Shown in pieces: positions 1 through 64,000 of a stretch of DNA of 64,000 bases. Every line of letters starts with the position of its first letter. The first letter of the stretch is position 1. The stretch covers positions 17,558 to 81,557 of the forward strand of contig JANDJZ010000174.1 in assembly GCA_027943245.1 (NCBI GenBank), read 5' to 3'. The position numbers were made by a program, and so were the translations under genes. This stretch comes from Acanthamoeba sp. SK_2022b. Lineage: Eukaryota > Discosea > Longamoebia > Acanthamoebidae. Below the pieces are notes generated by a model that was given only the letters and a program-made list of their open reading frames with translations, searched no databases and had not been told where the DNA came from.

Positions 1-760
1 GTGCATGGGAGTGGGACGACGAGGACGAGATCGCTGTGGCTGACTTCTTCTTGACCGACCTCCTTTCCTGCATTCTAATGGTAAGCGCAGTGCTTTCGAA
101 CTGTTATATGGTCTTCTCTTCTCTCCCCCCTCCCTGCTCACGCGCCACACAGTCGCTCTTCGCCATCTTCACCTACAAGAAGCAAGCCGAGGCCGACCAG
201 ATCATGGGCGTCATATCTGGCTGCTCCTTTGGTACACAGCCCACCTCCACTCCTGTCTTTTTAATGAAATCGGACCAGCTCATGGGTTGTGTTTTTCTGC
301 ACACAGATGGCGCGTGGTCCTCGTGTGCCAATTGCTTCAGGCTGCGCTATATCGAGCGCGTGCTCCCGCCCGTGCCCTCTTCGAATGTCAGCGGGGAAGG
401 TAGCGGCGGCCTCCGAAATCGATGGTCGCGCCTGGACGAACGCAAGGTCAGTGGCGAGAATGCGATCCTTGAGGATGACGAAGGTCTCTAGAACCCGCTC
501 GATCGTACGACTCGAGTCCACAACTTGTACATAACGTTCAGCGACAAGCGTCACGCGACCGGATGTGGAGATGGCAGAGGCTCTTTCGCGAATACACGCA
601 GCAACGCCTGCGCGCCCATGCCAAGAACGGTTGGACCAAAGTATCTGCTGCGGTGACCAAAAAACGCTTTGCTCCACGCCACACACACAACGACGGCGAG
701 TTGCTCGATTTATTAATTTACATCAACGAGGACCACAAGAAGGGTTGGCATTGTGCCTGA
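1..760 (+). CDS. 3' part of an unidentified intron-containing gene, cut by the left edge
   Basis: I do not recognise the product. In frame 3 an open exon from the window edge (residues WEWDDEDEIAVADFF) runs to a GTAAGC donor near 80. A second exon follows a CACACAG acceptor near 153 (SLFAIFTYKKQAEADQIMG). The last exon ends with TGA at 758-760 and reads NDGELLDLLIYINEDHKKGW near its end, followed by three more residues; it looks like a genuine C-terminus. It lies 51 bp from the 3' end of the convergent mucin-like gene, which also supports a gene end here. The middle (about 300-560) cannot be spliced with confidence: a stop at 488 in the exon-3 frame implies another intron or an error. A reverse-strand reading of 261-686 is also open, so the exact model is uncertain. 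Confidence 0.45.
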
Positions 761-811
761 TAGAGAAGAAGAGCGTGGGGTGCCGCAAGTACAACAAAAA
801 ACCACTTCGTC

Positions 812-2427
812 TCACAGCTGGTTGTGCCAGTTCTCCCGGTTGGCTCGGTGGATGTTCACGTGGTCTTCGGCGTTGGGCTGGTATATCTTGTTGACTATGA
901 CATTGTTGCTGCCCAGATAGAGGGGCGACGTTACCGTGCTGATCATGCTATCGAGGGAGATTGTGTGGGAGTCGGCTTGGTTCTGTTGGGTACGCTTGGC
1001 CCGCCACACGACCAGGACAATCAGCGCGCCCACGGCCAGCAGGCCTAGGATGCCCAGTGGAATGGCAACCCCCGCGGCGATGATGCTTTTCTCCCCGAAG
1101 CCGAGAGAGGGGGTGGTGGAGTGCGTCGGGGACGGGGTCGGCGTCGGAGAGTAGGTGGGCGAAGGTGTCGAAGACATGGATGACGTGGGCGAAGGTGTCT
1201 GAGAAACGGGTGATGAAGTAGGAGTTGTGGAGGACGTGGGAGTTACTGAAGGCGGCGCGATGCACCTCGCACCGTACAGTCCGATCGTAACATCAAGTTT
1301 GGTGATCGCGCTAGACAGTGGGTTGAGGGCAAACACAGTGGTCACAGACACCGTGGTGATGTTGCCTCGCACGTAGCCGTTTATAGAGGCCGGCGTGAAG
1401 GAGATCAAGTACACAAAGCTCAACACCGCGGGCTGCAGCACGTAGCTCTGCATGTTGATGTCAAAGTTGGCAGGGTCCACGAACTGGCTCCACTGCTCGT
1501 AGAGGAGGGAAAGGAGAAGATTCTGGGAGCCGGCAGAACCAGAGATCCCGTTCTGTATGACCGATATGCTAATCCGGTACTGGCACACGTTGCTAAACAC
1601 GGTAGGGGACGGACTGTTAGACCGCGACGGACTGTTAGACCGCGACGGAGCAGCTGTGACCGAGGTGGGCGACGGGCTTGGCGACCGGGGCGGCGTCCTC
1701 GAGGCCGACGGGCTACGTGTGGGGCTGCGCGTGTGGGACGGGGTGGGGGACTGAGTTGGCGTAGGGCTTGCTGATGGGGTGAGGGATGGCGTGAGAGAGG
1801 GCGTGGGCATAGAGGAAGGGCTTGCTGATGGGTTGAGGAGCGTGGTCACTGAAGGCATCGGTGACGGCGTTTGAGTTGCCGACGTCGAGACTGACGGCGA
1901 CGGGGTGGAGGTCGGGGAGGACGCAGATGCGCTAGGCAAGGGGTAAACCCAGTTGAAAGTATCGTAATAGACGTCCACCCCGTATTCCGAGCCAGGAGGG
2001 CATAGGGCCTGAGCCTCATAGAGGTTGAGGTTGATGACGTCGACAAACTTGGTCGTTGAGGTGGCATCGAAGGCTCGGTCGATGATGGAGTAGTAGAACC
2101 CGACGCTTGAATTGCCAGTCATATTTGGGAACAGGAGATCGTTGGTCCAGTCGTAGGAGGGGCCAAACAGTGGATTAGCATCGTATAGTGCAGTAAGGTC
2201 GCTCATCACTTGCGAGGCCGTCGTCTTGCCGAGGCACAACAGAGAGACAAGTAAGGCTTGGGCTTGCGGGTGGTGGCAAGGCGGAGTGTGCCAAGCGAAA
2301 GGTGTACCGAAAGTGCGTTGCCGTCGTTGTCGATACACATGAACCCGGTTGCGATCTGTGCGTCGACACAGCTTGAAAGTATCAAACACAAGACGGAGGC
2401 GCACTGCAGCAGTCGCGTCCATAACAT
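812..2427 (-). CDS. mucin-like type I membrane protein with Ser/Thr/Pro-rich stalks
   Basis: Predicted cell-surface glycoprotein of about 510 residues. The ATG at 2425-2427 opens a clear signal peptide (MLWTRLLQCASVLCLILSS, cleavage likely after VDA). A phase-0 intron at 2225-2307 (GTACAC...GGCAAG) joins it to the main frame; without it the reading is shifted. Order: signal peptide; a first extracellular module with an N-glycosylation site (NMTG) and a Cys; a long Ser/Thr/Pro stalk rich in SPTP-type repeats; a second module starting NVCQYRISISVIQNG; a second Ser/Thr/Pro stalk; one transmembrane helix (IPLGILGLLAVGALIVLVVW); and a basic cytoplasmic tail of about 63 residues starting RAKRTQQ. 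I recognise neither extracellular module. By architecture it is an adhesion or coat protein; no ligand can be inferred. Confidence 0.85.
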
Positions 2428-3395
2428 GTTCTGTGGACCGAGCTGCAACCGGCGTGAGGCCAAAAATTGTTTTGCGGCCACCGATAGGGCAAAAACGCGG
2501 AGTCAAGGATATTGCCCCATCTATGCTACTGGTTTATATTCAGGAGGGGCCTTCCGCTCCAAACATGCACCCAAGGCCAGCCCTCCATGTTTTTATCCGT
2601 TGCGGGCCAGCACCACACGATGATCGATTCTCCAGGTCGATCTTCTTGCGCCCAGATGGAGGGGGGTGAGTCGGGTAAGAACGCGCCGCAGCTGCGTAAT
2701 CTGCCGAGGAAGGTCCTCGCTTTCGAGTTCTGGTTATGCATTGGTCAGGCCTGTGTGGGTTGTGAGAAGCTTTGACGGTTAAGCTGGTTGAGGAAGGCTG
2801 AGGAGGGAGTTGAGGTTGAAGCTGCCCATAATGGTCAAGGGCAAAGCCGAAGGCACTATCAAAATTTATGACTGGACCCGCATCTGAAAAGTTAAGCGCA
2901 GGTCGGAAGCCCGTGCGACCGTCGCAGACATCGAGATATCTCCTAGACAAGAGAGAAAAACCTGCAGACGCGCAGTTTGGGGGGAGAAGTTGTCCAACAT
3001 GTCTACACAAGTTACCTGTAGTTGCACAACCAGGTATTCAATGCTAACTGTGCTTCCTGTGTTGCATGTTGAAAATCTGTTGTGGGTAAAACATCTCACA
3101 GATACCAATAAAATCTTTACCACTTCACATGAACCTGCAATAATGGAGAAGGAGCCATTGAGCACATGTACATTATTGTGTTCCTAGTGTCATGGCAACC
3201 AGAGCAAAGAGGAGGAAGCAAAAGCCCAAGCTGAATAAGTGATTGGGAGTGCCAACACTGCCACCATCCCAAGGTGACAAAGAAGAGGGCCAAAGAAGAA
3301 GGCCCAATTGGTGTACATATCACATGTCTCAGTTTCTGCGCAGTACTAACTTGTCTAGCCATGTATGGTGGTTTAAACAGAGTGTTCAGAAAAAA

Positions 3396-3700
3396 GTAAC
3401 AATGTCACTTTTTCACAAACCCAAAAATGCATGTACATGACCCAAGGGGAATCCATGCATATTCTGTACATCCACAGATGTCACTTTTTCACCACCTTAC
3501 CTTTTTCATCACACCTGATGTGCATCAGTTCAACCACCCCAACCCAAAGATGTACTTTTCCCAAAGGATGCCTATTCATGTACATTAGAGATGTCACTTT
3601 TTCATCATCATAGATCTTCACTCACAAAACCACAAGAGAAGTGTTGACCTGATGCACATCGGTTCCACCCCAGCCCAGTGATGTACCTATTTTAGGTAAA
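3396..3700. repeat. three imperfect tandem units, about 80-110 bp each
   Basis: Each unit carries the core GTCACTTTTTCA followed by a segment with CCTGATG(T/C)(G/A)CATC and CCCCA(A/G)CCCA, ending in GATGTAC. The units are diverged by indels. The third has an inverted partner at about 4905-5030. Confidence 0.6.
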
Positions 3701-3875
3701 CTACCAGATTGTAGAAGTCCTGGTACTCCACTCCATCAGGAGAGCTGTACTGTATGCTTGCCCAACTCCACATGGACCTCACCATTGTCTGAGACTCCAA
3801 AATTGACGTTGACAGGTGCACCTGCCTCCTCACATAGGAGACAGCCCCAAACTCCTCCTGGAGTGCTCCAAGCAC
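3687..3875 (-). pseudogene. coding-like fragment inside the repeat element
   Basis: A 62-residue open reading with protein-like composition (EEFGAVSYVRRQVHLSTSI near the start, then MWSWASIQYSSPDGVEYQDF) ends in a stop at the inner edge of the left repeat arm. I do not recognise a family. A second fragment on the same strand at 4538-4726 (HQAGVLVDFEEVLEDLCKGG, an acidic, helix-like stretch) may belong to the same dead gene. Both look less random than the surrounding sequence, but no splice pattern joins them convincingly. Confidence 0.3.
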
Positions 3876-5049
3876 CTCAATGCCTTCTTCCTATCCATTG
3901 GCACCTAAACTTGTTGAAGCTGAAGCTGGACCACAAGTTGCTCCTGCCATCTGTGACCCCATTGTGACCCTCCTGACCAAAAGAGCAGCCATATTCAACC
4001 TGTGTATGAGCTGGATAGTACGCATCCAGTGCTAGTGCACATGGGTGTGGAGATGGTTTGGTGATATTGTGGACACTTGATCTCTTCTAAACCTTCAAAA
4101 ATTTCATTTCAGTATATTCATGCAAATTGATGATTGCAAAATGTCTTGATTGGGTAAAATACACATAACATCTGATTGGGGACACGTGCCATGGTCAAAA
4201 GGTAACTTTGGGTGAGATGTGCTTCATCTGCCTCCACTTCTCTACTCATCCTCAATGATTATGACTGTGCTGCTTTCTTGCCTTCTTGCAAGGGGAGACC
4301 CTGACAACTTCCTTCTCCTCCTCCTCGTCCTACTTCTGTTCTTCCTGCACCTGTTGGTTCTTTGCATACCCAATGCACATCAGTATTTTTTTGGTTTGAA
4401 CCTCTTCACTTCCTCCACTTCTCAACCTCCATCTCTGCCTCTTCCTCCCCTTCTGTGCGCAGTAGCTCTGGCGATTGACTGGTCTCCTCACCCTTGCCTA
4501 CCATTGCTGTGGGGCTTCATGGTACTTCCTTGGCAGTCTACTGCTTGGGTGGCTGCATTTCATTCACTGCTGGCTCTTCTGCTGAACTGGACCTGGGTTC
4601 ACCTTGGATTTTGTTGAGCTCCACATACAGGTCAACCTCTCCTCCCTTGCAGAGGTCTTCCAGTACTTCTTCAAAGTCCACAAGCACTCCTGCTTGGTGC
4701 ACCAGCAGTTGCAAGCTTCTAAACATTCATTTCAGTACCACATCACAAGAAGAACAGTTTTTCATTAAGCATCTTTTAAGGGCTGGTACGAATGCGCATT
4801 GGGTCTGAGTGATTTTGTGTTGACATGCCTGTTTTGCACATGTTACAGGCAAGAAATAGCTCAAATTTGGTTAAGATTTGTTCACTTCATGAAATTTCTT
4901 CTAAATACCTAAAATATGCATCTCTGGGCTGGGGTGGAAGAACCAATGCATTGGTTGGGTCAACACTTCTCTTGTTGTTTGGGTGGTGAAAAAGGGTGAT
5001 GAAAAAGTGACATCTGTGAATCCACAGAATGTGTGTGGGTGTCAGTCCA

Positions 5050-5215
5050 TGCTTGTAGAACCGCCTCTATTATCAAATGAGAGGTACAGTCATTTTAAAA
5101 TTGATTTTGATTTCAAGATTTAGCTCCTCAAAATAGGTTTTAACTCTAAATCTCCCATCTTGTAAAGATAAAAAGTACTTTTTTGTGAAAAATGCTAACT
5201 CATTTTTTGGGCAAA
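5050..5215 (+). repeat. left terminal inverted repeat of the 1.8 kb element
   Basis: Pairs with 6676-6860. The outer 36 bases are perfect and the inner part is diverged by substitutions and small indels. Its reverse strand is open over 5073-5258 and encodes a peptide resembling that read from the right arm (shared string PK(K)NEL), so the arms may include former coding sequence. Confidence 0.75.
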
Positions 5216-5835
5216 TCAGTAAAAACACAGATAATAAGTGATTTTTATTGCATATCAAAAAATGTCAACTGAAAAAATCCAGCATAACGCATGCTTCTCC
5301 AACAGTAACAACAAGTATCACTTAGGACTGCAAGGGCATTAAGGGTAGAGAGTTGGTAGGAGATGGTGCCATGAAGTGCAAGCTGTTTTTTAGACGTTTG
5401 GAGGTCACAGCAGTAATGGTGGTTTCAGTAAAGATGTTGAAGCAGTCAACAAGGTCAGTCATCCAGCCCCCATCCCTTACTCAGTGATGAGCATTAAGAT
5501 TTCATTAATTCTGCAGCAGCACCATCATGGTGGCTGGTTACTGGTGAATGGTGCAAATCACAAACATACAACATTGACTGTCAGTGGCACCTTGAAGAAA
5601 CATGACAGCTGTCTACTCTAATGCTGCTGCTGCTTGCACACAGAACTCAATGGCTCTACACTTTCCTCATCTCCTTCACCTCTTTATGTTGCACTGTCAT
5701 GCATGTGCAGGGGAGAGCTGCTTCATTGATGGCATGGCATCAAGGTTTTGCCAGGGCACCTCCTTCACCACACACATGCTTGCTTGCAACCATGTGCCAT
5801 GTTCATCGGCTCCTCTTCACAAACACCCAAGTGGT

Positions 5836-5886
5836 GAACTTACATAATTCTACCTATCTTCTCCCAGTCTTTTAGCAGTGGTTGTC
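5836..5886 (+). repeat. 51-bp perfect inverted repeat, left copy
   Basis: The 51 bases starting GAACTTACATAATTCTACC are repeated exactly in reverse at 6096-6146. A third, slightly diverged direct copy lies at 5917-5965, preceded by CCACAGCCCTTGTTGAA, which is also inverted next to the right copy. All three sit inside the 1.8 kb element. Confidence 0.85.
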
Positions 5887-6095
5887 ATTCTCCATGACCT
5901 CGCCACAGCCCTTGTTGAACGTACATAATTCTACCTATCTTCTCCCAGTCTTTAGCACTGGTTGTAATGAGGCAACCACACATCATACATCCAGGATGAA
6001 TATCTGAGCCCAATGCACATCAGGACATAAGCATACCTAGCTCTGCATCACTGAGGGTGAGCAGTTGGGATGCTCTCACATGCTGCTGCCATGGT

Positions 6096-6146
6096 GACAA
6101 CCACTGCTAAAAGACTGGGAGAAGATAGGTAGAATTATGTAAGTTC
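6096..6146 (-). repeat. 51-bp perfect inverted repeat, right copy
   Basis: Exact reverse complement of 5836-5886. Its similarity extends rightward (TTCAACAAGGGCTGTGG) to match the flank of the direct copy at 5917-5965. This suggests an internal duplication followed by an inversion. Confidence 0.85.
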
Positions 6147-6565
6147 AACAAGGGCTGTGGATCAGGACAACATCGACATGGGGCCATTGCCTAATTGAAT
6201 GGAGGGCATACTTGTGCTTAAGAAGTTCTTGCGCCCCTATGCAATTGGTAGAATTATGTACAATAACACAAACCAACAACAGATGGTGTCACTCCTCACC
6301 ACCCAGTCAAGTTTACTTCTTCATTCATATATCCATCCTCTTCTCTAAGGTGTGTGGTTTCAGTCAAAATGGATCATATCATCATTCTATCTTGGTGGAA
6401 GATTTCCTGTCCACAACTTGGCACTAGTCCATCCACCACCCACACACTTGTGGCTAACTTCATTTTTTGCGATTGTTGGTGACAGACTTCCCAATGGTGA
6501 CATTCCACCCATTTTGCTTACATGGCCCCAAGTCCATTCCCTGTGCTAATCTCCACCACCTTTCT

Positions 6566-6770
6566 TGCAGAGGACTTCTGGATGGTTTTGTCCAACTGCT
6601 GGAACAATGTAGAGAAACAGCTTCACGTCTACATGGAGGCCTATCAAGAAGCTTGCACTGCAGAATCTTTGCCCAAAAAAAATGAGTTAACATATTTTGA
6701 CCAAAGTAACTGTCTTTGCAAACCAGCAGAATTGGAGTTAAAATCTACAAGATGGGAGATTTGGAGTTAA
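6566..6770 (+). pseudogene. coding-like fragment at the right end of the 1.8 kb element
   Basis: After a TTTCTTGCAG acceptor-like site an open stretch reads EDFWMVLSNCWNNVEKQLHV and continues with EAYQEACTAESLPKKNELTY before running into the terminal repeat. Composition is protein-like, but I recognise no domain. It may be the last exon of a lost transposon gene. Confidence 0.3.
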
Positions 6771-6860
6771 AACCTATCTTGAGTTGCTAAATCTTGACAC
6801 CAAAATCTATTTTAAAATGACTGGACCTCTCATTTGATAATAGAGGCGGTTCTACAAGCA
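6676..6860 (-). repeat. right terminal inverted repeat of the 1.8 kb element
   Basis: Reverse complement partner of 5050-5215. The last bases read GAACCGCCTCTA inverted followed by CTACAAGCA. It overlaps the end of the plus-strand coding-like fragment at 6566-6770. Confidence 0.75.
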
Positions 6861-7161
6861 ATTGTAAGTACTAAGACAATGAGTTATCTCAGATGTTTTG
6901 CACCAAAAAACGCCACAAAGTAAAACAGAAGACAACATACGTTGGATTTGCCTTTTTTGACTTTTATGCACTGGTTTGCATAGAGTGAAAAAGTCACTGC
7001 CTCTTTTTCATGAGCACCAGTTTTTGTGTTTGCACATGCAGATATTTGTGCAGAAGTCTCTGCCCAGCCCACAGCAATTAAAATCGTTGCGAGGCAGATA
7101 CCAACAAGAAAAGAAATACAAGAGAATAACTAATTAGTTTCAAGTTTCTTGTTCTGAGTGA

Positions 7162-8910
7162 ATGGAGCACGATTTGCAGTGGGGGGAGTGGGTGTGGGTG
7201 CACGTGTTCTCGTTCCTCGATGCCCCGCACGAGCTGGCTGCTGTGCGTTTGGTGTGCTCCGCTTGGGCTCGTCTTGCAGATGATGGTACCCGAAATCTTC
7301 CTTTCAGGGCTAGCTACTCGTATGAGCACTCATCTTTGCGAACGCTGTCATTTCTGGTGGCCTTGATTCGCAGGGAGTGTATGGCGGACAAAGTGCAGAG
7401 AGGTGCCCACAGTCAAGCGTGCGCCAGGGAGCAAGTACGACCAGCGGCTGTTCACGCGCGACCTCAAGACAGCCGACAACGCTCTGTGGAAGCCCCTCTT
7501 CCGCGAGCTCTGTGCGACGCCGCGGCTCACCTCTATTGCCGAGCCAGCCTCAGCGAGCTTTGCTCACCATGCATCACTTGGGTGTTACAGCTACATTTCC
7601 TGTCAAGGGGGCGGGCACGGGGCATCTGGGCTACGGACTGCTGAGGCAGGGGCTGCGGGCGTCGTCAAGTGATCACCCTTCTCAGGGCATCCATCAAACG
7701 CTCAATCCGTACACAACCCACGCACCACACGCTCGCACACACTGAATTCTCACTCAGTTGGGCACCGTGCATGAGCTAGGAGCCTGCAGACGTTTTGGTC
7801 ATCAAAGGGATCAGCCGACGACCAGAGCAGCGAATTCCTGGTCTACCGGTACATGCGCGACGCGTCACAAATGCAACTCAAGCGAGACACCAATGCACAC
7901 TCACTTTGCCTAACTCGCTTTGTTGGAATCAACCGCTAGTTTGGTGCAGCCCATCTGCATAGTGCGCTCTGTTAGCATCACTATCTACCGCGCCGGCTAT
8001 CAGAAAGGGTTCGCTTCCCCTCTGTGCATGAAGCAGTGTCTGTTGTGTGTGTGTTCCCAGCGACCCACCACTCACTCGCTCGCTCGCTGGCATGTGTGCG
8101 TGTTTCGGGCAAGTAGAATCCCGGTTTACGGTCCGCAGAGGCTGCAGGTGTCCGTGGGCTTTGGTCCAGAGAAGGAAGACATGCACTACACCTCGTCCGT
8201 CTTTCCGGTCGACAACTCTTCCGGTACCGCCTTCACATCCGTGTTTCTTTGTTTGTTTGGTTGTGTTTTGTTTTGTTGTTTCCTCCAGACTTGGCTCCTC
8301 ACTCCACTCGTCGGCACTCCCCCCCCCGCGAAGCCGAGCAGACGTTCGACTTGGCGCCGGAACTCGTGGTCGGCGGCTTCCTGCGAATCGTACGCTGGCC
8401 CTGGCTCACGCTCCCCGCATCCGCCTGCTCACCCATTTGGTTTGGGGGATTGGCTTGGGGGTTGACGACAGGACTTGTACGGCCGCGTCCAGACGCAGCC
8501 CGATGACGACCTCTTCTACACGGTCCTCCAGCGAGTGGTTGCCCTCGGCCTGCCCATCGGTACCGACCCGCTCTCTCGCTGCCCCACGTTCCTGTGCGTG
8601 CGTATGGCCGTGGGCTCACTGGGGCACCGCACCAGCGGGTCTGGACAAGCCGGTGCTGTCGGAGGCGCTGGTGCGGTTCGCGGTATCGCGCCGCTGCTTT
8701 GGCGAGAGCCTCATCCACCCTCCGGTTCCCGAGTCGCACAAGCCGCCACCCAAGACCGCCCACTCTTCCGCAGAGCATGACGGTGACGATGAAGCGGAGG
8801 AAGACTACGATGATGACGATGACGACGACGATGACGACGACGATAATAACGAGCGCCAGTTGCCCAATTCAGGCAGCGATCCCTGTGCCGGTACGCAATT
8901 CATCGTATGA
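7162..8910 (+). CDS. F-box protein of the plant At4g00755-like type
   Basis: Likely substrate-recognition subunit of an SCF ubiquitin ligase. Start ATG at 7162. Exon 1 carries an F-box (WVWVHVFSFLDAPHELAAVR, then LVCSAWARLADD) and is spliced at GTACCC (about 7286) to exon 2 at 7374, giving a continuous F-box end (GSVWRTKCREVP). Exon 2 reads NALWKPLFRELCATPRLTSI. Later exons match, from memory of the family, the conserved C-terminal region of At4g00755-like proteins: WSSKGSADDQSSEFLVYRYM, then IPVYGPQRLQVSVGFG, then TFDLAPELVVGGFLRI, then DLYGRVQTQPDDDLFYTVLQ. The tail after 8645 is acidic, with a run of Asp at about 8807-8844. The in-frame stop at 8908-8910 may be bypassed by an intron starting near 8890 (see the next entry). 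Exon edges between 7670 and 8330 are uncertain. Confidence 0.75.
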
Positions 8911-8999
8911 TTCTTCAATTTGCATTAATATTTATTTTACTTTGATAAAGTTATATTTTTGGTTTGTTATCTTATAGTACTTACTACCAACTTCATTCA

Positions 9000-10339
9000 G
9001 GTGAATTGAAGGCCATCGTGCAGCGCCACCGAGAAGGAGGCAGTATCGACGATGGCGTCTTGTGTCGTCAGCTCCTGTGCGCTCCGCCTTCCTCTCCCCG
9101 CCTTCCTTGCGCGTTGCAGCAGAGCCAAAAGATAATCGTGTCCCCCCCCAAATCTACGCTTGCAGGGACGTAATGCAGCGGCAGGCGGAGGACACCATCG
9201 GCGCATCGCAAAGGGCGCAGCAGAGGCGCGACCGCATTCGCGCGCTGCTCCTGGAGGGCAAGCACACCGAGGCCATCGTCGTTGCTCTGGACTCGCCGCC
9301 GGTAAGCTGCTCCCGCCCGCCTTGGCGCGCGTGTGCACCTGGCCAGATGCGAGCTGACATCCACGACGACGCGTCGCGCACAAGGACGAGGACGTGCGCA
9401 CGGCCGAGGTGGTGGGATGGTTCTGTGACGCCGATCAAGAACAGAAGGCGGGCAGGGACAAGAACTCCGCGGCGGAGGAGGGGCAGCACGACAGAAAGAG
9501 GGCCAAGAAAATCGAGCCGGACGTGCTCGAGACCTACCTGCAGCTGGCGCTGAAGAAGCAGAAGCGGCTCAACGAATACGAGTCCCTGGCGATCACTCGC
9601 TCCCTCGGCTTGCGACACATCCACCTCATCGCTTTCAGCGCAGCCACAGGCAGGGTATGACGTCGGCGCAGGGCACATTGATGTCCACCTTCACTCTCTC
9701 TGATGGTCCCACCGTCTGGACAGATGACGTGCACGGAGGCGCTGGGCGATTTGGTGCTTGCGCAGTTCAAACAGCCCCTCATCGCCGCTGATATCTACAT
9801 GCGAGCTCACGTCTTCGACAAGGTTCCTCCTACCTCTCTCTGCTCAGCTCTCGCGCGGCGCTAAAGCTACTTGACCTCAGTAGTGAGACGGTTAACGTTT
9901 CCTCTCGTTCATTGGCAGGTGCAAGTGTGCCTCGTGGAAGCGGGCCATTTCGATGCGTTGCTTCGGCTCGCCCAGTCGCTCCACTACCCGGCCGATTATC
10001 CCGCCCTCCTCCGCGTGCGTGCCCGCGTCACGCCCAACCACGAATCGTGGACGCGTCCACTAACGAACGTGCACGGTCTGTGTGGGGCATTGGTGCCATA
10101 CCTAACGACAGGTGGCCAAGGAGAAGCTTTCCCGACGCAAGGCGCTAGAGTTTGGGCTGGCGCTGGCCCAGGGCAACCACGGGGCTGCCCTCCTGGATCT
10201 CGACCAGATCAAGACCGCGCTGGACATCGAGATGGCCGAGGGCGAGTGGGACATCATTGGGCGGCTGCGGCGCTTGCTCCAAGACGAAGCAGCCAAGGAG
10301 GGTGGAAACAACAACACCGAGGATCGTGGGGCCGACTGA
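9000..10339 (+). CDS. clathrin heavy-chain linker-like (CLHC1-like) region; separate gene or 3' half of the F-box gene
   Basis: The exons resemble the linker and first repeat part of clathrin heavy chain: RRDRIRALLLEGKHTEAIVV (9230-9290), then LKKQKRLNEYESLAITRSLG, then EALGDLVLAQFKQPLIAADI, then VQVCLVEAGHFDALLRLAQS and HYPADYPALLR. The same order and wording pattern occurs in clathrin (LNKYESL, EELGDLV, FAETGQ, YTPDW). The N-terminal beta-propeller and the long C-terminal leg are absent, so it cannot be a working clathrin heavy chain; CLHC1-type proteins share this reduced form. A phase-1 intron from about 8890 to 8999 would join the acidic tail of the F-box exons to GELKAIVQRHREGGSIDD in frame. 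A separate start at ATG 9173 is the alternative. Stop at 10337-10339. Confidence 0.7.
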
Positions 10340-10441
10340 CAGCAAGAAGAATGAGTGTGAGGCCCTCCTCGTGGCGCTGACGGTGGAAAAACTGTACAAC
10401 AAAGCTGTGCCACACCCAGGCCGGGCTTGTTGCACTGGAGC

Positions 10442-12005
10442 TCATACGTCCTCGTCACCGTCTTCTGAGAGTGAGACTTCGTCATCTTGATCATCGAGCG
10501 CTATGAGAGCCCAGGGCAAGGGCTGCTCCTCTACTTCTTGCTTGATTCCATTGTAGTGTTCGGCTGCCTTGTCCGCGATGTCTGCAAGAGCTACGTCGTT
10601 AATCGTTGCCAAACAAGAGAAGAGGGGTCATGGACGTTTAACCTTTCTTGCTGTTGCAATTCTGTTTCTTTTCCTGTGTTTGTCCGTCGTCCACAAGGCC
10701 CTGCTCTGTTTCCTTCCTCCTTGACCGTCTCCTTTTACCAATCCTCTTTGTGATCTGATTGATGTACCCGTCCATCTCGTCTCTACAACAAGAGCCAAAC
10801 TAAAGCTCAGTAGACGTCTGATGGAGAGCTTAGACAAAGGGTCGTACCTATCCACCTGGCGTAGAATCTCTGGGCTCGAGGGAGCGGAAGAAGGAGCCGA
10901 AGACGAGAGCTCGATCAGCGGTCCCTATGTCCAAATCAGCAATAGCAGGTGCATTACAGCGAGTTGCAGACAAGTGAACAAACCTCAGGCTCAAAAGAGT
11001 CATCATCGCTGAAACTGAATGAAGCACCCAGATCATCTTGGCGACTGCGCTCGGCGAAGTAATCGTCTGTGTAGTTTTCTTCCACCTTCTTTACCATGCT
11101 CCGCAATACTCGTTTGCGCTTGTTGGTGCCAAAGGTGAGGTCTGTGTGGCGTTAGCGCATGCCTGCCTAACAGTTACTTAGCTCATACTATACCTTCGAG
11201 GCTGAACGAGAGGGCTTTTGGCTCTCTCCTCGTCTTCTCCTGCTTGATGCTTGGTGGCTTCCTTCCATTTGCTGAGCACGCGAACGGACTGAGATGACGC
11301 ACACCTGCATGAGCTTTGGGCTTACGTACAGATGCAGAGCTCGTGATACTTCTTGAGACATGCATGCGCGGTGCGGCTAGTGCCACAGTCTTTGCTTACT
11401 TGACTAGCCACATGGTCCCAGAAGTACTTATCCGTTGGCGTAGTTTCCCTCTGGCTCTGCCGCAGCGCCTCTACCTCCTGATTGCCTAATCGATGAATAC
11501 CCCTCGGACAGGAAGAGGACATGATGGAAGTAGCACGTACGATGGGACTCCACTTGCTTCCCGCTGACCGAGTATCCCCAACCCTGCTTGGCGTGCGGGG
11601 CGAGCTTGTTGACGCCTTGGGCGAAGCGAGAGCAACACGAGGCAGCGAAGGAGAAGGCAAGCCCTTTGGTGACAAGGACGTAGAGGCTTGAGAGCTAGCG
11701 GCAACACGAGCAGGCGAGGTGGCATGGGTGCTCGGTCGTGGAGAGTAGGGCTTCTTATCTTCGCGGGCAGTCTTGGCCGAAGCCGTCTTCTTGTCTGGTG
11801 TCGGCTTCTTTCCATTCCTCCTGCTTGTGCGAGACTTGGAGATAGAGCTCACAGCGGCTTGTGAACTGGCCTTTGTCTTGGCCTTGCTTGCAGCCTTTGC
11901 ACGACGGGGGTGTCCTCTACGAGCACCTGCATGGCCGTTTGCTCCCGAAGCAGCGTCGTTCGACAGCTCTGCTTCGGCAGCGAAAGACCTTCTTTTCTGC
12001 TTCAT
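10442..12005 (-). CDS. SANT/Myb-like domain protein with basic Ser/Pro-rich N-terminus
   Basis: Probable nuclear protein. Start ATG at 12003-12005 (MKQKRRSFAAEAELSNDAAS). Exon 1 (to about 11340) is Lys/Arg/Ser/Pro-rich with several NLS-like strings, then a SANT-type domain: KYFWDHVASQVSKDCGTSRT followed by AHACLKKYHEL. Downstream exons read KQEKTRREPKALSFSLEG, then GTNKRKRVLRSMVKKVEENY followed by an acidic TDDYF string (about 11010-11110), a segment EILRQVDRYDPLSKLSIRRL (10805-10880), and a C-terminal exon with VALADIADKAAEHYNGIKQE ending in a strongly acidic tail (SLSEDGDEDV, stop 10442-10444). A single SANT domain with a later RKR...K acidic motif recalls centromere-licensing MIS18BP1/KNL2 proteins, but I see no SANTA domain and this is only a suggestion. 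Its 3' end is 103 bp from the convergent clathrin-like gene. Confidence 0.75.
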
Positions 12006-12259
12006 CGTTTGCCACACACCATCCAGGTCCTAGTCGCTTCCTCCACCTCTACCTGCGAGCACAGAGCAACTGTCTGAGCTCTTCCTATATAAACAAGAAA
12101 TAAACATGTATTTCCGCAGGCAACACTACAAAAAGGTAAAACCGGCTTGGGCGGTATGTGAAGAAGGCGAGGACAGCGGCCAGCAAGACAGCCCCAATTT
12201 TCAGTTCACCGGGGCAACACGTAGCCGCGGCTGCGGATGATGTGCGCCACAGCTGCTGA
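12006..12259. promoter_or_regulatory. shared divergent promoter region of the SANT and CDC123 genes
   Basis: About 250 bp separates two divergent start codons. A TATA-like TATATAAA lies at 12086-12093 on the plus strand, followed by ATG at 12106 opening a short reading (MYFRRQHYKK, then a GTAAAA donor-like site). This may be a 5' exon or untranslated leader of the CDC123 gene. No other motif was assigned. Confidence 0.4.
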
Positions 12260-13739
12260 ATGAACGCCAAGAGGGAGGAAGAGCTCAAGTACTGGAACTC
12301 ATTCTCCGTGCATGTGTGGTACGAGCCGCTAAAGGAGCTCACCTTTCCTTCGTCCTTCCTCTCGTACGCCCCCCTCTTTTCCTTTTATTTGGGCAAGACA
12401 ACCCGCCAGGTCTGAACGCTCGTGCAAACACATAGAGTGAGCATCGAAGAGGCGCAAGCATGCGTGGCGTATCAGGAACGACTGCTCGCTAGTCTGATGA
12501 CTGACGTGGCGTTGACTGGCGGACCTGATGCGGAGGATATTCCTGACTACGACGACTGCCCGCTGCTGATGGGGCTCGAGCAGCGGATGAACCCCATCAT
12601 CGAGCGTTACGTCAAGGTGCAGCAGGATGCCGCATGCGCTCCTACTCGCACCTTCTCATTCGATCTGAGCTGTTAACTGTCTACAGGAGAGCGGAGGAGC
12701 GTTCGTGAAGCTCTCCGATCGCAGCCCAAAGGATGCCGCCACCGAGCGGGGACGCATCTATAAGTTCCTCGACCTGCCCAACCAGAAGCCGCGCGTGGAC
12801 CATGAAGCCAGGGGAGCGGAGTACGACTTGTCGAGCAACGCCGTCGGCCTGCCAATGGTCTATCGTGGGATGATGGGTGCCCTCAAGGTGAAAAGCGGCC
12901 GCGAAGCTTTGAAGCTTCTTCTCATAAGGTAAAAGGTCTGTTTGTCGTCATCGTAACCGGTGGCGTTCCATCGTCATGAGCTTGACGTTGCCACATTACA
13001 GCTTCCGAACGCTGGAAGACGTACAGATCAGGCTCGACTATCGAGAGAAGCTGTGGGAGCTCAAGCTCGTGATTCGGCAGTGGGTGGACTTTGACATCGC
13101 CTATGAGCTCCGCGGGTTCGTCTGCAACAACCGCCTGACGGCTCTCTCGCAGTACTACTACGACTGCTACTTTGATGTGGTCGTCCGGCAGAAGGACCTC
13201 ATCGGCGCCAGCGTCCAGCACTACTGGGAGACTCAGGCACCTTCCAACCTCGCACCACACAACACCCTTTCTGTGGGTCGACCGCGCGCTGACTTGTGAC
13301 AGTTTCTGTGGTCCACCGCGCACAGGTCAAAGGGAAGCCCCCGTACGACAGCTACGTGATCGATTTCACTGTGCTTCCTCATGGCGAACTGGCCGAGGGC
13401 GAGCTGCTGCCGGTGACGATTGTCGAGCTCAATCCCTTCGACGAGTACACCGACTCTGCGCTCTTCAAGTGGAAGCTGCACCACCAGTGCGTACTATCCT
13501 CCATCTTTCCCCGCGTGCCGCCAACGATGCCTTGGGCCATCTGCGTCGTGTTGATCATCTCCCTCCCCGCTGGCAGGACCCTGCACGAGGGCCCGTTCAC
13601 GTTCAAGATCGTGGAGCATCCCTCACACGAGCCCAAGCGCACGTGGTGGAAGCGCATTCTCAACACATACATGGATACGATCAATGCCGCACAGCCGAAA
13701 CAACAGAACGAGAAGAAGAAGAAGGGGAAGGACGTCTGA
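12260..13739 (+). CDS. CDC123: CDC123 family ATP-grasp protein (eIF2 assembly factor)
   Basis: CDC123 binds eIF2 gamma and promotes assembly of the eIF2 translation-initiation complex in the cytosol. ATG at 12260 opens MNAKREEELKYWNSFSVHVW. The exons then give VSIEEAQACVAYQERLLASL, an acidic PDAEDIPDYDDCPLL segment, then GGAFVKLSDRSPKDA, the family's ATP-grasp lid motif (GG.F.KL...PKDA). Next come TLEDVQIRLDYREKLWELKL, the core FDIAYELRGFVCNNRLTALS followed by QYYYDCYFD, and the catalytic-site strand VTIVELNPFDEYTDSALFKW, which matches the conserved DFNPF..TD.LLF motif. The C-terminus is Lys-rich (stop 13737-13739). Four to five short introns are present. The spelling of key motifs makes the family assignment strong; the upstream ATG at 12106 is an alternative 5' exon. 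Confidence 0.93.
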
Positions 13740-13840
13740 AACGTTGTGCCTTTTATTATTGTTGTTATTTTGTGAGTAAAGTTACGGAACTGTTTTATCT
13801 CTTTTCCAATATATTTTGTGCAAACTAGAGTGCTACAGAG

Positions 13841-15684
13841 ATGGCACGAAAGAAGGGAGGTGCGCAATCGAACAACAAAAACGCCGGCGGGAGCGCGAAG
13901 GGCAAAGCCACTAAATCGGCTACGGGTGCGATTAATCTCTCCCTATCTCCCATTTCAGATTTTGGTGTTCCACACATGATTGACTGCGTTTTTCAGCTTA
14001 TGCATTCACGGACCCGGCACGAGAGGTGCTCGCCAACAGCCTCCGGCAAATTGGCGCCATCAATCTCCAACTCGAGGTGAGTCACATTTACTTCGATGAA
14101 TTATAATTCGTTATGAATTCTGATGAATTTCGTGCGCGTGTGGCCAGTTGCCCAAGGAGGCGCTCACACCGATGACTGCCACCGAGCTGCGACAATCGCT
14201 CGTCAGCACCGCACAGAGCGTGGCTCACGCGACCACCAAGTGTACAGCCCCGCCATCACAACACGCGCGACACGCACGCAGTGCCTCACACTGCCCACAC
14301 CCGCCTTTGCTCCACCAGTCCAGGTGGCCTGGAAGAACATCGCCGAGGACATCGCCGGCGGCCAGACGTCGTCCGCAGCCGAGGACGGCGCGCCCTTTGC
14401 CGAGGGTCTCGAGCAGGACCTCAAGAATCTGGTCGTCGCCGCCAACGTCGTCATCGCGCTCAACGAGAGTAACTCCCCGATCCCCTGCTGCTCTCTGGCC
14501 CTGCGCTCCTCCCAACGCTCACCAAATACTCACCACCGGCGCGCAGACAAATGGGGCCAGCGCGTGCTCCAGGGCGTGCGCGATGCCGTGGCAGGCGTGA
14601 TCAACGCCGTCGAGGCGCTCTTTGCCTACTTTTACGAGTGGAAGAAGGGTCGCGGTAAAAATGGTCCCAGCGGAACGTGTGGGGGGGGGGAGTCTGTGCT
14701 GACGATCGCGACGCGGTGCGGTGCAGTGGACGCCGAGAGCGCGCAGCTGACGGCCAAGGTCTGGGAGAAGTGCGTGGCCGTGGAGAAGGTGCCGCTCGAC
14801 AACAACACCGTCGCCTGCAACGCCATCCGGAGCTGGATGGCCGCCATCAAGGGTATGCCCTCTGCCCGCCCACCCAATAATAAAAGAAACGAAAAAGAAA
14901 ATGGCGAAGAAAATGAATGTTTGGCTGTGCGCACACCGTCGGGCAGACGCCATGTCCGAGTTGGCGGAGCTTGCCGAGAGGAAGCCCGAGGCAAAGGAGG
15001 AGGGCGAGAAGGAAGAAAATGAGGAGAAGAAGCAGAAGACAAAGGCAAAGGACGACGAGGAAGAGGAGGACGATGAGGACGAGTGGGACGAGGATGACGA
15101 GGAGGAGGCCCTGTCGGAGGAGGAGGCCAAGGTGGTGCCCGGCTGCCAGCTGCTCATCAAGTCCCTCTTCGGACTACTCAACGGCAGCCTGCCCCTGCTC
15201 GACCTCGACGAGCGACGAAAGGACAAGCAACGAGAGCTCGAAAAGCAACAACAGGTGCACCTCCTCTCCCTCCCTCCCTCTCGCTCGTATGGCCACATCG
15301 CCTGTTGTGCGTCACATGTGTGTGTTGGTCGTTGACGCTCACTTGGCACCATGGTTGTCGTTGACTCAGGGCGGCGAGGCCGCGAATGACGAGAAGATCG
15401 AGGAGGACGGCCACGAGTGGCTCGAGGAGGTGATCGAGAAGGCGCGCGCCCTGTCCGAGTTTGCCGACGAGCTGGTGATCTCGCTCTACCCGCCCCAGGA
15501 CGCCGGCGCGGTGCGGCAGCACGCCGAGAAGCTGGGCCACGTCGGGCGGGCCGTCATCGACCGCCTCGACGCCAACCCGGTCGTGCGACGGCGCGAGAGG
15601 TTCGGCCGTCTGCGCGGGCTCGTCGAGACCATGCTCTCCAAGGCCCTGGCCGACATCAACGCCGCCCAACCGCCGATCTCTTGA
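13841..15684 (+). CDS. cyclin-D1-binding protein 1 (GCIP/CCNDBP1)-like protein
   Basis: Helical protein of the GCIP family, which in animals binds cyclin D and transcription regulators. ATG at 13841 (MARKKGGAQSNNKNAGG, basic). In-frame splicing gives YAFTDPAREVLANSLRQIGA, LPKEALTPMTATELRQSLVS, VAWKNIAEDIAGGQTSSAAE, GLEQDLKNLVVAANVVIALN, then WGQRVLQGVRDAVAGVINAV, DAESAQLTAKVWEKCVAVEK and NNTVACNAIRSWMAAIK, matching the two helical halves of the family. An acidic Glu/Asp/Lys spacer follows (about 15010-15120), then GCQLLIKSLFGLLNGSLPLL and the C-terminal helices LEEVIEKARALSEFADELVI to stop at 15682-15684. The phase-1 junction at 13931 to 13999 removes an intron that otherwise looks open. The acidic insert is longer than I expect for the family. 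Confidence 0.8.
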
Positions 15685-15850
15685 TGTTGTTGACGATCGC
15701 GAACGTTAAGAGGCCTCGCGCCCTACCAACACAGTTTCTTTCGTTGTTTCTTTTGTTGTTTCTTGTTCCACGCGTGATGGAAGGAAAAGAAGAAGTACAC
15801 GCAGAGAGAGAAGAAAGAAGAGGAGGGGCTCAACTCCACCTCCGCCTCCT

Positions 15851-16331
15851 TTACTTCTGGAAGTCGCCGTCGAAGCCGATGAAGCCGGTGAGGAGGAAGA
15901 CGGGGTAGTACGACTTCTTCTCGATCTTGGAGCACCAGTTCCACGCCGACGTCAGGCGCCCGTCAATGCAGCTTCCCGCGTCAAAGAAGTTATCCGCTCC
16001 GCTGCCGTCGAACGCTGTTACACCACCCCCCAGCTCTCTTAGCGCTGTGCTCACACGCTACAGACGCCAAAACACGAGAGAGAGAGAGAGAGAGAGGACA
16101 TACCATGCATGAAGAAGTCGCGCAGAATGTCCTTCCTGAGCTTGTCGACTCCGCCAAAGGTGTGGTCGATGTACCTTTTCAGGCCATCGTCGCGTACGAG
16201 CTCCTCGATCTGCTGAATGCAGATGACGATCGGGTTGAGGATGCGCGACACCTGCGTGTACTTGTCGATGAACATCAAGGCGTTGGGCACGTTGTGGTCG
16301 CCCAGGTGGATCACGCTCGAACCCACCCTAA

Positions 16332-16409
<78 letters not shown>

Positions 16410-16813
16410 GTGAGCGCGTGGATTGGGGGGGGGGGTTGCAGGCAAGGAGAGAGCCCTCGTACCAGTGGCCGATCTTCTCCTGGCAGTGGAAGAGGAGAGA
16501 GTGCATGGCGCGCCTGACGAGCGGGGCCTGCTGCACGCGGTTCAGGCCCTGGCCGGTATCGCGCAGCCTGTAGGGGCTGACGGTGCTGAGGAGGTCCTCT
16601 TCGCTGAGATACCACAGCTTGAACATGTCGTTGGCGATCTCTCGCCACAGGGTGAGCGACTGCAGCGCGTAGTAGTACTGCCTCTCGTGGTTGTGCGTCA
16701 GACGCGCGCCCTGCTGGCCGTAGCTGATGGCCAGCGAGTAGCCCTCCTCGATATTCGTGGGGCTGAAGTACTGCTTGAGCAGCGCAATCATCTTGTCGAC
16801 CTGTTCACACACA

Positions 16814-16887
<74 letters not shown>

Positions 16888-18727
16888 ACACGAACACACG
16901 CATCGATCAGCGATCGAGGTCTGTGGCGCCGTGCGTGCGACTGCGGCGTACTGGGTCTCGGTTGAATGTGAGGTAGGAGTTATTGTCGCCGATGGAGTAG
17001 AGCAGGGTCTCGATGTCGTCCTTGGGGAGGCTGGCCTTTGCGTAGCGCTCGCTGAGGTACTTGACGGCCCTCTCCTTCTCCTTGATCTCGTGTCTGATCT
17101 GCCCGCGGCTCTTGCCTGCAGAGAGGACGGCCCCGCAGCAGCGCAGCGCCCCAAGTCAGACAGCGTTGCTACGCGCTGACGACGAGCAGCGAAGCAAGAC
17201 GCGCGCAGAGAGGAGCAACGCACCATCGGGGCTGACCTCTTTCGTGGCGGTCATGATGTGTGGGTCCTTGAGCAGCGCGAGAGCGTCATGCTCCAGGAGA
17301 ACTGCGCCACGGGTGAATGGGAGGGAGGTCAGCAACGCGGGTCGGATATTGGGGGGAGGGGCACGTGGATGGGAGGCGGAGATAGGGCCGGGCTTTTACC
17401 CGTGTAGACGGTCTTGATGCTCTTCTTGCAGGAGAACTGCAGCAGCTCCTGGATCTCCGAGTTGACGCTGTCTTGCAATAAATAAACCAGTTTGCCGTAT
17501 GTCGACCTCATCTTCTCTGCTTGGCACGAAGCAACACCGCTCCGTGAGCTGAAGAGGAGAGGGAGGGGGAGAGAGAGAGAGGGAGACTGAGGCGTACCTG
17601 GATTCATGATCTTGTAACGCCTTCCGACTTCGAAGATCGTTTGAAAGAACTCCTCGTTGTCCTTGAAGTTGTGGTCCTTGATCAGCTGCTGTCCGGCCTG
17701 ATGAAGCGGCAAACCGTTCGTGTGATTGGGGAGTGAGTGAGTGAGTCGAGTATCATCGCCCTGGCACAGATGGAGAGCGCGTCGTGTACCTTGTAGTCGT
17801 TGGCGACGACGAGTCCCGACAAAATGGCACAGATGTCTTGCAGCTGCTCAAAGATGCGTTTGGCCTAAGAGCAGAGGTATAGCGTGACCAAGCGATTAGA
17901 ACAGGCCCGGTGGCTACCACACGTACACAAACACATACACGCCAAGGCAACCACGTCTAGATGTCACAGCACAGAGGGAGAAAGCGTCGTGAAGGATGCA
18001 GTGTAAACGATACCTTGCCCTTGAAGGAGATGATGTCCACCTTGTCGGTGTACTCTGAGACTTGGAGCGCGGCTTCGAGCAGCCTCAAGAGCTTCCTTTC
18101 CTTCAGGCTCAACCGCACGGGAATGTACTTGGACCTTCATGTGCGCGAGACGCGTCGCGGCACGTGAGACAACGCGTACAGGCGCAGCAGAGAGAGAGAG
18201 CAGCTGCAGGAGGGGTACCTTTCGGTGAACCACTCGCCCATGGCCTCCGCCGAGACTGGCGACGTGGTAGGGGCGGACGACACAGCGCCGTCATCATCTC
18301 CATCGATTTCCTCCGCCTTGTCTTCAGTCTGCGATTATAAATGCATCTAAAAACCGTTGCGCTGATCGCGTGAGCTTGAATAGTGCGGATGAATGGGTAC
18401 CAGTCGGGCCTTCTTCTGGGGTGTCTGTGAAGAGGATGAAGTGGAGGTCTTGCCTTCAGTGAGCTTCTTGAGCACGTGGTGTCTTCGCTTGCCGCGACGA
18501 TGGAGTGCGCCGAAGCACACCTCGCAGAAGACGTCGCCGCAGGCTTCGCACAGGACCTCCTGTGGCTGATCCTCGCATTCGACACACATGCCCGGCGGAG
18601 CCGCAGAAACAGTGTTGATCTCCTCTTCTTCTCCGTCTCGTTCCTCCAGCGCCATCTTGTCGGCGAAGCTGCCGTCCGAATCGAGCATCCGGGAAAGAGC
18701 GCTCGGGCCACCACTCGGCTTTTCCAT
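15851..18727 (-). CDS. B-box zinc finger plus DUF2009 protein
   Basis: Eukaryotic protein of unknown biochemical role. ATG at 18725-18727. The N-terminal exon encodes a B-box-type zinc finger: CVECEDQPQEVLCEACGDVF, then CEVCFGALHRRGKRRHH. A phase-0 intron (GTACCC...CGCAG) joins it to TEDKAEEIDGDDDGAV and a conserved MGEWFTER. The long DUF2009 region follows in short exons: LSLKERKLLRLLEAALQVSE followed by YTDKVDI, then QQLIKDHNFKDNEEFFQTIF, LLQFSCKKSIKTVYT, MIALLKQYFSPTNIEEGYSL, QSLTLWREIANDMFKLWYLS, VIHLGDHNVPNALMFIDKYT and, at the end, CIDGRLTSAWNWCSKIEKKS and GFIGFDGDFQK with stop at 15851-15853. These strings agree with what I recall of the family. Two introns hold long CA/TG repeats (16334-16410 and 16815-16885). 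Confidence 0.85.
16334..16410. repeat. (CA)n then (GA)n microsatellite in an intron
   Basis: About 60 bp of CA followed by about 16 bp of GA on the plus strand, inside an intron of the minus-strand DUF2009 gene (the coding strand therefore reads TC then TG). Confidence 0.95.
16815..16885. repeat. (CA)n microsatellite in an intron
   Basis: About 70 bp of uninterrupted CA in the intron just before the exon starting VDKMIALLKQYF of the DUF2009 gene. Confidence 0.95.
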
Positions 18728-18960
18728 TTTTGTGTAAATTTATAATCGATTCGAACCAAGGGCCTTGCTCCTCTTTCTCGGGCGCTGCAGCGGTTATAAA
18801 AATAATTACAAATGGAATTAATCCAATCGATGTACAACAGGAAGATGCCGGCCACGTAACGCTGGAGTCTTGTTTTCACCGACCGGAGTCTGCGATTTTC
18901 CGTAACCCCGTACATTTACACGAGATTTATTTCCACATCAATTTGAAGCATGCCTGACCC

Positions 18961-20384
18961 TCACGCTCGGTTCTTCTCGCTGGCTGCGCGGATGGCCCAC
19001 GTGAGCTCGAAGCTCTTGAAGGCGTCGGCGTAGGGCGACTGGATCCCGGAGGTGTCGCCGGTGCTGATGGCGTGAAGCCAGGTCGCGATCTCCCTCTCGT
19101 AGAAGTTGTCCTCCTCCTCGCCGAAGGTGAAGACCTCTTCCGTCTGCACGTTCTTGGAGCCCTTGTCGCGGGACACCAGCAGGCGCGCCTTGCCATAGGG
19201 GTCCTCGAGCCGGATGCGAATGCCGTCGCCCCACACCTCGATCTCACACTCGTAGTGATCGCCGTGAAGCAAGGCTCCGTGCGTCAGCGAGCCAAGTGCG
19301 CCTAAGGGTGGAGCGAGCGAATGTGAGTCCTTCCGTTGGAGTTGAAGACTGAGAGAGAAAGACGGAGATGTCCAATTGATAAGGCCTTACCCGAGGCATA
19401 CCGCCAGTGCGCGGTGGTAACGCGGGGAATACGGAACTCGATGGGGAGGCCCTCCTCCACGCTCTTGCCCGAAATGACGTCGTTGGGGAGGTTGCTGAGG
19501 TAGCCCGGTCCACTCTCCTCGGTGCTGGGGGCCCCGATGGCGATGGCCGTCAGCGTGTCCAGCTTGACCTCGCCGGCGATGAACCGTGCCAGATCGGCAA
19601 AGTGCGTGCACTGCTCGATAATCGGGCCACCAGAGAGTCGGGTGTCCCACCTGCTCCCAGGAGGCGATGAGCAACCAATCAGCAGTGAGGATAAAATAAA
19701 AACCATTAATTGTTGTCAAGAGGGGCTGCGGACGAACCACATGGCCTTCTCGATGGCAGGGTAGGCGGTGTTGTATTTGAGGAGCACAGCGCGCACTGCT
19801 GGTCCCTTAGGGTTCTCGGCGGCGTGCTCGGCCAGCAGCTCGCGCAGCTTGCGAACGGGGGCCGAATATCGGAACATGTAGCCCACCGAGACCACCACCT
19901 TGCGCTCCTCGGCCAGCTTCACGAGCTCGTCGCGCACCTGGGCCACCTGGTCGAGCGGGTGGGACGAGATGGGCTTCTCGACAAAGAGGTGAATGCCCCG
20001 ACGGGCGCACTCGAGCTCGAAGTCAAACTTCTGGGGGAGGCCGTGGGCGAAGGGGGGCAGGCCGATGATGACGGCATCGGGGTGGGCCTCGTCGAGCATG
20101 GCCTGCACGCTGCCGAAGCCCTTAATGTCTGCAAACACCTCGGGGCTCTTCTCGCGCCACCGCTGGGCTACGGCTTCGGCACGGGCGGCATTGACGTCGG
20201 CCACGCCCACCACCTTGACGCCGACCGACGCTACGCCGTTCCAACCTTGTCCGCGGCCGAGAAGGTCTACCACGCGAGCGTGGTTCCAGGGCACCGCCAC
20301 GGTCTCGCTGCCAAAGTTGACCTCGCCCGCCCCGATGAAGCCCAAGCGCACCACGCTCACCTGCTCCTGCTTCTGTGCGGACAT
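18961..20384 (-). CDS. Gfo/Idh/MocA-family NAD(P)-dependent oxidoreductase
   Basis: Probable cytosolic dehydrogenase acting on a sugar or related substrate that cannot be named from sequence. ATG at 20382-20384 (MSAQKQEQVSVVRLGFIGAG) leads directly into the Rossmann dinucleotide-binding motif GFIGAGE. Family landmarks follow: VKVVGVADVNAARAEAVAQR, HPDAVIIGLPPFAHG, and the conserved catalytic-face motif HLFVEKPIS (EKP), then VSVGYMFRYSAPVRKLREL. After an intron the C-terminal alpha/beta domain begins RWDTRLSGGPIIEQCTHFAD, with the G.....HFAD motif typical of the family, and ends AIRAASEKNRA with stop at 18961-18963. The reading frames join across about three short introns. Start choice is the ATG immediately before the Rossmann strand; an open upstream extension lacks protein-like character. 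Confidence 0.9.
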
Positions 20385-20950
20385 TGTCGTCGAAGTGTGT
20401 GCGTATGTGGGGTGGGGTTGAACTGGCAGTTGGCTGCAGTGGTGAAGGAAAGATAAGACGCTTATCCGCGATGAGCGAGGCCACCACTGATACCCCGTCA
20501 CTCAGTGTGGCCGGCCCGTGATTGGCGGCAGGGATGCCAGTCGCTCCCTGTGGTTGGGTGACGAACTCTTGCTCCGGCCCCTCGCTGGTTGGTTCCCGAC
20601 TGCTTGCGTGTGCGGCGACGGGATTCGAACACCAGCCTGCTACACGTCAGCTGGCGACGGACGGCACGACGATAACACCAAAGCAACACAGGTGTTGTCA
20701 TTTGATCGAAAAGATTTTTGGTTGTGGTTCGTACAAAGCACTGCGTTGATTGCCAACAACGTACGTAGCAGTTCTCACCACCAGACTTTCATTTTTTTAA
20801 TGCAATAAAATTAGATCACGCTTTTTTGAGAATATATAAATTAAGGATGAATGAAAATAGTCTCCACAGTGCTATTCATTTGGATCAATCACCTTATCGT
20901 CATGCCAAGCACTGTGGTCGACTCTCATTACGCTCCACGTTTGCCTCAGG
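20385..20950. promoter_or_regulatory. divergent intergenic region of the oxidoreductase and ALG7 genes
   Basis: These 566 bp have no supported gene. The part near ALG7 (20760-20860) is AT-rich and contains a TATA-like AATATATAAATT at 20831-20842, about 110 bp before the ALG7 ATG. A tRNA T-loop-like string near 20617 is discussed and rejected below. Confidence 0.4.
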
Positions 20951-21646
20951 ATGGGTAGCAGCGAGCTGTTGTGCGTGGCCCTTCTGGCGGGGACTGGCAC
21001 TGCCTACTACTACGACGTGCCGCCCGTCTACGTGAGCATAGCCATGTCCATCGTGGCCGGCCTGCTGACCTACCTCCTCATTCCCGCCGCCGCGCAGCTC
21101 TTCATCAACGCCCGCCTCTACGGCATCGACCTCAGCAAGAGCACCACCGATGTCAAAGTGTACGCCCAGCAGCCTTGTCTCCCTTGCCATTGCCCGTGCC
21201 CACTCATTGTTGTTGTTGGTTGTTGGTTGTTGCCACCCAAGTGCCGAGAGCATGGGCGTGATCGTGAGCGCGGTGTACATGGGCGTGATGTTCCTCTTCA
21301 TCCCTTTCCCCTTCCGCCACTGGTGGTTCAACAGCGACTTCCCTCACCACAAGGTACGCCTCGGGCCTTCACTCTACCCCCCCCCCACGGCCTGAGCGCG
21401 GGCCTCCCCTCCCCCCTCCGCCTCACGAGCGCTCATCGGTCGCCCACCCGCCGATCCAGTTTGAGGAGTTCATGTCGGCCCTGCTGTCCATCTGCTGCAT
21501 GATCTTCCTGGGTTTCGCCGACGACGTCCTCAACCTCCGGTGGCGCCACAAGCTCATCTTGCCCACCATGGTGCTCACCTCGATCGCTGCTCCTTGCCGC
21601 GCCCACGCTCACGCACGCACAGCCCACGCACATGACTCATCTCTTC

Positions 21647-21716
<70 letters not shown>

Positions 21717-23275
21717 CACGGGGTGGTGGTGGTGCGTGTAGGCCACGTTGCCCCTGTTGATGGTGTACATGGCCAACCTCAACTCCACCTTTATCCTGGT
21801 CCCCATCCAGCTGCGCCCCTTCATCGGCAAGGTCATCGACCTGGGTACTCCCCCCTCTCCCACTGGAGGATAGCCACCTCGCTGAGAGGCACCACCGTGC
21901 GCTATAAAATAATAATAAATAATAATAAATCATTAAAATAATTTATTTTTCATTAAAAATGATTTTTTATTTTAGGCGTGCTGTACTACATCTACATGGG
22001 CATGTTGGCCGTGTTCTGCACCAACGCCATCAACATCTTGGCGGGCATCAACGGCATCGAGGTACAGCCCTTCGAGATCTCGGCCACTCGCCCTTACCGC
22101 TGTTCTCGACGCCTCACGCACGACCTCCTCCCCCCCCCCCGTCACTGCGTGGCGTCGGCCAGGCCGGCCAATCGTTGGTGATCGGCGTGTCCATCCTCGC
22201 TCACAACCTCCTCCAGCTCCACCTCGGCGAAGGCAACCGTACGGCCCACCACCGCACATCGGTGCTCTCATGTCTCTGTGTGTAGTGGTGGAGGCTGACC
22301 CCCCCCCCGCAACCCGCTACGCCCGTACAGCCGACGCCCATTACTTCTCGATGTACCTCATCATCCCCTTCATCGCCGTCACCGCGGCCCTGCTCAAGCA
22401 CAACTGGTAAGCGCCATGACCCCCCCCCCTCTCTTCCTCTCCCACCCAACGTTGCTTACGTTGCCGGTCGCCTCCTGTCCCCCAGGTATCCGTCGCGCGT
22501 CTTCGTGGGCGACACCTTCTGCTACTTTGCCGGCATGACCTTTGCCGTGGTGGGCATCCTGGGCCACTTCAGCAAGACCATGCTCCTCTTCTTCATCCCC
22601 CAGGCACGATCTCTTCTTTAATAATAATAATAATTTATTTATTTATTTATTTATTAATCTTTATTTATTTGTTTTTCTTCTCCTCTGACTGCATGTCCTC
22701 TTTCCAAATGATTGCAGGTGTTGAACTTCCTCTACTCGGTGCCGCAGCTCTTCCACTTCATTCCCTGCCCTCGCCACCGCCTGCCCAAGTATGCGCCTCC
22801 CCCTCCACGCGCCCAGGGCGTCCCCTTTCTGATGCTCCCCCCCCGTCTGCATTGCCACGCCCTCCAGGTACAACCGTAAGACGGACAAGCTGGAGATGTC
22901 CCGCACGGTGTTCAAGTACGAGGAGCTCTCTGCCCTGGGCAAGCTCTTCTACCACCTCCTCACCAAGTTCCGCCTCGCCGACGTCAAGATCGGTACTCTC
23001 CTCCTCCTCTCCCCGTATCACTCTCTGCTCCGCGCGCTCGCTACGTTTGCCTGCGTCTGCTTACCCACAGCGTGGCCGTGTCGTGCGACACAGGCAAGGA
23101 CGGGGTGATCGAGATGAACAACCTGACGATCATCAACTTTGTGCTGATGTGGATCGGGCCCACCCACGAGAGGAACCTGACCGCGATCATGCTGTTCCTC
23201 CAGGTCCTCTTCACCCTCCTCGCCTTCTGCATCCGCTACCAGCTCGTCAAGCTCGTCTTTGACGTCAACCACTGA
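20951..23275 (+). CDS. ALG7: UDP-GlcNAc:dolichyl-phosphate GlcNAc-1-phosphotransferase
   Basis: ER-membrane enzyme that starts N-glycan assembly by moving GlcNAc-1-phosphate from UDP-GlcNAc to dolichyl phosphate (DPAGT1 in animals; tunicamycin target). ATG at 20951. Exons spliced by eye read LICVALLAG-like first helices, [20 protein letters not shown], then [20 protein letters not shown], the Asp-Asp motif [29 protein letters not shown] loop, the motif [36 protein letters not shown], the loop [39 protein letters not shown], and a C-terminal helix near [16 protein letters not shown] (stop 23273-23275). All the catalytic loop motifs of the family are present. About ten introns occur; one holds a 67-bp GT repeat. 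The gene is convergent with the histidine kinase, 89 bp apart. Confidence 0.96.
21649..21715. repeat. (GT)n microsatellite in an ALG7 intron
   Basis: About 67 bp of GT on the coding strand, between the [12 protein letters not shown] exon and the [12 protein letters not shown] exon. Confidence 0.95.
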
Positions 23276-23364
23276 ACAAGGAAGAAGAGGAAGAAATAAA
23301 AGGAGTAGTGGTAGGCCATTGCCCTTTCTTTGTTGCTGCTGCTGCTGCCCCTGCGCGCGCAGAG

Positions 23365-26300
23365 CTACGTGCTCTCCTTGCGCGAGAAGAGGATGGGGTG
23401 GCGTCGTGCGGGGTGCGCCATGGCCTCTGCCAGGCTCTTGACGGCCGCGGGCTGCCGCAGCGGGGGGATCGGGGCGGGCAGGCTTCGCGACCTGAGCCGC
23501 GCTCCGGCCACCCCCGAAGATGATGAAGATGATGAAGAAGATGATGACGGTGCGCCAAAGGTGTAGGAGGCCGATGAGTGGAGAGGGATGGGGCAGGAGT
23601 GGACGATCGGAAACGATGCGCCAACGTTGGCCTTGCGCTTGAGCCCACCACTTGGCGTCGTGCCGGCCGGCGCGCTGGTGCTGGTGGTGCTGGTCGACGA
23701 TGAGGGCGGCGCGGAGGTGGATGAAGCTGGCGACGGTGACGTCGTCGTCGTCGACGTGGAGGGGCGTGCGGTGGGCCCCGGCGCCCACCTCTTGAGCGCG
23801 GCGGCCAACACGTCCCTCCGGAGCGGCTTGAACAGGACATCGGACATGCCCACCTCCAGGCACCGGCGGCCGTACTCCTGCGGGTGAGGCGAGCGACGAT
23901 GGGTGAGCCACGTCATTGATGGGCCACGACCGGGCTGGCGTGGTGTACCTTGGTGGCCGAGGCGGTGAGGGCGATGATGGGCAAGGGCGCCTTCTGTCGA
24001 CCGTTGTCGGGCGGCGCATCTCGGTGCTGGTGCTCGAGCTCGCGGATGAGCTTGGTGGCTTGGAAGCCGTCCATGACCGGCATCTGGCAGTCCATCAGGA
24101 CAACATCGAACGTCGTCCCCTTCTTCTCGTAGGCCTCCACGCACTCCATGCCATTTGCCACCACCTGCATGCGGTAGTGATGTGTGAGCCAATCATCGTG
24201 GGTGTGTGTGTGTGTGTGTGTGTGTGTGATGAGAGCAATGGGAAACGTACGGTGACCCGACAGCCAAGCGTGTGCAGCATGCGCTTGCCCACCTTCTGGT
24301 TGATGACGTTGTCCTCCACCAGAAGCACCTCCAGCCCCTCACACGAGCGGCTGCTTGCCTCCTCCTCCCCCTGTTTCTCCTTTCCCTTCCCGCACTCCTC
24401 GGCCACGACCGCGCGCTTGCAGTCGAGGTCGGCTTTGTCCTCAAGAGGAGGCGCCGGCCGCTCCTCGCCCTTCTCCTCGGCCAGGGGCAGCGGGAGTCTG
24501 ACGGCAAAGGTCGAGCCCTGGCCCGGCTGGCTGGTGACGCTGATCGACCCGTCCATCGCGTCGGCCAGGTGCTTGCTGATGGCCAGCCCGACGCCCGACC
24601 CGCCGTAGGGGCGGCTGACCGACCCATCGACTTGGGTAAAGCACTGGCGTCGCGCAGCGTCAGTCGAGTCGCTCGAGATACGAGGGGGGAGGTCAAGACG
24701 AGCGGAAAAGGGGGGGGGGGTACCGAGAAGAGGTGGGCCAGGTGCTGCTCGGAGATGCCGATGCCGGTGTCGCTCACCGTCAGCTCGACGGGCGCGTCGC
24801 TGTGGCTGGACAACGTGACGGACACGGTCCCCTCCTCCGGCGTAAACTTGATGGCGTTCGAGAGAAGGTTGTACGCTATCTGCCTGAACCTGGGGGCGTG
24901 GTCCGGCACAGAACTTGATCAGTATTTTCTGGTTGATTATTGAGCTTTTTTGTGATTTGATCCAAAAATCTCCGTATTCCGCATCCCGGAAATGAAAAAT
25001 CTCCTTTCGGTCAGATTGGTAGCACGTGCAACGAGCACAAGGAGAAGGACATAAGGGAGCTAGTAGTACAAGGTGTGCTTCGTGTACCTGACCGGATCGC
25101 CGAGGCGCTGCGGGTAGTCTACGGTCACTTGTGTGGTGAGCTGCAGGTGTTTCTTCTCTGTGTGCGTGTTCAGCGGCGAAAGGTGAGCGAAAGTGCCAAA
25201 CGTATATACAAGGTAATGCGGATGCCTAGGCGCATGTACCTGCGGTGGGGCGTAGCATGTTGGTCACCTTCTCTATCTCGTGCACGACGGAGAACGAGGT
25301 GCGTTCGAGCTCGAGCTGGTGGGCCTCGATGCGCTCTACGTCGAGCAGGTCGTTGACCATGGACAACAGGTGATCAGCGCAGTCTGGTCATGTTGACGTG
25401 GAGTTAGCGTTGGAGCAGTTGTAGCGGGCTGCGCGGGTGCGTGTACCAGAGATGATCGCGAGGGCCTGGCTGGCCTTGGTGTTGAGCGGCATCATCGACT
25501 GTAGCTCGCCGCTCATCGCCATGATGCCGTGCATGGGCGTACGCAACTCTGCATAATCGCCCAACGCGTCACAAGGCAGTACTTGTAAGGTCAGAGGTGG
25601 TGTGGTCTTTTGGCGGATGGGCAAGAGGGGAAGGCGCCCGACCATGGCTGATGTTGGCGAGGAAGTCGCTCTTGGCCTTGGTGGCCCGCGCGCCGTCCTC
25701 CAGGGCCGCCCGCAACTGTCCGAGTAGTTCTCCTTCGCGCGAGTAGCGGTTGCCGGCCGCGCACACCGTCAGCACCACCAACAGCCAGCCGTCCGACAGG
25801 GACGCCCCTGTGGTTTCATCCACCACGCACACATGTTACATTAGTCGGGCCTCTCTCACCACCCACACCGCGCTACTAATCTTCAACATGGCGTTCCCGA
25901 GTTACTACGTCTTCTTCGTCTCCCGTACCGAGTTGGGTGTGTCGAAATTCGGGCCAAGAGGAGATGGTGGTAGTCGTGGCGGGAGCAGGGCAGGCGAGGT
26001 AGCGGAGAAGAGAGGTCTGCAGGAGGACGAGGACGAGCGCGGCGGCGCAGCTGGAGATGCCTCGAGCGTAGAGCATGAGCAAAGGGATGCAGGCGAACCA
26101 GAGGTAGAGGTCGCGCGGGTTGCGGTCGGTGAGGGTGGCCAGGGTGAGCCCAAGGTCGAGGAGCCCCACGCCCAGGGTCATGCTCACCCATCGGGTGGGC
26201 TGGAGGAAGAGGGACATGAAGACGCAGATCAAGGAAAAGAGGATTGTAGTGGCAGGGGCGAGAGTGGTGAGGTCGGTCATGAAGACGAGGAAGGCCAGAG

Positions 26301-26466
26301 AGCCTCCGAGGCAGACGCCAACGGACCACTGCACCATCGTCCGTGTGATGAGATCGGCCTCATGGGGCCGAAAGGTTGGTCGAGGGATAGAGGTGGTGGA
26401 TGCGGATGGAGTTTGTTGAGGAGTTGATGGCCGGAGCGGAGCTGGGCCGGTAGTAGCCAAGGTCAT
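23365..26466 (-). CDS. hybrid sensor histidine kinase with membrane-spanning N-terminus
   Basis: Predicted two-component sensor at a membrane. ATG at 26464-26466. The N-terminus after about 45 residues holds several hydrophobic helices ([69 protein letters not shown]). Then comes the phosphoacceptor region: [10 protein letters not shown] is spliced phase 1 to [15 protein letters not shown], restoring the H-box His. The ATPase domain has the N-box [16 protein letters not shown]1 DTGIGIS and G2 [12 protein letters not shown] receiver domain follows: [11 protein letters not shown], the phosphoacceptor Asp in [18 protein letters not shown] and the Lys in LFKPLRR. The C-terminus (stop 23365-23367) is a long Ser/Thr/Pro-rich tail without a domain. 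No PAS or GAF domain was seen. An AT-rich intron occupies about 24910-25080. Confidence 0.92.
24201..24228. repeat. (GT)n microsatellite in a histidine-kinase intron
   Basis: About 28 bp of GT on the plus strand within the intron that splits the receiver domain of the minus-strand kinase gene. Confidence 0.9.
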
Positions 26467-26786
26467 GGCTCGCGTATTCTTCTAAGAGTGCACTCTAAGA
26501 GTACGCGCGCAGCTGCGTGTTGTTGTGGAAGACTGTTTCTTTTTCTGCCTCTGGTGGACTCGTTGGTGTTCACGAGATGGTGCTGCGTATGGAGCTCCAA
26601 GGCACGCGAGCGAGATGGGAGATGTGTTGACGGGTTGTCCCGCAACAGCCCAGATGTGTCCAGATGTGCGGGACAGCCGAGAAACGCCAAAAATGCCACG
26701 TCAGCATAATGCTTATTGGACAAAAATTCCTATCATTTCACCGAACGGTGCAGGCGCGCCCCATTGGCCAGTGCTTGACCAGCCGT
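26467..26786. promoter_or_regulatory. intergenic region upstream of the histidine kinase
   Basis: These 320 bp lie between the stop of the WDR81-like gene and the ATG of the kinase, both on the minus strand. A perfect 12-bp palindrome, AGAGTGCACTCT, lies at 26485-26496, only about 20 bp before the kinase ATG. It could bind a dimeric regulator but could also be chance. No open reading of note. Confidence 0.3.
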
Positions 26787-33449
<6,663 letters not shown>

Positions 33450-33695
33450 CTTTTGGGTTTCCCGGTTTTTCTCGCCGCTTTTTTCCTGTTCAGGAGATTA
33501 TTCGCAAACGTTTTCGAAATTTTCGCTAATGCAAATTGCGCTCTATCCGAAATTCGGGCGGAACCATAAAATCAGTGGCAGAATGGTCGTCGCTCGCGTG
33601 CGGCAAAGAAGGCAACGCCAACACGAGAGGAGAGAACAACAACGCGACCATAGCCTTGCCACAACCGTTGGTGAGCAGGAACACAGCGTGAAGAT
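33450..33695. promoter_or_regulatory. divergent promoter region, WDR81-like and F-box genes
   Basis: About 246 bp separate two divergent ATGs. No TATA-like string stands out. Stretches such as TTTTCTCGCCGCTTTTTTCC near 33469 are pyrimidine-rich. Nothing else was assigned. Confidence 0.35.
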
Positions 33696-35612
33696 ATGTC
33701 GCTCGCGTCCATGAGCAGCTTTGCGGCGGAGGAGGACCTGCACGGCCTGGCGTCGGCCATGTTTCCCCGCTTGGAGGCCCAACTCCGCGAAGCCGAGAAG
33801 GGCTTCACGTCCACCATGCTCAAGTACAACTGCCCCTTCACCTTCGTTTTTTATTTTAATCTAATTTATAATTTAGGTATAATAACACATGCAATAGCGG
33901 CCAAACCCCCATTGGTGAGACAAATTATTATTAATTTTATGCCAATTAAAAAAGCATTATAATGCAAATGTAATTTGCCAACTTATCCGTGGGCTGTCAG
34001 GTTCTGTCCGGACCGGATGGTGATGGAGCGGGAGCTGCTGGCCCGAGCCAAGGCCGTCAACGAGGTGCGCAAGATACACGGCTTCCACGTCATCTGTCCT
34101 CTGGTGTGTTTGCCCAACGAGGTCCTGGTCAAGAACATCCTGCGGCGGCTCGACCCGGTCTCCCTGTGTCGCGTGTCGATGACCTGCTGCTTCCTCTACG
34201 AGCTGGCCAGCGACAACGTGCTGTGGCGCTGCCTCTACGACCAGTGGGAGCGCAAGTGGGAGGTCGTGAGCCGCAAGGTGAGCACGTTTGGCATGTACGT
34301 GAGCGACAGCGAGCTCCTCTTCGCGGCAAGCGATGATGATGACGACGACGACGATGACGACGACGACGATGAAGACGGCGACTACGATGCCGATTGCGGC
34401 GATGGCTGTCTCGGCGTGGAGGGCGACGAGAGCAGCGATGAGCGGGACGACGAAGACGACGGCAGTGACTGCGGGAAGAGGGAGTACGAGGAAGTGAGAG
34501 AAGATGACGATGAGGAGGAGGAGGACGAGACCGAAGCGATGGAGAACGATGATAGCGACGAGCATCTCCAACCCAATGCGAGCGAGGGTGACGACGGGGA
34601 CGAGGATGTCGAAGACGACGTCGGCCGCATGGAGACGGACAAGCGACGGCGCCGGTCCATCAAGATCGGCAGCAGCCGAGCGGCCAACCGGGTCCCAAAG
34701 AGGAAGACCGACACAAAGCAAAGAGCGAAGACGAAGGCAAACTCCGAGAAAACGAAAGCGAAGAGGTCGACGCCGCTCAAGAGCCACGCGACGAGAGCCA
34801 AGGCGCCAGTGGCGGCGCTGATCAACTCCAGCCCGGCGGCCGGTCCGCACTCGGGGAAGACGGTGTCCTTCTCCGCGTTCACCTCGTCGGCCACCGACGT
34901 CCCGCTCAAGCGCAAGGGCAGCGCGATCGTGGGCAACATCGCGAGGACGTCCAAGGCCGAGCTGGACTCGCCGTCGACAGACGACAGCCACAAGCTCGGC
35001 CGCACGCGCGCGACGATGATGCGCGCGGAGAGCGACGGCGAGCGGCGCGAACGGGAGAAGATGGTGCATGACATGCAGAGGGAGTGGCGCCGGCTGCTCG
35101 ATCGGGTGGCGCGTCGAGAGGCGCACGACGAGCGCGCCCACGCGTTCTACTGGAAGCATTGCTTCCGCGAGCTGGAGATCATGGCCCTCAACCGCAAGAA
35201 GAAGGATGTGTCCACGCGCAAGCGCGAGGCCCTCCACAACCTGCTGGCCAGGCCGGGCACCAATCTCCACCTCCAGGCCGCCGTCTTCCCCCTGCCGCTC
35301 AAGTGGCTCCAGGCGTCCGCGAGGCGCAGCGGGAGCTCGTCATCCAAGTGGCACAGTGGCACAGTGCCGGTGGCCAGGCGAGGGTCGCTGAGCTCTCCTG
35401 CCGACGCCGACCATCACCAGCATCACTGTCATCATCATCCTCATCATCAGCAGCAGCATCATGAGGGCCGGTTCCGACTCATCGTGGCCAAGGTGTTCGA
35501 GAACAACAAGCGACTGTTCTCGCTTCGCAATCCCTTCGACGCCTTCTACGAGGAGGACGCGCAGAGCCGGCCTGGCAATCTTCCGCTGAACGAGGTAACC
35601 ACCTGACTGCCG

Positions 35613-35705
<93 letters not shown>

Positions 35706-35734
35706 GTTGTTGCTGTTGTTGTTGCTGTTGTTGC

Positions 35735-35794
<60 letters not shown>

Positions 35795-36334
35795 GTGATG
35801 CGTGCCATGCGTGCGTGCCAGACACGGCGCCTGACGTGCTGATTGGGGCGAGCAGGAGTGGATCCACTTTGGGCGGTTGCGAGAGGTGCGGGGCGGCGAC
35901 AGCCTGCTGCAGATCGTCTTCTCGGTCAAGGGCGACGACAAAGACATCTCGAGGCAGAGGGCCGTCACGCTCAGCGTACACGCGCCACCCCATTCTCTCA
36001 CACACACACCACCAGCGCCTGGCTTCAGCGTTGCTCACACTAGAGGTCCCTCCCTCTCTCACCTGCAACAGTTCATCAAGGAGATTCGGGCCGCGTTGGG
36101 CGGCGAGATTGAGGGCATCTGGGAGGACGTCGACTATGGGTTCGGCGGAGGTGCGCTCTCTTGCCTTGCTACACGGTCTTTTGGAAGACTAGACGTTTGA
36201 ACTCACGCCACGGTTGATGCACAGGCGACTCGCATAGGCTGGTGGTCTTCAGCACGCCGGGCCGGAAGGGTCTCCTGCTGCAGTGGTCGTGGGAAAACAA
36301 CTCGAACCTGCTGCAGCCGTGGCATCAGATGTGA
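33696..36334 (+). CDS. F-box protein with long acidic and His-rich tracts
   Basis: Likely SCF ubiquitin-ligase adaptor. ATG at 33696 (MSLASMSSFAAEEDLHGLAS). An intron starting GTACAA inside the Lys codon of TMLK joins exon 1 to FCPDRMVMERELLARAKAVN. The F-box follows: LVCLPNEVLVKNILRRLDPV, SLCRVSMTCCFLYELASDNV, LWRCLYDQW. A very acidic segment (Asp runs at 34333-34380, then Asp/Glu to about 34640) and a basic Lys/Arg/Thr segment (34640-34800) come next. A helical HAFYWKHCFRELEIMALNRK, a His-rich run (35410-35465) and EGRFRLIVAKVFENNKRLFS follow. After the intron with the long GT/TTG repeats the last exons read WIHFGRLREVRGGDSLLQIV, QFIKEIRAALGGEIEGIWED and RLVVFSTPGRKGLLLQWSWE, with stop at 36332-36334. 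Only the F-box is a recognisable domain; the conserved-looking C-terminus may bind substrate. Confidence 0.82.
35612..35794. repeat. compound (CT)n-(GT)n-(TTG)n microsatellite in an intron
   Basis: Three runs in direct succession: CT at about 35612-35636, GT at 35637-35702, and TTG with a few CTG/TGC variants at 35705-35794. It sits in the last-but-two intron of the F-box gene. Conceptual translations of this tract (poly-Leu, poly-Cys, poly-Asn) are not genes. Confidence 0.95.
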
Positions 36335-36487
36335 AAACAATAAACAATTCAAGGAGCTTTTGGACCAGAATAGCACGAAAATTAATCATTAATCGGCTGT
36401 TACAGGTGGTGGCCAATCCCCTCCCCTGCTCGCTCCTCGCTCGCCTTCTCTTGGTCCAGCCCTCCGCGTTAGACGCACAACAAGAAG

Positions 36488-38589
36488 ATGAAAGTACGGG
36501 CGAGGAGCGTGGAGGAGCAGTCCTCCGGCCTGAGACTTGACGCTGCCGTACTTCCGGGTATGGAGCTAGAAGCGCGTGCAGGTGTGCTGGACATTCAACG
36601 CTCCGCGGCCCAGGTGGCAAGTGGCGGGGCAACCACCGTCGTCGGCGACCGTGCCATTCCCGAGCAGGGACAACACGCCCAGCGCGGCAAGGGGCACGAG
36701 GAGGAAGCCGCCAAAGGCGAGTGGCGGGCTCCGACCCAGCCGGGCGTGGAGAACGAAAGCGACGGCGATGTCGAGGGAATGATAGAAGGAAAAGGGAGGG
36801 AAAGGGAAGCGGAAAAGGTGACCTCTCCAGGTATTGGCGGGAGAACGCGCAACAAACACGCACTGCCGCGGCGCACCCAGCTCTCCGCACAGCCGCACAG
36901 CGACACTAGAACGATGCAACGCGACAGTGAGGGAGAAGATGCAGAGGAAGAGGGGAGCGAACGTTGTGGGACAGGCAAGGATAAGGAGAAGCTAGGAGAG
37001 GAGACCGAAGAAGAAGACACGGAGGAAGACGAAAAAGATGAGGTAGAAGTGGTACTGGCGGCTATCGCCGAAGCGCAGCGACGACGGCTGCAATCGCACG
37101 GCGCAACGGAGGAGGAGAAGGGAGTGAGAGTGGTGGGTGGCAGCGCGACTGATGGGCAAGAGAACGAGCAACCTGGCGAGCAGCAGAAACTGAAACGACA
37201 TTACCAGCGTGCCCGACATCGAAAACAGAGGAGACGGCCACTGCGGCGCTTCCCATCTTTCGAGGGGCTCGGGCGTAGGGCGTTTGCGTGCGTGCGCCAT
37301 CTGCTGCTTGACGCCAACCACCTGCCCTCCATTCCCGACGGTACGCTCCCAAATTGCCGCTCGTTTCGTCCGAAATTGAACACACAAATAATAATAATTA
37401 ATAACAATGGCAATCATTAAATAGTAATCGGAGGGAAAACAATTTATATTATCACATATTTTATCAAATAGGAGATAAAAACATCTAGGTTATTAGTGGG
37501 CTACGGTGTGTGGGGAACTGTGGAGATTGTTGCCTATTGGGGTTGAGCTTTTCAGTAGTAATTAGTGAGGCCTACTTAATGCTCTGGTTGGTTCATCTCG
37601 TTGCTATAGCAGCTGACAGCTCTCGGATCGGGTGCGCGTGCAGACATTGGCAAGACGTTCCCGTGTCTCGAGGGCTTGGTGCTGACCAACGAAGCCATGC
37701 TGTCGTCCCTGCCTCCACTGCTGTTCTCACACATGGCCCGTCTGCACAGCTTGACCATCATGAAGACCTCACTCGCCGCTCTCCCTCCCTCACTCTCTCA
37801 CCTCTTCACTCTCCGCATCCTCAACCTCTCCTCCAACCGACTCACCGCCCTCCCCCAAACCATAGGTCCGTGTTCCTAGTATAAAAGTTTTGTTTTAGTA
37901 TGACACTGGGAGCAGATACTGACTGGCAGTGCGTGGTGGCGATGGTGACGGAGAACAGGCAACCTGCCGTCGCTCGAGCAGCTGTACTGCAGCGATAATC
38001 TGCTGACGTCGCTGCCGCCCACCATCTTCCGACTGACCTCCCTCCAGTTTCTCTTTGTCGAAAACAATCGGCTCGCAGCCCTCCCCTCCAACATCACCAC
38101 CCTTCCCTGCACACGACACGCCTTCACCTTCTCCGCGACCAACAACCTCTTTCGCCTCACCCAGGTGCGTGTGCTCTCATTGGCTCACGATGCATAGTCC
38201 CGCACAGTTCCACTTACCCGTTGTTGTGATCGATGCTCATCTTCCAGGCCGGGCTGGAGTTCACCAGCGTGTCGTCGCTGCTCGACCTGTGCTGTGGCGT
38301 CGTGGCGTCGCTGGCGCCCGACCTGGCGAGACTGTCCGAAGCGCTTCCGCGGGAGCTTATGGCCAAGCTCACCAACGAGGCGCTCCAGTGCGCCGGCTGC
38401 GCGGGTCCCTATTACGGCGCGGGCTTCATGCGGAGGCGCTATCCCCATCGGCTCGCCGAACAGGATGTCATGCTTGAAAGCGTCTACTGCTCGTCGCGCT
38501 GCGCGGTCAACGACGTCCAGACGGCACCGCCACCGCTTCGTCACCGCTTGCCAAGGGGGTCAGAGTCCATGGAGGATCTGCCCACGTAG
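36488..38589 (+). CDS. leucine-rich-repeat protein with charged N-terminal region
   Basis: Probable protein-interaction scaffold. The ATG at 36488 opens a 280-residue low-complexity region, first mixed, then strongly acidic (EETEEEDTEEDEKDEVEVVL) and then basic (HYQRARHRKQRRRPLRRFPS). The first LRR-like string HLLLDANHLPSIPD ends exon 1. After an AT-rich intron (about 37342-37643) the repeats continue: LTNEAMLSSLPPLLFSHMAR, LTIMKTSLAALPPSLSHLFT, LRILNLSSNRLTALPQTIG, LEQLYCSDNLLTSLPPTIFR, LQFLFVENNRLAALPSNITT. This is the typical 23-residue L..L....N.L..LP spacing. The last exon has several Cys in pairs (CAGCAGPYYGAGFMRRRY, then YCSSRC), possibly a small metal-binding motif. Stop 38587-38589. 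Where the protein starts is uncertain because the N-terminal region is low complexity. Confidence 0.82.
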
Positions 38590-38713
38590 CGACCTCAACA
38601 AACAAGAAAAACAACCCCCCTTCCCAAACATCCGAACTAGGCCCACACTCGCCCACAGCGATCGCGTTGGCAGTACTGGGCTCTCCCGCACACAATAGAG
38701 TACAATAGTAGTG

Positions 38714-39252
38714 CTAGGCGTCGAGCTTGTCATACGCGCCGTCGCGCTTGCTGCCGGCGTTGCGATGAAGCGTCGTGTAGGGCTCTTCGTGGTCGATCAC
38801 GATGCCCTCCTCGAAGCGATCGTCCCGCATCAACCGTCGTCGCTCCTCCTTCTTCTTGGACGACTTGCGCTTGCCGCCGTGGCCGTCGTCGTCGCCCTGG
38901 CCGCCCAGGCCCGCGAGCCCGCTGACGTCATCACCGCCGGACGACGCGGCCTCCATGTCCTCGACGTAGCGGTAGTTGAAGGTGAAGCCGACGAAGATGA
39001 TGATGAACAACACCATCAGCCCGGCAAAGAAGAAGAACTCGATCCACCGCTCGGAGAAGAGCTTGGACTCGGCGATGACCGCCACGATGGCGTTGCCCAC
39101 GGCCGTGGTCAGGAGCCAGCCGGCCATCACCACGCTCTTCATCGACTGCGGGGCCTGGCTGTACGCGAACTCGAGGCCCGTGATCGAGACCATGATCTCG
39201 CCGCACCCGAGCAGGAAGTACTGCGGGATCTGTGCGTGCGTGTACCATGCCG

Positions 39253-39312
<60 letters not shown>

Positions 39313-41833
39313 TGTGTTGTGTGGTGGTTAGAGTGTGACGCTAGGCTTGTGTATCAGAAGGAGACAGACAGGCGTGTGGGCGTGTGTACCTGCCAAGCGA
39401 TGAAGAGGTGGTCCTCCTCGAGCCACAGCTCAAGGAAGCCGGCCACAACGAACGAGAGGGAGATGAAGAGCATGCCGATCGACATACGCATGAGCGGCCT
39501 CAAACGGATCTGCGCATAGAATCCAATAAATAAATAAATAATAATTGGACGTGCACCAGCTGGCAGTGGACAGCTTGTTTGGAGGAGGGGGCAGAGCGTG
39601 CGTACTCCGATTTTCTCGAGACCAGGGTACACGATTTTGTTGAAGATCGGGATGAGCGTCTGTCCTCGTGTGAGAGTTGATGATGGGTTTGTGGAATATT
39701 AGTGTAATGCGTGTGATTAAATGAGTAGAGTGAGCGTATGAGTGTATGGTGTGGTGTGCGTGCGAGCGTGTCGTTTGCGAGCGTGCGACACGTTGATAAC
39801 GACGGTATAGGTGAATGATTGTTCTGATGAGGGGGGGGGGCAAGCAAGTACGAGCATGATAAGCGGGTTGAGCGTGGGGACTTGATCGGGCTGGATGGTA
39901 AGCCCAAAGATCTCTCGGTCCATGATGTCCGCCTACACATGTACCACGCCACCCCCTCCTTTGCGTGAGTCGATCGATTCTCCTCTTATCGCTCGGCGGA
40001 GACGTGGGAGGAGACCTGGAACACCCAGCGGGACGCGTGCTGGTCAAAGAGCGACCAGAAGACCGGCAAGGGGCTGAGGGCACGACAGGGGAGGGAGAGC
40101 GCGTGTGAGAAAGCAAGAGAGAGGCAGTGGGAGGAGAGGAGAGGAGAGGAGGGGGGAGGGAAAAGTACATGAACACTCGGTAGACGCCGAGGGCCGCCTT
40201 GATGTCGGTGATGGTCTGTCGGTCGTACTTGTCCTCGGCGTGCTCCCAGAAGCCCTTCTTGGACCCGCCCGACCTGCACTTGCCCCGGATCCCGGCCTGG
40301 CGGTGTCCACACGTGCGCGCTCTCATGAGAGGCGAGGCTCGTGCGAGGCGGCAAGTCGACAAATAAAAAAACACGTACAGCCAAGGCGCCGAAGAGAATG
40401 TTGGTCATGTTGGCGCCAGGCGGGATCTGGTCGTGTAGGTTCACGTGTTGGATGTGTTGCGTGAGAAATGATTGAACTGAGGAAGGGAGGGAGAGAGGAG
40501 GCACGTCGTACGATGCGGTAGGTGGGAAGGCCGGCCCAGAAGACGACTGTGGCCAGGGTCAGCAGCGCCGCGGGCACGCCAAACGCGATGTAGTACTGCA
40601 AGAGACGAGACAGCGGGGCACGCTCAGCGTTTGTGCGCGATTGGTGTGGAGGAGAGGGCAGCAGGCGAAGATGGGAGGGCCGCGTACAGTGGTGTACTCA
40701 CGGAGCAGCGGGGTGATGATGGTGGACGCGAGGCTGCCGGCATTGATGCAGAAGTAGAACATCGCAAAAACCACACCCAGCATCGCTTCCTGGCCCTTGA
40801 CGAACTGGTCGCCGACGAACGAGGAAACGCAGGGCTTGATGCCGCCCGTGCCCAGCGAGACTGCGAGAGCGCGACGCGATACATAGCCTTGGCGTGTGAG
40901 ATGTCGCCGCCGCCACGCAAAGGGGGGAATGGATGTGTGGAGAGGGGAGGGGAGCACACCGAGGGTGAGGCCCACGGCAGCGCCCCACCAGTGCGGGGGG
41001 TCGCCCGTGGCGCCGGGGATGGAGGTCACCGACAGCACGATGCTGCCAGCCACGTACACGAACGACAGATAGAGGATCGTCTTGAACTTGCCTGCGCGGG
41101 TCACGTTCACGACGTTCGATCGTTTGTTCGTTTCGTTTCGTTCGTTCGTTCGTGCGCACACGCAGCTGGAGGGGGGGAGAGTAACAGGGTAGAGGGGTGT
41201 GACTTACCCAGGAAGGAGTCGGAGATGTAGCCGCCCAACAGAGCGCACGAGTAGGCACCAAAGATGAAGGCGTGGATGATCTGCAATGCACCACGAGGGA
41301 TGTATTAATTAATATATATTTCTATATATTGTTTGAATAAAGAGAAATAAATAAAATAAAACCTATAGGCGTACCATGGTCGAGGTGTCCTCGGAGAAGA
41401 GCAAGTATTTGTGCAGATAGATAGCAAGGATGGCCTTGAGACCGTAGAAAGAGAACCTGCAGCCGAGGAGAAGCTCGCAAATGAACACCACGCACACGCA
41501 CACGCACGCACGCACACACACACGCCAAAAGGGAGAGAGAAGAACCGCTCGCAGGCTTCGTTGCCCATGATGAAGGCGATGCTCTTGGGCCATTTGGTAA
41601 GATCCGGCGGCAGCAATGTCTGCGTGTCTGGACTTGTCAGCTTCGCATTGCCCCTCCCCTGCCATGACGCCAACGTTCCCATTATTCACTATTATAATAA
41701 ATTAAATAAAGTGAATAAATCAATAATAATCACATGTGTCCAATAATGAACAAAAGTGATCATAACAAGGGGAGTGTACGTCACTCTCAGAGCTCGCGTC
41801 CATGCGAGCCACAACGATCTTGGACTCATCCAT
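38714..41833 (-). CDS. POT/PTR (SLC15-like) proton-coupled peptide transporter
   Basis: Twelve-helix major-facilitator protein importing di- and tripeptides with protons. The ATG at 41831-41833 gives MDESKIVVARMDASSE, spliced phase 1 to NTQTLLPPDLTKWPKSIAFI. The family's H+-coupling motif ExxERF is restored by splicing: GNEACERF and SFYGLKAIL across an intron. Next are IIHAFIFGAYSCALLGGYIS followed by DSFLGKFKTI, a match to the PTR2 signature region; then LTLVSLGTGGIKPCVSSFVG and FCINAGSLASTIITPLLRE, also signature-like. Later come FWSLFDQHASRWVFQA, PTLNPLIMLVL, FNKIVYPGLEKIGIRLRPLM and GCGEIMVSITGLEFAYSQAP, then the last helices and a charged cytoplasmic tail (KRKSSKKKEERRR...). Stop 38714-38716. 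About eight introns, one with a GT tract. Confidence 0.94.
39253..39310. repeat. (GT)n microsatellite in a peptide-transporter intron
   Basis: About 57 bp of GT on the plus strand inside the intron before the exon encoding the PQYFLLGCGEIMVS-type segment of the minus-strand transporter gene. Confidence 0.95.
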
Positions 41834-42221
41834 TTGTGCCAGACGTGAACGAGGTAACGATGAAGTGTGGAACGGCAGTGCAAGGCTTTTGGACACCCGA
41901 TTATAAAGAGAGAGAGGAGAAATGAGGAAAGTGACGAGGAAGATGAGGGAGAAACGGGCAGTGAACACAGCGCCGACAGACTCGCCGAGTGTTCTTCGCG
42001 GACAAAAGGCCGCCACTCGTGTTCGTCTCCGGCAGCAGAGAAAAGGCCAACGAAATGCACCAGAGCGGGCGTCGGAGAGCAAGCAACGCACAGGCCCGTC
42101 TGCGGGCCAAGGTGCACCAGACCAACGCACAGCTCACGGCTTGGTCTTTTTGAAGTCGACCAAAACAAGCATGTCCATTTATGTTCATTTGTTTATTTAT
42201 GTTTTGTTTTGGGAGAGGGCG
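41834..42221. other. intergenic region between the peptide transporter and TMEM70-like genes
   Basis: These 388 bp hold no supported gene. The part next to 42222 is T-rich (TTTATGTTCATTTGTTTATT) and probably the 3' UTR of the TMEM70-like gene. The part nearer 41834 should contain the promoter and leader of the transporter. No TATA-like box stands out. Confidence 0.35.
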
Positions 42222-43278
42222 CTACTCTCGGTCGGCAAAGGGGAATAGCTCATGCCACAGGTCCTTGTCCTCGAAGGCGGTGTACTCGAGGCAGTAGTTC
42301 TTGCGGTTGCGCTCCGAGTAGAAGGTGACGTAGGGCATGATGGTCTGCGGGGCGTGGATGTCGTCTACGTCCACCTCCTCCGTTCGCGTGCGCGTGATGA
42401 GATTGTAGGTGTGCAGCACCAGCTTCTGCTTCTTCTCCGGCGACTGCAGCTGTGCGTCGGTGGACGACTGGCCCGCCTCGGCCGGCGTGCTCAGATAGGC
42501 CTTGGTCACGTAGCCCTTCGTCAGGTGATTCAGCAGCGCCGTCGTGCTCACACCAAAGAACAACGCTGCCAACAGCGACAACAAGATGGCATCGTGATAA
42601 AGGACTCGATGAGCTATCATCAAACTTCACTGGTCGGATGCTCCAGCGACAGCGACAGCAACAGCGGCGGCGGCGATGTACCGGTCAGGCCCAGAGCGGA
42701 GCGGCCGAGCAGGGGCACGTCGGGATTGCCGAACATGACCAGGATGGGCGTGCCGGCGAGGGAGGCCAAGCACGTCGTCAGCGAGAAGAGCTTGAGCCCG
42801 CGCAGAATCCTAAGGAGAGCGTGTGATCGCCGCACATCAGCAAAGGCCGTGTCATGTGGCCCAAGAGTAGGCGCGAGCAGCGAGGATCGTTGGTATCGTA
42901 CCCCTTCTTAGGCGCGTCGTAGATCAGCTCCACCTTGTCAGTGGCCGCATTCACCTGTGCGTCGCGTTGATCCTCGCTTTGTTCTCCGTTGGACTGCTTA
43001 TCGCTGCTTGGTGCCGTTTCTGCTGCGGGGCTCGTGGAGTAGAGGCGGACAGCATGGCTCCTGAACGAAAATCGCGAGTTGATGGTCGAAGGTCGCTGTG
43101 CGAGCAGCGAGATGTTCCTTCGCAAATGGAGAGCAGGAGACGGGCCGGCAGATCGGCTGTAGAGGGTGGAAGAATCACCCACGATTCCTGGAATCGCCGA
43201 TCGATTTGCACCCTGCCTCATCGTAATACATGACGGCCTCAGCTTGAAGCTGGAACTGCACCCTCTTACCGCCTTCAT
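42222..43278 (-). CDS. TMEM70-like mitochondrial inner-membrane protein
   Basis: TMEM70 family proteins are inner-membrane assembly factors for ATP synthase and complex I. The ATG at 43276-43278 gives a basic, Ser-rich, non-acidic start (MKAVRGCSSSFKLRPSCITM) typical of a mitochondrial presequence; an in-frame ATG at 43363-43365 would add a hydrophobic segment and is less likely. Exon 1 ends with VELIYDAPKKGYDT, which fits the family's Y.GP/AP region ahead of the first helix. Exon 2 has ILRGLKLFSLTTCLASLAGT and PILVMFGNPDVPLLGRSALG. Exon 3 has ALFFGVSTTALLNHLTKGYV followed by TKAYLS (second helix and the family's H..TK.YV motif), then a soluble domain with LVLHTYNLITRTRTEEVDVD and stop at 42222-42224. 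The diagnostic strings agree with what I know of the family; location in mitochondria is inferred. Confidence 0.82.
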
Positions 43279-43413
43279 CACAGCTGCTGGTCCGATTAGC
43301 ACTCGTGGTGACCAACGTGAAGAAAAAAAAGAAATTGCACAAAAAAGAAAACGATAAAAATTCATTTAAATAAGACAGGCGCGAAGAACAAGGGAGATGG
43401 AAGTAACTCTCTG

Positions 43414-46400
43414 TTAGTAGATGTTGTGTTGGTGGAAGAAAGGCTTATACTTCATATCGTCCTCCATGATGTGGTGCAGAAGCCACTCGCGAAGGAATTT
43501 GGCCAGCTTGCTGAGATTGATGCTCTTGCCCTTCTGGTGCAGCTTGCAGAATTGCTCCACCTGCTCCAGCAACCTCCTAAATGGCTGGCCGTTAGATAGA
43601 CGCCCCTCCGCGCACGTCCACACTCACAGACGCGTGCGCACTTGTGTTTGCGGACATGGCCGGCCTCGTCGGGGTAGTTGAACTTTGTGAACAGCTCCTC
43701 CTCTTGCGCAAAGTGGTAGTGCGTGTAGTCGATCAGGCACTGCAACAAAGAAGAGATCTGCTGTCGTCGCTTGTCCTTCTCTTGCGTTCTATGCACGTCG
43801 GGGTCACGTGAGTGGACTCGTCGCCATCGTGGTGTGTGGGCAGGTGTGTTGAGTGTGGTACCCGATGATGGCGAAGAGAACGTTGATGTACTCCACGAGG
43901 CGCTGATGGGCCTTATCGAACTTCTTGACGCCCACGGACAGCGAGTCGGTCCACATCATCAGCGGTCGATTCTTGCCGCCACTACACCCACACAATGAAC
44001 GACTCGATGTGAGTGATTCCAGCAACTACCGTCGGTACGTCGGGCGAAGCACGAGGGGCTCACCTCTTGTCGTCAAACACGATTTCCTTCTTCAAGCTCT
44101 CGAACATGGGCTTGAACAGGCTCACTACGAACCAACGTGAAGCAACCGGTGAGTCAACATGAGCTACATGGCAACACAAGAGATAAAGGTGTGAGAACGC
44201 GCGAACCCTTGAGGTAGGACTGCACGCTGGGAGTGGCCACGTCCAACGGCGACAGATTCTTTTCGTTCAAAACGTTGGCCGAGGCTCCCCGCTTCAGGAG
44301 CGCCTTCACGATCTACGCAGAGTACGATCCCGTGAGTACAGTAGAAAGGGGAGAGAAGTGGAAAGATAATCGAAACCTTCAAGTGGTTGTGAGACGCGGC
44401 AAAGTGGAGCGCGGTGTCGCCGTTGATATCTCGCAGATCGGTCTGCGCCCCCCGCCTGTCCTCCAATAGGAGCGCCACCACCTTGGGATTGCCAACTGCG
44501 TCGACCACCGCAAATAGTGGAAGATGAATGAGTGCCATGTGGGGGCGTAGGTGACATGCGAGAGTATTTGTACTGGTGCTGGCCAGGTGAAGAGGCGTCT
44601 TCATTCTATCGTTCGCGATGTTGATGATGTCCGGCTGTGCATCAAGGATCACCTAAAAGCCAGCAGGGAGAGAGAGAGGAAACGTTTGTGCGCTTCCCAA
44701 ATGAGCAGCAGTGCGTGAGGACGTGAATGCATACCCTGAGGGCCTTGATATCCTGGCAGGCGACGACTCGGTGGACAATGCGAACGAGTTTCGTTTGCTC
44801 GATATCGCTATCCCTTCCACCTTTGGTAGCTGGGCCGGCGTCCTTTCTGGCCGAAGGCTGGATCTCGAGTGATCGCTCATAAAGCCGATCTTCATCAAAC
44901 ACCTTGATTAAGGCGTGTGCGTGGATAACACAGCGTTAGTATATGCAAATCGCAAGGCTATCAAAAAACATGAGAAAAAGATACCTCGACGCCTTGCAGG
45001 AAAGAGAGCGCAGTGTCGTTCACTTGAATCTGGTGTTGGGGCAACAGCTGATACTTGAGGACATCGGTGATGATGGTGTAGAATAGCGTCATGCGCTCGA
45101 AGTTGATCAAATCACTGCGTGAGTTTTTGCTGGATGTGAGCATCTCATGAAGAGCAGGTTGGGGCGTGGACCACGCACCCTTCCAAGAAGCTAGGATTGC
45201 CATCATTGGCGAACGTTAGGTCGCGCAACACCAAAGCTACAGTAGTGTGGGAGTAAGAAGAATCAGTCACTCGTTGCCCGAGACGCGATTGGTGCGATAG
45301 CGCAATCGTACCAATGTAAGGCGTCATCGGAGGCGCAAGCGACTCGACATGCGCGCGGTAGTTGCGGAAGTTGCTCGCTGGATCCATGTTCGATACCAGT
45401 CCATCCAGCACCTCGTGACTTCGCGCGGAGACCAACTGCCAAACGTGCGGTGAGTCTCTTTCTCCAGCGCGCGTGTGTGTGTGTGAGTGTTGCATGCGTT
45501 ACCTCCCAGGTCTGCTTGAGTCGTGAGATGGAAAAGCTGTTTAGACCCGAGATGATGTCCATGGCGGTGTTGAAGCTGTTAAGCTCCCAACAGCACTGGG
45601 CGACCCTGATGAAGGCCTCGATGGTCGCCACTCGCGACTTCTCGTCGGGCGCCGTCACGATCTCCGTTGCGACCCAGCTGCTTACCCGGTTCGAAGCTTT
45701 GGCAAAGTCGGTGATCAACCCCACTGGTCGCTTGATGTTCACCAACAGATCCAACGCTGTGATTCTGTTCAACATGGCATGATCGATGCAGGGCGTGAGC
45801 CAAAGTCGTGGCGCAAAAGGGAGCCAAGACGTGATTGAACGCGCACTTATTATAACGCTGCTGTTCCTTGAAGGCCAGGTGCAGGGCGAGCTCCTCCGAT
45901 TCGAAGTCGAGCACCGAGCCGATCTGGCCTGTGTTGGCGTTTTGCCCTTTAGACCATCAGGCTGCGTGGTACAAACGCAATCTGGGATGTACCCGACACC
46001 AGATTGCAGGTCATGTCCTTGAGCACCGAGGGATCGGATCGCCGCTTCCTGCACAACGAGCGATTGACGTCAGCCAATGAAAGAGCGCGCATACAAACAT
46101 GTGTCGACTGCTGACGCACTGGAAGCGTTGAAGGATGACGGAATCGGTAAGATCGCGCGGGGAGTTGGCCTGCTGTCTGAGACCACACAAATGCCAGGAG
46201 CGTGAGTCGGCGTCGATGCTTGATTGGACAGGTGCGAGTGGGCTGAATGGCGCAGTACCGTGTGAAGGTGGGGAATGAATGGTTGACCCGCGATTCCTTC
46301 ACCGCCGTGCTGTAATGGGAGCAGATGTGAGTTGACTGAGTATGGTACAAACATGCGAAAGCGAGAATGACGTACATGAGTTTCTTCTTCCTGGTCTGGA

Positions 46401-46422
46401 TAGTGAGCGCAACAACATACAG

Positions 46423-46488
<66 letters not shown>

Positions 46489-49400
46489 AGAGAGAGAGAG
46501 AGAACACATGAATGAAAAATCAAAGTCTGCGTCTTCAAGAGACATCAAGATGCGCTGTGGGTAGATTCGAACCACTCCGGACCTGACCCGGTCGAGTGCT
46601 TCGGTGAAGCTAGGCACTTGGTCACGAGCTACGATCGACACAAACTTGAGCAACTTGGCGCTCAGCGGTTCATCATGCGCATTGTCGTGTTCCTCTGCAG
46701 GTCGAAAAGTCAGCCACCAGAAGTATGCTATACTGGTTTCAACTTCAGGGAGGAGTGGGTACCTGGAATGGAGGCGAGATCTGCGTCGTGCGTCTCGACA
46801 CCAAAGTCCTGCAGCGCCCAGTTGACCACCCACCGGTGGATGAAATCCATCACGCTGTCGCCGTACAGTAGAGAGTTGGCCAGCGTCAGCGGTTGGAGAG
46901 AGATGAGACGTGGAGCCAGATGAAGCAGCGAGAGGGAGACATACTTGGCTGTGAACGCCTTGGTGGAGACGCTCTCCTCGCCCGAATGCAGCGAATACAT
47001 GGCCACTCTGTCCAAGAGACACAGAGAGCGAAATCAGATTCAAGCGTGGTTGAGAGGTTGGTGCGTTGCTGCATGGGTAAAGCCACATACAGAGAAGAGA
47101 TCTTCTCCAGCAGTTGCTCGGGACTGCAGTACTGGCGGTAGCACAGCAGGAAGGCATCTCTGTCGGACCATATCTTGGATAGAAGATGACAACAATCACG
47201 CGTGAGCCACTGGAGGAGACCGAGGGCGCTGCTAGACAGAGGCTTACCTCGGTCCGATTGCTGCCGGCGGAGAGGGGCTTGGAGCACACCCACTCGATGA
47301 CCTTCTCCAGCGAACCGGCGCGAAGGCTGCCCTTCTCCGAGAAAATCACCGGCGCGCGCACCTCCTCCACGTCGTGCTTCTCGATCACCTCTGCACCGCG
47401 GTGATGGTGTTGGGATTGCAGAGTGATCAGTAGAGAGAGGGAGGGAGGGAGAGAGAGAGAGTTCCTCGAGATGAGACGAGGTAGAGGCCTTACCAAGTTC
47501 GAGGTTCTTGGTGAGCGTCGCGGAATAGGCTTCGACAAACCACCGCTGCTCGGAGCGCATATCGGTGATTAGCGCCTCGACGTCGTGCTGCGGCTTGCCC
47601 TGAGGAGCGAGCAGATAGGAGGAATCAATATCGCGCAGTCGTGTCGATCACGCGTGAAAAACGGCGGCGAGCTTCCTGCGCACCATGGCGACGATGGCCT
47701 GGCCGATGGCCTCCTCGACCAAGAACGGCACGACACCGCCCAGCCTGCGCCAATTACGACTCGGTGAGAATGGCATCACGACAGCAAAAGCGAAGGCTTT
47801 GGGATTACCCGCAGTAGTAGTAGATGGCATCCTTGTGCTGGACATAAGAGGCTACGAGCTCCCTCTTCTCGTGGATCTTGTCTTGCACGAAGATGCGCTC
47901 CTCTTGGTCATGCGAGAACGCCGAGACAACTTCGTTGAGGACTCCTGTGAGCGAATGAGTGAGATGGCCATAAACGCAGGGTGCAGGCAGTCGATGATGG
48001 CAAGAAGGAGTAACCCGTCTGTATGAACTCGTCGAGCTCCTTCTGGAATAGGAAATCCTGGTCTCTGTGCCTGCAACCGTAGAACAATACCATCGAGCCC
48101 AGTGCGGCGCCTGTGGTGGAAGGAAGAGGTGAGACCTCATAGAGTAGAAATGAGCTGGTAGGCCACTTTACGAGGTGCCGATGTGTGGGCGTGCCTTGAT
48201 CGAGCATGGTCTTGCGGAGGTGGAGAAGGGAGATGGCGGTGGCCACGCCCGTGCCTAGCGCAACAAACATGAGCGGCGATTTGGCCTTGTGTTCGTTGTA
48301 TCGGAACACGCCCTTCTGTATGTTGACTGCCAACATATCTGTTCACCACGCACAACGAGAACGTTGAGCAAAGCGCCATGTGGAGCTGGCCGGTTTCTAT
48401 CGGGGTACCTTGCTTGCGGTTGAGGCGGGAGAGATAGGAGGTGGCCAATCCCTTGACAGTCCTCCCGCCGGGCGCACGCCATTCTCGACAGAGATAGATG
48501 AATCGGAGCTGCCTGCGGTGAAGCTGAACGGAGAGGCATAGACGAGTTCGAAGCAGTCAGCTCTGCGGTGTGTGCCGGTGTCACGCGTGGGTTACCTGAG
48601 GGCAGCTGATGATGGAGTAGAGCCGAGGCCGAATAAGAGGGATGAATGTGACCAGCTCGGCGAGGGTCAGACGGACTGATGAGTAGCGCAACAGAATGTC
48701 ACAGGCAGAAGGAAACTCAGCGTTGAACGACTCCCATGCAACCTGTGCGACAGCCGCGAACATGTACATGAGCGGGACTGCGCTGTGAGCAGATGCAGAG
48801 GGCTGTCGACGCACAGGATCGTCTAGGAGCAGTTGCAGCTTCTCTTTCTCAGTCGGGCTGAGCGATTGGGCAACGAAGCGGATCAGGTGCTTCGTGGGCC
48901 GCCCGAACAGGTCCAGGTATTTGGTCAACAGTTCGCTCACAGTCAGCGGCTGCGTGATCTTCAGCGGAGGCAGGCCTGGTTGTGCACGATGGCGAATTGC
49001 GCATTGGTTGTGATTCAAGTACAAGCAACAAAACTCCAACAAAACTCATTTAAATAACAGAGAATTATTAAAAAAACAAAATACGCTTACCTTCCATGGT
49101 CGGGGTGATGGTGAGCGAAGTCGTGGGATCGAGGTCGTAGAAACGCATGAATGCGGAGACCGAGCCGATGTCATTCTGAGGCAGAATGGAGATGTGATCG
49201 CCCACCTCATAGCTGAGTGGAGAAAAACGTTATGATGGTGATTGCTAGATGGCAGATGGCCACAGGCTTAACCGAATAGAGCCAGGCTCACGTACTTGAG
49301 GTTTGTGTGCTTGAGCGAGATGTCAGCTCGGTAGATGCGACGAATGTAGTTCTCGGGTGTGACCTTCTTGTTGCGCTTCAGCTTCGCATAGGCGTATCCT

Positions 49401-50413
49401 GGCGGAGCTCCTGAACGAGATTCACGCCAGTCAATCAAAACTACGCCATGTTGCGAACTCGCCCAGAACGAAGAGATCGATGGCAGTCAGGGGTAGGCAC
49501 GTTTGCGTTCGACTCGACGGGAGCTCGACATGCTTTCAGAGAGCTGAGCTGTTGCGGACTGCTCGGCGACATCGTAGAGGGCGGAGGTGATATGCAGCGG
49601 GTTCTTCTCCAAGGCCTCCCTCTCCACACCATCGATGATGCTCGAGAAGAACCCGATCATCCATGGCACGAAGGTGGTGTAGTGTCTGACGAGTGTCCGT
49701 ATGTTTGCGTCATCATTAGTCAGAACGGCCATCCACCATCGGAGCTGAACGTGTAGTACCCGTCAGGATCGAGTTCGCAACCAAGGCCAAGCTTGTAGAC
49801 ATCAGTCGCACCGAGATCCAGCAGCTTTGAATGTAGTTTCTGCATGCGGTGGTTGAGTGAACGCTCTGTGGGATCAACTAGGTGCCGGCAATGTCTGTAC
49901 CTTGGCCGCGTTGTTGAAGTCGTGTCGGGTGTTCTTGTTGCCCAGCCCGAACACGCCAAAGCGCAGATGTGCGAGACTACCTTGCGTCATTCCACACAGC
50001 GCCTCCCATGCTTTCTGTACGTGCATTCAACACACGCCCCGAAATTGAGAAGGGCTGGTCCAGGCCGAGAACAGTTCAATTTGGGGAAGTTAGTGCCTGC
50101 GTGTTCGCTGGAAAGGTCCCCGTCCCGTAGGTTGAGCAGCAGATGGCCACCAGCGATTCCTTCGTCAGCTTGTTCTGTTGCCAAGCAGCCACGGTAATAA
50201 TTAATAGAAAAAAAATAATTAAAATAGAAAAAAAACTGAACACTCTATGCAGGTACGTACCACGTCGTATTGATCGAAGGGAAGGAGGCGGGCAGTGAGT
50301 CCGTGCTTGCGAGCCACAAAGGCCAAGCGTCCACCCAACTCTTCGGCGCTTCCAGTTTGGGTGCCCACAAGGATCAACAGCTCCTCTCCTCTTCGCTGTT
50401 CTGTTTCTTCCAT
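43414..50413 (-). CDS. fusion protein: NADPH diflavin reductase, RasGEF, ankyrin repeats, hemerythrin
   Basis: Predicted cytosolic signalling protein of roughly 1,500 residues (estimate). ATG at 50411-50413; an in-frame ATG at 50594-50596 is the alternative. FMN domain: ILVGTQTGSAEELGGRLAFV, CCSTYGTGTFPANT, LRFGVFGLGNKNTRHDF. FAD/NADPH domain: NLKYEVGDHISILPQND, RPRLYSIISCP, LMFVALGTGVATAISLLHLR, MVLFYGCRHRDQDFLFQKEL, ERIFVQDKI, AIYYYCG. At 47660-47580 the reductase end RRKLAA is joined phase 0 to GKPQHDVEALITDMRSEQRW, then by a phase-1 intron to a RasGEF N-domain (GSLRAGSLEKVIEWVC; DRDAFLLCYRQYCSPEQLLE). RasGEF core: VLDFESEELALHLAF, ITALDLLVNIKRPVG, QCCWELNSFNTAMDIISGLN, LTFANDGNPSFLEG. Ankyrin: DRMKTPLHLAS, DINGDTALHFAASHNHLK. 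Hemerythrin: KAHQRL, HYHFAQEEE, GHVRKHK, HHIMEDDMKY; stop 43414-43416. Confidence 0.85.
46424..46502. repeat. (CA)n then (GA)n microsatellite in a RasGEF-region intron
   Basis: About 60 bp of CA followed by about 17 bp of GA on the plus strand, inside an intron of the fusion gene between the RasGEF N-domain and the catalytic domain. The arrangement copies that at 16334-16410. Confidence 0.95.
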
Positions 50414-50614
50414 CTCCTGCGTTAATCTTCCTCGAAGACGGTTACGACTCGACCTCGGTGTGGCTAACTCATGTGCGGAGCTTGGTGTGGTGGCCCGGAT
50501 CAGTTCCGGGCCAAGCCCCATCCGGTTGGTAGAGGCTCCGGAAGTCCCGCAGAAATCACAATTTGAAATCTCTTGCATTAATGTTTGATATTTCACACTC
50601 CGAAGGGATCCGTC

Positions 50615-52964
50615 TTACAGCTCGATGTCTTCTCGCGCCTTCTCGAGGAAGCCCATCGCTGAGGCCAGCTCTTTCATCTGGTCCTGCACGTTATCGCCGT
50701 TAGCGCAGCCAACGGCGACGCCAAGGCGCGGCCCCCAACAAAGGGGGCACGTACTCTGTAGCCGGCGGCGATGAGCTCCAGGCAGATGTCGTTGTAGTTG
50801 TCCTTGATGAACACCTGCAGGCTGGCGACTCCGATCTTATCGCTCTGCGGGCCACAAATTCGTTGTCGTGGTGCGCATGCACGCGCGTTTGTGAGCGGGA
50901 GAGCGCAGATTCTACGCGGTGCGCTGAGGTAAATACCTTGTTGGGCATGGGGATGTTCTTGCCCTCGCTGCTGATCAGCCGCTGCAGGATGGCCACCACG
51001 CCAGGATTGGTTTCCACCAGCTGTGAAAAAAAGTACATGTAGCAATTCGTGAGCGACAAACCTCACCACTGAAGAGAGCTCTATTCAGTGAATACCTCGA
51101 TGAGCGGATCGTAGATGGCGTCTCGTTCTTCTTGGAGAGCCATTGCCTGTTTGTGTACGACACACAAAAAAAGAGGTTAGAAGTGGAATCCCATCTGGCC
51201 GTGACGCACAAACCACAGTGCGCGTGCCTGCTCTTCGGATCGCTTCTGGACCGACTCGTGGAAAAAGGTTTTCATCTCCTCGGCCCACGTCGTGAGCTCC
51301 TCCTGCCGAACCAAAGATTCAAGGTTGATCGTTGTTATTATTGTTATTATGATTCGATGAAGAAGGCCGAGCGTACGAGATAGCTTTCGAGATGTTGCAC
51401 GATGACGAAACACTCTCCAAAAGCATCCTGCAGGACGAAGCAAAACCAGGAGTATTATTATATCGAAAATAAAATAAAATAAAATAAAATGGAATAGTGA
51501 GCGATGGCGTCCAATATGACACGGTTGGCGTTGTATACCCGCTCCTGTTGGAAATAGAGGATGAGCCATTCGATTAAGCTGCAGCTCTTCTTGAGTTCGA
51601 TGTCTTCTAGCTTATAGTGGACCTCATTGAGTGCGTCCTCGTAGGCCTTCTTTAATCGCTTCAGGTCACGCTCGGCCTAAACCAACCTAGCGCAGTCAGC
51701 ACTTGGCATTCGAGGCACCTGTTGAGGCGAGCAGGGGCGCACGTTGTAGAGTTTGATGATGTCCAGTTTGGACTTGGCACGAAGACAGGTCACCTTATCC
51801 ACTGCGCCGTCGTAGTCGCGTCTCGCCTTCTCGTACTTGGCTTTGATGCTCTGCGTGCGTGGGAACGTTGGATTGGATCAGCAAACAAGCACGCAAGCTA
51901 GTGCAGGAGGATTGGAGCGCCAACCTTGAGTTCGGTGGAGATGTCCTTGTCGATGAACTCGGTGATTCGCGCAATGAGCTGGTCGGACGGCACTTGATGC
52001 TGCGCAGCAATTGAAAGCGATCGCGTACACGTAGGGGGGAGAGAGAGAGATAAGCTTCGCCTTCATGTAAGCCACGCACAAGGAGCGATGCACGCACGAA
52101 TTGGGTCACGTTCGTGGCGAGGTTTCTCTCCGCTTCGGCAAACCTGGTCAGCGCCTCAGCTAGAGAATTCATGCATAGGAGAAGACGTGAGTACAGGCAG
52201 CGGCGCACTGACACCAAATGCGAAAGAGGGAAGGTTGTTGGCTTCTCGCACCATAGACAGAGTCTGGGTTGGACCTCTTCTCCGCAATATGCAGCTTGTC
52301 CATTCCATCCTGGGCAAACGCGTTGTTGGCCTTGGTGTAACCTAGGCACAACACCACACAGCGTGGACATGAGCCCACCGTCCATGAAGAAGTGCACATT
52401 CACACATACACGCACCACACAGCACATGGTGGGTGAACAAGACATACGTAGAGCGTCGGTGTTGAGTCGGCGGATGGTGGCGACGAGCTTCTTGAGGTGG
52501 CTCTTGAGCTGCTGGACCTGGTCGTCCCGGTTCTTGACTTCGGTGTCGGCGTCCAGCTGGAAATGGCCGGCTTCGTCAGGCTCCTCTATGGCCAGCTTCC
52601 CAATCAGACGCGTGGTGCGATTAGACCGAGAGAATGGCCCGGGCGATGGTGATTGAGGAGGCGAGGGTGATTTTCGAGGGATTTGATAAGATTTTCGTGA
52701 CGAGAGTGTGGGAGATAAAGTTGCTTGTGGCAGAGAGGTGGGGGATGAGAAAGAAGTTGAGGAGGCGAGAGGCGAGGTGGAAGGCATGGGCGAATCCGGT
52801 TGTTCGCTGTGAGGAGCAGGCGAGCCGGAAGGAGAGCTCGTGGGTGAGAGAACAGGGCTTTGCTCGAGGATGGAGTCACTCTGCAAATTGATTCCATCTC
52901 GCTTCTTCTTTTTCTCTAAATTGCGCGACGAGGCATTCGAACGTAGCGTCATGAAGCCCTTCAT
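50615..52964 (-). CDS. BAR-domain protein with Ser/Pro-rich N-terminus
   Basis: Likely membrane-curvature protein. ATG at 52962-52964 (MKGFMTLRSNASSRNLEKKK). The first exon is a Ser/Pro-rich, probably phosphorylated segment with many SPSPP-like strings up to about 52610. It is followed by DRDDQVQQLKSHLKKL-type coil and a BAR domain of the ACAP/ASAP-like kind: ALTRFAEAERNLATNVTQF, STELKSIKAKYEKARRDYDG, LRAKSKLDIIKLYNAERDLK, LKKSCSLIEWLILYFQQERV and LESYLVEELTTWAEEMKTFF. The C-terminal part reads LIELVETNPGVVAILQRLIS, then GVASLQVFIKDNYNDICLEL and ASAMGFLEKAREDIEL, with stop at 50615-50617. No ArfGAP, PH or SH3 domain follows. About nine short introns. The next gene on the same strand starts only 18-202 bp downstream. 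Confidence 0.82.
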
Positions 52965-53180
52965 CTTGTGAGTAGATTATTTGATCTTTTTAAAGCTGCC
53001 TCAGTGGCGTTCAAGTGTGAGCGACAGGGCAGACCTGAAACTGGTTTACGGCGGCGAAGTGCTCGCCACCAAAAGAAATACACGGGTTCGCCCACCTCAT
53101 CACCACAAGCGGTCGCCCATTGGCTCCCGCTGCCGAGATCGGCCGATAGTGGCCGATAGTGCCGGGCCGTTGCGTGGCTG

Positions 53181-54779
53181 TCACATGTTAATTTGCGTCT
53201 TGCAAACGGGACAGGTGTTGTGCGACTGGAGCCAGTGGTCGATGCAGTCCCTGTCGAGCCCCACACAGAAGCTGTGAGGGCGCGAGAGGGAAAGAGAGGG
53301 GGGGGGTGCGCGCAGACTGATGGTGATGGGCGTACTTGTGGTAAGAGTGGAGGCAGGGCAGCGTCCGCAGGGTGTCGCCCTCCTCGTATTCACACAAGCA
53401 AATGGTGCACCTGTACCGGAAGGTGAATGTCGTGCACCACGTGAGCCAACCACTACAGCGCGCGCGGAAGGCAGGCGAGGAAAGGTTACTTGTTGTCTTC
53501 TTCGTCTGCCTTCTTCTCCTTGTCCTGGTAGGTCCGCGTAGGGAGTGCGTCCATGGCTGCGTGGCTGACGCCTCGGTTCACGTTGCCCACACGCTCGGCA
53601 AGACCAAGCAATTGCTGTAAAGGTGTTGAGAGTAAAGTAAGCAGAGGTGCACCAACCCAAGCTAATGGCCACCGCGTAGGCAAATACCTCGTAGGTCATG
53701 TCTTGACGCCGCGGCGTGGAAGCCGAGGAAGACCCATCAGGGTCCAGTACAAAGGGATAGCCCGACTCGTGGGACATGTTCTGCGCCAGGCTCATCTGTG
53801 TGGCCCGTTAACCGGTCATTCGCCTGCCATCGGGGTGGAGGTGGGCACTGGTGACGCAGCTTACCTCGTGCATCTCGCGCATGATCTCGAGCAGTCCGAC
53901 CAGCCCGCCAGCGGTGCGTCTTCGGCGGCCCCGGGGCTCATCGAAAAAGATGGTCGAGGGCGAGCCCCGCTCTGAGACGACGATCTCGCCTGCTCGTGAC
54001 CCATTAAATTACATTTAAAATAAATTTTAATAGATGCTGAGGGAGACGACGGCCGTACCGAATGGCCCTCGGGATCGGGACACGACGACGTGTATGGGGC
54101 CGTGCGATGAGCGATGCCGACGGCCTCCGGATCGACTGCGATCGCGTTCCGCTTCCTCGGCTTGGGCCTCTCGTGCGCGTCGTCGCACCTCCTCCTCTTC
54201 CTGCCTCTGGATGCGCCGCGCAAGCTCCTCGTCTCTTCGGCGCTGCCTCTCCTCCTCCTCCGCCAATTGACTTTGCCGCACCACAACCACACCACACCAG
54301 GTCAGAAGCAACCCCTCGAGCCAGTGTCGAGAGAGCCCGTACCGGGAAAGGCGCGCCGCGTATTGTTCGTCGGTGAGCGGCACTTCGGAAGAGGACGAGT
54401 TGTTGACCAACACCCACCCTTCATCAAGCGAGGCCCGTTTCTCCTTCTTCTTGCTCATGCCGCTGCTTAAAGAAGAGCGCCTTCGGTGCCCGCGCCGGCT
54501 CTCCAGCTCCTCCTCTTCGGCTGCAGGCGGCAGTTGTTGCGGCTGACTGCTGCTACTCGAGGTGCTGGTGCTGGCGTGTCGGTGCTCGATGCGATCGACG
54601 ATCCCGCGGCCGCGGTTACGGACCGAGTGGAACAGCTGCCGCAGGCCTCCGCGGGACTCGCTTTCGCGTTCTTCGAATGCCTCCTCGTCCCGAGCCGTGC
54701 CGTCCGCGCGCTTGTTGCGCCTGTCCCGCGCGAGCTCGTTGATCTCCAGCGAGTCGTCGCTCTGGTGTCGTCGGCCCAT
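53181..54779 (-). CDS. RING-H2 E3 ubiquitin ligase with coiled-coil region
   Basis: Predicted soluble E3 ligase. ATG at 54777-54779 (MGRRHQSDDSLEINELARDR). The N-terminal half is charged, with a Ser-rich patch, a short segment DEGWVLVNNSSSSEVPLTDE and an Arg/Glu coiled coil (LAEEEERQRRRDEELARRIQ). Middle exons read GSPSTIFFDEPRGRRRRT, VGLLEIMREMHE, MSLAQNMSHESGYPFVLDPD and VNRGVSHAAMDALPTRTY. The RING is CTICLCEYEEGDTLRTLPCL, then HSYH, completed across an intron. Using the acceptor CTCGACAG gives HSYHKDCIDHWLQSHNTCPV with exact RING-H2 spacing (C-x2-C...C-x-H-x2-H-x2-C...C-x2-C). Stop 53181-53183. The RING at the extreme C-terminus with a long upstream helix region fits the RNF/Arkadia-like cytosolic type. 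Confidence 0.87.
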
Positions 54780-54854
54780 GCTCTGCGGTCTCTCTTCGCC
54801 AACCGTCACCGTGCTCGTTCTGCCCACCCACAACTCATGAGTTCAGTGTTCACT

Positions 54855-56142
54855 CTACTCAGTAGGAATGGGAAGGGTCTGGTCGTACGTTGGATAGAAG
54901 GACGGCGACGAAACAGAAGAGGACAGCGGAGGGGGCGGTCCCGCTTGTGTCGAGGGCGTCGTAGATGTGGACGTCGAGGCAGGGCTCTTGTCTTTATGGT
55001 GGCTCCCGCCCCAGATCCACTTACCGAGCGTCTGGCCGGCGAGCGTGAGATAGTTCTCTCTCGCCGATGTGCCGGCTCTGATGTTGGCCTCCTCTCTCCT
55101 CACCTCCTCCCAGTCTTGACGCGCCGTCACGGGCTGAGGGGCTTGGGTGGCCATCGGTTGGCCAGCGTTCTGCTGCAGAGGCACGTACGCTGTGGTTGCC
55201 GATGGGGGATAGGGCGGGGCAACCTGATGCTGTTGCTGGGTCGCGTAGTATGGCGGGGGAGCCGCGGTCTGTGGCATGTAGGGTGCCGGCGCGTAAGGCT
55301 GCGGCTGCTGCGCCGCATAGTGCGGAGCCTCGTATTGCGTAGTTGCGGGAGCCGTTGGTGTGGGAAAGTAGACGAGCGGAGACGGAGGCGCTGCTTGGGT
55401 GGCCGGAAGGGGAGCGGGCGCCGCTGCAGCGCCTGGGCCGAGGGTCTGCAAACTGGTCTGAGCCAGGGGAAGCTCGAGAGCACCCGGAGAGCTGCTCTGG
55501 TCTGGTTCATCGAGATCGATCCGCAAATCACACACGTAACACAAAAAGTAAAAATCAACTGAAAGCACGCGAAACGCAGTGGCGTCTGCCATCAGATGCG
55601 GTGTGCGAGGTACCTCCAGTTTCGCGTTCGTAGCGACTACGGAGACGCTGTCGGGCCTCTTCCAACTGAGCCTGCAAGGCAGCGTCCTGCACAGCGGTCT
55701 CTGCGGGTAGGGCCTGGGGCTGTTGCTGCTGAGGCAGGGGCTGAGGCTGCTGGCTGGGGGGAGCTCTGCCGTGCTGGTGTTCCCACCGTACATCGGCCGT
55801 TCGGGCAGCCATCGCCCTGTGTACGTCATAGTTGTGCTCCTACCCGCACAAGTTACTCCACAAAGTCGGCCGTTGTGTCAACCACCAAAAGGGCTGGTCA
55901 CGAACCTCGAGATAGTAGCGGGCTTCCTCGCGACTGCACTGGGCCAGTCTTTGTAAGCTCTCGATCGCAGCCTCGGGCTGCATTGGCTGTTCGTTGTCGG
56001 CCGCTCCGGCCTGCTGTATCTGGATGTCGTGGGTGACTGACCCTGCATATGGACGAGCGTAGGTCGACGGGAGTCGTTGATGTGATGGCTGAGGTTGCTG
56101 TTGCTGCCGGTACTGGACGTACTGCTGATGTGGATACTCCAT
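54855..56142 (-). CDS. Pro/Gln-rich protein with a UBA-like helical domain
   Basis: Unknown function. ATG at 56140-56142 (MEYPHQQYVQYRQQQQPQPS). The N-terminus is Gln-rich. A UBA-like three-helix segment follows: AAIESLQRLAQCSREEARYY, then LEEHNYDVHRAMAARTADV across a phase-0 intron; the pattern of a short helix, C/SREEA, and N.DV..A is that of ubiquitin-associated domains. Then comes a coil (DAALQAQLEEARQRLRSRYE), a long Pro/Ala/Gln/Tyr-rich low-complexity region, a short charged motif (RQDWEEVRREEANIRAG, LTLAGQTLGKWIWGG) and a C-terminal Ser/Pro tail with stop at 54855-54857. It is 76 bp from the RING gene on the same strand; a ubiquitin link between the two neighbours is only suggestive. 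Confidence 0.75.
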
Positions 56143-56557
56143 TGTTGTTTGCTGAAGGGTTGTAACAATAAGTAAGTCATGGCAGCCCACAAGCAGAAGA
56201 AGAAGAAGAAGACGCCTAACGCACTGGAATTAAGGCTTGCGAAAAAAGGTTGTTTCAAATCGAGTAGCGGTCTGCCGGTCTGATGGTCGGGCTGCTGTAG
56301 TTGTTCTGCTTCTTGTTGCTCCAGGTAAATAGTAAAGTCTAAAATAAACAACCCGCTCGCTGGCTGCGGAAGGAGGGCCGACGTCGGAAAGGGCCGGAGC
56401 CGGCTCGACCGGAGGCCCCTAGGAAGAGATGGGAAAGTGAAGGAGAAGGAAAGGGGAACCGGTTCTTGTGCCTAATTGAAAACTGGTCGACTTCCGCCGA
56501 AAATACGTGGCGTTGGCATTCTCGGAATGCTCAGCAAAAAAGGCGAGGCAGACCGAC
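56143..56557. other. intergenic region upstream of the UBA-like gene
   Basis: These 415 bp contain no supported gene. A reverse-strand open reading around 56200-56350 (EQQEAEQLQQPDHQTG) is Gln-rich like the downstream gene and might be a 5' exon of it, but I see no clean splice join. The rest should hold the promoter and the 3' UTR of the neighbouring gene. Confidence 0.3.
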
Positions 56558-57297
56558 CTACTTGGTCGTACGGTCGGGGTTGCAGCGGAAGAGGATCTCG
56601 GTGGGCGTGAGGGAGAGCTGCATTCCTACAAAAGCCCAGTCGCCACTCGTCACTCGGTACGCACACAGCTTCTTCGGTCGGTGGTAGACGAAGCACTTGA
56701 CCTTTTTCTCCTTGCTCGCATCGCCGGCACGCTCCACCGCGGTCTCGCGTGGCCGCTCGTGGCTGTTGGGTGGAAGCACTTCGTCTTCGATGATGGCCTC
56801 CACAATGGAGCGCTGGTAGTAGTGTGGATAGCCCTCGATCTTGTCGGCCTGGTCGAGCTTGGCTTTAAAGCTTGTGGGATCGTCGCAGAACATGACGTAG
56901 CCCACCACGTAGTCCACATTGGTCGCATCTTCGGGTCCCTCCTGCTGGTTCGTCCTCATGAGCCAACTGACAGCGACATGCTGCACTGCTTTACACGTAC
57001 TTGAGTGGAAGGATCCGAGAGGACGACGAAGGGGTAGCGGTCAGCAAAGAGGCGGGCACCGGGCACGCGAGCACGATGCCACCGCATGCCCTGTCGGAAG
57101 TGCTTTGTCCAGGGGGCGCCGCTAAAGTCGTCCGGTCGCAGAGTCCCGTAGGCGAAAAGGTGCTGCACCTGCTCATCTCCCTCGGTAGGCTGCGAATGAA
57201 AATCTCGCATCTTCATTACCACGTATCTAGAGGTCGAGAGCTGACAATGGAAGAGAGACTGCGTTTGCCGACCGAGCGCTGCGGCTCGCCTGTACAT
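56558..57297 (-). CDS. gamma-glutamylcyclotransferase-like (AIG2/GGCT fold) protein
   Basis: Small enzyme of the GGCT fold, which releases 5-oxoproline from gamma-glutamyl peptides or amines; exact substrate unknown. ATG at 57295-57297. The N-terminus (MYRRAAALGRQTQSLFHCQL) is basic and could be a mitochondrial presequence. The fold begins with the signature HLFAYGTLRPDDF (YG.LR motif that binds the gamma-glutamyl group), followed by the strand ARVPGARLFADRYPFVVLSD. After one intron come DYVVGYVMFCDDPTSFKAKL, a Glu-Gly turn IEGYPHYYQRSIVEAI, and KVKCFVYHRPKKLCAYRVTS. The acid in KIEGY is at the expected catalytic position (E in the family's D..E.Y motif). The C-terminus is longer than in typical GGCT proteins; stop 56558-56560. 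Confidence 0.85.
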
Positions 57298-57698
57298 CGT
57301 GGTTGCGGCCCTCAGAACTGAACAGAAAAATAAAAAAAATTGAAAAAAGAAAAAGAGGGCTGGGAAAACAAGCAGCCCTGACACAAGGAATGGATGCGAC
57401 GCAGAGAGACCAACCACCTGCAGATGCTTCTTCCGCATCCGTTGCACAAAGGCCAGGTAGCCTCGATCCACCAACCCCGGACGACGCAGTTCCATCGGTC
57501 CAGGTAATCGGAGCATAGCTTGAAGATTAGATCCCATCACTCACGCCGCACATTAGGGGGAGCCGCGGCCCTGGGAAAAGGAATGGGAGCGAGCAACGCC
57601 CCTCCTCTACACGTTCGCTGCCAAACTGAGGTTCACATCCAATTTATTTATATATATTTATATTTATATTTATATAATATTTATCTTAAATCGTGATT
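57298..57698. promoter_or_regulatory. divergent promoter region, GGCT-like and PEX2 genes
   Basis: These 401 bp lie between divergent start codons. A strongly AT-rich tract of TATATTTATA-type repeats at about 57638-57690 lies immediately before the PEX2 ATG. No other element was recognised. Confidence 0.4.
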
Positions 57699-59331
57699 AT
57701 GTGTAGCGAACGACCACCAGTGCCGTTGCGTGTGCTGCGTGTCAACCAGCTGGACGCGTCTCTCCTGGACAATGAGCTAACCTCCATCATTAAGTCCTCC
57801 TTCACCAAGATATTCTCACTCTTCCGGGTACTTGGCCTCACCAATGCTTGCCACTCTACATGGAGCTTGCTGCTGGTTGACTCACATTGTCGTGGCACAG
57901 CCATCGCTAATAGACCGATTTGCTCCTGAGCTCGATGCCTTCCTCTACTTCATAATGTACAGGTAAGTCTCTCTCTCTCTCTCTCTCTCTCGCTTCTCTG
58001 ACGCCAGCCACACTCCACATAGTTTGCAAACACTAACACATTTACAAGACTCTCGCTCTATGCCACTGGATCTACATACGGCCAGCGCTTGCAAAATCTC
58101 ACCTATCGAGACGAGCGCGTTGATTATCTCCAAGGTCCGCCCAGCTCCCCGGAACCCCGTCGTGTTCCTGTCTTCTCCCTCACACGCACTTTAGCCAAGG
58201 CGTACTTACACCTCACCCCCCACCCCGCCCAAACAGCGACCCAGCGCATCATTCCGCCGACACTATACCAGAAGGTTATGTGGGGCGTTCTGCATATTGG
58301 AGGCGCATGGGCGTGGGCGAGGTGATCCCATCTCCCCCTCCTCGACCACCACCAGGCGTGTAGTCAAGAATCTCGCCTATGCTTACTTGCCACGTGCTCT
58401 TGCGCGTTGTGTGGTGGGAGGAGCTAGGCTGAATCGTCTGGCGTCAGATCGAACGTGGGCCGAGCGCGAGGAAGACGACCTCTACAAAACGCTCTGGCAA
58501 ATACTCAACTATTTGGAGGTAGCCTGGAAGGCGCTCACCCTGCTCAACTTTGTGGTCTTCCTCTATAACGGCAAGTACGGCGCTCTTCCGTTGTCAGAGC
58601 TGGACGATAACGATGACGGCGGGTGACACTGACGGTGTATGGTTTGCTCTGTTCATTGACATCGAGCAGATACATGAGCCCAGTGGACAGACTCCTCGGT
58701 ATGCGGCTCGTCTATGCCCGTCCCTCGGTGGCGCGTTTCGTCAATTTCGAGTTCATGAACAGGCAGCTCGTGTGGCACGGCTTTTCGGTGCGCATCACGC
58801 CGTGTGTCGTGGCATTTGTGGCGCGTAGTCAGCACTCATCCCGTGCATACAGGAGTTCCTCATGTTCTTGACGCCTCTCATTAACGCCGACCGAATCAAA
58901 CGAGGAATCTACCGCCTCTTCAGGTTCCGCAACAAACTCTCCTCCTCGCTGGGCAATGCCGGGTACTCGCCTCCCGAGAGAAGGTGGATGCATCGCCACC
59001 AGCAGAAGTCTGATGTGTTTGTTTTCCCTGCCTCCAGGTGTGGAGTGTGTCAAGCCGACCCTGCGCACACGCCTTATCTCTCAGGTTCTCACGGGACTAT
59101 TTATTTATTTATTTATTTTAATATTTTTTCGAAGCTCACTTTTGCCTGGTGTTGTGGCGTGTCATGGCAGATTGCGGACATATGTTCTGCTACTACTGCA
59201 TCAGGACGGCTATGATGGTCGATCGAAGCTACACGTGTCCCAGCTGCAACCACCAAATCAAAGAGATCAAGCCCTTCACACTCGGTGCCCTTTCCGCCTC
59301 CGCCCCCGGTGATGGTGCAGCGTCTTCATAA
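57699..59331 (+). CDS. PEX2: peroxin 2, peroxisomal RING E3 subunit
   Basis: PEX2 is a membrane RING ubiquitin ligase that, with PEX10 and PEX12, recycles the import receptor PEX5. ATG at 57699 (MCSERPPVPLRVLRVNQLDA). The conserved N-terminal region RVNQLDASLLDNELTSIIKS and SSFTKIFSLFR is followed, after introns, by RFAPELDAFLYFIMY and the diagnostic YATGSTYGQRLQNLTYRDE. Membrane segments include LYQKVMWGVLHIGGAWAW, ILNYLEVAWKALTLLNFVVF and LYNGK. Later exons give MSPVDRLLGMRLVYARPSVA, NFEFMNRQLVWHGFS and EFLMFLTPLINADRIKRG. The RING is CGVCQADP, then ADCGHMFCYYCIRT and YTCPSCNHQIKEI. Stop 59329-59331. Order and motifs match PEX2 rather than PEX10 or PEX12, in which I would expect different RING spacing and no YGQ.L.N..Y motif. 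Confidence 0.92.
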
Positions 59332-59527
59332 AACGTCTTTGTCTGGAGCGCGTTTTATGTTGTCGCGGGTACCCTTGCGCTGCTCGCCGTTGTCACCGCT
59401 GTCCTCACAGGCCCAACTCTACCCACTTGTCGCCGATTGGCAATTAAATTAAACGGGACAGAACCAGCGTCCCTGCCCCACGCCAATACACAACGTCTTG
59501 AGCTTGAGCGTACAAGAGCTGAAGGCG

Positions 59528-60497
59528 ATGGATAGTAGCAACCCTACGGCCCCCGTTGCACCGGCGACGCTTCCGGTGATTGACCTGTCGCCTCTCACCC
59601 TTAAATCCTCAGATGAGGCCGCTCTTCATAAGGTGGTGGATGAGCTGCGCGAGGCGTGCCTTCGATTCGGCTTCTTCTACATTAAAAACCATGGAATCGA
59701 CGAAAATCTCATCGCGAGATTGTTCACCGAGGGCAAGCGTTTCTTCAGTGAGTGCCCGCATGACAAAAAGGAGAGCATCCACATGCGCAACAACGCTGTG
59801 TTTCGCGGTTGGTTCGAACTGCAGGGCGAGTACACCTCGAAGAAGAAGGACTTTAAGGTTTGTATTGCTCCTTCTCTACTGCACCACTTTCTCTCACTCT
59901 CTCATTGTGAGGGCTGCAGGAAGGGCTCTATTTTGGTGCTGAGCTGGGTGACGACGCTGAGGAGGTGAAGGCCAAGGTGAGGCAGTCCCTTCCTTTGGAG
60001 TGAGTCATTCGGTACTGATGGCGCGTGATGGGTTTGTGCTCAGCTGCCCATGCACGGACGAAACCAGTGGCCTGATCAAGAGCTGTTCCCGGGCTTCGAC
60101 AAGCTTATCATCGACTACATGGACGCCCTCACAGGCACCGCTTCTCTACAGGGCTTCACTCTGGGAACGATTGGCTCACATCTCTCCAACCTGGTGTTAT
60201 TGTATTACTTTACCCTTGTAGAGCTGGGCCATCAGGTGATGAGGGGCATCGCACTTTCTCTCAACTTGAGCGAGAACTACTTCAGGTGGCTTTCCTGTTC
60301 CTAGTGTACGCCGTCGGCTGGTGTTTAACATATGAGCTGGTCGATCGCACAGGGAGCAGTTCACGTCTTCGCCGTTCACGCCCTTCCGCCTGTTCTATTA
60401 CCCGGCTGACCCTCTGCCCCGAGAGGAGCAGTGGGGCGTGGGCCAGCACACAGGTCCGCGATTGGCCACCTGCACCTCGCAAGAGTGACCCACTCAC

Positions 60498-60536
<39 letters not shown>

Positions 60537-61173
60537 TGTGTGGTTTGCGCACAACAGACTATGGCGTGCTCACCATATTGGGCCAGGACGACGTCGGCGG
60601 GCTCGAGGTGGGGTTCGCTGGCCCAGCTCCAGTGCATGGCAACATAACTGATTCCTCAGGGGGCGTGGGCATGTTCGTAGGTGCTGACCAAGGACGGCCA
60701 ATGGATCGCCGCTCCGCCCATTCCGGGCACCTTCGTTGTGAACATCGGCGACATGTTGGAGATATGGACCTGCGGTACCTGTTCTGCCTCTCTTGACATG
60801 CTCGCTCGCTCACGACATCGCTCACGAACGCTTGGGCGTCACACAAGGCCTGTACAAAGCGACGCCGCATCGGGTGAAGAACAGCAGCCCCGTGAACCGA
60901 CTCTCGGCTCCCTTCTTCTTCGACCCCAACTTCAAGTGCCTCGTGTCCCCGCTCGAGCAGTGCCGTCGAGAGCTCGAGGCCAAGGGAGAAGGCACGCACC
61001 TCTGCTCCTCTCTGTCCAGGACAGGAGTTGTTTGACTGACCGGTGGCGACACGGCATGCACAGAGGCGGCCAAGCCCAGGGAGCCAATCCTCTACGGGCG
61101 GTACATCCTCAACAAGGTGCTGGCCAACTTCCCCGAGCTCCAGAAGGACGCCCTCACCGAGATCAGCCCATGA
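59528..61173 (+). CDS. 2-oxoglutarate/Fe(II) dioxygenase of the isopenicillin-N-synthase type
   Basis: Probable soluble Fe(II)/2-oxoglutarate oxygenase; substrate not predictable. ATG at 59528 (MDSSNPTAPVAPATLPVIDL). The N-terminal DIOX_N region is clear: PVIDLSPLTLKSSDEAALHK, ACLRFGFFYIKNHGIDENLI, then RGWFELQGEYTSKKKDFK. Later exons give EGLYFGAELGDDAEE, LPMHGRNQWPDQELFPGFDK, ELGHQVMRGIALSLNLSENY, and FTPFRLFYYPADPLPREEQW. The iron site is complete: GVGQHTDYGVLTILGQDD (H-x-D), the distal His in LYKATPHRVKNSS, and the 2-oxoglutarate anchor R-x-S in NRLSAPFFFDPNFKC. It ends LANFPELQKDALTEISP with stop at 61171-61173. The family spans plant hormone enzymes, flavone synthases and fungal and amoeba relatives, so nothing finer is claimed. 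A CGTG repeat sits in one intron. Confidence 0.93.
60498..60536. repeat. (CGTG)n microsatellite in an intron
   Basis: About 39 bp of the tetranucleotide CGTG in the intron of the dioxygenase gene just before the DYGVLTILGQDD exon. Confidence 0.9.
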
Positions 61174-62276
61174 AGTGTGTGGGTCGCTCGTGACGAGTCC
61201 CGGCAGCAAATAGAAGTAACCCGTGTGCGAGTGGAAACAAGCGTGGTCACAAGCTGGTGTGGTAGGGCTGGGCAGCGTGCGCAGACATCAGCCGCATGCA
61301 GAGCGCGATGAGGGCAGGCTGTACCCGCGCGCTGATGCGTGGGACGCGCACGACAACTGGACCACCTGCCCGAGCAATCGCTTCAGCGACCTGGGCCGCG
61401 ATGCTCTTCGAAGAGTGGCCTTCGTGCAGGAGGTACCGCTGGCGTGCTCCTGGATGAGGGTGCTCAGCACGACCACAAGTTCGAGCGCTTCCTCTTCGAT
61501 CCGCTGTATCTGTATTGAGTAGGTGAGGATACGGTGCAAAAAGCTTGTACGTGAAGGGTGGCGTAAATTGAGTCGTGAGGAAGATGTCTATGCTCCACAT
61601 GTGTTGAGGTGATGTGGGCAAGGAAAGAAGGAGGCGGTGGTCATGTATGTACCCTAAGACCTTTTTCTTTGTAAGAGGTACTATCCAACTGGTCTGTGGC
61701 AGATCGAACGCAAGCTGGCGCTTCAAGGTGGCGTGGTTAGCGTTCTTGCTTGTTGAACAACAAAAAACTCAGCTTGGTAGTGCTGGCTCTGCCTCCAGCA
61801 GATCGATGGCCTGGCTTCCCTCTCGTTCAAAAATTCTTTTCATCTTATTTTCTTGTGTCGGAATTGTTCCGCAGAAACGGCAACACAAACAAGGATATTT
61901 CCGGAACGACGCCACGAGAATAGGAAACCACCTTACTATATTCGTCGCTCCCTGTTAGCGGTATGCGGAATGTTCACGTGCAGCCAGCGGAGTGAGCCTG
62001 TATGGTGGTGGCAGGCGAATAAAGCTCGAAAACTTGATGAATCCCTAACACGGTTACATTGGAATGCTCCAATGGAACGGCGCCAACGCAGTGGAAGCTT
62101 CCTGAACCTTCTAGGCCAGAGACAAAACCGCTGTTCAAGCCTCAGTTTTTCACTTTTACTCCACCTCACAAGGCCAACAAGCAGACCGGATGATCACTAC
62201 AGTCTTACCACTCCACCTACCACTTTGCCAGCGTCGAGAAAAGAGGATGTTTTGTTCTTCATCCATCAAGTGCCAG

Positions 62277-62350
62277 ATGTCCAGCACCTTCAACAATCCA
62301 CATACAACCAAGCAAGAGAGACCGCGGCCAACAACTCACTCCATGTAGCT
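62277..62350 (+). repeat. diverged direct repeat, copy 1
   Basis: Similar to 62901-62973 over about 73 bp; both hold GTCCAGCACCT, TACAACCAAGCA and GAGAGACCGCGGCCAAC. Differences are mainly single substitutions plus a small indel. Confidence 0.75.
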
Positions 62351-62900
62351 AGCCCAACGACTTTGCTTGACGGTACACAGTTGATCTCATTTCAAGCTTA
62401 TGAGCAAGAGTTTCATTCACTCGGGCACAGCTACTGCAGTTCAGGCCAGCGCCGCCTCCACCTTCCAGCAGTTGTGTTACATGTGTGCCTCATGGTAAAA
62501 CCACGGTGAGAGGTTACCCTCTGAGGTGATGTGGAGTGCTCTCTCTTCTCCCATTCTGTCACTCTCACGCACACAGAACTACCTGCTCTGAGCGTGGTCA
62601 CCTCAGTGCGCGAACCACGGCAGTTGTGGCGGTCCTCGGCCTCACGGGTCTCCCCAAGGACCTGCCTGGCCATTAGGTGGTGCCCCTGCAGGCACACGCG
62701 AGGACTTGAAAGAGTTCAGGCCTCTGTTCTCCGTTCTTCCGGAGATGGGGATGGCGTGGGGCTCAGCCATCCTCTGTGTGTCTATCCACTCCCCCTCTTC
62801 TCCTCTTCTTTTTTCCTTCATATCGTGCAGGTGGAGGTGGCGGTCGAGCCTATCAAACTCTCTCGCCCGCAAGCCATTCGCGACGTCAAGAAGCACCAGC

Positions 62901-62973
62901 CGTCCAGCACCTGCAACGATCCGCGTACAACCAAGCACGAGAGACCGCGGCCAACGAACTCACTCCCTGTAGC
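62901..62973 (+). repeat. diverged direct repeat, copy 2
   Basis: Partner of 62277-62350, about 620 bp apart. It may be a local duplication of an exon or of part of a lost element. Confidence 0.75.
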
Positions 62974-63039
62974 GTTCTACAACTCGAATACAACTCTTTT
63001 CTTTTATGTTCGCTTTCTACACCTGGGTAAGCGGGCCTT

Positions 63040-64000
63040 CAAGCGCGACGCAGTAACGCACAGTGGAGCTGTAGGAGGACGTGACGAAGGGGTAAGGCCA
63101 CTGTAGATGCTGCTGGCGGGAGGCGGCGTCGGTCGGCAGCTCCCGTCAACGATGGCGTTACGGCAGTCCATCGCCTGGAAGTAACCGTTCCGCTGGAACT
63201 TGTCCCAGTACTCTGGTGTAGGGCAGCTGTCGAGTTTCGATCTCCCATAACACGATTCCAAGACTGCAGGCAGATCGCTCGTCGTATTCAACGCGCTTGT
63301 GGGTCAACACCTCCGGAGCCAGCCACTGCCAGGTCCGCAGGGCGCTTCGTCGAGAGTCGGGTTGACATGTCGCGCCAGGTCTGGTCCGCCCAGTCCAACC
63401 CACCTAGACGGTCATCCATTCACTGTCAGCACGACCTAGCCCGCGGCGGGGCGCGTGCGTGCGCGTTGCGGTACCAAAGTCGCCGATCTTGGCCACCACG
63501 CGCGCGGTCGGGGACAAACTGGCCAGCTGGAAGCGGATGCGCGAAAGGGCCTCGTGAGTTGGGGAAGAGAACGAGGCGGTAAATGGGGGGGGAGAGAGAG
63601 AGGTGGAGATACGAAGACGTTGGGACTGCGGAGATCGCGATGCACGTGAAGGTAGCGCATGCCCTTGGCCACGTCGAACGCGATGCGCCAGAGGAGCCGC
63701 CACGGGATGCGGTCGTCGGGGACCGGCGGCGGCCTCCGCTTGAGGCAGCTCGATGGCAGGAAGCCCCGTACGTTGTGGGTGGTCACCACCTCGCACAGGT
63801 CCTCCAAGTCCTTGAGTCGAGATCAGTAGGTGGTAGGTCGCCCCGCGGCACGAATTCCATCACCATCAAATGCTCGTAACAAATCCACAGGTCAGCGCCC
63901 ACGACGCGCATGAACTGGCTGCCCGCACTCGCGTACCGTTCTCTACGCGCGCCGAGACGATGATTCGGTAGCCCGGATCGAGCTGCTGCCAGCAGGAGCC
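63040..64000 (-). CDS. TKL-type protein kinase domain, N-terminus beyond the right edge
   Basis: Partial gene running in from beyond 64000. Reading leftward: DPGYRIIVSARVEN at the edge, an intron, then FMRVVGADLWICYEHLMVME and FVPRGDL (end of the N-lobe, hinge). Next come KDLEDLCEVVTTHNVRGFLP (insert), PWRLLWRIAFDVAKGMRYLH, the catalytic loop HRDLRSPNVF, KIGDFGTATR with the DFG motif, LGGLDWADQTW, then WQWLAPEVLTHKRVEYDERS with the APE motif, LGIVLWEIETRQLPYT and EYWDKFQRNGYFQAMDCRNA. HRDLRSPN and the WL.PEV...LWE pattern are those of tyrosine-kinase-like Ser/Thr kinases, abundant in amoebae. Essential Asp residues are present, so the kinase is probably active. The C-terminal end past about 63100 is unclear. 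The ATP-binding Lys and Gly-loop lie outside the window. Confidence 0.85.

What the first reader, a model, noticed from the sequence alone, without database searches (positions are those of the whole stretch)
43414..50413. A diflavin reductase fused to RasGEF, ankyrin repeats and hemerythrin
One minus-strand gene appears to encode a complete NADPH-FAD-FMN reductase, a RasGEF N-domain and catalytic domain, ankyrin repeats and a C-terminal hemerythrin domain. Each domain is supported by several motifs in the right order. I know of no described protein that couples these four. A diiron centre that binds O2 or NO, an attached electron source to reduce it, and a Ras activator in one chain would make a self-contained redox or gas sensor with a GTPase output. 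The function is inference; the domain order is read from the sequence.
Basis: partly seen in the sequence, partly recalled or inferred. Interest (0 to 1): 0.93.

Follow-up and report, generated by a model that had tools for sequence, protein, structure and literature searches.

The report
Amoeba Ras activator with redox domains
One amoeba gene appears to join, in a single protein, an electron-supplying enzyme, a switch that turns on Ras signalling, a docking region and an oxygen-binding iron domain, which would be a new way to tie oxygen or redox state to Ras signalling if the protein is made as predicted.

Summary
The minus strand 50413..43414 splices into one open frame of 37 exons (34 GT-AG and 2 GC-AG introns; 1,367 aa): flavodoxin, FAD and NAD(P) modules, a RasGEF_N-like region (below Pfam's cut-off), RasGEF, ankyrin repeats and C-terminal hemerythrin. 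The junctions rest on different evidence. Reductase/RasGEF_N: an annotated A. castellanii Neff protein, 87% identical, crosses it with the same splice. RasGEF/ankyrin: both in one exon. Ankyrin/hemerythrin: only a strongly coding 61-nt linker exon (0 of 4000 shuffles as good); this is the weakest, and a survey reports Neff O2-binding hemerythrin only as single-domain. The hemerythrin is bacteriohemerythrin type with 7 of 7 iron ligands. The reductase is full length but altered at NADPH-site and C-terminal positions that 14 of 14 aligned relatives keep, so NADPH use is unproven. Best reading: a soluble RasGEF gated by O2/redox state with a built-in flavin reductase. Architecture about 0.83; mechanism inferred. 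No transcript evidence. Ten paper searches, judged from listings, showed no description of it. New variant of known sensor-output fusions.

The parts
43414..50413 (-). whole gene model, 37 exons, 1,367 aa. Exons (high..low): 50413-50261, 50174-50097, 50014-49901, 49839-49760, 49685-49501, 49410-49296, 49212-49091, 48975-48815, 48742-48596, 48523-48409, 48338-48195, 48110-48015, 47944-47809, 47744-47684, 47599-47494, 47390-47248, 47173-47091, 47007-46945, 46854-46763, 46694-46583, 46390-46376, 46309-46259, 46176-46120, 46048-45993, 45928-45847, 45764-45503, 45435-45312, 45236-45179, 45114-44985, 44902-44735, 44652-44574, 44495-44377, 44312-44207, 44124-44064, 43981-43862, 43788-43642, 43576-43414
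   Evidence: open frame, 34 GT-AG and 2 GC-AG introns
49501..50413 (-). exons 1-5: flavodoxin (FMN) domain, aa 14-147; no N-terminal membrane anchor
   Evidence: Pfam Flavodoxin_1 5e-25; CPR alignment from query residue 5
48409..49410 (-). exons 6-10: FAD-binding domain, aa 211-415
   Evidence: Pfam FAD_binding_1 1.6e-32
47494..48338 (-). exons 11-15: NAD(P)-binding module and C-terminal strand (C548, E592, Y594 at rat CPR C630, D675, W677 positions; rat numbers recalled)
   Evidence: NAD_binding_1 36.1 bits vs cut-off 22
47390..47599 (-). junction 1, reductase to RasGEF_N (exon 15/16)
   Evidence: same splice in A. castellanii Neff protein P0032; no stop for 202 codons if unspliced, no upstream in-frame ATG
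46763..47390 (-). exons 16-19: RasGEF_N (REM)-like region
   Evidence: 23.3 bits, below cut-off 28.3; Neff P0032 21.3 bits
44985..45928 (-). exons 25-29: RasGEF (CDC25 homology) catalytic domain
   Evidence: Pfam 2.1e-47; PDB best 2ije 9.6e-31, Rap GEF 4 9e-27, SOS
44735..44902 (-). exon 30, junction 2: the end of the RasGEF homology and the start of the ankyrin region in one uninterrupted exon
   Evidence: 2ije aligned to its first residues; Ank_2 starts in it; exon map
44207..44902 (-). exons 30-33: ankyrin repeats
   Evidence: Pfam Ank 5.3e-15, Ank_2 4.5e-14
44064..44124 (-). exon 34, junction 3: 61-nt linker exon
   Evidence: coding score 1.19 bits/codon vs maximum 0.12 in 508 stop-free intron windows; 0 of 4000 shuffles reach the observed path score; splice-site scores moderate, acceptor of intron 34 at the 71st percentile
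43414..43981 (-). exons 35-37: bacteriohemerythrin-type domain; ligands H1250, H1290, E1294, H1309, H1313, H1349, D1354
   Evidence: NF033749 125.6 bits vs cut-off 84; DcrH domain 2avk 2.1e-17; positions checked

Best explanation
One Acanthamoeba-type gene encodes a soluble ~1,367-aa protein: CPR-like diflavin reductase, RasGEF_N-like region and RasGEF, ankyrin repeats, bacteriohemerythrin (architecture: shown at DNA level, about 0.83). Most likely it is a Ras- or Rap-family exchange factor whose activity is set by the state of the diiron centre, as Bhr-DGC ties diguanylate cyclase activity to the diferrous versus diferric state. O2 would oxidise the centre; the attached reductase would use NAD(P)H through FAD and FMN to return it to diferrous, or would signal NAD(P)H supply directly through its C-terminal strand, which lies about 35 residues before the RasGEF_N-like region. 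Ankyrin repeats would place the protein or its partner. Every step after the architecture is inference.
For: Open spliced frame across the locus. Domain hits. Junction 1 conserved in A. castellanii Neff P0032, 87% identical. Junction 2 within one exon. Junction 3: linker exon strongly coding in the required frame. Hemerythrin: 7 of 7 ligands align with the DcrH sensor domain. Bacteriohemerythrin matches in the 45-Mb assembly are exons of this gene only: 4 of 4 with the protein at E 1, 3 of 3 with NF033749 at E 0.1, each under the cut-off because introns split the domain. Precedent: Bhr-DGC diferrous about 10-fold more active than diferric (PMC9388753, passages). Reductase: CPR 3wkt 1.3e-60; Foldseek of the Neff relative's model to human CPR 8.7e-38.
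Against: No transcript or protein evidence. The only annotated relative found stops inside RasGEF_N (P0032), and a survey of annotated genomes lists A. castellanii Neff O2-binding hemerythrin only as single-domain (PMC4919030, passages), so the published annotation does not show the full fusion. Reductase positions constant in 14 of 14 relatives are altered. About 640 residues separate reductase and hemerythrin in sequence; no evidence of electron transfer between them. RasGEF_N is sub-threshold. None of 30 hits in the whole-protein search shows the combination by its listed Pfam domains.
Confidence: 0.55

Rival explanations
1. The hemerythrin is a separate gene: the RasGEF-ankyrin gene ends at the in-frame stop at 44156 after reading past the exon 33 donor, and a hemerythrin gene starts at the ATG at 44107 (exon 34) or at the MM of exon 35.
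For: In-frame stop 17 codons past donor 33 and an ATG in exon 34. The MMWTDSLSVGV stretch looks like the natural start of a free bacteriohemerythrin (recalled). PMC4919030 reports Neff O2-binding hemerythrin only as single-domain. The gap it needs, about 46 nt, may not be unusual: the downstream neighbour has an in-frame ATG at 43365, only 48 nt after this gene's stop, besides the one at about 43278 that I prefer.
Against: The 17 read-through codons score -20 bits as coding; exon 34 scores +23 in the fusion frame, of which +4.8 for the five codons before the ATG. The gap upstream of the gene is about 200 nt (end of the neighbour read by eye).
Confidence: 0.15
2. The reductase part is a regulatory nucleotide- or flavin-binding domain, or one that uses NADH, and not an electron donor to the diiron centre; the protein senses NAD(P)H and O2 through two independent domains. 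(Not exclusive of the best explanation's architecture.)
For: SR to SH, K to R and Y to F in the NADP 2'-phosphate motif, terminal W to Y, GPGTGxAP to ALGTGVAT, and Tyr to Thr in GLGxxxY; the Neff relative has the same changes. Reductase and hemerythrin lie at opposite ends.
Against: Equivalents of CPR Ser457 and Cys630, the FAD RxYS motif and the FMN loop Tyr67 are kept; the FAD/NADP half of the Neff relative is modelled with pLDDT mostly 80-95.
Confidence: 0.28
3. Hemerythrin as an iron sensor, as in FBXL5 or BRUTUS/HRZ, not as an O2 sensor.
For: Eukaryotic HHE domains in multidomain regulators sense iron (recalled); Naegleria hemerythrin falls sharply under iron starvation (PMC7326272, passages).
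Against: The domain passes the bacteriohemerythrin subfamily cut-off with all seven ligands; in PMC4919030 the human structures (FBXL5, by recall) give no significant match to the O2-binding family (passage).
Confidence: 0.12
4. Assembly artefact joining unrelated genes, for instance at the (TG)n run in intron 20 (about 46500-46424).
For: Simple repeat inside the locus; the assembly contains a contig that looks bacterial, C309.
Against: No N in the window; the repeat lies between RasGEF_N and RasGEF, which belong together in that order; Neff confirms junction 1 independently; junction 2 is inside an exon.
Confidence: 0.03

Closest known systems
NADPH-cytochrome P450 reductase and other diflavin reductases (NOS reductase, P450 BM3, CysJ)
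   Same: FMN, FAD and NAD(P) modules in the same order; nearest solved sequences are CPRs (1.3e-60); fusion to a partner as in BM3 and NOS
   Different: No membrane anchor; partner is a RasGEF; several NADPH-site and C-terminal residues changed; the Neff relative is 23-28% identical to 14 database relatives; far below the CysJ cut-off (199.7 vs 668 bits)
Hemerythrin-domain sensors DcrH and Bhr-DGC (bacteria)
   Same: Bacterial-type hemerythrin in one chain with a signalling output; DcrH also has it at the C terminus (PMC9388753, passages)
   Different: Output is a eukaryotic RasGEF; carries a flavin reductase; eukaryote
RasGEFs of the RasGRF/Epac/SOS type
   Same: RasGEF_N-like region plus complete RasGEF domain; best PDB match 2ije (RasGRF1 by recall); Epac is a GEF gated by a small-molecule domain (recalled)
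   Different: Neighbouring domains are of redox/gas type; ankyrin repeats
A. castellanii Neff 'FAD binding domain containing protein' (P0032, 604 aa)
   Same: Probable orthologue, 87% identical; reductase runs into RasGEF_N with the same splice
   Different: The annotated model starts inside the flavodoxin domain and ends in what is intron 17 here; RasGEF, ankyrin and hemerythrin are absent from it
FBXL5 / BRUTUS-HRZ
   Same: Eukaryotic regulators with hemerythrin-like domains (recalled)
   Different: Ubiquitin ligase outputs; hemerythrin of another subgroup (recalled)

Membership tests
Diflavin reductase (CPR-like) | Flavodoxin, FAD_binding_1 and NAD_binding_1 domains in order | tested here: met
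   all above their cut-offs; NAD_binding_1 only when that part is scanned alone
Diflavin reductase (CPR-like) | Catalytic Ser/Cys/Asp at rat S457, C630, D675 (numbers and roles recalled) | tested here: inconclusive
   S379 and C548 kept, Asp is Glu592; Glu at this place also in 8 of the 14 aligned relatives
Diflavin reductase (CPR-like) | Terminal FAD-shielding Trp (rat W677) and 2'-phosphate Arg (rat R597) | tested here: not met
   Tyr594 and His515; 14 of 14 aligned relatives have W and R there
NADPH-cytochrome P450 reductase proper | N-terminal membrane anchor | tested here: not met
   the model starts 13 residues before the flavodoxin domain
RasGEF (CDC25 homology) | full RasGEF catalytic domain | tested here: met
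   2.1e-47, profile 1-180/181
RasGEF (CDC25 homology) | RasGEF_N / REM domain | tested here: inconclusive
   23.3 bits vs cut-off 28.3
RasGEF (CDC25 homology) | nucleotide exchange on a Ras-family GTPase | not testable with these tools
   no biochemical data
O2-binding bacteriohemerythrin | five His, one Glu, one Asp diiron ligands | tested here: met
   7 of 7 in alignment with 2avk
O2-binding bacteriohemerythrin | curated family score | tested here: met
   NF033749 125.6 vs 84 and TIGR02481 108.4 vs 51.75 pass; the narrower equivalog or subfamily models PRK00808 (97.4 vs 109), TIGR00058 (46.7 vs 131.85) and PRK01917 (30.1 vs 162) do not
Hemerythrin-domain sensor | hemerythrin and output domain in one polypeptide | tested here: met
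   by splice model only; no transcript
Hemerythrin-domain sensor | output changes with O2 or diiron redox state | not testable with these tools
   needs an assay
FBXL5/BRUTUS-type iron sensors | F-box or RING ubiquitin-ligase domain | tested here: not met
   none among the 11 Pfam families matched by the whole protein at E 0.01

The most novel reading that the evidence does not exclude
A self-resetting gas/redox switch for Ras in one chain: O2 (or NO) oxidises or ligates the diiron centre and changes exchange activity, and the built-in diflavin reductase spends NAD(P)H to re-reduce the centre, so that Ras activity reports the ratio of O2 to NAD(P)H without any partner reductase.
Probability: 0.28. 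Interest if true: 0.92.

Novelty: new variant of a known kind. Interest (0 to 1): 0.78.

Why it matters
Hemerythrin-gated outputs are known in bacteria (PMC9388753, passages), and diflavin reductases fused to their partners are known (recalled), but no listing of my searches showed a paper that joins either to a Ras exchange factor (listings only). A. castellanii can live under microaerophilic conditions; its genome paper found no HIF-type proteins, though it names prolyl 4-hydroxylases as likely O2 mediators and H-NOX proteins likely for NO (PMC4053784, passages). A direct O2/redox input to Ras would be a further, testable route. It would also be a natural case of a hemerythrin that carries a reductase in its own chain.

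Tried and rejected
Whole-protein search: 30 of 7,992 scored candidates pass; by their listed Pfam domains none joins reductase with RasGEF, or has hemerythrin. It could not list the Neff protein because 604 aa is under the length limit. Search with the RasGEF part (only residues 1-460 of the 763-aa piece drove it; 11 of 7,994) and with the reductase part (18 of 7,998). The ankyrin-hemerythrin end was searched in the protein set only as part, so a Neff model for that end was not found and cannot be said to be absent.

Recent transfer of the hemerythrin from bacteria: in one prokaryote scan 1 of 42 pattern stretches encodes a relative, 34% identical; with two introns inside the domain there is no sign of a recent transfer. 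The scan is of narrow reach. Viral scan: 0 of 3 stretches.

Other HHE genes in the assembly (3 places; this gene was missed because introns split the domain, so others may be missed too): C309 looks bacterial, C205 and C665 were inspected as reading frames only and are not matched by NF033749 at E 0.1. A second copy of the fusion: none among the 49 matches, in which 34 of 164 candidates were scored.

First model of exon 14 (7 aa longer, donor with the lowest score) rejected in favour of the Neff splice. A longer exon 34 through a nearer acceptor (frame seen) rejected because intron 33 would be about 43 nt, shorter than any other intron here. Structure of the spliced protein was not attempted, since the tool takes unspliced or returned proteins; the Neff relative was modelled, with low confidence for its linker and RasGEF_N part. 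No tree was made.

Full report
What is there. The window lies on contig C306 of a 44.9-Mb, 1,129-contig assembly. The nearest named relative found is a protein of Acanthamoeba castellanii Neff at 87% identity, so the source is an Acanthamoeba-like amoeba other than Neff; that is my inference. On the minus strand from 50413 to 43414 I built a splice model by hand: 37 exons, 36 introns of 61-192 nt, all acceptors AG, donors GT in 34 and GC in 2, no stop before the final TAA. Comparison with the Neff relative showed that exon 14 should end 21 nt earlier, giving 1,367 aa. Dense introns fit the genus: 6.2 per gene on average in A. castellanii (PMC4053784, passages).

Domains. NAD_binding_1 passes when that part is scanned alone, 36.1 against 22 bits, and also in the Neff protein, 37.6 bits. 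NCBIfam places the C terminus in bacteriohemerythrin NF033749, 125.6 against 84 bits, while three narrower hemerythrin models stay below their cut-offs.

Is it one gene? Junction 1, reductase to RasGEF_N: the frame after exon 15 has no stop for 202 codons if the intron is retained, and the RasGEF_N exon has no upstream in-frame ATG, so neither half has its own end or start there. Independently, Neff protein P0032 (604 aa, 'FAD binding domain containing protein') runs through the same join. P0032 then has a tail that corresponds to intron 17 here, where the two species agree at 4 of 15 residues, so it looks like an annotation that ran into an intron; it also starts inside the flavodoxin domain. 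Junction 2: the end of the RasGEF homology and the first ankyrin helix are in one 168-nt exon, number 30. Junction 3, ankyrin to hemerythrin: exons 33 and 35 cannot be spliced directly in frame; an exon such as the 61-nt exon 34 is needed. It scores 1.19 bits per codon as coding in the needed frame, above all 508 stop-free intron windows (maximum 0.12), and the read-through alternative scores -20 bits. In 4,000 dinucleotide shuffles of the 225-nt segment a legal path existed in 95% but none scored as high. The models were trained on the rest of this gene, so the figures are internal evidence, and the splice-site scores of introns 33 and 34 are only moderate (71st to 91st percentile). Against: a survey of annotated genomes found A. 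castellanii Neff O2-binding hemerythrin only as single-domain sequences, meaning at least 85% subject coverage (PMC4919030, passages and section 6). Since the only bacteriohemerythrin matches found in the present assembly are these exons, that Neff entry may be the same C terminus annotated alone. Annotation is not a transcript, and P0032 is clearly a fragmentary model, but junction 3 is the least secure. Gene spacing does not settle it: a separate hemerythrin gene starting at 44107 would leave 46 nt; the upstream gap is about 200 nt, and the downstream gap about 135 nt or, if an earlier in-frame ATG is used, 48 nt.

The reductase. Closest solved sequences are cytochrome P450 reductases (3wkt 1.3e-60), then NOS, fused P450-reductases and sulfite reductases. 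A model of the Neff relative (mean pLDDT 74.2; FAD/NADP half mostly 80-95, linker and RasGEF_N low) matches human CPR best (8.7e-38, TM 0.61). Kept: FMN-loop Tyr67, R376-Y378-S379 of the FAD motif, Cys548. Changed, in this protein and the Neff relative alike: GPGTGxAP to ALGTGVAT, SR to SH, the Tyr of GLGxxxY to Thr, terminal W to Y followed by more chain; 14 of 14 aligned relatives keep the usual residues at these places. Rat residue numbers and roles are recalled. The pattern suggests altered nucleotide use or electron flow and not a dead fold; this needs an assay.

The hemerythrin. All seven ligands align with DcrH: H1250, H1290, E1294, H1309, H1313, H1349, D1354. In Bhr-DGC the diferrous form is about ten times more active than the diferric, and activity follows redox change and not ligand binding (PMC9388753, passages).

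The RasGEF. The catalytic domain is complete by profile; best solved relatives are 2ije, Rap GEF 4 and SOS. Its target GTPase cannot be told. The assembly holds many RasGEF exons (133 matches, 150 of 164 candidates scored); no second locus with this combination appears among the 49 matches (34 of 164 candidates scored).

How it most likely works. Shown at DNA level: the architecture. Inferred: O2 or redox state of the diiron centre gates exchange; the reductase resets the centre or signals NAD(P)H. The reductase's last strand (residues 499-504 of the Neff relative) carries the aromatic residue that in CPR shields FAD (recalled) and is followed by a low-confidence linker of about 35 residues before the first RasGEF_N helix, so coupling through that strand is possible but unproven.

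Novelty. Ten paper searches listed no paper that, from title and start of abstract, describes this combination; 'RasGEF' with 'hemerythrin' and 'RasGEF' with 'flavodoxin' gave no paper at all. Only open-licence papers are held, and of the listed papers I read passages in five (PMC4919030, also one section; PMC9388753; PMC4053784; PMC7326272; PMC9928731). The parts and the sensor-output principle are known; the combination is not, as far as I could see. I rate it a new variant of a known kind.

Noticed in passing
L001 (G000:C309:66867-70283): This 433-kb contig of the same assembly looks bacterial here: intronless ORFs that look like a ytfE-type di-iron repair protein beside a cpdB-like and an fklB-like gene, an enterobacterial order (recognised by eye). 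The assembly probably contains a bacterial contaminant or symbiont.
   Followed up: partly
window 46424-46503: A long (TG)n/(TC)n simple repeat inside intron 20, the longest intron of the gene (192 nt).
   Followed up: no
window 42222-43365: Next gene downstream on the same strand, with in-frame ATGs at 43365 and about 43278, looks like a small mitochondrial membrane protein with an N-terminal targeting-like stretch; identified by eye only.
   Followed up: no
window 50615-52976: Gene upstream on the same strand, ending about 200 nt before the ATG, looks coiled-coil rich and possibly BAR-like; not searched.
   Followed up: no
P0032 (A. castellanii Neff, 604 aa): The public Neff annotation of the probable orthologue starts inside the flavodoxin domain and ends by what looks like reading into an intron, so the database entry hides the RasGEF fusion.
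   Followed up: yes
L002 (G000:C205) and L003 (G000:C665): Two further HHE-domain stretches of amoebal look, not matched by the bacteriohemerythrin profile NF033749.
   Followed up: partly
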